DNA from: a virus
DNA: 40,421 nt
IMG/VR virus record: IMGVR_UViG_3300006846_000035
Span: 1 to 40,421 of that record
Strand: one strand, 5' to 3'
Below, piece after piece: positions 1-40,421 of the stretch. The notes under the pieces were generated by a model. It did not search any database, was not told the DNA's origin, and saw only the letters and a list, made by a program, of their open reading frames with translations. Position 1 is the stretch's first letter, and each line of letters begins with the position of its first letter. Position numbers and translations under genes: made by a program.

Positions 1-2
1 CG

Positions 3-182
3 TACGAAGATTGGGCATTGCTCTTCGGTTTCGGCCACCGCTTCGACGCAGCCACCCAGGATCAACTCGCGGCGGCGTACGGCGATCAGTTCGAGAAACC
101 GGCCGTGCCGTTCACACCGATCGCCGACGATCCGAGCGATGACACGTCCAACGAGGAACCGACCGTGGGCGAGGTTCTGTGA
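3..182 (+). CDS. 3' end of an unidentified protein, cut by window edge
   Basis: An open frame runs from the left edge to a TGA at 180-182, giving 59 residues (beginning YEDWALLFGFGHRFD) with no start codon inside the window. The tail is acidic and rich in Asp, Glu, Thr and Pro, like a flexible C-terminus. The next gene begins four bases after the stop, which supports real co-transcribed coding. Joining the right end of the window to this frame puts an in-frame TAA at 40403-40405 with no start codon after it, so a simple circular junction does not complete the gene. I do not recognise the family. Confidence 0.6.
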   Translation, partial: YEDWALLFGFGHRFDAATQDQLAAAYGDQFEKPAVPFTPIADDPSDDTSNEEPTVGEVL

Positions 183-185
183 GAC

Positions 186-347
186 ATGCCGCAAGCTCTC
201 ATCATCATCGAATTGATCCTTCGGATCTGGCTTCGGATCCTCGAAACCACACCGCCCGAAATTCTGGCGGAGCGTCAGAAGGACTTTCAGGAAGACATCC
301 GATGGTGGAGGAAGTTCCTCAAGTTGGATGAACAAGGCAACGGTTAG
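186..347 (+). CDS. Small hypothetical protein (53 aa), amphipathic
   Basis: ATG at 186, four bases after the preceding TGA, to TAG at 345-347. The first 20 residues are Ile/Leu-rich with interspersed Arg and Trp (ALIIIELILRIWLRIL), which looks like an amphipathic or membrane-associated helix. The second half is charged (ERQKDFQEDIRWWRKFLKL). No family is recognised. The TAG is followed in the same frame by 50 further open codons, described separately, so a longer read-through product is conceivable. Membrane peptides like this often sit near lysis genes in phages, but nothing here proves a lysis role. Confidence 0.5.
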   Translation: MPQALIIIELILRIWLRILETTPPEILAERQKDFQEDIRWWRKFLKLDEQGNG

Positions 348-500
348 TCAGAAAAGGGTTGGCCGGGAAGACACGGATCTGAGTACTGGGAGGCGGCGCG
401 CATCTTCGCCCTAGAAGGTCACGTCGCCCATGCACAGCGCGGCATGGTGTTCGGATCACCGTGGAGCGATCGGTCAACCCCTCCTTCCCTTTCTTCCTGA
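348..500 (+). other. In-frame open extension after the TAG of the 186-347 gene
   Basis: After the TAG at 345-347 the same frame stays open for 50 codons to a TGA at 498-500. It has no internal ATG, GTG or TTG near its beginning and reads as protein-like sequence (GWPGRHGSEYWEAARIFALE and so on). It could be amber read-through of the upstream gene, a recent nonsense mutation in a 103-codon gene, or chance. Other genes here also use TAG as a normal stop (for example the polymerase), so genome-wide amber recoding is not supported. Confidence 0.3.
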
Positions 501-501
501 A

Positions 502-521
502 TTGGGTGAGTCCTCACCCAA
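502..521 (+). repeat. Perfect 8-bp inverted repeat (hairpin)
   Basis: TTGGGTGA (502-509) and TCACCCAA (514-521) form a perfect stem with a four-base loop. No T-run follows on either strand, so it is not a classical terminator. It overlaps the left part of the conserved element at 511-542 and lies 33 bases before the ATG at 554, so an operator or RNA structure is more likely. Confidence 0.5.
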
Positions 522-542
522 AATAGGCACGCCCTCTGCACA
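511..542 (+). promoter_or_regulatory. Conserved upstream element, copy 1
   Basis: The block TCCTCACCC (511-519), then AATAGGCACGC (522-532), two variable bases, and TCTGCACA (535-542) recurs with the same order at 5707-5742. Here it ends 11 bases before the ATG at 554. Two spaced copies with conserved cores directly upstream of genes suggest a phage promoter or regulator site. No sigma70 -35/-10 pair fits clearly, so the recogniser is unknown. Confidence 0.45.
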
Positions 543-553
543 GCGATCCCGGC

Positions 554-712
554 ATGTTGAAGACACTTGGAGATATTGCCGCGGCGTTCGCCGGTGCGTG
601 CCTCATGCTTCTCGGCTTCGCACTACTCGCGAGCTTACTTATCGCCTTCCTTCTCATGATTTGGGGACTCATCATCCCTGACGTGATCGGAGGCATGGTG
701 GGGTGCAAGTAA
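554..712 (+). CDS. Small integral membrane protein (52 aa)
   Basis: ATG at 554 to TAA at 710-712. After a short N-terminal stretch (MLKTLGDIAA) the protein is one long hydrophobic segment of about 35 residues (AFAGACLMLLGFALLASLLI and onward), enough for one long or two short membrane helices, ending GGMVGCK. It starts just downstream of the conserved element at 511-542 and its stop overlaps the next start (TAATG). Size and topology fit a holin-like or other phage membrane miniprotein. There is no specific family match, so the function is inference only. A competing frame at 430-681 was judged a shadow. Confidence 0.55.
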   Translation: MLKTLGDIAAAFAGACLMLLGFALLASLLIAFLLMIWGLIIPDVIGGMVGCK

Positions 713-939
713 TGGGCATCGATCTCACCCGCAGCACATCCGACGCGGACCCTGGCACCCGCCGCGCGCAGCATGCAATCGAGCTGATCGAAGAGATGCG
801 TGAATCCTCCGCCTTCGATTGGGCGTGCGGCACGCTCGATTCCATCTACGACCAAGCCAGTCAACGTGGGTGGGTGAGCGAGAAACAGATCAGCGCCATC
901 CTCAACATCAAACATTGCCGGGACCGGAGGCAGAGATGA
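712..939 (+). CDS. Hypothetical protein (75 aa)
   Basis: The ATG at 712 overlaps the preceding TAA (TAATG), and a purine-rich GGAGG-containing stretch lies about 15-20 bases upstream. A GTG at 703 is an in-frame alternative. The protein is mostly helical and charged, with IELIEEMRESS in the middle and a basic end (IKHCRDRRQR). The segment GWVSEKQISAILNIKH resembles a short helical module, but no family is recognised. Its stop overlaps the next start in an ATGA arrangement, which supports translational coupling. Confidence 0.5.
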   Translation: MGIDLTRSTSDADPGTRRAQHAIELIEEMRESSAFDWACGTLDSIYDQASQRGWVSEKQISAILNIKHCRDRRQR

Positions 940-1301
940 ATCGACGAGATGCAATCAAAGGGATTATCGCGACCACCCTGGCGACCCTAGCGGCGCCTAC
1001 GCTCTCCACCGCACCAACCCCTGAGAAGGTCGCGATCACCGTATCCATGTTGCTGCGCGCGGTGTTCCCCTCGGTCGCGGCACTCAAGGATCGGGCATAC
1101 GTGCTCAGTGAAGTCGAGCACTTGCCGACGACACACGCCTATGTCGCGTTCTTAACGGATTCGTTGTCCGGCACGCGTGTCCCTCTCGCGTGGTCCGCGA
1201 CCGACGAAGCGTCAGATGAGAAGAACGTGATCAACGTCACGGCTTCGCTTCTCGAAAACGGGTTCGACGTACTCGATATGCTTGTGAGCGGAGAGATATG
1301 A
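936..1301 (+). CDS. Hypothetical protein with Tat-like signal sequence
   Basis: ATG at 936 overlaps the upstream TGA (ATGA). The 121-residue product begins MNRRDAIKGIIATTLATLAA: a twin-arginine NRRDAIK followed by a moderately hydrophobic Ala/Thr/Leu segment and TLSTA as a possible cleavage site. This matches the shape of a Tat signal peptide. The rest is a soluble alpha/beta-like stretch ending in a helical Leu-rich segment (VTASLLENGFDVLDMLV). No domain is recognised. Export of a phage early-region protein by the Tat route would be unusual. An alternative is that the N-terminus is simply a membrane anchor. Confidence 0.55.
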   Translation: MNRRDAIKGIIATTLATLAAPTLSTAPTPEKVAITVSMLLRAVFPSVAALKDRAYVLSEVEHLPTTHAYVAFLTDSLSGTRVPLAWSATDEASDEKNVINVTASLLENGFDVLDMLVSGEI

Positions 1302-1302
1302 C

Positions 1303-1593
1303 GTGCCTAGAGTCTGGAACAAGCGCGATCCGGAATGCCCGCGCGATGCGGTCTACGTCGGGCGCCCAACGAAGTGGGGCAATCCCTTTTCCCATCTCCC
1401 GCATGCCTCCTGCGACGTCGCCTTCGTCCCGACACGCGAGGAGGCGATCGAGAAGCACGCCGAATGGTTGATGACGGGCGACGGGCAACACCTCCTCGAA
1501 CACATCCATGAATTGCGCGGTAAGGATTTGGCGTGTTGGTGCGCGCCGGATACCTGCCACGCGGAACTCCTCCTCATACTCGCCAACGGATAA
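1303..1593 (+). CDS. DUF4326 family protein
   Basis: GTG start at 1303 just after the upstream TGA. The 96-residue product has the two hallmark blocks of DUF4326 as I know the family: a VGRPTKWGNPF block near residue 20 and a CWCAPDTCHAELLL block near the C-terminus. The family is common in phages and actinobacteria. Its biochemical role is not established to my knowledge, although the Cys/His residues suggest metal or nucleotide-related binding. Length is typical of the family. It lies in an accessory stretch just ahead of the polymerase gene. Confidence 0.75.
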   Translation: MPRVWNKRDPECPRDAVYVGRPTKWGNPFSHLPHASCDVAFVPTREEAIEKHAEWLMTGDGQHLLEHIHELRGKDLACWCAPDTCHAELLLILANG

Positions 1594-1605
1594 GGACGGC
1601 CCATC

Positions 1606-2073
1606 ATGATTCGCGTTCGCAAGAGTCCAACAGCCGACACGCGCACGTGCGACTTCGCTAACGTGTCGAAGGAAACCCTCCTCGCCAGCTCGAAGCAGCA
1701 CATCCGCGACGTTCAGGAGGCGATGCAATTCTTCTCGGCGCGGCTCGCGAAGGCGATGCTCGACCACGATCGCGACAAGCTCACCGACATCGACACCTTC
1801 CATCGCGACTTCGTTACCGGCTTCCAGCGAACCGAGTGGTGGGATCACCATCGGCGGATCAACCGTCACCATCTCCTCCAAGAAGACGGCATCCCCGGCG
1901 ACGTGAACCTGATCGATGTGCTGGATTTCATCGCCGACTGCGTGATGGCGGGGATGGCGCGGAGCGGGAGCGTGTATCCGCTCATCCTCTCGCCTGAACT
2001 CTTGGAGCGGGCGTTTCAGAACACCGTCGAACTCCTCAAAAAGCAAATCGTTCTCGACGACAACAATGGGTAG
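1606..2073 (+). CDS. His/Asp-rich helical protein, possibly DUF5662-like
   Basis: ATG at 1606 to TAG at 2071-2073, 155 residues, overlapping the polymerase start by 8 bases. The sequence is helical and has ordered His/Asp pairs: SSKQHIRDVQ, LDHDRDKLTDID, WWDHHRRINRHHL, then IDVLDFIADCVM. This pattern resembles the DUF5662 group of small phage proteins, and it also recalls HD-domain metal sites, although a strict H...HD...D arrangement is not clear. The family assignment is tentative. The overlap with the polymerase gene suggests coupled translation. Confidence 0.55.
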   Translation: MIRVRKSPTADTRTCDFANVSKETLLASSKQHIRDVQEAMQFFSARLAKAMLDHDRDKLTDIDTFHRDFVTGFQRTEWWDHHRRINRHHLLQEDGIPGDVNLIDVLDFIADCVMAGMARSGSVYPLILSPELLERAFQNTVELLKKQIVLDDNNG

Positions 2074-4624
2074 GATCATCTTCGGTCACGGACCACAGCC
2101 CGCCGATCTCATGTTCATCGGCGAGGCGCCAGGGTGGAATGAGATGCAGGAGGGGATCCCCTTCTGCGGCAAATCTGGCGAAGAACTCAACCGCTTCCTT
2201 GACGGGTACATCCTCCCCGCCCGCGACGAGTGCTACGTTACCAACGTCTACAAGGAACGCCCGCCCGATAACCGCGACCCGACCGATGAGGAAATAGCCC
2301 AATACGCGCCCCTCCTCCTCGACGAATTGGTGACGACCCAACCGCGGATCGTCGCGTGCCTCGGTCGGTACGCCGCGAAGTTCATGCTCGGGCGCGACGT
2401 CGAGATGGATACCGAGCACGGTCTCGCGTATCGCGTGCAGGAACCCATCCCCTGCACCGTGTTCATTTGCTATCACCCGGCCTCGGGTTTCCGTTCGCCA
2501 ACGATGATGTCGCGGTACGTGTACGACATGCACCGGCTCCAAATGCTGTGGCGCAACCTCCTGCCCCTGCATCCTGGCGACGAATACCCGAATCCCATCT
2601 ATTACGAAGTGGAAGGGGCTGAACGCCTCATTCCCTTCATGCCGATCGCGATCGATACCGAAGGGAGTGCCAAGTGCCCGTGGTGTCTGAGCTATTCACA
2701 GCAACCCGGCGTAGGGGGAGTAGTACGTACTGCGTGCCGCGAGATATTCGCATGCGAGCTGGAAGACACACGGCCGCCGGTCATCCTGCACAACGCGCTG
2801 CACGACTTACCCGTCTTGCGTTCGATGGGTGTCGATCTCCTCGGGTGGAACGTCGAGATCACCGACACGATGGTGAAGGCGTACCTGCTTGGCTTGGAGC
2901 CGCAAGGGTTGAAGGCATTGGCGTATCGGCACGCGGGCATGGAGATGCGGGATTACGAGGATTTGACCCGCGTCGCGAGTGCTCGGATCGCGGATGAATG
3001 GCTGCGCGACGTCATCGCGTCCATCCCGAGATCGCCGGGGCCGAAACCGGATGATGTCGAGAAGGCGTGCCGGTTGATTGAGCGGATGCTGAAGAAGGTC
3101 GACGCCAAGAAGCCGCTCCGCGCTCGGTGGAAGGATTGTCGGGCGCGGGAAATTCTACAAGACGACTTCGACATGGTTGGCGAGATGGCGGAGCCGACCC
3201 TCGACGATGTACCGCTCGATGAGGCGATCCAGTACGCGGCGGCCGACGCTGATGCGACCCTCCGCATCAACCCCTACCTCGATCAGCAAATCGCCGCGCG
3301 GGGATTGGAGGGACCGCTCACCGCAGACCATGCGGTGATTCCGATGATCGGTCGGATGCAGGAGACCGGGATCCTCGTCGATCTCCCGTACATGAAGGAT
3401 CTGTCGGCGACGTTCCAACGGGAATACGACGAGACGGTACGGCAGATTCACGAGATGGCCGGGTGGGAGGTGAATCCGTCGAGCGGCGATCAGGTGGCGG
3501 AGTGGTTGTTCTCGCAACTCAGGTTGCCGTGGAAGAAGAAGACGAAGGGGAGTGCGAAGAAGGAGCCGCGCCCCGAGACGAGCAAGAAGCTCCTCGAAAG
3601 CATCAGCAAGAACCTCGATATCCCGCTCGAAAAGCGGCGTGCGGTGGATCTCATCCTTGAGGGTCGGCAGATCGTCAAGTTGAAGGGGACGTACGCGGAC
3701 AAGATCGAAGAATTCCTCGACGAGCAGAACATCCTCTACCCGAACATCCTCCTCACTCGCACCGATACAGGCAGACTCGCGGCGAAGGAACCCAACCTCC
3801 TGGCCTTCCCGAAACACGGCAAGCGGCACAAGAAGATTCGGCACGGGTTCATGGCGCGGGATGGTCACCTGTTTGGTGAGTGGGACTTAGACCAAATCGA
3901 GATGCGGACCCTGGCGATCGATTCGGGCGACGAGACCATGCTCGAAGAGTTCGCGAGCGGCGCGGATAAGCACATCCTGACGGCCGCGAACATCATCTAC
4001 AACATCCCACCCGAAGATTTGGCGCGCCGCGTCGATGCCGGGGAAGGGGAAGCGAAGGAACAGCGCTACACGGCGAAGGCCGTCAACTTCGGCATCCTCA
4101 TGGGCATGACTGAGTTCGGGTTGTGCGATCAGCTCCACAAGAACGGCGCGACGCATTGGACGAAAGGCATGTGCCGCGAGGTGCTGGAGAAGTGGCACGA
4201 GGGGTATCCCCAAGCGTCGGCGTACCTGAAAGGGAAACAGCAGCAAGCGCAGATTCACGGGTATGTACGCGACATGTGGGATCGCCTCCGCTACTTGGAA
4301 GGGGTCAACGCAGTCGATGAATACACCCGATCGGAAGCGTTGCGCCAAGCGCAAGCGACGCCTATCCAATCCGGCGCGCAAGGGATCGTGAAGCGATGGA
4401 TGGCGGTGGTCGATCGCAAGCTCGCCGCCCTCCGCGCGAAAGGGGTGTGGGTCGAAGTCCTGCTTCAGATTCACGATGCCTTGTGGGTGGAATTCCAATG
4501 GGATGCGTATGAGGACGTGGATCGCATCATGCACAGCGCTCTGTGGGAAGTACAGGCACCGTGGAAATTTGCGATCCCGATCTCATGCAAGGGTGATACG
4601 GGATTGCGATGGTCGGAGCTATAG
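2066..4624 (+). CDS. DNA polymerase: UDG-like + 3'-5' exonuclease + family A polymerase
   Basis: The replicative polymerase of the phage (852 aa). Residues about 1-165 match family-4 uracil-DNA glycosylase (GEAPGWNE at 19-26, PFCG at 32-35, YHPAS at 136-140). Residues about 190-405 are a DEDD exonuclease: DTE (D197, E199), HNALHD (D247), YAAAD (Y390, D394). Residues about 420-852 carry polymerase motif A (D607, E612), motif B (R667, K671, F675) and motif C (H803, D804). This is the SPO1-type layout. Oddities: the glycosylase part lacks the four cysteines that hold the Fe-S cluster in family-4 enzymes, motif B has Met679 where E. coli Pol I has Tyr766, and motif C reads HDA instead of HDE. The ATG at 2066 overlaps the upstream gene. 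The next gene begins directly at 4625. Confidence 0.93.
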   Translation: MGRIIFGHGPQPADLMFIGEAPGWNEMQEGIPFCGKSGEELNRFLDGYILPARDECYVTNVYKERPPDNRDPTDEEIAQYAPLLLDELVTTQPRIVACLGRYAAKFMLGRDVEMDTEHGLAYRVQEPIPCTVFICYHPASGFRSPTMMSRYVYDMHRLQMLWRNLLPLHPGDEYPNPIYYEVEGAERLIPFMPIAIDTEGSAKCPWCLSYSQQPGVGGVVRTACREIFACELEDTRPPVILHNALHDLPVLRSMGVDLLGWNVEITDTMVKAYLLGLEPQGLKALAYRHAGMEMRDYEDLTRVASARIADEWLRDVIASIPRSPGPKPDDVEKACRLIERMLKKVDAKKPLRARWKDCRAREILQDDFDMVGEMAEPTLDDVPLDEAIQYAAADADATLRINPYLDQQIAARGLEGPLTADHAVIPMIGRMQETGILVDLPYMKDLSATFQREYDETVRQIHEMAGWEVNPSSGDQVAEWLFSQLRLPWKKKTKGSAKKEPRPETSKKLLESISKNLDIPLEKRRAVDLILEGRQIVKLKGTYADKIEEFLDEQNILYPNILLTRTDTGRLAAKEPNLLAFPKHGKRHKKIRHGFMARDGHLFGEWDLDQIEMRTLAIDSGDETMLEEFASGADKHILTAANIIYNIPPEDLARRVDAGEGEAKEQRYTAKAVNFGILMGMTEFGLCDQLHKNGATHWTKGMCREVLEKWHEGYPQASAYLKGKQQQAQIHGYVRDMWDRLRYLEGVNAVDEYTRSEALRQAQATPIQSGAQGIVKRWMAVVDRKLAALRAKGVWVEVLLQIHDALWVEFQWDAYEDVDRIMHSALWEVQAPWKFAIPISCKGDTGLRWSEL

Positions 4625-4936
4625 ATGGCGAAGAAGCATCAGACAACCGAGCAGATGGCACTCACGGGATGGGGTACGTGGGAGTCCGACGACAACGGAG
4701 AGTGGACACTCAATCAGATCAACGCCGCGTCGACTGTCCAGTGCGCCGTCGAATTGCGCGCGATCCGCAACCTCCTGCAATCGATCCTCTCGAACATCAC
4801 GCAGCTCGGATCGGACGGCATCCACGAAGTCATCCGTGCGGAACGTGCTCGCCTGCGTCGTGTGGATCGCATGCGCCGCGCGAAGAACAAGCGTGCGCGG
4901 GAAGCGAGGCGAACGCGTGTCGCTCCTGGGGAATGA
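4625..4936 (+). CDS. Hypothetical basic protein (103 aa)
   Basis: ATG at 4625 immediately follows the polymerase TAG. The N-terminal third is polar (TGWGTWESDDNGEWTLNQ), the middle is helical (AVELRAIRNLLQSILSNI), and the last 35 residues are strongly Arg/Lys-rich (RAERARLRRVDRMRRAKNKR), which fits nucleic-acid binding or an extended basic helix. No family is recognised. Its 3' end overlaps the next reading frame by 20 bases. Confidence 0.6.
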   Translation: MAKKHQTTEQMALTGWGTWESDDNGEWTLNQINAASTVQCAVELRAIRNLLQSILSNITQLGSDGIHEVIRAERARLRRVDRMRRAKNKRAREARRTRVAPGE

Positions 4937-5168
4937 AGTTCCGCTATCCGATGAAGATCGGGGTACCGCGTGGGGGAAGATCACCGCGATCCAACAGCTC
5001 CTCTCCAAACACGGGTACGGGCTGAACGACAACACCGCGCTTGCCCTTCGGGTGATCACCTATCTGTGCGAGGTGCCGATGGGGAGGCGCGACGATTTGG
5101 ACCTGGACGTCGACGTCCTCATCAACATCGCACACGGCGAGCAACAGCACATTCGGAAGGAACACTGA
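4917..5168 (+). CDS. Hypothetical protein (83 aa)
   Basis: The frame is open far upstream inside the polymerase, but the chosen start is the GTG at 4917, preceded by a GAGG stretch and overlapping the upstream gene by 20 bases. The product begins VSLLGNEVPLSDEDRG and is helical, with ITAIQQLLSKHGYGLND and an acidic LDLDVDVLINIAHGEQQHIR end. No family is recognised. The start codon is the uncertain part. It ends two bases before the next ATG. Confidence 0.55.
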   Translation: MSLLGNEVPLSDEDRGTAWGKITAIQQLLSKHGYGLNDNTALALRVITYLCEVPMGRRDDLDLDVDVLINIAHGEQQHIRKEH

Positions 5169-5169
5169 C

Positions 5170-5499
5170 ATGGATGTCCGCGAACAAATCGATGGGTTGG
5201 TGGCCGAACGTTACCGCCTTCAACGGTGCAAGAAGTCTGACGAAGAGATTATCAAGAAGCTCGACGAACAGATCATCGATCTCATGCTCGGCGAGGGCGA
5301 GGAGAAGATGAAGTTTGACGACTACTCGGCGACTGTCGTCCCTTCGCACAATTCCCACATCGATCGTGCCGCGCTCATCCTCGCCGGGGTCGCGGGCGAG
5401 ACGGTCGACGCCTGCACGAAGAAAACTCCCTACACCTACGTGAACGTCCGCAAACGTAAGGCGAAGGGTGAAGGCAGCGAAGAAGGGGAAGGGGAATAG
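5170..5499 (+). CDS. Hypothetical coiled-coil phage protein (109 aa)
   Basis: ATG at 5170. Residues 1-45 form a charged heptad-like helix (EQIDGLVAERYRLQRCKKSD and following), then a beta-like segment (KMKFDDYSATVVPSHNSHID), a short helix (ALILAGV) and a Lys/Glu-rich tail. The order helical N-terminus then short strands recalls small phage accessory proteins of the Gp157 type, but the resemblance is too weak to assign. It belongs to the run of closely spaced genes downstream of the polymerase. Confidence 0.55.
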   Translation: MDVREQIDGLVAERYRLQRCKKSDEEIIKKLDEQIIDLMLGEGEEKMKFDDYSATVVPSHNSHIDRAALILAGVAGETVDACTKKTPYTYVNVRKRKAKGEGSEEGEGE

Positions 5500-5501
5500 T
5501 C

Positions 5502-5726
5502 ATGTTGGTACCCGGCATCTTCCGGCGCTCGGCGATCACGCGCCGTGGTCACTTGCTCCCGAAGCGGCGCCGCTCACGTCTCGGTCGGACCCGTTACGTC
5601 GCACGCTGCACCGCGAAGCCAAACGGGAAAGATGTTTGTTGGAATCCGTTGCCAGTGGATCAACACGTCGGCCTCTGCCTCACGTGCCAAGCCTTCGCCC
5701 GCGCGCTCCTCACCCCTGGGCAATAG
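5502..5726 (+). CDS. Small basic protein with possible zinc ribbon (74 aa)
   Basis: ATG at 5502 follows a good AAGGGGAAGGGG ribosome-binding stretch. The N-terminal half is very basic (RRSAITRRGHLLPKRRRSR). The C-terminal half has four Cys in the order C-x9-C-x12-C-x2-C (from ARCTAKPN to CLTCQAF), which would suit a zinc-binding fold. The family is not recognised. The 3' end of the gene contains most of the conserved upstream element at 5707-5742, so the element's TAG doubles as this gene's stop. Confidence 0.5.
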   Translation: MLVPGIFRRSAITRRGHLLPKRRRSRLGRTRYVARCTAKPNGKDVCWNPLPVDQHVGLCLTCQAFARALLTPGQ

Positions 5727-5742
5727 GCACGCAATCTGCACA
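5707..5742 (+). promoter_or_regulatory. Conserved upstream element, copy 2
   Basis: TCCTCACCC (5707-5715), AATAGGCACGC (5722-5732) and TCTGCACA (5735-5742) match the element at 511-542, with a three-base longer first spacer. It ends 19 bases before the ATG of the lytic transglycosylase. The hairpin seen at copy 1 is not present here, so the conserved part is the sequence and not the fold. Confidence 0.45.
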
Positions 5743-5761
5743 CCGTTCCTCCAACACAACC

Positions 5762-6262
5762 ATGACGACTACTGTGACGCGTCGCACGGATTACGCCGCG
5801 CTCATCGTGAAGGTGAGCACCGAACTCGGTCTCGATCCTGACTTGGTGGAGGCGATCACGATCAAGGAGACGCGCAAGGTGATCAATGGCGTCTCCTATC
5901 TCTCGCGCGCCGATGCCTTCCGCTTCGAGGAAGGATTCTACAACCGCTACCTCAAAGGGAAGCCGGAATGGAAGGGGAAGATCCCGCGGCGGATCGCATC
6001 GAGCTATGGCTTGATGCAAGTGATGTACACCACCGCATTCCAGTTCGGGTTTCGCGGTGAGCCGGAACTCCTCTTCGTGCCCGAGAACAGTCTGTTTTGG
6101 GGAGGGAAGTACCTGCGGTACTTGCTGCAATGGAGCGGCGGCCATGAGCACAAAGCGTGCGCGGCGTACAACGGGGGGCAAGGGAATTGGCAAGCACCGA
6201 TCCCGCAAGCCTACGCCGACGAAATCCTCTCGCTCTGCGCCGATCTCCGAAGCGCGGCGTAG
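5762..6262 (+). CDS. Lytic transglycosylase (SLT-like)
   Basis: A peptidoglycan-cleaving enzyme of the soluble lytic transglycosylase type (166 aa). The ATG at 5762 begins MTTTVTRRTDY. Catalytic Glu36 lies in AITIKETR, followed by the family blocks SSYGLMQVM and AAYNGGQGNW and a Tyr-containing last helix (PIPQAYADEIL). There is no signal peptide or cell-wall-binding domain, so it would need a holin or another route to reach the wall, or it acts from the virion during entry. It follows the conserved element at 5707-5742. Its last 119 bases also encode, in another frame, the start of the basic repeat protein at 6144. Confidence 0.85.
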   Translation: MTTTVTRRTDYAALIVKVSTELGLDPDLVEAITIKETRKVINGVSYLSRADAFRFEEGFYNRYLKGKPEWKGKIPRRIASSYGLMQVMYTTAFQFGFRGEPELLFVPENSLFWGGKYLRYLLQWSGGHEHKACAAYNGGQGNWQAPIPQAYADEILSLCADLRSAA

Positions 6263-6602
6263 GGCACAGCGGCGGAAGTACTGGCAGAGCGAGAAAGGGA
6301 AGGCGACGCACAAACGGTACCGGCAGTCGGCGCGTGGGAAGGCAACGCTCAGGAGGTACTGGCAGTCGGCGAAAGGGAAAGCGTGTCGGAAGCGTTACCA
6401 ACAGGGTGAGAAGGGCACAGCGACTCGGCGGCGGTTCAACGAATCGGCAAGAGGGAAGGCGGCTTGTCGGAAATACAACCAGTCAGCAAAAGGGAAGGCA
6501 CGCAACGCGCGGTGGGTCGATTCCGACAAACACCGCGAACGCAGCCGTACTTTCATGCGCTGGCTCCGACTGAACGCGCGCCTCAACGCGACAAGGATCT
6601 AA
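6144..6602 (+). CDS. Highly basic tandem-repeat protein
   Basis: ATG at 6144, preceded by GGAG at eight-base spacing, lies inside the transglycosylase gene and overlaps it by 119 bases in a different frame. The 152-residue product is extremely Arg/Lys-rich. Residues 44-121 are six tandem 13-residue repeats of the type RRYWQSAKGKACR, followed by one degenerate copy to about 134. Such S-x-KGKA repeats occur in some phage proteins, at times next to nuclease domains, but no nuclease motif is present here. DNA or RNA binding is inferred from charge. No usable start codon exists between 6144 and the transglycosylase stop. Confidence 0.7.
   Translation: MSTKRARRTTGGKGIGKHRSRKPTPTKSSRSAPISEARRRAQRRKYWQSEKGKATHKRYRQSARGKATLRRYWQSAKGKACRKRYQQGEKGTATRRRFNESARGKAACRKYNQSAKGKARNARWVDSDKHRERSRTFMRWLRLNARLNATRI
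6273..6506 (+). repeat. Six tandem 39-bp repeats encoding KGKA units
   Basis: Six 39-bp units encode the 13-residue repeats of the basic protein. Shared cores at DNA level include TACTGGCAGTCGG and GCGAAAGGGAA. Units are diverged, so the array is not freshly expanded. Confidence 0.7.
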
Positions 6603-6605
6603 TTC

Positions 6606-7562
6606 ATGGCCCCCACTCCTCGGATCGAGAACGAAGACGCACAGGATGTGCTCGACAAAATCTGGAAGCTCCAACCCCCGGATGTCCTGAAGGCTGAAAA
6701 GGGCATGCGGTACGGCCATCAGACCAAATATTTGTCGTGGACGGTCCCCGACACAAAAGCATACCGCGACGGCATCACGCTCATCCACATCACCGATCTC
6801 CAATTCGGTCACGTTGCCTGCAAGTTGGAACGCGTCATCGAATATCGGGATTGGATCCTAGCCGAGCCGAATCGCTTCTGCCTGTTTGGCGGCGACATGG
6901 CGGATCTGTGGGCGAGCCATTCCCCTGGGTCGCCGTTCGAACAGCTCGGGGATCCGCAATCCCAGGTGTACAAGCTCGTGGAAATCCTCAGCCCGCTCCG
7001 TCACCGCGTGCTCGGGTATGTGGGCGGGAACCATGAGCGCCGCGGCATCCCCTCCTTCGGGGATACGGGGCACTTGATTTCCATGCTCCTCCGCATCCCC
7101 TATTCCGCCGGTCAGCAATTCATCGACGTCCACTACGGCGCCCACACCCCATTCAAGATCCAGATGTGGCACGGTGTTGGCGGCGCCAGGACGAAGGGCA
7201 CGGTCGCGCAGAACTTGCACCGCTTCATGACCAGCGGGGATAGCCACCTCTACTTAGTTGGTCATTACCATCAGCCGATGGTCATTCCGATGTGGAAGGT
7301 GGCGAGGGATGGCCTGAAGCGCCGCGCGAAGATCACCAAGTGCATCGGCGCGGTCAGTTCCTCGTTCCTCGAAAGCTGGAATACCTACGCCGAGGTGAGC
7401 GGGTTCGCGGCGACCGATGTCCTGATGGCGGCCACGCAACTCGAAAGGAACGGGAAGTGGCAAGTGAATCTCAGGACGGTTGGTTGGCTCGCGGCAGGTA
7501 TTGGAACATGGTTCTCGACGCAAGGTACGTGGCTGGCTTCGTTGATGGAGAGGGTTGTATAA
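6606..7562 (+). CDS. Metallophosphoesterase
   Basis: A calcineurin-like phosphoesterase (318 aa) with the metal-binding blocks in order: ITDLQFGH (D64), GGDMAD (D97), GNHERR (N142, H143), a WHG (H189) and GHYHQP (H220, H222). The first block has Gln66 where most members have His in D-x-H, which may alter the metal site. Substrate is unknown; phage relatives are thought to act on phosphodiesters or nucleotides. The last 18 codons overlap the LAGLIDADG gene that starts at 7508. The C-terminal residues (GTWFSTQGTWLASLMERVV) look like an out-of-frame reading of that gene, so the native C-terminus was probably replaced. Confidence 0.85.
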   Translation: MAPTPRIENEDAQDVLDKIWKLQPPDVLKAEKGMRYGHQTKYLSWTVPDTKAYRDGITLIHITDLQFGHVACKLERVIEYRDWILAEPNRFCLFGGDMADLWASHSPGSPFEQLGDPQSQVYKLVEILSPLRHRVLGYVGGNHERRGIPSFGDTGHLISMLLRIPYSAGQQFIDVHYGAHTPFKIQMWHGVGGARTKGTVAQNLHRFMTSGDSHLYLVGHYHQPMVIPMWKVARDGLKRRAKITKCIGAVSSSFLESWNTYAEVSGFAATDVLMAATQLERNGKWQVNLRTVGWLAAGIGTWFSTQGTWLASLMERVV

Positions 7563-7945
7563 CCCTCTCGCTCGCGAATCACCGTACGTCCCATCACTTA
7601 ACGATCGTTGTTGCGAACATCTACCGACCGATTCTGAAACTTTTGCAGGATCAGTACGGCGGATGTCTGCGAAAAGCGCAGCGTCGGTTTCCTTCGAGAC
7701 GTCAACTTTACGAATTGCGGGTGAAGTCGCGCGAGGCAGGACGCTTCCTACGTTCGATCTATCCGTTCCTCGTCGTAAAGAGGCGACAAGCGCACGTTGC
7801 CCTTCAGTATCTCGCTCTTCGCGAATCGTTTCCGAAACGTGTGAACGGAACGTGCATGCCGATCCGGCGAGGAACGCGAGCATATCGACGCACGTGGACG
7901 CTGTACCGCGCATTGAAGAAATTGAATCAGCGGGGAACACGGTGA
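7508..7945 (+). CDS. LAGLIDADG homing endonuclease
   Basis: The ATG at 7508 gives a 145-residue protein starting MVLDARYVAGFVDGEGCITL, the classic single LAGLIDADG motif, followed by the conserved LKLLQDQYGG and REAGRFLRSIYPFLV elements. One motif implies a homodimer. The frame differs from the metallophosphoesterase, so this is not an intein. No intron boundary is seen and the downstream gene is separate, so it appears free-standing. Base use seems slightly more AT-rich than the neighbours, in keeping with a mobile gene. It overlaps the phosphoesterase by 55 bases. Confidence 0.85.
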   Translation: MVLDARYVAGFVDGEGCITLSLANHRTSHHLTIVVANIYRPILKLLQDQYGGCLRKAQRRFPSRRQLYELRVKSREAGRFLRSIYPFLVVKRRQAHVALQYLALRESFPKRVNGTCMPIRRGTRAYRRTWTLYRALKKLNQRGTR

Positions 7946-7974
7946 ACCCACTCGCGAATGTGAGGGATATGGAG

Positions 7975-8466
7975 ATGAGTGAACGCACGATCACCAACAT
8001 GCACGATCGCAATCGCGCGCTGGCGGCTCTGAACATCCTGGCGGATGCGTGCAATGAGAACTCGCACGCCGCGGGGTTCTACGATCCACCCGAAGAAGTA
8101 CGCGAGCTTAACGAGTTACGCCGCCGCTTGGAGCTGCGTAACGCTCGCGCGATCAAAGATTCGGTGATTGTTGAAATCGATAACCAAATCCTCGACGCTG
8201 CGATCGCCAAGCTCTCCGAACCCAACTTCGGCGAGAAGCTCGCCCTCATACATTCTGAACTCTCCGAAGCCCTCGAAGGTCATCGGCACGGTAACCCGCC
8301 GAGCGATCACATCCCCAAATTCACCGCGGAGGAAGAGGAATTCGCCGACGTGATCATCCGCGTCCTCGATACGGCGCGGGAACGGAAGCTCCGGATCGGG
8401 GAAGCGGTACTCGCGAAGATGGATTTCAACGCGACCCGACCCTACAAGCACAACAAGACCTGCTGA
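7975..8466 (+). CDS. MazG-like nucleotide pyrophosphohydrolase
   Basis: Chosen start is the ATG at 7975, eight bases after GAGGG; an ATG at 7969 and a GTG at 7942 (overlapping the endonuclease stop) are alternatives. The 163-residue product has a MazG-type C-terminal half: KLALIHSELSEALEG (E95, E98), EEEEFADVIIRVLD (E122, D125), then the KM-x-x-N-x-x-RPYKHNK ending. These enzymes hydrolyse NTPs or dNTPs to monophosphates, and phage versions are thought to modulate the nucleotide pool or ppGpp. Residues 1-80 are a helical N-terminal extension of unknown role. It fits the neighbouring nucleotide-metabolism genes. Confidence 0.8.
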   Translation: MSERTITNMHDRNRALAALNILADACNENSHAAGFYDPPEEVRELNELRRRLELRNARAIKDSVIVEIDNQILDAAIAKLSEPNFGEKLALIHSELSEALEGHRHGNPPSDHIPKFTAEEEEFADVIIRVLDTARERKLRIGEAVLAKMDFNATRPYKHNKTC

Positions 8467-8468
8467 TC

Positions 8469-9695
8469 ATGGATCCCTTTGTCGACATCCGGATCGGCGA
8501 CGTGCGCGAGGTGCTCGACACCTTACCCGCGCAGTCTGTCCACATGGGGGTCACCTCGCCCCCGTACTGGGGCCTGCGGAACTATCAAGCGGGATCTCAG
8601 GAAATCGGGAGCGAACCGACTTTCGAGCAACACGTGGAAGTGATCGTTGATGTGATGGCGCGTGTGCATCGCGTTCTCCGAAATGACGGTGTGTTTTGGT
8701 TCAACTACGGCGATGCTTACGCTCGCTCCGAAACGGCGGGCGTGAAAAAGGAAGGCAGTTCAAAAGAGCGCCTCAACATCGAACAACGGAAATCACTCGG
8801 TATTCCGGGTGACTGCAAAGATGGCGATCTCATTGGGATGCCCTGGCAAATTGCCTTCGCTCTTCGTGATTGGGGATGGTATCTCCGCACTGATGTGATC
8901 TGGCATAAGCCGAACGCGATGCCCGAGAGCGTGACCAACCGGCCCACGCGCTCGCACGAGTACATGTTCCTCCTCTCGAAGTCCAAGCGGTACTTCTATG
9001 ACATCGAAGCGACGAAAGAACCCTACGCGGAGAGCACGCTCAAAGAAGCCCGCACGGATTACACCGGCCAGGAAACCAAAGACTACGCGAACGCCAACGC
9101 CCAATTACCCTCTGCCTCTAAACGTCGGATTCTTGAGAGTGTTCGAAAAGGGGGTGGTCGGCAGAAGCGAGACGTCTGGGCCGATCCCACCGCTGTCTGG
9201 TCAATCCCCGTCCAACCCTACCGCGGCGGCCATTTCGCGACCTTCCCCGAACGTCTCGTCGAGCCCTGCATCCTCGCCGGAACCAGCGGAGGTGGTTGCT
9301 GCGGAGCCTGCGGGGTGGGTTATCGCCGCCTCGTCGAAAAGGAGCCGATTCCGGACGACGTGAAAGCGAAGTTCGAAGAGGCACGGGCGCGGACAGCCGC
9401 GGATACAGGACGGACCGATGGGCACACGAACTATCGGCCGAATTTCAAGCGGGGGACGAAGACGATCGGATGGCAACCCGCGTGCGATTGCGTGTACGAC
9501 GGGCCGAATAGCGAAGTGGCGCCGATCGTCGACGCGGAGCCGTGCGTAGTGCTGGATCCCTTCTGTGGTTCCGGCCGCGCGGGCATGGTAGCGCGCCGCC
9601 TGGGTCGCTCCTTCATCGGTATCGAGCTGAACGTCGACTACGCCGGGCAAGCCCTCGAAAACATCTACGGCGTTGAGCCGGAGAAGGTGGCGTGA
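8469..9695 (+). CDS. DNA methyltransferase (beta-class, N4/N6 amino group)
   Basis: A 408-residue SAM-dependent DNA methylase. The catalytic motif IV (TSPPYWG, residues 29-35) precedes the SAM-binding motif I (DPFCGSG, from residue 363) followed by GIEL, which is the beta-class order. The central part contains the target-recognition region with Cys pairs (GGCCGAC and ACDC) that look like a zinc ribbon. The SPPY form is shared by N4-cytosine and some N6-adenine enzymes, so the base cannot be fixed. No restriction partner is nearby, which suggests an orphan enzyme protecting phage DNA. The ATG is at 8469; its TGA overlaps the next ATG. Confidence 0.9.
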   Translation: MDPFVDIRIGDVREVLDTLPAQSVHMGVTSPPYWGLRNYQAGSQEIGSEPTFEQHVEVIVDVMARVHRVLRNDGVFWFNYGDAYARSETAGVKKEGSSKERLNIEQRKSLGIPGDCKDGDLIGMPWQIAFALRDWGWYLRTDVIWHKPNAMPESVTNRPTRSHEYMFLLSKSKRYFYDIEATKEPYAESTLKEARTDYTGQETKDYANANAQLPSASKRRILESVRKGGGRQKRDVWADPTAVWSIPVQPYRGGHFATFPERLVEPCILAGTSGGGCCGACGVGYRRLVEKEPIPDDVKAKFEEARARTAADTGRTDGHTNYRPNFKRGTKTIGWQPACDCVYDGPNSEVAPIVDAEPCVVLDPFCGSGRAGMVARRLGRSFIGIELNVDYAGQALENIYGVEPEKVA

Positions 9696-10102
9696 TGCTC
9701 GACCAACCCATCGTCCACTTCGTTCACCAACACGACGGCGCGAACGACTGCACCGTGGCCGCCTTCGCGATGTTCGCGGGCATCTCCTACACCCAAGCCC
9801 TCGTGACGATCGCCCAAGTGAAACCCACGCTCTTGACCGAAGGTGTGAATTGGCACGAGCTGAAGCGTGCCGCCAAGCGCCGCGGGTTGAAGTTGATGGA
9901 GATCCGCGCGTTCGATCTCGGCGACGACAGTGAGGACGTGGGGATTCTGGCGATCGAGGATGCGAAAGGGAAACAGCACGCGGTCTTCTTCAAGCGGGGA
10001 ATGATTTTCGACGGGCGGACCGGGAGCGTGTGGGACGCGGATGTTTACCTGCGCGTGGAAGGTGGGCAAGCAACCAGCATGTTAGTCAGGAGCACAGTAT
10101 GA
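9695..10102 (+). CDS. C39-like (papain-fold) cysteine peptidase-like protein
   Basis: ATG at 9695 overlaps the methylase stop (TGATG). The 135-residue product has NDCTVAAFAMFAGISY (Cys19 at the start of a helix), a Gly-Val spacer and helical middle, then KQHAVFFKRG (His95) and FDGRTG (Asp106). This Cys...His...Asp order fits the peptidase C39-like fold found in short phage proteins. Proteolysis is not proven. The protein lacks a transporter or any partner. Four-base overlap with the next gene indicates co-translation. Confidence 0.6.
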   Translation: MLDQPIVHFVHQHDGANDCTVAAFAMFAGISYTQALVTIAQVKPTLLTEGVNWHELKRAAKRRGLKLMEIRAFDLGDDSEDVGILAIEDAKGKQHAVFFKRGMIFDGRTGSVWDADVYLRVEGGQATSMLVRSTV

Positions 10103-10473
10103 AGGTCTATGTTGCCGCGCCGTGGGAACACAAGATCGACGCGGGTTTCGTCGCCGCCGGTTTACGCGACCAGGGTTTCGAACTCACGAGCCGTTGGATC
10201 GATTTCCACGGTGACTCCGAGGATCCTGAAATCCTGGCGCGCGAAGCTCAGAACGATCTCGACGATATCGAAGCGGCCGATGTGCTCGTCGTCTTGAACA
10301 TTTGCCGCAGCGAAGGCAAGGCGGTCGAGACCGGGTTCGCGTTACATGCGAACAAACCCGTGATCGTCGCGGGCAAGCGTTCGACAATCTTTCATCACCT
10401 CCCGCGAATTCATCACGTTCCATCGCTGTGCGTCTCGGATATCGCGGCGGCCATCACAGCTCTAGGGTCATGA
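10099..10473 (+). CDS. Nucleoside 2-deoxyribosyltransferase-like protein
   Basis: ATG at 10099 (ATGA overlap). The 124-residue product starts MKVYVAAPWEHK, the typical first strand of the family, followed by TSRW, then NDLDDIEAADVLVVL, then GKAVETGFALHANKPVIV with the likely catalytic Glu77, and finally IFHHLP. Family members swap bases between deoxynucleosides or hydrolyse nucleotides, so a role in dNTP salvage or synthesis of modified nucleotides is plausible beside the MazG-like and kinase-like genes. Substrate cannot be read from the sequence. Confidence 0.75.
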   Translation: MKVYVAAPWEHKIDAGFVAAGLRDQGFELTSRWIDFHGDSEDPEILAREAQNDLDDIEAADVLVVLNICRSEGKAVETGFALHANKPVIVAGKRSTIFHHLPRIHHVPSLCVSDIAAAITALGS

Positions 10474-10991
10474 GCGACAAAATCTTCATCGGTATCGGGT
10501 ACAAGGCGCGCCAGGGCAAGAACGAGGTGGCGTACGCGATCCACAACTTCTACCCGGAGGATACCGCGGTCCTCGGGTTCGCGGACGGCCTCAAAGTCCT
10601 CTGCCGCTGCGAGTACGGCATGACCACCAAAGACGCCCCCCTCCTCCAACGCGTCGGCGTGGAGAAACGCAAGTGGAGGGAGGATTATTGGGTGAATCTC
10701 TTGCGTCACACCGCTGAGGAATTACCGCAGAAGTACATCCTCATCCCTGACATGCGCTTCCTGAACGAAGCGGAGTTCTGCGATGTCCGCGTCAAGGTCT
10801 CGCGCTTCGATCGCCACGAGAAGCCGATGATCGCGACCGACCGCGATCCCAACCACGAGAGCGAAACCGCCCTCGACGACTACAATTTGTGGGATTACAC
10901 CCTCTACTCACACGAGGGCCAGCTCGAAGACTTACGGCAAACCTCGCGGCGGATCTTCCGTGCGATCCGCGACAAACATGGCCGTTCATGA
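10470..10991 (+). CDS. Deoxynucleoside monophosphate kinase-like protein
   Basis: ATG at 10470 (ATGA overlap). The 173-residue product has a P-loop near the N-terminus (GYKARQGKNEVA, residues 10-21), a mid-region RHTAEELPQKYILIPDMRF, and the end pattern NHESETALDDYNLWDY that I associate with phage dNMP kinases. The residue after the P-loop lysine is Asn19 instead of the usual Ser, Thr or Asp. It likely phosphorylates dNMPs to supply replication, together with the preceding nucleotide genes. Assigned on motif order and context. Confidence 0.7.
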   Translation: MSDKIFIGIGYKARQGKNEVAYAIHNFYPEDTAVLGFADGLKVLCRCEYGMTTKDAPLLQRVGVEKRKWREDYWVNLLRHTAEELPQKYILIPDMRFLNEAEFCDVRVKVSRFDRHEKPMIATDRDPNHESETALDDYNLWDYTLYSHEGQLEDLRQTSRRIFRAIRDKHGRS

Positions 10992-11706
10992 ACGAGGTGA
11001 ATCCGCACTCGTCGAAGCGCGTTTCCTCTTCGAATATCACCTCCGCACCGGGGAGGATATCGATGCACTGATCGGCTTGTCGGCGAAAGCGGAGGCGGAT
11101 TTGGAAGCCTTCATCGCGATCGCCGATCCCGAGAGCGCGGAGATCGTTCGCAAAGCACTGCTCTTCCGTCGAAAGGTCAAGGATCATGTCAATCGATTCC
11201 GGATTCGGCAACAACAACGAAGTCATTGGGCCGGACACGCCGGGGGCGAAGTTCGAACGCCGCCTGAGCGTGTACTTCAATTACGGGGAGGGGCACACGT
11301 ACACCTTGGAGGAGGGGGATCAGTTGATCGATCCGCTGCTGAAACCCGAGGGGGCGGGGGAGGATTGGCAACCGGATCCGCTGGACGTGGAGATGCCCAA
11401 GTTCTACATCGAGCGGGCGACGAAGCCGAACACGCGAGACCGGCAATCAATCTTCTTGAAGCATGTGGCGTGGTTCCGTTACCAAGAGTTCTGGTACATT
11501 CCCAAACAGCGGGTGGAAACCGTCGCGCAGAAACCGGGGCCGCGGTTCCGTGGGGATCAGCAGAGGAGTGGGGGAGTGGGTGGGGGAGGGGGATCAACCT
11601 CTACGCCGATTGGACGGGATCCCGTGAAGATCCCGCCAGGGAACTAGGCATCGCGCTCTTTTCCCCGTGGGCGATTGCGCTTTACCTGCTCCCGCCGGAC
11701 GACTGA
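10978..11706 (+). CDS. Hypothetical protein, C-terminal two-thirds overlapped by another gene
   Basis: ATG at 10978, overlapping the kinase end by 14 bases; a GTG at 10960 is an alternative. Residues 1-75 look like genuine helical protein (ESALVEARFLFEYHLRTGED, AKAEADLEAFIAIADPESAE, ALLFRRKVKDHVNRF). From about base 11,200 the frame becomes Gly/Arg/His-rich low-quality sequence, exactly where the gene at 11186 occupies the +1 frame, yet no stop appears until 11706. The real gene may be short and have lost its stop, or a frameshift may join it to the 11186 frame. The N-terminal part is more reliable than the C-terminal part. Confidence 0.4.
   Translation: MAVHERGESALVEARFLFEYHLRTGEDIDALIGLSAKAEADLEAFIAIADPESAEIVRKALLFRRKVKDHVNRFRIRQQQRSHWAGHAGGEVRTPPERVLQLRGGAHVHLGGGGSVDRSAAETRGGGGGLATGSAGRGDAQVLHRAGDEAEHARPAINLLEACGVVPLPRVLVHSQTAGGNRRAETGAAVPWGSAEEWGSGWGRGINLYADWTGSREDPARELGIALFSPWAIALYLLPPDD
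11186..11647 (+). CDS. Hypothetical protein with Gly/Ser-rich tail (153 aa)
   Basis: ATG at 11186 preceded by AAGGTCAAGG. Residues 1-120 read as a compact soluble protein with many aromatics (RLSVYFNYGEGHTYTLEEGD, VAWFRYQEFWYIPKQ). The remainder is a flexible segment with a run of glycines (GGVGGGGGSTSTP). No family is recognised. It is the last convincing gene of the plus-strand block. The minus-strand block ends only 34 bases beyond it, and no clear bidirectional terminator lies in that gap. Confidence 0.6.
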   Translation: MSIDSGFGNNNEVIGPDTPGAKFERRLSVYFNYGEGHTYTLEEGDQLIDPLLKPEGAGEDWQPDPLDVEMPKFYIERATKPNTRDRQSIFLKHVAWFRYQEFWYIPKQRVETVAQKPGPRFRGDQQRSGGVGGGGGSTSTPIGRDPVKIPPGN

Positions 11707-12011
11707 CGCGCCTGCCTGTCCAACTGGATCTGAGTACTGAGCTTGTTCACCTCGGTACTCAGGTTATCCACCTTCACATCGATCGTCTTGATCGTGCCTT
11801 CCATGTTCACCATACGCTCCGCTGAGGGGAGCTGCCGGTCTTCGAGCGCTTTGATGCGCGCTTCAACGGCTTGATTCCGATCTTGCAGCGCGCCAATTGC
11901 CGTGGTGAAGGTGTAGGCGCCGAGCGCAAGCACGATCGAGAACACGACGCCGAGCGCGGCAATCGTCAATCCCACCACCCACCGGTAGGTGATCCCATTT
12001 GTCCCATTCAT
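11682..12011 (-). CDS. Membrane-anchored coiled-coil protein (holin/spanin-type candidate)
   Basis: Start taken at 12011 (GGGAG nine bases before); 12044 is an in-frame upstream alternative. The 109-residue product has one N-terminal membrane segment (WVVGLTIAALGVVFSIVLAL) followed by a continuous charged coiled coil (DRNQAVEARIKALEDRQLPS, VNMEGTIKTIDVKVDNLSTE, VNKLSTQIQLDRQARQ). It is the last gene of the late block. A single membrane anchor plus periplasm-facing coiled coil is the shape of an inner-membrane spanin or some holin-associated proteins, but no lipoprotein partner overlaps it, so the lysis role is only a suggestion. Confidence 0.6.
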   Translation of the reverse strand: MNGTNGITYRWVVGLTIAALGVVFSIVLALGAYTFTTAIGALQDRNQAVEARIKALEDRQLPSAERMVNMEGTIKTIDVKVDNLSTEVNKLSTQIQLDRQARQSSGGSR

Positions 12012-12057
12012 AGCCGTTGTCTCCCGCGTGGGTCGTGCTCTCATGATCGTCTCGTCG

Positions 12058-14331
12058 TTATTTCGAATCCATCAAACGTTGCCACAACTTGACACCCGCG
12101 GGCGGGAAACCGGTACCGGAGCGGAGATCGAACGCCATCTCGGGAACCGGCGACATGCCGCCGACGACTTGCCGACCCGCGACCGATGATGCGGCAATCG
12201 TGGCCGGGAGGGTACGCGACCCAAGGGAGGCCAAGAGGATGGCGGCAAGCAACCCGCGTTGCTTCGGATTGCCGCGTGTCCACTCACCGATCGCCGCACC
12301 CGCCGGAACCGAGCCGACCGTCAACGCACGCTGCATCGCGGTCTTGCCCGAGCCTGGATGAAGGCCGGACAGCTCGCGGAACCCTTCCCTCACCGCATTC
12401 GCCGGAGTGCGCTGGAAGGGGAGGAACCAGCGGCCGACCGGCGTGTTGGCACCCAGGGCGGAGAGATCGTTCTCCGCGGTGAGCAACATGCGATCGATGT
12501 TCTCTTGCCCTACCCCGGCGCGGCGCAACGCACGCTGCGCGGTTTCATCAATCGCCCCGATGACACGCGAGGGAGCGAACGCCGATTTGGCACCTTGGCC
12601 GGACATCACAAACCCGGTCTGATGCGGCGCCGGATTCTTCCACGCTTGGGCAAACTCCTTCGCGTTCTTCACCGGGTTGAACATCTCGCGCATCGGGGCG
12701 AAGCGGGAAGTACCCGTGCCTTCGAGGGTCGAGGTGATCGCCGAACCTGCTGCGGTCGCGAGGTTCTTGGGGATGGCGGCGCCGGTGAGCATGCTCTCGA
12801 CGCGAGCGCGACCCAACCCTCTCGCGATGCCACCCGGATTGGCGGCAAACGCCCCAAGGCCCGCGCCACCGATCCCGCCGAGGAGGGCGCGGCCGATCGC
12901 CGCATCCCCGCCTTCATCGTCCATCAGGGTCGCACCCACCGCTCCCGCGCCCGCACCGGCGAGGGGGAAGAGGACTTTCGGGTTCACTGCGCCGCGCTCG
13001 TTCCCGACCCGCCCCTTGCGCTCCGCTTCCGCGATCGCATCCCGGCCGCGGGCGGGGGTTTTGCTCGGTCCCGGCGCCAGCTTCTTCACTTCCTCGCGCG
13101 TGATGCCGAGCATCCTGGCCGCGCGTTCGCTCCCGAATTGATCGCGCAGATCCTTGACCAATTTGTCGTAGGGCACCTCGCCGGTGAAATCCTTGTACCG
13201 ACCGGCGATGAAGTCATCCAATTCCTTGCCCGCGACCGGCGCCCGCTTCGAGGCAGAGGCGCGAGCGGTGAGCTGTTCGGTCGTCGGGGCGAAGCGTGGC
13301 TTGTCCACCGGCGGAGCGGTCGGGACGTCATCCGCCTTCTTCCCCATCTCTTCCAATGCATCACCGATCGTCGTCACCGGATTCGTCTTCGGTGGCTGAG
13401 CCGCGGGCCGCGCCTGATCCGGAGCGATACGACTCCCGGCCGGAGGTACGGGTCGCGGTCCCGGTCGAGCGACCGCCGGGGAGGAGAACCCCCCACCGCC
13501 GAGGATTTGAGGCCGCGCCGGAATGCCCATGCCGGTTTGTCCGAAGCCGGGTGGGATAGGAGGCGAGGACGGAGGAGGCACACTGCCCCCTGTCGCCGTC
13601 CCGGTCATTCCTGGGCGAACGTTACCGATGGGTTGCCCCGTCGCTGAGATAGCCGCCGGGCGGGGGACGCCGGTACCTGTCTGAAGCGTGGGACGCACCG
13701 GCGCGGGACCGCCCATGCCTGCCGCCACCATTTCATCCGGAATATCCCCGGCGAGCTGTCGAGCGGCGGCGCGGAGTTCGGCTTGCGTCGCGGCACGCGC
13801 CGCGGCACGTGAGGCCATTGCCCCTCGAACCCCTTGCACGGCGGGCTTGGCGCCAAGGAGGAGGGCGGTGTTGGCGCCCACGCGGCCGACGCGCGTCAAC
13901 GCGGGTTCCGACTTGTCGGTGTCGCCGAGTTGTCCACTGATATCCGTCAGCGACTTCGCCCCTTCCCGCGCGCCTTGGCCGAACCCGCGCACCGTCGCCG
14001 CGCCGTGGCCCTCCATGACGTTCGAGGCGATGTCTTTCACGGTGCCAGGGAGGGAACGTACGAGGTTGGCGGTACCTGAAACCAGATCGGTCACACCGCG
14101 GCCGACACCGGCGCCGAGAAGCGCGAAGGGATGGACTTTGCCGCCTGCCTGGGCGGTACGCACCGCACGGTCGCCGCGGACTCGACCCATGATCGAGTTG
14201 TCGCTTTCGTCCTGCACGAACTTCTGAGCGGCGCTGAGGATATCCGAATCGGGGAGTTCGCGATCGGAGGTGACCGTGAACTTCCCGTGCGGCGTATCGA
14301 TGTCGTAGATGTACGGCTTCCCCTCGGGCAT
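12058..14331 (-). CDS. Large probable internal virion / DNA-ejection protein
   Basis: 757 residues, ATG at 14331. The N-terminus (YIYDIDTPHGKFTVTSDREL) resembles the short beta domain that opens many podoviral internal virion proteins. A Gly/Ala-rich segment follows, then a long Pro-rich linker (about residues 205-315), and two further Ala/Gly hydrophobic stretches (FPLAGAGAGAVGATLM and ALLGGIGGAGLGAFAANPGG) that could insert in a membrane. This is the composition expected of proteins ejected with the DNA to form a channel. It is the last of five adjacent proteins of this kind. No enzymatic domain is visible. Confidence 0.6.
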   Translation of the reverse strand: MPEGKPYIYDIDTPHGKFTVTSDRELPDSDILSAAQKFVQDESDNSIMGRVRGDRAVRTAQAGGKVHPFALLGAGVGRGVTDLVSGTANLVRSLPGTVKDIASNVMEGHGAATVRGFGQGAREGAKSLTDISGQLGDTDKSEPALTRVGRVGANTALLLGAKPAVQGVRGAMASRAAARAATQAELRAAARQLAGDIPDEMVAAGMGGPAPVRPTLQTGTGVPRPAAISATGQPIGNVRPGMTGTATGGSVPPPSSPPIPPGFGQTGMGIPARPQILGGGGFSSPAVARPGPRPVPPAGSRIAPDQARPAAQPPKTNPVTTIGDALEEMGKKADDVPTAPPVDKPRFAPTTEQLTARASASKRAPVAGKELDDFIAGRYKDFTGEVPYDKLVKDLRDQFGSERAARMLGITREEVKKLAPGPSKTPARGRDAIAEAERKGRVGNERGAVNPKVLFPLAGAGAGAVGATLMDDEGGDAAIGRALLGGIGGAGLGAFAANPGGIARGLGRARVESMLTGAAIPKNLATAAGSAITSTLEGTGTSRFAPMREMFNPVKNAKEFAQAWKNPAPHQTGFVMSGQGAKSAFAPSRVIGAIDETAQRALRRAGVGQENIDRMLLTAENDLSALGANTPVGRWFLPFQRTPANAVREGFRELSGLHPGSGKTAMQRALTVGSVPAGAAIGEWTRGNPKQRGLLAAILLASLGSRTLPATIAASSVAGRQVVGGMSPVPEMAFDLRSGTGFPPAGVKLWQRLMDSK

Positions 14332-14332
14332 G

Positions 14333-15229
14333 TTATTGCCTCCGGGTGACGGAAATGCCAGGAGCGATCACGCGCGGCTCGACCTTCGGCGCCGGAGCGG
14401 GGGCCGGGGAAGCAGGGTTATTACCCTTCCCTGTGCCTTGACCCTTCGCGTCCGGCGCCGGTGGCGGAGCCGGGGAGAGGATGGCGGAACCGGTGACTTC
14501 TTTGTACGCCTGCTCGACCAAATCCAACGGATCGGTTTCGTCGGCGAAGAGACCCGTGCCGAAGAGGCCGCCCGATTGCTCGCTCGCTTTGTCCTGTTTG
14601 GCCTTGAGGACCGCGCGGAACGCGATCTGCTGTTGCGGGGTCAGCTTCGTGACGTTCTGTTGTGCCTGAGCGAGCCGCTTCTCACGCGCTTCCTGAATCG
14701 CGGTGCGACGCAATTGATTGTCGAGTTGCGCGTTCTGAAGGCGCATGTTGGCTTCGGTCGCCCGCGCCATTCGAGCCTCGCGTTCTTCGGCAAGGGCGCG
14801 CGCCTTGTCCGCATCTTCGAGCCGCGCCTTCGCCGCGAGCTGCGCCGCCGTCCCCTTGAACTTCGATCCGCCCTCGCCTGTCTCGAAGAGCGCCCCCAAC
14901 CCACGGCGGTTGGCGAACTCCAACAACTTGGGATCGGCGACCGGGGCGCCGGGTTCGAGCATGCCGATCGCGGACATGTACTGCGCGATCTCCCGATCGT
15001 CGGCAACCTCCGCATTGCGCCGCGCCGTCTCGGCTTGCTGTGCCTCGCGCAACCGCGTGTTCTCGCCGAGGACATTGCGCTGATGTTCTTCTTGCGTGCG
15101 GGTCGCCCGCTGATTCTCCGCTTCAACGAGGGAGCGAAACATCTGATCTTGAGCGAGCTTCCGCCTCGCCAACGCTCCTTCGAGCGTCCGATCCTGATCC
15201 ATCAACGCGGTGGTCCACGAAATGGGCAT
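14333..15229 (-). CDS. Coiled-coil probable internal virion protein
   Basis: 298 residues, ATG at 15229, stop one base before the next start. Long charged helices dominate (ENQRATRTQEEHQRNVLGEN, EREARMARATEANMRLQNAQ), with a globular island around residues 90-120 (LLEFANRRGLGALFE) and a Pro/Ala-rich tail (PAPPPAPDAKG onward). Rod-like Ala/Gln/Arg-rich proteins of this kind are common among podoviral ejection or core proteins. No sequence family is recognised. Assignment rests on composition and on its place in the five-gene set. Confidence 0.55.
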   Translation of the reverse strand: MPISWTTALMDQDRTLEGALARRKLAQDQMFRSLVEAENQRATRTQEEHQRNVLGENTRLREAQQAETARRNAEVADDREIAQYMSAIGMLEPGAPVADPKLLEFANRRGLGALFETGEGGSKFKGTAAQLAAKARLEDADKARALAEEREARMARATEANMRLQNAQLDNQLRRTAIQEAREKRLAQAQQNVTKLTPQQQIAFRAVLKAKQDKASEQSGGLFGTGLFADETDPLDLVEQAYKEVTGSAILSPAPPPAPDAKGQGTGKGNNPASPAPAPAPKVEPRVIAPGISVTRRQ

Positions 15230-15230
15230 C

Positions 15231-15959
15231 TTAGAACCTCACGCTGTCCCAAATACCTTGGTTCGTACGAGGGGCCTGTGAAGCGGCCGGAGCAGAGGGC
15301 GCGGAAGCATTGGTCCGCAAACCCTCCATGATCGATTGGAGGAGACTGTTATTCTCCTGCTCGTTCCGGCTATCCTGCGCGGTCTTGATCCCCTTACCGG
15401 CGGTACCAATCCCACCCATGAGGTTTTCGAAGAATCCCGCGTTCTTGTACTGCGGCGCCGCGACTCGCTCGATGCCGGGAAGGGGCGTGAATGAGGTACC
15501 GTCACGCATGCTGCCCATCGACTTGTCGAACATCAGCGCCGCGGCGGCGCGCCCTTCAGGGCCGAGGGCAGAGGGACGCGAGCCGCCTGCGAACGAGATA
15601 TTTGGAATGCCCGCGGGCCGGTTGACCGCGACGTCTTGCACGTTCTTGCCGAAGGCGGCTTGGAGCGCGGAACGGTAGTTGTTCCGCATCTCGTCGGCGC
15701 CGAACTGCTTTTGCCGCAATTCGAGCGCGGCGCGGTTCTGCAACGCGTTCTCGACGTCGGCCGCCTGCCGCGCCTTGAATTCCGCTTCGGACGCCGCCGC
15801 AACGTTCTTCTGCTGCCGCCCTTTCTCCGCACCTTGGGCGAGGGAACTCGTGACACCCGAGATGGCATCAACCGCCGGGATGAAAGCCGCCGTCGCGCCG
15901 CCCGTAAAGGGTGCGGCAGCGGCGAGACCGACCTTCGCAAGCCCTGTCCAGAAACCCAT
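15231..15959 (-). CDS. Probable internal virion protein with hydrophobic N-terminus
   Basis: 242 residues, ATG at 15959. The N-terminus is Gly/Ala-rich and hydrophobic (GLAKVGLAAAAPFTGGATAA), suited to membrane insertion, then a helical Gln/Ala/Arg region. Residues 96-104 (RSALQAAFG) carry the short motif shared with three neighbouring proteins. The end is polar and Ser/Ala/Pro-rich. Proteins with this arrangement are typical small ejection proteins. No enzymatic signature is seen. Gene spacing (1 base to the next, 12 bases from the previous) supports one transcript. Confidence 0.55.
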   Translation of the reverse strand: MGFWTGLAKVGLAAAAPFTGGATAAFIPAVDAISGVTSSLAQGAEKGRQQKNVAAASEAEFKARQAADVENALQNRAALELRQKQFGADEMRNNYRSALQAAFGKNVQDVAVNRPAGIPNISFAGGSRPSALGPEGRAAAALMFDKSMGSMRDGTSFTPLPGIERVAAPQYKNAGFFENLMGGIGTAGKGIKTAQDSRNEQENNSLLQSIMEGLRTNASAPSAPAASQAPRTNQGIWDSVRF

Positions 15960-15971
15960 TGTCGTATCCTC

Positions 15972-16577
15972 TTATTGGCCGAACGCGGATCGCAGTGCGG
16001 CATTCGGTCCGCCCTGTGACGCGAGCTGCGCCATCAATTGATCGAAGAACCCACCACCCCCGAGGAGGGCAGGATCCACGCCGCTGCCGCCAAGCATCGG
16101 TGAAGGGCCAGGAGCACCGCCGCCTCCGAAGCTCCATCCGCCGCCATCCGATTGGCTTTCGTGTCCGCGATGCAGCCATCCGAAGTCGCCGGTCACGCCT
16201 TTCCCGTCGCCGAGAAAGGCGGCATCGTTCGCTTCGTTCAACCACGTGTCGTACACGTTGCCGTCCGGTGCCTTCACACGCCCGCGGCGTTGGCCCGGCG
16301 TGTTGGTTTGGAATTGAAAGCCTTGTCCGCTAAGGCTCTCCTGCAATGCCTTGTACCGTTCCTGCGGCGTCCCCGCTGTTTCCCTGGCGGCCTTCATGAA
16401 GACCGATTGGTAATCAGGTGCGCCGCCACCTGTACCGCCTCCTCCTCCTGCCTGCTCTGCGGGGTTGCCGATCTGCGGCTTGTAATCCTGCCTGGGTTGA
16501 TACGGTCCCAAGTCACCCGGCACAAACGCCTGCCGCAACGCCTCGTTTTGGTATTCGTCGTTCGGAACGGTCGTCAT
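15972..16577 (-). CDS. Gly-rich probable virion protein with terminal ALRxAF motifs
   Basis: 201 residues, ATG at 16577. Residues 11-18 read NEALRQAF and the last ten residues read NAALRSAFGQ, so the same short motif brackets the protein. Between them lie glycine-rich linkers (AGGGGGTGGGAP, SFGGGGAPGPSP) and a small ordered part (RYKALQESLSGQGFQF, VYDTWLNEANDAAFLG). There is no recognised family. Flexible linkers between end motifs suggest an extended scaffold or cargo-type virion protein that docks on a common partner. Confidence 0.55.
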   Translation of the reverse strand: MTTVPNDEYQNEALRQAFVPGDLGPYQPRQDYKPQIGNPAEQAGGGGGTGGGAPDYQSVFMKAARETAGTPQERYKALQESLSGQGFQFQTNTPGQRRGRVKAPDGNVYDTWLNEANDAAFLGDGKGVTGDFGWLHRGHESQSDGGGWSFGGGGAPGPSPMLGGSGVDPALLGGGGFFDQLMAQLASQGGPNAALRSAFGQ

Positions 16578-16585
16578 ACGTCACC

Positions 16586-17518
16586 TTAGCCGCCAAACGC
16601 GGCGCGCAACGCTTCGTTGTTCAACTGTGCTTCGGTCGACCCGATCCGGAAGCCGAGATCCTGACCGAATTGCTTGTCGGCGAAGAGAATACGCATCGCA
16701 TCGAGATCGAGACCGCGCATGCCGAGGCGTTCGCGAATGTCGAGATCGCGTGAGCCGAGGCCGGTGGAAGCCGTGGTGGATTCCCGGCGGACGGCGGCTT
16801 CGAGCTGCGCGAGTTGGAGTTGCAGCGCCCGCGCCTTCTCGGAATTCCCTTCCGCGAGGGCAGCAGAGATCGCTTGCATCGTGCGCTCGCGGCGCGCCAT
16901 GAGTTCGCGCGACGCCATTTGGGATTCGAGCAACCCGCCTTGCTGCCCCGCACGCTCCGTGATCACGCGACGTTCGACGTCGGACAGATCGGCGCCGCGC
17001 GCACCCGCCGCTTCGGCCGCTTCATCGATGGCGGTACGCCGGTTCCGTTCGATATTCGCCAACCCCGGATCCACCATCGAGCGGAAGGAGGGATCGTTGC
17101 GATCGATCGTGTCCGATTGGCTGATGTATTCCGCGAGCTTCGACGTCGCGAGACTCTGTGGTGTCGGGGCGCCCGGCACGCCCGGCGGCTGCGGGGTCTG
17201 TGGCGACACGCCGCCTTGCTGTTGCGCGAGCGGGTGATTCTTGTCGACCCACTGTGAGCCAGTCCACACCCCTCCACCCATCGCGGCGAACGGATCGGGG
17301 CCGCTCGGCGCGTTGCCAGGAGGTTGGGGGGTTTGGGGTTGGGGGGTTTGGGGCTGCGCGGTCGACGTGCCCGGCGGCTGTGGCGTGGACGGCATCACGC
17401 CAGTTGGCATGTTCGATTGATCGAACGCCTGCTGAAGCGGGGAGCCGTACGGCTGCTGTTGCTGCTGTTCCGGCTTCTGCGGCGCGTACGGATCGTTCGT
17501 TGTGATGGACGTTGCCAT
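16586..17518 (-). CDS. Pro/Gln-rich probable virion protein with ALRxAF motifs
   Basis: Start taken at the ATG 17518 (310 residues). The N-terminal 30 residues are Gln/Pro-rich and include SPLQQAFD (26-33). A repetitive TPQPQTPQPP linker follows. From about residue 130 a helical part begins (IERNRRTAIDEAAEAAGARG, ARALQLQLAQLEAAVRRE), and the protein ends NNEALRAAFGG. The end motif matches those in the two genes downstream. Composition fits an internal virion or ejection protein. The ribosome-binding GGGAG sits inside a small hairpin (17521-17536), which could limit translation. Confidence 0.55.
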   Translation of the reverse strand: MATSITTNDPYAPQKPEQQQQQPYGSPLQQAFDQSNMPTGVMPSTPQPPGTSTAQPQTPQPQTPQPPGNAPSGPDPFAAMGGGVWTGSQWVDKNHPLAQQQGGVSPQTPQPPGVPGAPTPQSLATSKLAEYISQSDTIDRNDPSFRSMVDPGLANIERNRRTAIDEAAEAAGARGADLSDVERRVITERAGQQGGLLESQMASRELMARRERTMQAISAALAEGNSEKARALQLQLAQLEAAVRRESTTASTGLGSRDLDIRERLGMRGLDLDAMRILFADKQFGQDLGFRIGSTEAQLNNEALRAAFGG

Positions 17519-17520
17519 GA

Positions 17521-17536
17521 GCGGGTAGACTCCCGC
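17521..17536 (-). promoter_or_regulatory. Hairpin over the ribosome-binding site of the 17518 gene
   Basis: GCGGG (17521-17525) and CCCGC (17532-17536) pair around a six-base loop. On the minus strand the GGGAG ribosome-binding motif partly lies in this stem, just before the ATG at 17518. It may tune translation. No T-run follows, so a terminator role is unlikely. Confidence 0.3.
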
Positions 17537-17564
17537 CCGACGGTACGCCCCTACCAAGACTAGT

Positions 17565-19217
17565 TTACTGCAAGGGATCGAAGAGAATGAAGGAACACGC
17601 GTCGTTCAGCCGGTGATCTTTCGTGCCGCGCCGATCTTCGCCGAAGACTTTGCAACAGCGCGCGGCGAACTCATCCGGAGCGTAGGAGTAAACGAGGAGG
17701 CGGTACCCGACAAGGAGAGGGATCAGGGTTGGTTGCTCTTCGAGACGTTCGAGCGCGATGAGAGTCAGATCCGCCGGTCGGCCGCCGGTACCGATGATGT
17801 GCGTGTACCGACTCAGGAACACATCGATGCGGCTGATCGTGATGTGATCGATCCCGGCGACCATTGCCCTCGCGCGGGCCTCGTCGTACTCGACGCCGTA
17901 CCGCCGCTTCGCTCCGATCTTCGCGAGGAGGGTACCGTCGCCGCATCCTAGGTCGAGGACCGTGTTGAGGGTGACGGTAGAAGGAAGGGCGTGGATGAAG
18001 TCGACGAGAACAGTATGCGCCGCGTTCATCACCTCGCGTGATTGGAAACCATTGAGCTTCGGATCGCCGAGGTGATAGCCGTACGGTTTGCGCGGGATCG
18101 CGAGATCAGACGGCTTCATCTTGCGGTCTTCAAGGAATTTGACTTGCTCGGGTGTGAGCGTCGAGAGTTCGTCGTACTGCGCCGTGTACGGCGTCGTTAC
18201 GCGTCCCGATCCCTTCGAATCGAACGTAAAGCCCTTACCCTTCCACGGCACACGCGGAAACTCCACTTTCTTCGCTTCAAAGAACTCTTTCTGTTTCTCA
18301 GTCGGTTTGTAGAACGTCATCTCCACCGCGTCATCGAACGATCGGAGTGGGAACTTCGTCCCGGTCGCTCCCTCTTTCGGATACCCGGTGCCGAGGTACA
18401 TGATCGTCAGCTTGTGCGCGGTGGCATCGGTCGCAAAGTTGGCGCGAAGGATGGGCGTACGGATTTCCCCAATACCGTGCAGAGCCGTCCATTCGACCGG
18501 CCACGACAGGATTTCCTGCATCCACTCGCGCTCGCGATCGGGGAAGAGGGCGAGAAGCGCCGACGCGATTTCCTTGCTCCGCGAGCAGCGCGGCGTGCAG
18601 GGAAGGTGGAAGACCGGGCGGAGACCGAGGTAGCGCCACAGCATATTGACGATGGTCCCGGCTTTGTCGTGGAGCATCGCTGTGCTGTTGCCTTGCGCGT
18701 CTGTTTGGACAGGATCAATGGGGATGCTGGTTGCATACCTCCACATCGGATCCATCCATCGTTCCTTCATCCACACGCGTTCGAAGAATTCCGTGCAGCA
18801 CGAGGGGTAACCGAGGAGATCGGCTTGCGCGCGATTGTCGCCCTCGTCGTATGCCTTCTTGAACGCCCATGCATCTTTCCCATCGGCCGCGACGGCACAT
18901 CGCGTCGCTTGCGCCTGTCCCGCGCGAAGCGGAACGGACGCCGACGTGTAACCGTCACTGAGCGGGACTCGCGCGATGTGGAGTTCGCACAGTTGATTCC
19001 GCGTGACGCGGGTGTCGGGGTAAGTGACGAGGGCGATGCGACGGATGCCGCGCCGCACCGATTCGACTTCCACGCCATCCCCCTGCCACGCCTGACTGAT
19101 CGCCTGAATCCTCCCCTCCCACACTTCACGAGCGCGCGGGCTGACCCAGGTGACGCGCGGCGCCCATTCAGGAAGACGGAAAGGGAGGCGCGCGAGTTGA
19201 ATGGTGTCTATCGGCAT
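17565..19217 (-). CDS. Two-domain protein: DUF483-like Cys region + SAM methyltransferase
   Basis: 550 residues, ATG at 19217. Residues about 100-300 contain LLGYPSCCTEFF (134-145) and LPCTPRCSRS (205-214), a cysteine pattern I associate with the DUF483 family. The C-terminal part has a class I SAM-methyltransferase core: VLDLGCGDGTLL (420-431) and YGVEYDEARA (440-449), followed by the later strands. I infer a modifying enzyme that may bind a metal through the Cys cluster and methylate an unknown target. It lies in the late operon four genes beyond the radical SAM enzyme, not in the DNA-metabolism block, so a protein target is possible. No DNA-methylase motif IV is seen. Confidence 0.6.
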   Translation of the reverse strand: MPIDTIQLARLPFRLPEWAPRVTWVSPRAREVWEGRIQAISQAWQGDGVEVESVRRGIRRIALVTYPDTRVTRNQLCELHIARVPLSDGYTSASVPLRAGQAQATRCAVAADGKDAWAFKKAYDEGDNRAQADLLGYPSCCTEFFERVWMKERWMDPMWRYATSIPIDPVQTDAQGNSTAMLHDKAGTIVNMLWRYLGLRPVFHLPCTPRCSRSKEIASALLALFPDREREWMQEILSWPVEWTALHGIGEIRTPILRANFATDATAHKLTIMYLGTGYPKEGATGTKFPLRSFDDAVEMTFYKPTEKQKEFFEAKKVEFPRVPWKGKGFTFDSKGSGRVTTPYTAQYDELSTLTPEQVKFLEDRKMKPSDLAIPRKPYGYHLGDPKLNGFQSREVMNAAHTVLVDFIHALPSTVTLNTVLDLGCGDGTLLAKIGAKRRYGVEYDEARARAMVAGIDHITISRIDVFLSRYTHIIGTGGRPADLTLIALERLEEQPTLIPLLVGYRLLVYSYAPDEFAARCCKVFGEDRRGTKDHRLNDACSFILFDPLQ

Positions 19218-19234
19218 CGTCGCCTCCCTCTCCC

Positions 19235-20371
19235 TTACTGCTGTTTCACGAAGAACACGTCGTAGATGTTGAGGAACCGCGCCCGGTGCGCCATCGGGTT
19301 CTTGAACGGATCCACGCGACCGCTCGGATCCCGTCGTTCCGCAAATCCCTTGAACGCGAATTGGTTGCCGTAACGATCCCGGTAGTTATCCGGCTCGTAC
19401 CCGAGGGCGATCGAGACGTAGTACTTGCTGAATGGCTCGATCTCGGACGTCTGTCCAACGCCGTCGTGATTGCTGTCGACCCACAGCAACAATTCCTTGA
19501 AGAACGTGTCCCCTTCCTCGATGTACGCGGCTTTGTTTTCCAGCCCTGAGAGCTTGGCGAGCGCATGGAAGCCGTTGTACACGCCAGGAATCGTGTAATT
19601 CCCCAACAGTTCGCGGCCGTTGTCGGGGAGGCCGTTCTTGTTGCGATCGATGAAGAGGAATCCCACCGGCACGCCACGCTGCGTCCATCCGATCCGATCC
19701 AGGTCACCGTCGCCATCGATGTCGAACAGCACGCCATCCTTCGCGGAGGTGAGGCGGAAGATTTCCTCGCGATTGCCCTGCACGCCAATCGGCACAAGGA
19801 TCGGAGAGTCGCACGTGATGTACTCGCCGGTGTAGGGATCGAAGTACCCGCCCAACCCCATACTGAAGGCTTCCGAACAGCTATCGATCGGCTCCTCAGC
19901 GTAGATGCACGGCGGACCGTTGACGTATGTGCTCCCCGCTAAGCTGTCCAAGCGTTCTCCGTCTGCCTTCAACTCCGAACCGATGTAGCGGGCATGCCAT
20001 GACCCGCATTTCTCCGGCAAGGCCATTCCTGCTTTTGTGTACATGATGGCCCCATCGGCACAGTAAAACTCGACCTTCGTGCCCTTGTGGAAGCAGGGGC
20101 CGTCGGCAAGGTCATACCATGTTCGGATACCGATGTTCGGGGCATCGAAGCAGTACGGCGCGGGGATGCCGCCATCCCTGCGGTCGTAGTAGAACACCAC
20201 GTAGGGCATGGTCTGCGCCGGGTTGGAGATACGATAGAACCCGTTTTCGTCGGTGTCAACACCGTGGACGCGATAACACGTTGACTGCGCCTCAGCCGTC
20301 GTTTCGGCGAGGGCCAGCGTCCCACACATCAATGCGAGGATACAGAGCACTTTCATAGTCATCTTCTTCAT
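19235..20371 (-). CDS. Secreted protein with EF-hand-like calcium loops
   Basis: 378 residues, ATG at 20371 with AGGAG nine bases before it. Residues 1-29 form a Sec signal peptide (MKKMTMKVLCILALMCGTLA and on, cleavage near ALA or AEA). The N-terminal half has many cysteines likely forming disulfides. The C-terminal half has three calcium-loop-like segments: DIDGDGDLD (217-225), DRNKNGLPDNGRE (242-254) and DSNHDGVGQTSE (299-310). This style is typical of secreted bacterial proteins, so the gene looks like a host-derived moron within a virion operon. It may alter the host surface. A minor tail protein is less likely given the signal peptide. Confidence 0.65.
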   Translation of the reverse strand: MKKMTMKVLCILALMCGTLALAETTAEAQSTCYRVHGVDTDENGFYRISNPAQTMPYVVFYYDRRDGGIPAPYCFDAPNIGIRTWYDLADGPCFHKGTKVEFYCADGAIMYTKAGMALPEKCGSWHARYIGSELKADGERLDSLAGSTYVNGPPCIYAEEPIDSCSEAFSMGLGGYFDPYTGEYITCDSPILVPIGVQGNREEIFRLTSAKDGVLFDIDGDGDLDRIGWTQRGVPVGFLFIDRNKNGLPDNGRELLGNYTIPGVYNGFHALAKLSGLENKAAYIEEGDTFFKELLLWVDSNHDGVGQTSEIEPFSKYYVSIALGYEPDNYRDRYGNQFAFKGFAERRDPSGRVDPFKNPMAHRARFLNIYDVFFVKQQ

Positions 20372-20418
20372 CTCGAATTCTCCTGATTACCGATTGTTTC
20401 CCTGGGGATCACGCGTGG

Positions 20419-21228
20419 TCAGTTCTTTCTCGTGAGAGCCTGCTTGGCACGCTGGCACGTCTCGTCGTGGTCGTCTCTAAATCCGCTGTTGAACGCACAC
20501 CAGCACTGCTCGTCGTAATCCTCACGATAGAGATTTGGCGGCGCGCAAAGCGAACATTGAGACAACAGCGCATCTTCCAACTCTTTAATGCGTTCCCCTA
20601 AACGCTCGGCCTGCTGGGCGCTGAGGGCTTCGGCGGCTTCCTTCTCCGCAATAAACTTGTCTAGGGCCGCTTGGCTTTTAGGACTCGCATCGGCAAAAAA
20701 CGCCTTGGTCCGGTTGCGTTCTTCTATTGCTTTGTCCCGCTCCTGCTCTAACTCCCGCTGTCGGCTCTCGGCGGCAGCGGCACGCTTCATAGCCTCGTCA
20801 TAGAGCGCTTGTGGAACCACCCCGCTACCAGCCTTGACTTCGCACAGGTCAGCCCAATACTCGTCTCGCTGGCTCTCGGCGGCAGCGAGGGCGGCGGCAA
20901 GTTGGTTTAGCCGCGCACCCAATCGGCACTTTCGGCATGGCTGCGGACCTTCTACGCATACCATTCCGTCCACATCTTGCTTAAGCGATAGAACCAATTG
21001 CTCCAACACAGACGGCGAGGACGCAGGGGCGGAAACAGAAAGAGGCTGGCGGGGTTCGCTACGTCCCGCAGTTTGTTCGACAGCGCATACCGGGAGGCCA
21101 GTATCCCCCGGAGCTTCACTCGGCGTTGGACATGCTTCTGCCGCTTCCTCTGAGCCTAATGCTCCAGCCTCTTTCTCTCCCCCTGTGCTGGAGGACGGCG
21201 CGGGGGCAGGCTTCGGGTGATTGGTCAT
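20419..21228 (-). CDS. Coiled-coil hypothetical protein with Cys clusters (269 aa)
   Basis: ATG at 21228. The first 75 residues are a disordered Pro/Ser/Glu-rich segment, then CRKCRLG (C-x2-C), a long coiled coil (LAAALAAAESQRDEYWADLC, AAAESRQRELEQERDKAIEE) and a C-terminal cysteine region (LLSQCSLCAPP, EQCWCAFN, DETCQRAK) that could bind zinc. The type is common in phage accessory regions and is often annotated as hypothetical. The stretch from here to 22 kb seems less GC-rich than the structural genes, suggesting later acquisition. Confidence 0.6.
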   Translation of the reverse strand: MTNHPKPAPAPSSSTGGEKEAGALGSEEAAEACPTPSEAPGDTGLPVCAVEQTAGRSEPRQPLSVSAPASSPSVLEQLVLSLKQDVDGMVCVEGPQPCRKCRLGARLNQLAAALAAAESQRDEYWADLCEVKAGSGVVPQALYDEAMKRAAAAESRQRELEQERDKAIEERNRTKAFFADASPKSQAALDKFIAEKEAAEALSAQQAERLGERIKELEDALLSQCSLCAPPNLYREDYDEQCWCAFNSGFRDDHDETCQRAKQALTRKN

Positions 21229-21230
21229 CG

Positions 21231-21437
21231 CTATTCTTCCAACATCACCAAGCGTGATGAAAAGCCGGGAATGACCGGGTCGATTTCCTGCCCTGTCTTT
21301 GCGTCATATTCGAGCGAGGAGTCTTCCAATAGCACCTTTCCCTTTTTCACGCCATTCACGAATTGAATGGTCGCAGTTTCAACACCGCCACCGCGCAGAA
21401 TCTTCACAACCTTGTCGCCTTTTTTAAATACGCTCAT
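21231..21437 (-). CDS. Small hypothetical protein (68 aa), beta-rich
   Basis: ATG at 21437, overlapping the upstream stop (ATGA). The sequence is alternately charged and hydrophobic (SVFKKGDKVVKILRGGGVET, ATIQFVNGVKKGKVLLED), which looks like a small SH3-like or KOW-like beta barrel, and ends in an acidic LVMLEE. No family is assigned. It belongs to the accessory cluster between the radical SAM gene and the secreted protein. Confidence 0.55.
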   Translation of the reverse strand: MSVFKKGDKVVKILRGGGVETATIQFVNGVKKGKVLLEDSSLEYDAKTGQEIDPVIPGFSSRLVMLEE

Positions 21438-21625
21438 TGTCCCTCCCTCCCGTCAGCCTCTAGTTCACGCTTGACAGCCCGAGCCACCGCGCGACCAAAA
21501 ACGCGCAAGCTCCGACAATACGGGCAGGGGGTCGAGCTGCAATCGCCGCAAGACTCCTTCGCCAGTTCGCGGATGCGCTTGTTGATTCGGCAGTCGACGC
21601 AATCGGCCATCTTGTGCGGAGCCAT
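21434..21625 (-). CDS. Cys-rich zinc-finger-like miniprotein (63 aa)
   Basis: ATG at 21625, one base after the likely true end of the DUF551 gene. It holds CVDC, CGDC and CPYC pairs (MADCVDCRINK, KESCGDCSS, TPCPYCRS), enough for one or two zinc sites, followed by a basic helix (GRAVARAVKRELEAD). Such miniproteins often bind nucleic acids or regulate, but no target is visible. Confidence 0.55.
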   Translation of the reverse strand: MAPHKMADCVDCRINKRIRELAKESCGDCSSTPCPYCRSLRVFGRAVARAVKRELEADGREGQ

Positions 21626-22019
21626 CTATGTCTCCCTCCCGTCAGCGGGCGGTAGCGGCAAGGGCATCCAGTGGGTTGGTTGGTCCTGCCGTGTCGCATT
21701 TACACCCCACAGGCGTTCGCGGTCGTTCGTCCAATACGGTCTTGGCTGCTTAAGCATATCGGTCGGTTTGCCAGCGTCCACGAACAACACCGCGAGCGGG
21801 TGTTAACAACAGCACATCGGCATCTTTCGGCGCAGTCTCTATCGGTTGCCAGCCGTCTCCCTGCACCTGGGCGAGCAGCTCGCGGATGATGACCTCGCAT
21901 ACTTCGCACGCGTCACCGTCGCACGCTGGCGCGGCACCACCAACACGGTGGATAGCCACGTTCAGAGCGATGTGAACCTTTCGCGCCTGTTCTCTCGTGA
22001 TGGGCTGATCGGAGGGCAT
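21626..22019 (-). pseudogene. DUF551-like gene with a frameshift
   Basis: ATG at 22019 overlaps the radical SAM stop (TGATG). The first frame gives ACDGDACEVCEVIIRELLAQ, then the DUF551 signature GWQPIETAPKDADVLLLTPA, and stops at TAA 21750-21752. Directly after that TAA, in the +1 frame, the family's usual ending continues (KQPRPYWTNDRERLWGV, then QPTHWMPLPLPPADGRET) to a TAG at 21626-21628, which is flush with the next ATG at 21625. So the gene is split by a one-base shift at GCT-TAA-GCA. It may be a real mutation, a sequencing indel or programmed +1 shifting. DUF551 function is unknown. Confidence 0.7.
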
Positions 22020-23335
22020 CAAGATCTCGCTTTCTCCGCATCACCGTGATCGCCGTGCGTCCGTACCGGCCTCTCCGCGTCGGTGTGATCGCCGTGCGGC
22101 ACATCTCCGTGCGGTACATCGCCGTGCGGCACGATGCCGCTGCCGGTGGCGCCTTGCCTCAACGCCGCACCAATGCTCACATTCTGACCGGAGGACCACG
22201 AGCGGAGCAACGCCGCCTCGATCGCCGGTCGCATCAACGATGACGACAACGGAGTCTTCCCTTCCCCAATCAATTCCTGTTCGAGATCCGCGAAGATCGC
22301 CATCAAGCTCGCGCAGTGCGTCGTGCGGCTTCTCCATTCACTTCCCTCGCCCGTGCCTGGGCATTCGCCTTTGCACGCGAAGAAGAACCGGCACTCCTGG
22401 CACCCGCCATGCGCCTGCGGGGTGAGGTACAGGGCGAGCTGCCGCTCGTACCCGGCGACGCTGCCCTTCACGTAGGGCACCCCATCCTTGTTCGTGCGCC
22501 CGCAATTACCCCTATTCCCTTGGCCGTCGATTCCACGCACGGCATTCGTGGTGTACGGGTCGCACGCGTGCCAGATACATTCGACGTTCTGTTCATCCTC
22601 GCCAATGAGGAGAGCGCGCATGCTGTCGAAGGGCATGGCGCGCAACCCGGCACACGACTGCACGGTGGATCGCAGCTTTCGGAGCGCGGCAATCTGTTCT
22701 TCTGGCGGGAGGACATATTGCGCGATGTCGCCGTCGACTTCAAGGAGGTGGAAATTGACGTGGCGAAGTCCTCGGTGGTACAGCTCGACGATCCACCCTG
22801 ACAAGTACTTGATGACATCGGCGCCCGCGTTCACTGTCGACAGCGTGACGATCAGGCTCGCGCCGATCCCACGCGCGAGGAGCTTCAAGAACGCCTGATT
22901 CGATAAGTCTGTCGTCCGATCCGTCGCCTCGATAGTCTCCGACGCGCGCAGCCGATTCAATTCCTTCGGTCCATCGATACTGACACCAACGCTCACGCCG
23001 AACTGAACGAACAAATCGAGGTGGCGATCGGTGATCAAGCTCGCGTTGGTTTGGATAGAGATGGGTACCCCTAACCCCTTCCCCCAGGAAAACATGCGTT
23101 CGAGATCCTTTAAGGGAAGGAGGAGGGGTTCGCCGCCGAAGAGGGTAAAGCCTGTCTTCCCGCCGCGTACATCGGGAGACCCTACCCCTTCGTTCCTGAG
23201 CGCGGCGAACATCTTGTCGAAGTCGTAATTGCCTTCGATCGGGTCTTCGTTACCTGCCTCGCGCATGGCATTCTCATAGCAGTATGGGCATTTGAGATTG
23301 CACCGCTGCCCGAGGGGAAGGAGTTCGATACTCAC
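22019..23335 (-). CDS. Radical SAM/SPASM protein-modifying enzyme with HGD-repeat tail
   Basis: 438 residues, GTG start at 23335 overlapping the upstream TGA. C12, C16 and C19 form the CxxxCxxC of the 4Fe-4S cluster (RCNLKCPYCYE), followed by FGGEPLL and IQTNASLI. The C-terminal part has a SPASM-type cysteine set (CDPYTTN, GNCGRTN, CQECRFFFACKGECPG). Such enzymes modify peptides or proteins by radical chemistry, or mature sulfatases. Unusually, residues 404-432 are six HxD motifs (PHGDVPHGDVPHGDHTD and two more), echoing the 39 HxD repeats of the appendage protein three genes upstream. I infer that this enzyme modifies those repeats, or shares a binding partner with them. Confidence 0.85.
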   Translation of the reverse strand: MSIELLPLGQRCNLKCPYCYENAMREAGNEDPIEGNYDFDKMFAALRNEGVGSPDVRGGKTGFTLFGGEPLLLPLKDLERMFSWGKGLGVPISIQTNASLITDRHLDLFVQFGVSVGVSIDGPKELNRLRASETIEATDRTTDLSNQAFLKLLARGIGASLIVTLSTVNAGADVIKYLSGWIVELYHRGLRHVNFHLLEVDGDIAQYVLPPEEQIAALRKLRSTVQSCAGLRAMPFDSMRALLIGEDEQNVECIWHACDPYTTNAVRGIDGQGNRGNCGRTNKDGVPYVKGSVAGYERQLALYLTPQAHGGCQECRFFFACKGECPGTGEGSEWRSRTTHCASLMAIFADLEQELIGEGKTPLSSSLMRPAIEAALLRSWSSGQNVSIGAALRQGATGSGIVPHGDVPHGDVPHGDHTDAERPVRTHGDHGDAEKARS

Positions 23336-23478
23336 TTCTGAACCTGGGCAGCTTGCACTACGCGTACAGCTTCGAGGATGTCGAAGGCGAGGGCGATCGT
23401 TTCCTTCGTCGAGAGATTAGGGAAACGATTCTTGAGAACTTCAGCGATCGCGAGGAGTTCGTCCCGTCCGTTTGGCAT
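23332..23478 (-). CDS. Small helical protein (48 aa)
   Basis: ATG at 23478 with AGGGA nine bases before it; the TGA at 23332-23334 overlaps the radical SAM GTG start. The product is one charged helical segment (RDELLAIAEVLKNRF, TKETIALAFDILEAVRVVQA). The direct stop/start overlap with the radical SAM gene suggests coupled translation and perhaps an accessory role. No peptide-binding RRE fold can be claimed at this length. Confidence 0.5.
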   Translation of the reverse strand: MPNGRDELLAIAEVLKNRFPNLSTKETIALAFDILEAVRVVQAAQVQK

Positions 23479-23520
23479 GCGGGGATCCCTGTGCAGGGAC
23501 CATGCCGCACGGGTAACTAC

Positions 23521-23604
23521 TTACGCCTTCTTCCCTTTCCCTTCCAACCACGAGAACACGACAGCCACCACCATCGCGAGCGTCCAGAACACGAGATCGG
23601 ACAT
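23521..23604 (-). CDS. Tiny single-pass membrane protein (27 aa)
   Basis: ATG at 23604, preceded by GGTGGAGGTGG at good spacing, to TAA 23521-23523. The product MSDLVFWTLAMVVAVVFSWL followed by EGKGKKA has one membrane helix and a basic tail on one side. Length is at the lower limit for gene calling, but the strong ribosome-binding site and clear membrane-protein pattern support it. It could be a small lysis-related or membrane peptide. Confidence 0.5.
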   Translation of the reverse strand: MSDLVFWTLAMVVAVVFSWLEGKGKKA

Positions 23605-23627
23605 ACCCACCTCCACCTAGGCGGGTA

Positions 23628-24179
23628 TTATCGCGCAAACGCCGCCTGAAGGGGAGAGCGGGGCACCGGGAGGAGCGGGAGGGGTGCTTTCGCCGTTTGT
23701 TCGATGGCGGCCTTTTTCGCCATTTTCACCCGCTGTTCCTCGTCGAGACCTTCGTGCCGCGCGATCGCCGCGTCCATTGCCGTAAGGAACCCCTTATCCT
23801 TTTCCCCAAGCCGCAACAGCACCTCTTTATGTTTCCGGTAAGCTGGCGCCTCAAACGGATCGTTGCGTTTGGAGTGCTCGGCTTCGTGCGCCAGGATTCC
23901 CGCGAGCCGGTGTGGCTGCTTCTCGAACTTCTTGTACGGGTCTCCCTTGCGCTGCACCGTGATCCGCTGGCGATCGGGATTGTACTTGTTGATCTCGCCG
24001 AAGTACTGCGCCTCCACGCCCTGTTTCGTGCGCCAATCGTCCTGGGCCATCTCCACCGGCACGATCGGCCGCTCTTCCGGCAACAGGAGTTTGGCGGCGT
24101 TGTACAACTTCGCGTCGGGATATTGCGCCAATCCCGAATTCAGCATCGCTTGCGTCAGGATGTCTGCGAGATTCGCCAT
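23628..24179 (-). CDS. Small zincin-like metallopeptidase
   Basis: ATG at 24179 with GAGGG five bases before it; a TTG at 24191 is an in-frame alternative. The 183-residue protein has AGILAHEAEHSKRND, an HExxH zinc-binding motif (H98, E99, H102). It ends RSPLQAAFAR, the short motif shared with the internal virion proteins. A virion-borne or late protease that trims structural proteins is plausible, since it sits between the appendage gene and the radical SAM gene. A third zinc ligand could not be placed with confidence. Confidence 0.6.
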   Translation of the reverse strand: MANLADILTQAMLNSGLAQYPDAKLYNAAKLLLPEERPIVPVEMAQDDWRTKQGVEAQYFGEINKYNPDRQRITVQRKGDPYKKFEKQPHRLAGILAHEAEHSKRNDPFEAPAYRKHKEVLLRLGEKDKGFLTAMDAAIARHEGLDEEQRVKMAKKAAIEQTAKAPLPLLPVPRSPLQAAFAR

Positions 24180-24187
24180 GATGACCC

Positions 24188-26062
24188 TCAAATATCAGAG
24201 TGCGTCGTGTCGCAGTGATAGCCGACGTCGGTATGCGGAACGTCCGCGTGCGGGGTGTCGGAGTGCCCGCCATCTGTGTGCGGTGTGTCCGCGTGCGGCG
24301 TGTCCGAATGCGAATCGGAGTGCGGGGTATCCGAATGCCCCGAGTCGGAATGCGCCGCATCGCTGTGCGTGTCGGCATGGGCAACGTCGACGTGCGCTAC
24401 GTCGGAATGGGAATCGCCGTGCGAGGCATCGGCATGCGCCACGTCGGTGTGGGGTGTGTCGAAGTGCAGATCGATGTGCTGATCTTGGTGGATGAACCCA
24501 TCCTGAAAGTCGATGTTTTCGTCGCCGTGCTGATCGTCGTGGGCGACGTCTTGATGCGCGGTGTCCTGATGGGCGCCGTCGACGTGGGCCACGTCCTCAT
24601 GCGCGACATCCGAGTGCGCGACATCGCTATGGGCGTCGGCGTGCGCCGAATCACCGTGCGCGGCGTCCGCGTGTGCCACATCGTTGTGGGTATCGACGTG
24701 GGTGGTGTCCACGTGGGCCACGTCGCTGTGGCTCGCATCCGCGTGCGCGGTATCCTGATGGGCCGCATCGGTGTGCAGTTCGCTCACCGTCGCACAGCTC
24801 GTCTCCACCATGAAGGTGATCTGACCCATGACATACGTGTTATCCCCCGCGGTGGTCGTCCAACCCCCGTAGGCGCCATTGGCGTAACACTTCAAGTGGG
24901 TCAGCCCGGCCGTCGCGACGCATATGCCGATCTGAAACGTACCCGCATCGGCCACGGAGATCGGGTTTCGCGCATCGCGGGCAATGGTGCGCCCGGCGGG
25001 AACCGTGATCCTCAGTTCCCCCGGCGCGGCGCTCACGTCAGTGTTGTGAATCTCGAAATCGACGGTCATCTTGTTGCCGTCGATCTGGTAAGCGAAATAG
25101 TGTTGATCGTCCGACGTGACGGTCCATGACCCCGCGCTCGCGGTGAAATTCCCCGCCGCGAAAGGCACGTCCACCCACTGATCGGCTTTCAGGATGATGT
25201 GCCACGTCCCATCCGTCTCACGGTAGATGTCTACCGACTCGCGTGGATTCAGGTAATACATCGAACCCGCCGGGCACTGCACACGATTCGCAGCAGTGCT
25301 GCCGGTGTTCATATGAAGGATCGCGAACCGATAGATCCCTTCGTTGATGATCGTCTTACGCGACGGGGCGGAGATGTTCGTGGCGCTGAACCCGGTGATC
25401 GTCAGATTCGCCGCCGTGGGAACTAGCCGCACTACACGCGCCGCGCGAAAGTTGGCGGGCGCGTAATCGTTCTGATTCGACCCGAATTCCGCGTACGACA
25501 TCACCTCGTCATGCGTGCGTGACAGCAACAGCCATCGCGCCGCCGCGGAATCCGAGACAATCGCGGTCATCGTCTTCGGCGGGAGGAAATAACGGTTCGT
25601 CGCGCCGGTGACCGAGGCCGGATTGTAGGGGAGGGCAAAGCGATTCGCGGGAGTACTGCCGGTGTGTTCGTGCTCTAAGATCAGGACTCCGGTGTCCGAC
25701 GCATTCTCGATAACGAGGACGCGGCCATCGAGCACGTTGCCCAATTCATCAACTGGAATTTGGATGCCGGTGATCGTGCATTCGGCGAGCGTGGTGGAGA
25801 GACGGAGGAGGCCCGCGTCGCGCAACCGCTCATCGTTGAAATTGTGGATGGTCGCCGAGGTGAACGGCGCCGGAGTCAGGATCGTCGAGAAGCTGAGGCG
25901 ACCGACTTGCAGCGTGGTCGCATGGACATGCCCGTGCCGATCGTCATCGGTGTGTTCCTTGGCCCAAGATCCAGCGATCGACGCGAGCAAGCTGTCCCAC
26001 AGGGTGAGCATCCAATCGCCGACCCCGCGCAACTCCTCGCGATAAGGATTGACGAGGCGCAT
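24188..26062 (-). CDS. Appendage/tail-fibre-like protein with C-terminal HxD repeats
   Basis: 624 residues; the ATG at 26062 overlaps the upstream stop (TAATG). Residues 1-428 look like a virion appendage: an N-terminal anchor (GDWMLTLWDSLLASIAGSWA), then beta-rich segments full of Thr, Asn and Gly. Residues 430-624 are a tandem array of 39 His-x-Asp motifs, mostly five residues apart, the rest four or occasionally three apart, e.g. AHADASHSDVAHVD. One unit near the end is HCD (Cys617). The array could bind many divalent metal ions. Position directly after the tail protein supports a tail role. The neighbouring radical SAM enzyme carries the same kind of motif, so modification of this array is likely. 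Confidence 0.8.
   Translation of the reverse strand: MRLVNPYREELRGVGDWMLTLWDSLLASIAGSWAKEHTDDDRHGHVHATTLQVGRLSFSTILTPAPFTSATIHNFNDERLRDAGLLRLSTTLAECTITGIQIPVDELGNVLDGRVLVIENASDTGVLILEHEHTGSTPANRFALPYNPASVTGATNRYFLPPKTMTAIVSDSAAARWLLLSRTHDEVMSYAEFGSNQNDYAPANFRAARVVRLVPTAANLTITGFSATNISAPSRKTIINEGIYRFAILHMNTGSTAANRVQCPAGSMYYLNPRESVDIYRETDGTWHIILKADQWVDVPFAAGNFTASAGSWTVTSDDQHYFAYQIDGNKMTVDFEIHNTDVSAAPGELRITVPAGRTIARDARNPISVADAGTFQIGICVATAGLTHLKCYANGAYGGWTTTAGDNTYVMGQITFMVETSCATVSELHTDAAHQDTAHADASHSDVAHVDTTHVDTHNDVAHADAAHGDSAHADAHSDVAHSDVAHEDVAHVDGAHQDTAHQDVAHDDQHGDENIDFQDGFIHQDQHIDLHFDTPHTDVAHADASHGDSHSDVAHVDVAHADTHSDAAHSDSGHSDTPHSDSHSDTPHADTPHTDGGHSDTPHADVPHTDVGYHCDTTHSDI
24191..24775 (-). repeat. 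HxD-coding tandem repeat array
   Basis: About 585 bases encode 39 H-x-D units, mostly as 15-base units with shorter 9- and 12-base units mixed in. One non-repeat interruption (ENIDFQDGFI) lies near the middle. Codons vary between units, so the array is old or selected at protein level. Confidence 0.85.
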
Positions 26063-28659
26063 TAGCTCGTGCTCTCTTCCTCGAATCGCACCTTGGCGAT
26101 GTACTCATCCAGAATCCACGACTGATCGAGTTGGGAGCCGGAGAAGGTTGAGGGGTCGCCGATCTCAAACTGCACCACGTTGCACTCGGAAATCCTCGCG
26201 TCGTCGATAGGCTTGAAGACGTGGGTCTCACTGCCGCCGGAGGAGGCAATGCTCTTGGTCACGGAGTTGGTGCCAAGCCCCAGGTTGCGAATCAACTTGA
26301 TGCCGATCGTCGAATTGGCGACACGTGCGAACAGCAAGCCCGCCACGACACCGAACTTCTGATAGATGCCGAGATGATAGGCGCGCGAAAGGAAGTACGC
26401 GCGATACCGATGGCCCGCATCGGTGATCGCATCCACGGGGAACTTCACGAGTGGCGGGTTGAGCATGCCTATGACGGGCAAGAGGGGCAACCCGCCATCC
26501 GGATACATCACAATGTCGCCGTAGATCCCGTTGTCCATGAGCGGCGATTCGTATATCGCGAACCCACCGTACCGCGCGGTGTAGACGAGGAGCTTGTTGG
26601 GGATGTCGCTGCCATTCGCGCCGTAGGCGACCCACACTTGCCGCTTCGTCGGGTGGTACGCGATCCTCGGGCCGCGGACCGAGGCGGTACCCTTTTCCGC
26701 CGCCTCCCACGTATCGAGGACCGCCTCACCGAGTTCCTGAATGCCGTCGCGCGAGGCGCGGCACAGTCCCACCGCGGGATCGACGAAATAGACGCAGGGC
26801 GCCCATCCTTGGGCTGTCCGTGCGTGGCCGGAACACGCCGCGCGAATGATGGCGCCGCGCGAATGGCTCTCCGTGTGATGGCGATACGCATCCGTCAGAA
26901 TGCCGGTACGGGTGAGCTTGTACGTCCGTTCCATTTTGAAGGCGTACACGTTGCCCGACTCACCGGCGATCATCATCGTGACGCCTCCGCCATCGAGGTT
27001 GTCGAGATCGAGCGTGTTGCCAGTCGTCGCCGGAATGCGCTCATCGTTCCCGACACCTGATGCTAGGGCGACCGGCGTCCATTGCACGCGCGCATCGCTT
27101 CCCTGGGTGAAGCGGTTGCCCGCCATCATCAAGCGATCGTCATCGACCGCGATGTGTCGGACGGCGCCAGGAGCGACGTACTCACCAATCGATTCGCTGA
27201 CCGGGTTGCTGCTGTACGTCGTCCCGAGCGCAGTGGTATCGGTGTAAGTAGCGGTGCCGATGGCGACGGTCGCGATGCGATAGAAGATGGTGTTATCGAG
27301 CGAGGCTTCCACTTCCCAATGGGTCTGCCCATTCATGAACAGGGAGGTGTAATCCTCGGTTCCGCTCGGTTTGGTGATCACCGCGCCGTCATTGGCCCCG
27401 CCGGGAACAAAGGCCGTGACGGTGGTGGGTTCAGAGCGCCGCAACGTGCGCCCGCTGCCATCCTGCGCCGTGTACCGGATACGGAAGTACCGCGTGCCTG
27501 AATACGTGCCTACGCCCGCGGTACTGGCGACCGTTGGCGCGGGTGGGACGTTCGGGAAGCCCGCGTGCCGCAAGATGGTTCCATCCCACACGAGCAAGCC
27601 GTTGATGACTTGCTGCGCGGCGATGAAGAACTTGCCGTGCAGACTGGCGCCGTTGATGTCCAGTCCCGTGGAATCAAACACACCGATGTAATAGTTGACG
27701 ACGGGGACGCCGGTTTGCCACGTCCCGCCTACCCGGCGATCGATACGACCGAACAGATCGACCATCCACAATTCGTCTTCCGACAAATTGATGGTCGGCG
27801 TGTGCCGCATCACCGCAAGAAAAGTGAAGCCCACGGCCGTAAAACTGGAGAGGGGCGCACCACGAAGCGTGAGCGAGCGACCGACCCATTCCTTGGAGGC
27901 GGAAAGGGTGAACCAATTGACGGTACTCGGTTTCCTTCCCTGTTCAGACGCGACCCACAGCCGCGCGTTGCCTTGCGAGAGGCTGGCGACGGGTGCGAAC
28001 AACGGAGTCGTCCCGGTGGCACCCGTATCGTAGGAGAAGCCCGCGGTGACGAGGAACGTGGGATCGGTGACCGTGGTCACGCGCGGCTGCGTGTTGATCG
28101 CTGACGCCCCGGCGGCGCCGATCGTGAGGAGATCGACACGTTGATAGAACTCTGCCACTCCGGCCGCATCGCACGCCCCGGCCAGGGTGACCGCCACCGT
28201 GCCGCCTGCGAGCGAGGCGCCGGTGAGCGCCCACGTTTCCAATCGGCCTGAAGCCCCGGAGTTATCCGCCGACCGCTCCGTCAAGGCGACGCCACCATAT
28301 GTGACCGCCGTCACATCGGTATTGGCCTTGGTCGAAATACGCACCACGATCGCGGTGAACGTCGTCCCGGTTCCATCGTTCGTGGTCGCGGGAACGGAGA
28401 TGTTGAAGCTCGCGCCACCCGTCACCCCGCCAGTCGCCGTCTGCGCGCGGATCGGAATGACGCGATTCAACACGGAGGCATCAACCGACAGACTCGAACA
28501 TCCCGCGCGCTTGCCGCCGATGGTCCCCAACATCCAATCGATGTTGCGCGCGTCGGCGACCATGTTCTCGGGGATGGCCTGCGGCTCGTCGGTGTTCTCC
28601 ATCCCCCCGCGCAGATCGCGGAGGAGGAACGGTTCAGGGAGAGGGGGGCGAGATGCCAT
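26062..28659 (-). CDS. Large tail protein (nozzle/tail-tube type)
   Basis: 865 residues, ATG at 28659. The N-terminus (LLRDLRGGMENTDEPQAIPE, VADARNIDWMLGTIGGKRAG) is the pattern that opens many podoviral tail nozzle or tubular tail proteins. The rest is beta-rich with repeated Thr/Gly-rich strands and several DGxG turns, as expected for a propeller-like tail protein. It lies between the head-tail adaptor and the HxD appendage gene, the usual place for this component. I could not match it to a named family, so the exact role within the tail is inferred. Confidence 0.7.
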   Translation of the reverse strand: MASRPPLPEPFLLRDLRGGMENTDEPQAIPENMVADARNIDWMLGTIGGKRAGCSSLSVDASVLNRVIPIRAQTATGGVTGGASFNISVPATTNDGTGTTFTAIVVRISTKANTDVTAVTYGGVALTERSADNSGASGRLETWALTGASLAGGTVAVTLAGACDAAGVAEFYQRVDLLTIGAAGASAINTQPRVTTVTDPTFLVTAGFSYDTGATGTTPLFAPVASLSQGNARLWVASEQGRKPSTVNWFTLSASKEWVGRSLTLRGAPLSSFTAVGFTFLAVMRHTPTINLSEDELWMVDLFGRIDRRVGGTWQTGVPVVNYYIGVFDSTGLDINGASLHGKFFIAAQQVINGLLVWDGTILRHAGFPNVPPAPTVASTAGVGTYSGTRYFRIRYTAQDGSGRTLRRSEPTTVTAFVPGGANDGAVITKPSGTEDYTSLFMNGQTHWEVEASLDNTIFYRIATVAIGTATYTDTTALGTTYSSNPVSESIGEYVAPGAVRHIAVDDDRLMMAGNRFTQGSDARVQWTPVALASGVGNDERIPATTGNTLDLDNLDGGGVTMMIAGESGNVYAFKMERTYKLTRTGILTDAYRHHTESHSRGAIIRAACSGHARTAQGWAPCVYFVDPAVGLCRASRDGIQELGEAVLDTWEAAEKGTASVRGPRIAYHPTKRQVWVAYGANGSDIPNKLLVYTARYGGFAIYESPLMDNGIYGDIVMYPDGGLPLLPVIGMLNPPLVKFPVDAITDAGHRYRAYFLSRAYHLGIYQKFGVVAGLLFARVANSTIGIKLIRNLGLGTNSVTKSIASSGGSETHVFKPIDDARISECNVVQFEIGDPSTFSGSQLDQSWILDEYIAKVRFEEESTS

Positions 28660-28668
28660 GACGCAACC

Positions 28669-29334
28669 TCACGCCCATCCGTACGGCCGACTGAGATGCG
28701 GACCCCACCACCAAAACTGTGTGCCCTGCTGGCGATAGAGGTAAGCCGACTTCGCCAGGAAGTAGCGGAGTTCGGACGTACGCTTTTCGGCGCGCTTTGC
28801 CATCTTCGAGGAGAGATCGGGCTTCTCCATCTTGTCGAGTTCATCCGCGAGCGCGTGATAGACGAGAATGTCGTGAAAGTCTTCAGGGAACGCCGGGACA
28901 TCCCCATCGGCGCTCAATTCGGTCCCGCTCGCCAACCCGTCGACGTTGAGGACCATCACAGAAGTAGGTGTCGGCCAAATCCGGATCACCACGCCGGTCG
29001 CGGTGAATTTCTGTGTGACGAAGTATTCGGGATCGCCGACCTTGTTGAGATTCGGATCCACCTCGCGGATGTAATCCTCCGACTTTTCGAGGAGGATCTT
29101 GTTGCCCGCGGGATAGGCAATCTGGAAAATCTTGATGAAGCCCGCGGGGGTGTACGTCGGCGTACCGTTCACGGTGTTCAGTGTGCCGGTCGTCCGACGT
29201 ACCCGCCCGAGGCCGACCGAGGTTTGGAGTTCGCGGTAACGCTCGTTCAGAAATTCCTTGATGCGCGTACGGGCGTCTGCACTCGTGAGGTTCAGCCGCC
29301 CCATAACGCGATCCTGTGCCTGCTTGAACGTCAC
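28669..29334 (-). CDS. Head-tail adaptor-like protein
   Basis: 221 residues, GTG start at 29334 with AAGGGGG ahead of it. The protein begins with an adaptor-type helix (FKQAQDRVMGRLNLTSADAR, TRIKEFLNERYRELQTSVG), has a beta middle (FIKIFQIAYPAGNKILLEKS), and ends with helices and PEDFHDILVYHALADELDKM. The helix-rich ends around a beta core, together with its place ahead of the tail protein, match the adaptor that joins portal to tail in podoviruses. Confidence 0.65.
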   Translation of the reverse strand: MTFKQAQDRVMGRLNLTSADARTRIKEFLNERYRELQTSVGLGRVRRTTGTLNTVNGTPTYTPAGFIKIFQIAYPAGNKILLEKSEDYIREVDPNLNKVGDPEYFVTQKFTATGVVIRIWPTPTSVMVLNVDGLASGTELSADGDVPAFPEDFHDILVYHALADELDKMEKPDLSSKMAKRAEKRTSELRYFLAKSAYLYRQQGTQFWWWGPHLSRPYGWA

Positions 29335-29345
29335 CGCGCACCCCC

Positions 29346-30035
29346 TTATTCGTCTTCGTCGCCGTACAGGCTGTCGCCCGCGCGCTTCCTGGCGTCCTGC
29401 TGTTCACGCTCGGCGATGATTTGCTTGCACAGTTCCGAGATCGACGGCGCTTTCAACGCCATCTCCATCCGCTGTTCGAACGTCCGATTCGGATACCTGA
29501 TATCGATCGAGCCGTCGTCGAACCGCGTGACTTCCCACCGCCGGTTGTTGTAGCGGCCGGGTTTCACTTCGTTCAGCAGTGTGATTTCCTCTTCCGTGTG
29601 CATCATCGGGTTCACGGGATACCCGGAGATGAACGTCGGACGGCGGAGCTTCACGCGCTCACGCTTGCCGGTGGGATTCCACGGCGTGTCGTGCTTGATC
29701 TTGTGGAAGGGCACGATCTCCGTTTCGTTCTGCTTCTGGAGGAATTGCAGGAGGGCTTGCTGCGTCGCCTGCATCCCCTGGAGCAAGAGGAGGGTGTAAG
29801 GGTCCGGAGTGGATCCTTCGGGCGCCGCCGGGATGACGGGAATGCCTGCGGCGGTCTGCGCGGCGATCGCTGCGAGACGCTTCCGCTCTTCCTCATCCTT
29901 CCGCATCTCTTCGCGCGTAGTGGTCTCGATCTCCTCTTCCACCTCGGGAGAGATGATCGACACCGCTTCCACGCTGTCATCGACGGTGACGGGCTTCTGC
30001 CCAGCGTACCGTTCCTTGGGATCTTCGCGATTCAT
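29346..30035 (-). CDS. Hypothetical head/tail region protein (229 aa)
   Basis: ATG at 30035. The N-terminal part is acidic and helical (PEVEEEIETTTREEMRKDEE), followed by a helical middle (LLLLQGMQATQQALLQFLQK) and a C-terminal domain with aromatics (PGRYNNRRWEVTRFDDGSID). No family is recognised. Its place between the terminator and the adaptor gene suggests a structural or assembly role. Confidence 0.6.
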   Translation of the reverse strand: MNREDPKERYAGQKPVTVDDSVEAVSIISPEVEEEIETTTREEMRKDEEERKRLAAIAAQTAAGIPVIPAAPEGSTPDPYTLLLLQGMQATQQALLQFLQKQNETEIVPFHKIKHDTPWNPTGKRERVKLRRPTFISGYPVNPMMHTEEEITLLNEVKPGRYNNRRWEVTRFDDGSIDIRYPNRTFEQRMEMALKAPSISELCKQIIAEREQQDARKRAGDSLYGDEDE

Positions 30036-30063
30036 GATGGGCCTGCTTTCGTCCGCGTTGCGC

Positions 30064-30103
30064 GGAAAAGGGGAGGGCAGGGAATTTGGACGCCTGCCCT
30101 CCC
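30064..30103 (-). terminator. Rho-independent-type terminator on the minus strand
   Basis: GGGAGGGCAG (30071-30080) pairs perfectly with CTGCCCTCCC (30094-30103). On the minus strand the 10-bp stem is followed by CTTTTCC (30070-30064). It lies just after the gene ending at 30142 and would attenuate transcription from the capsid genes into the tail genes, a common way to keep capsid output high. Confidence 0.7.
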
Positions 30104-30141
30104 GAGGTGAAACGAAACCTCACGCGATCGAACGAGCTGCT

Positions 30142-30612
30142 TTACAGCCCTTTGACACGCGTGACTTGCGGCGACGCCGAGTTGACGAGCACCGTCACGA
30201 CCGGAGCCGTGATGTCGGTGTTCGCGTACGCGGCGAGCTGACCGGCGGTGGCCGACGAGACGAGCTGCACGTTTGCAGCGACCGCGCCCGCGGTTTTGCC
30301 GGACCCGACGCCATCGACGAGTGCGAACCCGTACTCGCCTGTGGCAAACGCCGCTCCGCCTTCCGCGGCCGAGGGGTTCAATCCCACGACCGGCTGCGCG
30401 GCGGCAGACGTGGGACGCACGTCATCCCACCCGAGCGCAGATCCCTGAAAACGGAGGTAGTCGTTGAGCGCGATGGTGGCGCCCGCCTTGATGTAGCGCC
30501 ATGAGTTCCCGAGGTTGTCATACGCGACAAACCCGAGTGGCACCTTCTGTGTCGTCGAACGGTCGGTGGTGTCACCCACCCCCAAACCGCCCGGTCCCCT
30601 GAGTTGAGGCAT
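30142..30612 (-). CDS. Small head protein, possible decoration protein (156 aa)
   Basis: Start at ATG 30612 with AAGGAAC ahead (an upstream in-frame ATG at 30675 lacks support). The protein has mixed Gly-rich beta segments (LGNSWRYIKAGATIALNDYL, FATGEYGFALVDGVGSGKTA) and resembles small capsid decoration proteins in composition, especially the phrase ALNDYLRFQGSALGWD. It is transcribed shortly after the major capsid gene and before the terminator. The assignment is by context. Confidence 0.55.
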   Translation of the reverse strand: MPQLRGPGGLGVGDTTDRSTTQKVPLGFVAYDNLGNSWRYIKAGATIALNDYLRFQGSALGWDDVRPTSAAAQPVVGLNPSAAEGGAAFATGEYGFALVDGVGSGKTAGAVAANVQLVSSATAGQLAAYANTDITAPVVTVLVNSASPQVTRVKGL

Positions 30613-30646
30613 GATCGTGTTCCTTTCGTGAAAACGGGATTCCGAG

Positions 30647-30910
30647 TTAGATCGAGTTGGCGAACACGCCGACAACTTCAGTTCCGCTTACACGGACGGC
30701 ATACAACGCTTCGCCGTCCGCCAAGTCGATCACGAGGTTGTTGGGGTGTTCAGTCGACGGGATTTGAAACCCGTTCGAGGTGGTGACATTGCTGTCACCA
30801 ATGAACGTCCCACTTGTTCCGCCCCCTCGCAGCCGAACTCGCGTGCGACCAACTGCGGTATGGAGCAAAACCGCTGTCGTGCTCACGCTGACTTGAGTTG
30901 TCGTAATCAT
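30647..30910 (-). CDS. Small hypothetical structural protein (87 aa)
   Basis: Chosen start is the ATG at 30910, eight bases after GGAG; a GTG at 30919 overlaps the upstream stop. The product is Thr/Val/Gly-rich and beta-like (VSVSTTAVLLHTAVGRTRVR, LVIDLADGEALYAVRVSGTE), the sort of sequence seen in small head-completion or decoration proteins. No family is recognised. Confidence 0.55.
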   Translation of the reverse strand: MITTTQVSVSTTAVLLHTAVGRTRVRLRGGGTSGTFIGDSNVTTSNGFQIPSTEHPNNLVIDLADGEALYAVRVSGTEVVGVFANSI

Positions 30911-30915
30911 GTCCG

Positions 30916-31167
30916 TCACTCCATTTCAATCGGACCGTCAGTTTCTATCCAGACATGGACCGCGCCGCCGAGCATCAGTGGATCATCCGGCTTCGCGATA
31001 ACCCGCGATGGGCCGAGAATATGCACACGGCGCGCAAACTGGCGCGGCTCCCCCTCTCGTGTCACCGCGATCACAGCGTCCGTCGTTTCAAACCCTGAGA
31101 CATCTCGATATCTCAGGCGATCCGATAGCCGCTGCTTCCCGACGAAGATTCGATAAGGGGGAGCCAT
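30916..31167 (-). CDS. Small hypothetical structural protein (83 aa)
   Basis: ATG at 31167, eight bases after the major capsid stop; the TGA overlaps the GTG option of the next gene. The sequence has beta-like strands (YRIFVGKQRLSDRLRYRDVS, GGAVHVWIETDGPIEME). It probably contributes to the head, inferred from position only. Confidence 0.5.
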   Translation of the reverse strand: MAPPYRIFVGKQRLSDRLRYRDVSGFETTDAVIAVTREGEPRQFARRVHILGPSRVIAKPDDPLMLGGAVHVWIETDGPIEME

Positions 31168-31174
31168 CGCCGTA

Positions 31175-32110
31175 CTACATCTCGGTCATGACTGCCGTCC
31201 GGCTCTTGTTCCGCTGGACGTGCTGCAACATCGAGAAGATGCTGAAGCGGTAGCCCTGTCCGCTCTCCAATTCCTGCGTGTCGCCCTTGTCGCGGAATGC
31301 GCCCTGGAACACGATCAGGTTGATGGCCTTCGGCGTGTTCATGTGAATGCGCGTGCCGCCGTACTGCGAGAAGATCCACCGCGCGGACTTGAACGCCAGC
31401 GTCTTGAAGCCGCCGTCCAGATCCTTGGTACCGACCCACCGCTGAAGGGACTGCTCTTGCCCCTCGTAAGTGGCCTGGGTTTCCGCGTCGGACGTGATGA
31501 GCGACGGGTGAATCGTCGCCCCGGATCCCTTCGTCGCGGTGTTCCACGTCAGCGTGAGCTTCGACTTGATATCGGTGCCCGCCGCCGCGTACGTGGTGCT
31601 GAAATTCCTCCACCACGTGTCGGTCGCCGCGTTGATGCCCCCGACCGTGCCCTGACCGGAGTCGGGGATGAGGGTCTGGAAGCCGAAGAAGCCGTTGGTC
31701 GACACGGCGAACAACGCCTGTTCCACGATGTCATCGTGCGAATCGATCGCGTTGGACAGGAGTTGCTTGGTGAGTGCGATCTTCTGGTTGACCGTGGGAT
31801 TCTTCGCCTCGTCAGCCTTTGACCACACAACCGGCACGCTGAGCTGCGCCGGATCGTAGATGGCTGCCGTGACGACTTCGGTCTTACCCATCGCCAACGG
31901 ATCGAGATCGTTGGACTGGAAGCCCGCACCGGGGTTCCGGCGGTAGTCGAGCTGCGCTTCGATCTGCGGACCGCCAGGGACACGCTTCACGAAACCTTGA
32001 CGCTCGTACTCCTTCATGAGCGGCGATTCGGCCCACTGGTTGTCGGCCTTCCGCTTCTTGGCGAGTACGACGTTGTACGACACCGCCGCAATCTGTGAGA
32101 CAGATGGCAT
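31175..32110 (-). CDS. Major capsid protein
   Basis: 311 residues, ATG at 32110. The sequence has the mixed alpha/beta composition of HK97-fold coat proteins: an N-terminal helix with charged residues (VVLAKKRKADNQWAESPLMK), a long middle helix (VNQKIALTKQLLSNAIDSHD, IVEQALFAVS), and a C-terminal part with TPKAINLIVFQGAF. It follows the acidic scaffold gene by 12 bases, which is the usual gene order. No named capsid family could be assigned by eye. Confidence 0.8.
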   Translation of the reverse strand: MPSVSQIAAVSYNVVLAKKRKADNQWAESPLMKEYERQGFVKRVPGGPQIEAQLDYRRNPGAGFQSNDLDPLAMGKTEVVTAAIYDPAQLSVPVVWSKADEAKNPTVNQKIALTKQLLSNAIDSHDDIVEQALFAVSTNGFFGFQTLIPDSGQGTVGGINAATDTWWRNFSTTYAAAGTDIKSKLTLTWNTATKGSGATIHPSLITSDAETQATYEGQEQSLQRWVGTKDLDGGFKTLAFKSARWIFSQYGGTRIHMNTPKAINLIVFQGAFRDKGDTQELESGQGYRFSIFSMLQHVQRNKSRTAVMTEM

Positions 32111-32122
32111 GGCGAAACCTAC

Positions 32123-33331
32123 CTAACTCCGCAGCTTCGTCCTCACCGCGTGGCGCATGGCGGACATGATTTCGTCATCGCCTGCCGATACGTTCGCCTC
32201 CCGCTCTTCCGCTTTCGGTTGCGGGAAACGGTTGGTGGGGGGTTGGGCTGCTTTCCTCTTCTTGTTGATCTGCGCCAGAACCTTCTTCCGCATCGCCTCT
32301 TCGTTGACCTTGGCGCGACCTTCGAGGGCCGGGATGACGGTACCGAGGTAAGCCGCAAAGAGCGTCAGACTGCCATCCTTGAAGACGGCTTCCTTGATCT
32401 GCTCCTTGAACTCTTTGAAGTGCGGCCAGTGATCCTCGGCGTAGTTGATGGCTTTACGCTCTTCGAGGACTTGGCTGTCCCACAGTTGCCGCGCTTCGTG
32501 ATCGCGCGTGATGGGACCGTACTTCTTCTCGTATTCGTCGCGAAGTTCCTGACGCACCTGATCGGCGGCGGCTTGAGCGGTCTCTTCCGCTTTCGCGATC
32601 TGCCAATCGGTGAGGGCCGCGAGACCCTTGTCGTCGTAATAGGCAACTTCTTTCCCGCTCTCGGGATCTTTGTAGACGGCGTTGGGACCGGGCTTCTCTC
32701 CGACAGCTTTCCGATCGTTGCGGGTCGCGATGGGAGCATCGCCACCTTCGCCTCGGATCTGAACGATGTCGGCGAAACGTCTGTCTTTCAGCAGAAGGCG
32801 GATGAAACCCTTCTGGTCGGTGTCCGCGAGGTTGAAGGCGTTGAAGATCGCCTTCGCCTCTCGTGAATCCGCCCATTCGAGTTCTTTGACCCGCTTGGTC
32901 GCGAGCGTCAGCTTGCCCTTCTCGGGGTGTTCGTACTCGTCACGGAGGTTCTTGAGAACTTCTTCATGCCGAGAGAAGGGGATTGGACCCTTCTTTTTGT
33001 CTTTCCCCGTGGGCTTGCTATCACTCGTTACTGCCTCGCCATCCCCTTGGTCTTTCGAATCAGTGTCGTCCTTGCTTGCCGATGCGTCGGGATCGCCGTC
33101 TTCCGCGCCTGTGTCGCCGTCGCCCGCGTCGTCCGAAGGGTCATCCCCCTCGTCCGTTGTGCCGTCGCCCTCATCGAGTGCGTCGTCAGGATCGCCGTCG
33201 TTCCCATCCCCAAGGTCGGTATCGGTTCCGGTGCCTGGATCGGGGCTGCCGTCGCCAGCGTCATCGCCGGACGTCGACAATCCTGCCTCCGTCATGGCTC
33301 CCGCGATCGCTTGGGTCAGTTCGTCTGACAT
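32123..33331 (-). CDS. Scaffolding protein
   Basis: 402 residues, ATG at 33331. Residues 10-110 are an extremely acidic Asp/Gly-rich disordered region. The rest is charged and helical (EWADSREAKAIFNAFNLADT, EETAQAAADQVRQELRDEYE) and ends with a basic KKRKAAQPP and a helical tail. An acidic, helical protein directly before the capsid gene is the normal signature of a capsid assembly scaffold. A promoter could lie in the 83-base gap upstream (33332-33414), but none is clear. Confidence 0.75.
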   Translation of the reverse strand: MSDELTQAIAGAMTEAGLSTSGDDAGDGSPDPGTGTDTDLGDGNDGDPDDALDEGDGTTDEGDDPSDDAGDGDTGAEDGDPDASASKDDTDSKDQGDGEAVTSDSKPTGKDKKKGPIPFSRHEEVLKNLRDEYEHPEKGKLTLATKRVKELEWADSREAKAIFNAFNLADTDQKGFIRLLLKDRRFADIVQIRGEGGDAPIATRNDRKAVGEKPGPNAVYKDPESGKEVAYYDDKGLAALTDWQIAKAEETAQAAADQVRQELRDEYEKKYGPITRDHEARQLWDSQVLEERKAINYAEDHWPHFKEFKEQIKEAVFKDGSLTLFAAYLGTVIPALEGRAKVNEEAMRKKVLAQINKKRKAAQPPTNRFPQPKAEEREANVSAGDDEIMSAMRHAVRTKLRS

Positions 33332-33414
33332 GGTTCCTACTTTCGGTTTGGTGTCGCGGCCGAATCACCGCGAAGAGGCCGTTGGTATCGCGCCGTGCCT
33401 CGATGCGCGAGCTG

Positions 33415-33951
33415 TTAGTCAGACTGCGCGAGCATGTACTGACTGACTTCCTGCCGAATCGCGAACTCGACGTCATCCATCGGCAATGCATCAGCCGGTG
33501 GGGGGTTCGTAATCCGGTCGTATTCATCCATCGACACACCCAACCACGCCGCGGTCGCCCGGCGCCGCTCGTCGCGAATCGCGGGATCGTCGTAGTTGGT
33601 GGTGTCGGCTGCGGTCCACCGCGAGGTATGCACGGATTTGTCGGATCCTGATCGGGGATCCGTGACGTGCTCTACCGCATTGGTGAGGCCGCGTTTTTGA
33701 GCTTCCCGGCGGATCTCTGTGAACGAGTCAAAGCGACGGGGCGTACCGTCGGGATTGCAGAGACCATTCCGTATCCAAAGTCCGCCGGGAATGCTGTCGT
33801 CGCGAACGGCGCTCGATTTCCCGCCCGTCACGAGTGCGCGGCGCATCGGCTCGCCACACTCGGAGCAAAGCGGTTCGAGTTCGCACGCGATCGGCTCGAA
33901 GCAGTCGCGTTTGAGGTGCCCGTTCGCGCATGTTCTGTCGTACATCGGCAT
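33415..33951 (-). CDS. Zinc-ribbon protein (FmdB-like N-terminus), 178 aa
   Basis: ATG at 33951. The N-terminus MPMYDRTCANGHLKRDCFEP, then PLCSECGEPMRRAL, is a zinc ribbon of the FmdB type (C8, then a CxxC near residue 30). The rest is helical and polar with GLTNAVEHVTDPRSGSD. Similar proteins sit in many phage head modules. A packaging or assembly role is possible but unproven. Confidence 0.6.
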   Translation of the reverse strand: MPMYDRTCANGHLKRDCFEPIACELEPLCSECGEPMRRALVTGGKSSAVRDDSIPGGLWIRNGLCNPDGTPRRFDSFTEIRREAQKRGLTNAVEHVTDPRSGSDKSVHTSRWTAADTTNYDDPAIRDERRRATAAWLGVSMDEYDRITNPPPADALPMDDVEFAIRQEVSQYMLAQSD

Positions 33952-33954
33952 CGA

Positions 33955-34323
33955 TTAGCTCACCGCGACGTTCGGCGCCTCCGGTTCGTTGTAGGAGTGG
34001 ACCGTGAGCTTGGCGACGCTCGTGCCGCCGCCCGATGCCAGGGTGGCGACGACTTCCGAATTCACGTTGGCCGGGATCTCGCAGACCACAAACCCCGGAC
34101 CGGCCGCGGTGATGCTGAACACCGCGATCGTCGTGCCGCCGTCTGTGATCGTGAGTAAGCCCGTACCCGCGGCGGGGGCCTCGGAGTAGGAGTACGCGAT
34201 GAGACAGATGACCGTGCGCCGCTTTGCTCCCGGTGCCGCGACCGTCACAACCGCTGCGGTCGCCGCGGCTGGCTGATGAACCTGTTTGGTCGTCGGAATG
34301 ACGCGCGTGGTGACGTAATTCAT
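33955..34323 (-). CDS. Small beta-rich structural protein (122 aa)
   Basis: ATG at 34323 with AAGG eleven bases before it. The product is rich in Ala, Thr, Val and Gly with alternating strands (AAAATAAVVTVAAPG-like, TGLLTITDGGTTIAVFSITA, VVATLASGGGTSVAKLTVHS). It looks like a small immunoglobulin-like or jelly-roll virion protein, possibly a head decoration. No signature beyond composition. Confidence 0.5.
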   Translation of the reverse strand: MNYVTTRVIPTTKQVHQPAAATAAVVTVAAPGAKRRTVICLIAYSYSEAPAAGTGLLTITDGGTTIAVFSITAAGPGFVVCEIPANVNSEVVATLASGGGTSVAKLTVHSYNEPEAPNVAVS

Positions 34324-34363
34324 GAGCGTTTCGCCTTATCTTCGCTTCTGAGATCAGACCTTA

Positions 34364-34381
34364 CCAAAGGGATCCAAAGGG
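34364..34381. repeat. Tandem CCAAAGGG direct repeat
   Basis: CCAAAGGG occurs at 34364-34371 and again at 34374-34381, two bases apart, in the short gap upstream of the 33955-34323 gene. It could be an operator, but no partner or second site was found. Confidence 0.35.
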
Positions 34382-34392
34382 TTGAGGCGGGT

Positions 34393-34680
34393 TCAGGCAT
34401 CGATTGAGGATTCTTTGGACTGGCGAGCAACGACCGCGACGCCGACGAGCGGGATCCCGCCTTCGTGGAAGCGAACGTCGTACTCCGCCTTCACGATCTG
34501 ATACACATTCCCGCAATTGAGGCAGAGCGCGCCGCAATCAGCGCCCTTGAGCACCATCGGTACGTTCTCGGGATGGCACCTGCACGTGATGACGACGGAG
34601 ACGTTGCCGGTACCGGAGTGGACGACACACGGCTCGCCGATCGCGAGAGCAGCGGCGGTATTAATGAGCGGAAGAGCCAT
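34393..34680 (-). CDS. Small protein with zinc-ribbon-like cysteines (95 aa)
   Basis: Start at ATG 34680 with GAAGG ten bases before it; this overlaps the lipoprotein gene by 20 bases. It contains TCRCHPENVP, then CGALCLNCGNVY, giving a C-x-C plus C-x3-C-x2-C set that fits zinc binding, inside a beta-rich protein (VVHSGTGNVSVVITC). No family is recognised. Confidence 0.5.
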   Translation of the reverse strand: MALPLINTAAALAIGEPCVVHSGTGNVSVVITCRCHPENVPMVLKGADCGALCLNCGNVYQIVKAEYDVRFHEGGIPLVGVAVVARQSKESSIDA

Positions 34681-35254
34681 GCGGTTGCACCTTCGGGCGA
34701 TACGGGAGGATGAATGCAGCGATCGCGGTCGATTTTTCTTCGATCTCACGATCGCGGAACGTCAGGACACGATCGCGAATGTCGGCGGGGTAGCGCGCGA
34801 TGTATTTTAACGACTCGACCGCCGTATCGAGGCCGATCTTCTGCATCACGAAGAATGCAATCGCTTCGGCGAGGACTTCCGCCGTTTCCACGCCGATCTT
34901 GGGTTCCAACATCGAATGGGCGATCTCATGCGCGAGCGTACTGACTTGGAAATTCGTCGAGATGTCCAAGTTGATGAAGATCACATTCCATTCACGGGAG
35001 TAGGCACCTGCCAAGCGATCATGTGTCATCCCGCCGGTACCATCGAACGACACTTCGACGCCGCGCGATTTGGCAAACGCGACGAGAGGTTCGAGCGCCC
35101 ATTCGTGTGATCGGCCCTGAATGTGGCGCGGGTCACCGAGGAACAACCCCGAGGTGCGCGCCATCTCGATCCGCGCGGGGAGGAGGGCGGCCGGGTAAAT
35201 GGGGCCGCATGCCGCGGTCAAGGCGAGGGTGAGTGCGAGGATTACGGCTTTCAT
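34661..35254 (-). CDS. Lipoprotein-signal zincin metallopeptidase
   Basis: 197 residues; the ATG at 35254 overlaps the portal stop (ATGA). Residues 1-16 form a lipoprotein signal (MKAVILALTLALTAAC) with Cys16 as the acylated residue. The motif VSTLAHEIAHSML (H109, E110, H113) is a zinc-protease HExxH, and Glu residues downstream could be the third ligand. The protein would sit on the membrane facing the outside of the cytoplasm. A lipid-anchored protease inside a head-gene cluster is unusual. It may act on host envelope proteins or block superinfection. Confidence 0.65.
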   Translation of the reverse strand: MKAVILALTLALTAACGPIYPAALLPARIEMARTSGLFLGDPRHIQGRSHEWALEPLVAFAKSRGVEVSFDGTGGMTHDRLAGAYSREWNVIFINLDISTNFQVSTLAHEIAHSMLEPKIGVETAEVLAEAIAFFVMQKIGLDTAVESLKYIARYPADIRDRVLTFRDREIEEKSTAIAAFILPYRPKVQPHGSSAH

Positions 35255-37413
35255 TGGGCACTTCCTTGCGGACCGGCGGCCTGGGTCACGGTTCCCGCGG
35301 CGTCTTCGGACGTTTCATAGCGGCGATTGAGGGGCTGGACGGTCGCAGCCGGGCCGGGATGCGGCTGATTCTTCGCGTCGGCCTTCTGCCGCGCTTCGGC
35401 GGTCGGATCCTTCACCGCGCCGGGCACCGCTTCGGCGATCTGCGGCATCATCGACAAGGCATCGGTCAAGAGTGCCTTCGCCTGGGCGATGTCCTGAGCG
35501 GTGACGGGATTCGGACTTTTCTGAATCAACGCAATGACAAACGGATTGAGGGTATCGTCGCCCTTGAACGAGTAACGGATGTTCGGCGCCGGTGGCTTCT
35601 CTTCTTTCGGCGGCGCGATCCACCGCGCAGGATCCAGCCCGTACACCTCGCAGAGTTCCATGATCACCGCGCTCGGGTTGATCAGCGGATCGCGGCGCAG
35701 GAGTTTGTAGACGTTCAGGATTTCTTGCTTGCGCTGATTGATATCGACGCGGACGGCCGCATCCGGCTTGACTTCGAAGATCCAATCGCCGGGGATCTTG
35801 TCCTTGTTCCACTGTTGGAGCGTGCGTACCCCGTTATCCCCGATCACCTCAACGTAATCGGTGTAATCGGAGAAGAGCTGCATGAGGGCAAACACACCCT
35901 GGGCACACTCCACGTAAAACGACAGGTACTTCGATCGCTCGTATTCGATGCGGACGTTGCCGGAAGATTGGACGATCTTCGCTTCCGTCGCTGACTGGTC
36001 GCCAGGGGCCTCGATGCCCATCTGGTTGGCGCCCATCGACCACGTTTCATCGAGATCGGTGTTGAAGATCCGCATGAACTCGAAGTTCTCGCGCGGATAG
36101 TTGGCACGCGCCACTTCGCCGATCGCGTTGCTGCCCGGCCCGTTCATCGGGATCATGTCCTGCATGACCCCGGCGCGTAGTTGGGCGGCGATCTCCTCGT
36201 CGACCATGTTCACGTCGAACCAGCGGATCGGGAGGGAATGCTCGCGCTGCCGAATCATCTGCGAGCGCGATCGAATCATCTCCTTCACTTGCGGGCGGCC
36301 CATCTCGGAGTCGGATGGCGGGATCGCGGAATCCGAGATGTAGGTGAGGGTGCGGACCTTGATCGGGAAATCGGTCATCCCGATATAGCGACCCGACGAC
36401 GGAGGAACGCCTTGTGGGGCCTGTGGGGAGGGAGGCTCACCCTCGCTCCCCTCTACCCATTCTTGCCACGCGAAATCTTCGTCGACGACAGGCTCATCGA
36501 TCCCGTCGATGAAAACCATGTGGCGAAGTTTGCGCGGGTGACGCTCAGTCGCGTCGTAGAAGGCCGCGCGGTACCACAGTTCGCTGTACCGGAGGTAGCG
36601 GCCGGAGGGGAGGAGCTTGAGTTCGTGATCTTCATCCGACAGCAATTCATCGACGGTTGTCTCGCCCGCCTCTTCGGGTTCGTAGTCGTCATCCACCCAC
36701 CCGCGGCGCCGCGCCTCTTCGATCGCGATGTGCCCGTCGTGCCCGAGCCAGGGAGATTTCTGCCAATTCGACCCGCGGAATTCGACCGGCCACAGGAGGC
36801 GAGCGGGCGAGACGCGCTCCAAGTCGTAGCACTCGTACAGCGTCGGCCGCACTTCTTCCGTAGGAATGAGATCGCCCGCGATCATCTGTTCCAAGTCTTC
36901 GGGCGGGATCCCGGTGACGTCGCCAACGGGTACCTTTTGCGGATCACCGAAGACCGCGGTGTAGATGACGCGCGCCGCCATGAGGCCCGCAGCGTTGATG
37001 ACGTCGCCGCCGCACTCATCCATCGGGTATTCCGCGTGGATCCGTTCCCGCATCTCGAAGTTGAGGGCGGCGGAGGCCAATGGGGAGAGCGGTTGGAACT
37101 TCGGGTTACGCGAGCGGAGTTTGAGATCGGGGAGGACCGCGAAGAGCTGCGCCTGCTTGTTCTTGGTGCGCGACCAATCCGCCGGGATGTTGACCGTATC
37201 GGTGTCGGGCGTTTCGTTGAACGGGCGGCCGGTCCGGAACGCCACGTTGTCTTGCCAGCGATCGACGAGTTCGCGGCGCAACCGGCGGCACGAGTCGATG
37301 CCGGAGCGCAAGAGTTTGGCGGTACGATTCCCGCGCTTGCCGTCGCCCTCATCCGTGGAAATGGAAGACGGGCCTTCGGTGGCGGGTTCGTCGTTGGCGG
37401 ACATTTCGGCCAT
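35251..37413 (-). CDS. Portal protein
   Basis: 720 residues, ATG at 37413. Length, position right after the large terminase, and the composition fit a podoviral portal: N-terminal charged helices (SGIDSCRRLRRELVDRWQDN), aromatic-rich WLGHDGHIAIEEARRRGWV, a loop-rich beta/alpha core, then the SMGANQMGIEAPGDQSATEA segment and a long acidic, Pro-rich C-terminal tail. Portals form the twelve-subunit ring through which DNA is pumped and tails attach. The named family cannot be given by eye. Confidence 0.8.
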   Translation of the reverse strand: MAEMSANDEPATEGPSSISTDEGDGKRGNRTAKLLRSGIDSCRRLRRELVDRWQDNVAFRTGRPFNETPDTDTVNIPADWSRTKNKQAQLFAVLPDLKLRSRNPKFQPLSPLASAALNFEMRERIHAEYPMDECGGDVINAAGLMAARVIYTAVFGDPQKVPVGDVTGIPPEDLEQMIAGDLIPTEEVRPTLYECYDLERVSPARLLWPVEFRGSNWQKSPWLGHDGHIAIEEARRRGWVDDDYEPEEAGETTVDELLSDEDHELKLLPSGRYLRYSELWYRAAFYDATERHPRKLRHMVFIDGIDEPVVDEDFAWQEWVEGSEGEPPSPQAPQGVPPSSGRYIGMTDFPIKVRTLTYISDSAIPPSDSEMGRPQVKEMIRSRSQMIRQREHSLPIRWFDVNMVDEEIAAQLRAGVMQDMIPMNGPGSNAIGEVARANYPRENFEFMRIFNTDLDETWSMGANQMGIEAPGDQSATEAKIVQSSGNVRIEYERSKYLSFYVECAQGVFALMQLFSDYTDYVEVIGDNGVRTLQQWNKDKIPGDWIFEVKPDAAVRVDINQRKQEILNVYKLLRRDPLINPSAVIMELCEVYGLDPARWIAPPKEEKPPAPNIRYSFKGDDTLNPFVIALIQKSPNPVTAQDIAQAKALLTDALSMMPQIAEAVPGAVKDPTAEARQKADAKNQPHPGPAATVQPLNRRYETSEDAAGTVTQAAGPQGSAQ

Positions 37414-37440
37414 GATCGGATGACTTTCGCGAAATCTTCG

Positions 37441-39030
37441 CTATCGTTTTCGTACCGATTCTACGCCTAGGGGTAAACGGGTTTGGTGTCCCTTCGTGAT
37501 TGCCGCGCGAATTGCGGGCGGGAGAGATTGGAGATTGAGGCCCGTGGGTTTCCGCGAGGGGTTCGGCCGCGACATGCAGAAGTACTTGGTGGCGTCCGCG
37601 GCGTGATCGGGTTGGTGAGAGCCGATCTTCGTCGGATCCAATTTGTCTTTGGTCAGTGTCGGAAAGGTTTTGATGGCGTACGGGCACCCTGACCACCCGT
37701 GCGACGAGGACGGGCGGAGGAATTGGAGGGCAGGGTAGGGGCGCGTGCTGAAAAATTCGGTCGTGAGCCAACTATGGACGCGCGTGAAGCCCGCCGGGTG
37801 CGAGTTGTCGCCTTCGATCATCGAAATGGCACCGTGCTTCCGCTTCGCGAAGGTTTCCGCAATCGATTCTCCGGTGCGATGGGCGAACATCGAAGGGTCG
37901 CCCACCGTGTACCGGATCTTCATCGGGCCTTTGCGGTTGTGGAGATGCGGATCGAAGCGCGACATATCGCGGATCGCGACGGAAACATCTTCCGGCTTGG
38001 TTTTGGTGAACTTGTACTCTTGGAAGCCAATCGCGGACCCGTCAGGAAGGAGCGCGAACCAAATGCACACCCCTGGTTCCTCCTCTGAATACCCCCAATC
38101 GATCGCACGGACAATTTCGATCCACGACGTGATGAGGCACGGGAGACCTTTGAAGTACGGCAACTCCTCGATGACATGCCACGGCATGATGTCTTCGCCC
38201 CATGCCTTCTTCTCGCGCCACTCTTCGTAGAATTGGCCCTCGACCGCCTGCCAATCGCCGTCGCGGTACATCTTGCGGAGGGCTTCAGTGGGGAGCGCAT
38301 CGAGGCGGAGGTTGTATTCCTTCTGATCGACGTGCGGGTTGTCCGCGATCGTCGCCGGGATGAAGTGATAGTTATCCGGGTGAAAGGCCGGATCGCGTTC
38401 TGAATCGACGTCCTTGTTGATGTAGTAGTCAGGGATCCATGCGGCGCCAGGGTTGGACCCGGCGCGGGTGATCGGGATGTTGCCGGATGTCTTCGAGCTG
38501 CGGAGGCGCGAGCACAGGAACCGGAACATGAACTCGGTGAAGGTGGCGAGTTCGTCGAAATAGATGCAATCGAATTCCGAAGACAAGTACTGCTTCAGGG
38601 CTTGGTCATCTTCGACGTGCCCGAAGCGGAAGCGCGATCCCTTGGGGTAAACGACGGTGGTTTCACTCGCCCGGTACCGGCCGCCGATCATTTCGGCTTC
38701 GGTTTGCAGCTTGTCCAAATGGGTATCGCGCAGTTCGGTCATCAACCGGCGCACGAGGAGGCAGCGATACCCGGCTTGCGTCAGGCAGCGGAGGTGACCA
38801 TCCATGCGGAGGGCGACCGATTTCCCGGTGCCTGCGCGTCCCCCGTACAACACGTTGCGCGACGTGGCGAAATGCAGCTCGCACTGCTTCTCAGTCGGGG
38901 TGTAGAAGGGGACCGATTGCCCGGTGTTCGGGTTGACGGTCCAAATCAGCGGCGTCTCACCGGGGATGAAGCCCGATGGGATGATCGCCGCCGGTAATTG
39001 GCTCAGGAGGGTAGGGGCGGCGACAGTCAT
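37441..39030 (-). CDS. terL: Terminase large subunit
   Basis: 529 residues, ATG at 39030. The ATPase part has a Walker A (GGRAGTGKS, residues 63-71) and a Walker B (CIYFDE, 155-160) with a preceding coupling-type segment. The nuclease part has acidic residues in the RNase-H-like order: AIDWGY (D311), GDPS (D378) and PDHAADA (D475, D479). This is the motor that cuts and packages DNA into the head. The gene overlaps the next small gene by 4 bases. Overall length is typical. Confidence 0.9.
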   Translation of the reverse strand: MTVAAPTLLSQLPAAIIPSGFIPGETPLIWTVNPNTGQSVPFYTPTEKQCELHFATSRNVLYGGRAGTGKSVALRMDGHLRCLTQAGYRCLLVRRLMTELRDTHLDKLQTEAEMIGGRYRASETTVVYPKGSRFRFGHVEDDQALKQYLSSEFDCIYFDELATFTEFMFRFLCSRLRSSKTSGNIPITRAGSNPGAAWIPDYYINKDVDSERDPAFHPDNYHFIPATIADNPHVDQKEYNLRLDALPTEALRKMYRDGDWQAVEGQFYEEWREKKAWGEDIMPWHVIEELPYFKGLPCLITSWIEIVRAIDWGYSEEEPGVCIWFALLPDGSAIGFQEYKFTKTKPEDVSVAIRDMSRFDPHLHNRKGPMKIRYTVGDPSMFAHRTGESIAETFAKRKHGAISMIEGDNSHPAGFTRVHSWLTTEFFSTRPYPALQFLRPSSSHGWSGCPYAIKTFPTLTKDKLDPTKIGSHQPDHAADATKYFCMSRPNPSRKPTGLNLQSLPPAIRAAITKGHQTRLPLGVESVRKR

Positions 39031-39248
39031 GCGTCGAAATCGTCGAGCGCGCCGGGGGCGAGCTTGAGGGACCGGAGGAAGCGGCGATCGTTCTGCGTCA
39101 CTCCGGCCAAGAAGGCTTCGGCGTGATCGAGCTTCGGATGCGAATGGAGATGGGTCTGAAGCGCGGTGACCGCCGCGATGCGATCAGTGCCGGTATAGAC
39201 CCAGGAACACCGTGGGCATCGAAGGTTTGCCGACGACATGAACCACAT
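39027..39248 (-). CDS. Zinc-finger-like miniprotein (73 aa)
   Basis: Start at ATG 39248 (an in-frame ATG at 39239 is equally possible). The product contains CPRCSWVYTGTDRIAAVTAL then QTHLHSH, a C-x2-C...H-x3-H zinc-finger pattern. It sits right before the large terminase and overlaps it by four bases. DNA binding at the packaging site is plausible, but small terminases usually lack this fold. Confidence 0.6.
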   Translation of the reverse strand: MWFMSSANLRCPRCSWVYTGTDRIAAVTALQTHLHSHPKLDHAEAFLAGVTQNDRRFLRSLKLAPGALDDFDA

Positions 39249-39264
39249 CCCGCGCTCGCATCGC

Positions 39265-39606
39265 TCAGAAATCCGGATCCTCGTCGGCGAGGGGTTGCTT
39301 CTTGCGGCTCGCCGCTTGGGCCTTCACCTTCGCGAGCGCCGCTTTCGTCGCGTCGTACTCCGAGAGGCCGCGCGACTTGCCGATGCGGACGTTCTCGCCG
39401 ACGACCGAAGAGGCATCACCCGAGATGAGATCCCCGAGGCGGCCCACGGCTTTACGCTGTTGGGATTCGAAGGTCTTGCGCTTCGTTTCCTCGGCGTCAG
39501 CCATGTCGCCTTCGAGGGGGAGGTTGACATCCTTGCCGGATGTCCCGAGACCCGCGGCACGCTTGGCGCGCCGGAGGCCGGAAGAGAGGATTGATTCGTC
39601 GCCCAT
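39265..39606 (-). CDS. Hypothetical basic helical protein (113 aa)
   Basis: ATG at 39606 has poor spacing to its purine motif; an in-frame ATG at 39504 with AAGG at good spacing is an alternative (79 aa). The protein is Lys/Arg/Glu-rich (ADAEETKRKTFESQQRKAVG, DATKAALAKVKAQAASRKKQ). It may be part of packaging or head assembly by position; a small terminase role cannot be shown. Confidence 0.5.
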   Translation of the reverse strand: MGDESILSSGLRRAKRAAGLGTSGKDVNLPLEGDMADAEETKRKTFESQQRKAVGRLGDLISGDASSVVGENVRIGKSRGLSEYDATKAALAKVKAQAASRKKQPLADEDPDF

Positions 39607-39646
39607 ACCTTGAAGGTACAGGGCGGGGGCAAAGGGATGAGGGGAA

Positions 39647-39674
39647 GGGGGTACTGTACGCGTGCCGCGTGCCT
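39647..39674. repeat. 28-bp direct repeat, copy 1
   Basis: A 28-base sequence (GGGGGTACTGTACGCG, then TGCCGCGTGCCT) occurs here between genes and again identically at 40048-40075. On the minus strand it contains TAGGCACGC, which is also the core of the plus-strand elements at 511 and 5707. It is followed by the palindrome GCTTGCAAGC at 39678-39687. Confidence 0.6.
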
Positions 39675-39686
39675 AGGGCTTGCAAG

Positions 39687-40187
39687 CTATCGGCGGCGTG
39701 GCCTTCCGGGTTTGGTGCCGTGATGGAGGTACCGCTTGTCTAAACCCGCGGCGCGCAGGGACCACCGCTGGATCTGAAGGCGGAGGTAGGCAGCTTCCGA
39801 GCGCGTGAGCGGGGCCTGCTCGCTTTGGTGCTGATCGAGGACATCCATCAGTTGTTCGAGGTAATGGCCTGCCGCCGCTTGGCCCTGGGTCGGCGCCGGG
39901 CCTACCCGATGCCGCCACACTGCTCGCATCGTCCAGGGTTGGGTACGCTTGCGATCGCGGAGGGCAGGATCCTCGTCGTGCTCCTCAGCCAATTCAACCG
40001 GGGTGCGGTAGGCGCGCCGAGACTCACGCTGATCGCCTGTATCGGGCGGGGGTACTGTACGCGTGCCGCGTGCCTCGTCTTGTTGCCGTTCGAGCGCGAG
40101 GCGCAGGTGTTGGAGGCGGCGCGACTGCTCGCGGAGCGGGGTGAAGCGATCGATCTCACCGTGCATGGTCGTCGGCGTCCTGTGCAT
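39687..40187 (-). CDS. Hypothetical basic protein, first gene of the late block
   Basis: 166 residues, ATG at 40187 (an in-frame ATG at 40166 is an alternative). The product is basic and helical (RFTPLREQSRRLQHLRLALE, SEAAYLRLQIQRWSLRAAGL) and ends in a KPGRPRRR tail that looks like a DNA-binding AT-hook-type patch (GRP core flanked by basic residues). First position in the packaging block makes it a candidate small terminase. Its coding region contains repeat copy 2 at 40048-40075. No family is recognised. Confidence 0.5.
   Translation of the reverse strand: MHRTPTTMHGEIDRFTPLREQSRRLQHLRLALERQQDEARGTRTVPPPDTGDQRESRRAYRTPVELAEEHDEDPALRDRKRTQPWTMRAVWRHRVGPAPTQGQAAAGHYLEQLMDVLDQHQSEQAPLTRSEAAYLRLQIQRWSLRAAGLDKRYLHHGTKPGRPRRR
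40048..40075. repeat. 28-bp direct repeat, copy 2
   Basis: Identical to 39647-39674, here inside the coding region of the 40187 gene, where it encodes EARGTRTVPP. The two copies lie 401 bases apart in the same orientation. Perfect identity over 28 bases in an otherwise coding region is beyond chance. Confidence 0.65.
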
Positions 40188-40421
40188 GAGTTATGCCCGC
40201 CGGGCCTGTACCCTGTACTGCCAAACCCCAATTCCCATCTCTCTTTAGTACATTACTCGCTAGTTATTTGTCTGTATGTTTTGCCAGTGTGCCAGATTGC
40301 CAGATTGCATACCAGCAGTAGGGCCTAGTTGGGGCCTGTAGGGTGTCAAAAACGGGAAATGTGTCCCGAGATAGGTGCCCCTCCCACCGGGGGTGTGGGT
40401 GGTAAGCCGGGTGCCTCCCGA
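40188..40421. other. Non-coding right end with AT-rich patch
   Basis: No convincing gene on either strand. The stretch holds a GCCCGCCGGGC hairpin near 40196, a repeated CTGTAC at 40207, an AT-rich patch at about 40250-40282, short tandem repeats at 40283-40308 and, on the minus strand, a TTGACA hexamer at 40349-40344 with no good -10 partner. It is a likely control or packaging region for the minus-strand block. Confidence 0.5.
40283..40308. repeat. Three tandem 8-bp iteron-like repeats
   Basis: GCCAGTGT, GCCAGATT, GCCAGATT and a following GC stand head to tail, next to an AT-rich patch. This is the look of a protein-binding array (replication initiator, regulator or terminase), but three copies are few. 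Confidence 0.45.

Follow-up and report, generated by a model that had tools for sequence, protein, structure and literature searches.

A phage record from IMG/VR (40,421 bases, referred to as a whole as the window) encodes a protein ending in a dense array of His-x-Asp (HxD) motifs and, close by, a radical SAM/SPASM enzyme, which raises the question of whether the enzyme acts on the array and, if so, by what chemistry. The features concerned are collected in Table 1. The HxD protein gene comes after the genes of an SU10-type adaptor and an 865-aa protein read as a tail protein, and it is separated from the enzyme gene by two short ORFs (187 aa and 48 aa) rather than by the three small genes counted in the initial annotation. 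A DNA polymerase and a DNA methyltransferase are encoded on the plus strand of the window.

Table 1. Features of the window relevant to the HxD array and its proposed maturation
Feature	Coordinates	Strand	Remarks
Terminase large subunit	37441-39030	minus	
Major head protein	31175-32110	minus	
SU10-type adaptor	28669-29334	minus	
865-aa protein	26062-28659	minus	without clear family; taken as tail protein
HxD protein, 624 aa	24188-26062	minus	
HxD protein, residues 1-429	24776-26062	minus	N-terminal helix and beta-rich tail-fibre/tailspike-like body (AlphaFold model, Foldseek)
HxD array, residues 430-623	24194-24775	minus	39 HxD triplets, mostly at a spacing of 5 or 4
Radical SAM/SPASM enzyme, 438 aa	22019-23335	minus	GTG start; proposed HxD maturase
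Substrate-like C-terminal tail of enzyme	22022-22129	minus	PHGDVPHGDVPHGDHTD...THGDHGD
DUF483-like protein, 550 aa	17565-19217	minus	C-terminal methyltransferase domain; third module component

Recounting the motifs gave 40 HxD in the protein, one at residue 37 and the other 39 within residues 430-623, in agreement with the number of C-terminal motifs originally reported. All His residues of the array (39/39) belong to HxD motifs. In 5000 residue shuffles of the array, the mean number of HxD was 8.4 and the maximum 18. The 39 triplets are encoded by 35 distinct 9-nt sequences (codons: His, CAC 27 and CAT 12; Asp, GAC 23 and GAT 19), indicating selection at the protein level and no recent DNA duplication. 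The shuffles and the codon diversity together ruled out a chance origin or a DNA-repeat artefact. A tblastn search with the HxD protein found no relatives among annotated phages, which we attribute to the occurrence of arrays on many unrelated scaffolds.

The body preceding the array was modeled as a single chain by AlphaFold with medium confidence (mean pLDDT 69, beta domains mostly 70-90). Its Foldseek matches were phage tailspikes (E about 1e-4), receptor-binding proteins and Caudovirales tail fibres, with low TM scores, and residues 291-419 recur at the C-termini of other phage proteins. Elsewhere, phage arrays are carried by a tail-tip J-type protein (L002) and by LamG-domain proteins (L140 and L144). 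The cellular array hosts include proteins that by eye look Tat-exported (L244, L256, L220 and L259), a lectin-domain protein (L221) and large proteins of no assigned type. Several phage array proteins thus look like tail-fibre, tail-tip and adhesin proteins, and the range of hosts points to a structural or adhesive role outside the cell or in the virion. The display on a virion appendage proposed in the initial annotation is in keeping with this likeness, although the virion location itself is a prediction.

The enzyme matches PF04055 above the cut-off (E 9.5e-13) and carries an FGGEP motif. Its CxxxCxxC cysteines (C12, C16 and C19) and the complete SPASM set (C258-x14-G273-x4-C278 and C312-x2-C315-x5-C321-x3-C325-x15-C341) were invariant in an alignment of 20 divergent homologues, so that the radical SAM/SPASM assignment made previously holds in full. 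The best curated profile matches were YhhB, AmcB, FxsB, XyeB, OscB, DynA and sulfatase maturase, all far below cut-off (YhhB, 65.7 bits against a cut-off of 445); no NCBIfam model was reached at its cut-off by the window enzyme, and cellular members likewise fell below the cut-offs of the named maturases. The chemistry is therefore assigned by analogy. The closest solved structures by sequence profile were anSME (PDB 4k36) and ChlB. PHROG 1802 covers the enzyme with the mere label 'radical SAM domain-containing protein', and a name for the system was absent from the NCBIfam and PHROG families searched.

The enzyme itself ends in a tail rich in HGD and HTD, which had gone unnoticed in the initial annotation. 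At least two HxD/N motifs were found in the tails of 56 of 63 non-redundant viral enzymes, compared with 13 of 47 cellular ones. In a quick tree with a midpoint root only, most cellular enzymes formed one group inside the viral diversity, and archaeal and mixed members formed a separate deep group. Among annotated phages, homologues with good coverage were confined to three cultured Thermus phages, Cumys, phiMa and phiLo, all of which carry the module. The ORFs adjoining the enzyme in Cumys and phiMa hold 54 and 53 HxD, and three ORFs near the enzyme of phiLo hold 55, 101 and 72.

The association between enzyme and array was examined in both directions. In the forward scan of IMG/VR, a DNA codon pattern for five tandem HxDxx units, which also picks up many frame-noise repeats, gave 119 stretches among the matches listed. 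Under a rule blind to the enzyme, which asked for 10 or more HxD, 10 or more distinct HxDxx and three or more spacings, 33 of these were classed as irregular arrays. The enzyme lay within 1.8 kb in 26 of the 33, and searching the whole records added three more (29/33), whereas it was found at none of the 86 other repeat loci among the listed stretches; these counts are not fully independent, since some records duplicate one another. The irregular arrays lacking the enzyme were L014, L048, L034 and L111. The array protein of L014 and L048 is apparently the same as that of L050, whose larger record has the enzyme, and L034 is similar; L111 lies in an 18-kb record in which the enzyme was not found.

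In the reverse direction, patterns were drawn from the enzyme core of the 20-enzyme alignment, leaving out the HGD tail, and 80 viral and 80 genomic loci were sampled; 110 of these were non-redundant and had core scores of 240 or more. An HxD/HxN-rich ORF was found nearby in 98 of the 110 sampled loci (94 dense and 4 weak), including 60 of the 63 viral ones. The three viral loci without one were on short contigs (7.8-10.9 kb), and in one of these the enzyme gene lay at the contig edge. Sampled homologues scoring about 120 or less had no arrays, and a few cellular homologues had none nearby, for example, a Bradyrhizobium locus (L252). For 85 of 122 arrays, the array gene was no more than 1 kb upstream of the enzyme gene and on the same strand. 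The genes for the enzyme and the arrays are thus linked, and the co-occurrence anticipated by the initial annotation is seen both ways among the listed and sampled loci, to which these frequencies apply. The module is also present in cellular bacteria and archaea; the notion of a protein-modification system gains from this linkage, but not as a purely phage one.

The original pairing of HxD protein and enzyme stands, but it overlooked a third partner. In 88 of the 110 loci, the gene for a DUF483-like protein neighbored that of the enzyme on the same strand, in most cases immediately downstream. When fusions and all ORFs of each locus were counted, DUF483 was present in 105 of 110, and in 15 cellular loci it forms one fusion protein with the enzyme. 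All five loci lacking it are viral, and contig ends are among them; in one of the five, L001, the sequence available downstream of the enzyme amounts to no more than about 1.8 kb. An HMM built from the module's own neighbors matched the window protein at 17565-19217 with an E of 4e-117. Against PF04467, four of the five relatives tested scored 19-23 bits (cut-off 25), and the fifth gave no match. A methyltransferase fold was found in the window protein, whereas its N-terminal DUF483 domain gave no informative fold match. The versions in the Thermus phages, among others, lack the methyltransferase domain.

The chemistry was approached through the substitutions that arrays tolerate, using 122 non-redundant arrays (19,602 residues) chosen by HxD/HxN density. 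Two residues before Asp, His was enriched 4.7-fold over the array average, a figure inflated, partly by construction, by the density-based choice, whereas the values for Trp (2.1), Tyr (1.6) and Phe (1.3) are not so inflated; all other residues reached 0.43 or less. The probability of Asp or Asn at +2 was 0.97 after His (inflated in the same way), 0.48 after Trp, 0.37 after Tyr, 0.40 after Phe and 0.05 after other residues, and no such aromatic preference existed at other offsets. In cellular arrays alone, the values after Trp and Tyr were 0.65 and 0.63. Of 3518 His residues, 3 had Glu at +2, and Pro was never used as x (0/3037). Between Cumys and phiMa, which share 96% ANI (PMC11437467), 15 array columns differ, 13 of them in x or linker positions; the motif itself changes just twice, with His replaced by Tyr at position 1 and Asn by Asp at position 3.

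An aromatic residue at i with Asp or Asn at i+2 is the pattern of triceptide maturases, whereas a metal site should tolerate Glu and exclude Trp, Phe and Asn; hence, we infer His-Asp cyclophanes. The code favors a covalent change of Asp/Asn facing an aromatic ring over metal binding. Three-residue cyclophanes have precedents in Trp-Asn/Asp (OscB), Phe-Asn and Tyr-Asp (YxdB) cross-links, and cross-links at C2 of His are made by the SPASM enzymes HaaB and YhhB (PMC11002830).

By analogy with these enzymes, we consider it probable that the locus encodes a three-gene maturation module in which the enzyme cross-links aromatic-x-Asp/Asn triplets on a virion adhesin or tail fibre with DUF483 as a partner. 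Specifically, the enzyme would act on the array terminating such a protein (39 HxD here), take a Cbeta hydrogen from each Asp or Asn and join the Cbeta to the ring two residues before, that of His in this phage and also of Trp, Tyr or Phe in relatives. The product would be a row of three-residue cyclophanes, whose covalent bonds would yield a stiff rod or adhesive segment resistant to proteases and heat; if present in the virion, it might serve mechanically or in adsorption. The DUF483 protein would be indispensable to the module, possibly binding the substrate or delivering it, with its methyltransferase domain being optional. In viral enzymes, the HGD/HTD tail might mimic the substrate, either for docking or as a self-modified segment. 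For the broader proposition, we see even chances: that, in viruses at large, one radical SAM enzyme and its DUF483 partner staple virion adhesins into covalently laddered rods through tens of aromatic-to-Asp/Asn cyclophanes, guided by the enzyme tail, and that exported proteins are the targets of this module in bacteria and archaea.

The initial annotation had left the choice among bound metals, cross-links and altered His/Asp residues. The closest full-length profile relatives include anaerobic sulfatase maturase, a Cbeta oxidizer, and many DUF483 partners have a methyltransferase domain, so that the arrays might instead be modified without a cross-link, by oxidation, hydroxylation or epimerization at Asp/Asn or by a change of His, after which the DUF483-methyltransferase might methylate the product. 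We regard this as unlikely, since a modification of one residue should not need an aromatic residue exactly two positions ahead of Asp/Asn, where His gives way to Trp, Tyr and Phe alone, and the methylation step is at odds with the Thermus phages and others that lack the domain. Much less likely still is an unmodified metal-binding or pH-responsive array, comparable to the HxH iron sites of tail fibres, with the linkage to the enzyme having a different cause. Both His and Asp often serve as metal ligands, and so dense an array could bind iron, zinc or calcium; however, a motif that accepts Asn, Trp, Tyr and Phe and refuses Glu has the wrong ligand pattern, and the linkage to the enzyme was near universal in the sampled loci. 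Cross-links are thus the member of the original list that the code favors, and metals the one that it disfavors.

The pair of enzyme and DUF483 was noticed in Thermus phages in 2024, and a role in DNA modification was suggested for Cumys (PMC11437467). The rSAM module described there for Cumys and phiMa corresponds to the present one, comprising the enzyme, DUF483 and a third, functionally unassigned protein that we regard as the HxD protein. In favor of a DNA target, that study reports homologues close to genes for deazapurine modification of DNA in some cyanobacteria (PMC11437467); however, the section of that paper on the module is silent on the HxD repeats adjoining the pair and puts forward no protein modification, an aromatic-x-Asp/Asn array occurs at nearly all sampled loci, the viral enzymes have an array-like tail, and the enzyme groups with SPASM peptide maturases. 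We therefore hold DNA modification to be highly improbable.

No description of an HxD-radical SAM system was found in the open-access literature. If the proposed cross-linking is correct, ring-forming radical SAM chemistry would gain a new kind of substrate in a virus tail protein, and few proteins predicted to date would carry as many radical SAM modifications as phage structural proteins. Dozens of adjacent cyclophanes would constitute a new protein material on virus surfaces and might provide a tool for stapling long protein segments. It would also point to a function for DUF483 proteins and re-interpret the 'rSAM module' of Thermus phages. With three cultured Thermus phages and several cultured bacteria, the system is directly testable.

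Among known systems, the tail-fibre tip of T4 gp37, which coordinates iron through HxH motifs, shares His-rich appendage motifs with the present array, but these are HxH rather than HxD/N and are not known to have a modifying enzyme. anSME performs Cbeta radical chemistry on a protein and has the SPASM domain in common with the window enzyme, to which it is the closest solved structure by profile; however, its target is one Ser or Cys of a sulfatase, and it is not known to have a repeat substrate. The Hxs system (HxsB/HxsC with HxsA) likewise combines His-x-polar repeats with dedicated radical SAM enzymes. Its repeats use Ser instead of Asp/Asn, it has two paired radical SAM enzymes, and we know of no DUF483 partner. 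Membership in it was rejected: 8 of 3518 His residues had Ser at +2, in accordance with the difference in motif pointed out earlier, and the HxsB profile (TIGR03978) stayed below cut-off; its best E among 20 members, 1.7e-11, was surpassed by many other maturase models. The substrate pattern is that of the triceptide enzymes (OscB, XncB/XyeB, FxsB, YxdB, HaaB, YhhB and AmcB), which are likewise SPASM radical SAM enzymes and share the repeated aromatic-x-Asn/Asp motif and an adjacent substrate gene. Their substrates are short precursor peptides with few sites, whereas the arrays described here lie in proteins of about 70 to 1500 aa with up to about 100 sites. Moreover, unlike the triceptide systems, the present module involves phage tail proteins and exported-looking cell proteins, has a near-obligate DUF483 partner and gives profile scores far below the cut-offs.

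The window's 187-aa ORF contains an HExxH-like motif (LAHEAEH), suggesting from sequence that it possibly encodes a metallopeptidase; a family search returned no convincing match. The 378-aa protein has an N-terminus resembling a signal peptide and Asp-rich segments resembling calcium loops, and it weakly matched a protease family in PHROG.

Coordinates of ORFs within the window module and of array features in fetched loci
Feature	Locus	Coordinates	Strand	Position
187-aa ORF	window	23628-24191	-	between array gene and enzyme gene
378-aa protein	window	19235-20371	-	between enzyme gene and DUF483 gene
Array with HxN, WxN/WxD or YxD for many HxD	L190	9066-9998		
Three array proteins	L124 (phiLo)	20810-26672	-	side by side
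Lambda J-like tail-tip protein with HxD array	L002	4572-8153	+	

Cellular proteins of ~1050-1500 aa with a C-terminal HxD (His-x-Asp) array were found at five loci (L229, L235, L237, L243 and L269), where the radical SAM enzyme gene adjoins the array gene and the enzyme is often fused to DUF483. Pfam scanning detected no domain in the three scanned (L235, L237 and L243). Additionally, L252 and the related Bradyrhizobium loci L250, L251, L253, L254 and L258 encode an enzyme homologue with no obvious HxD array close by; in L252, a DUF483 gene neighbours it. The substrate of such loci may be encoded elsewhere or carry a different motif.

A repeated N-terminal unit of ~30 residues, 'GSIWVEGTxLxYIDxxGN', is common to HxD proteins from bacteria, an archaeal plasmid and Thermus phages (L236, L257, L260, L261, L264, L266, L002 and L122). 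Both proteins examined (L261 and L236) lacked a Pfam match, and the unit is perhaps an attachment domain. Within the arrays of L262, L263, L266 and L267, as in L190, many HxD motifs give way to HxN, WxN/WxD or YxD.

The three array proteins of Thermus phage phiLo, with HxD counts of 55, 101 and 72, form a richer set than was found in any other cultured phage, and the phage's enzyme is encoded on the other strand, 4-10 kb away. The lambda J-like protein of L002 is the clearest example of an HxD array on a known tail protein.
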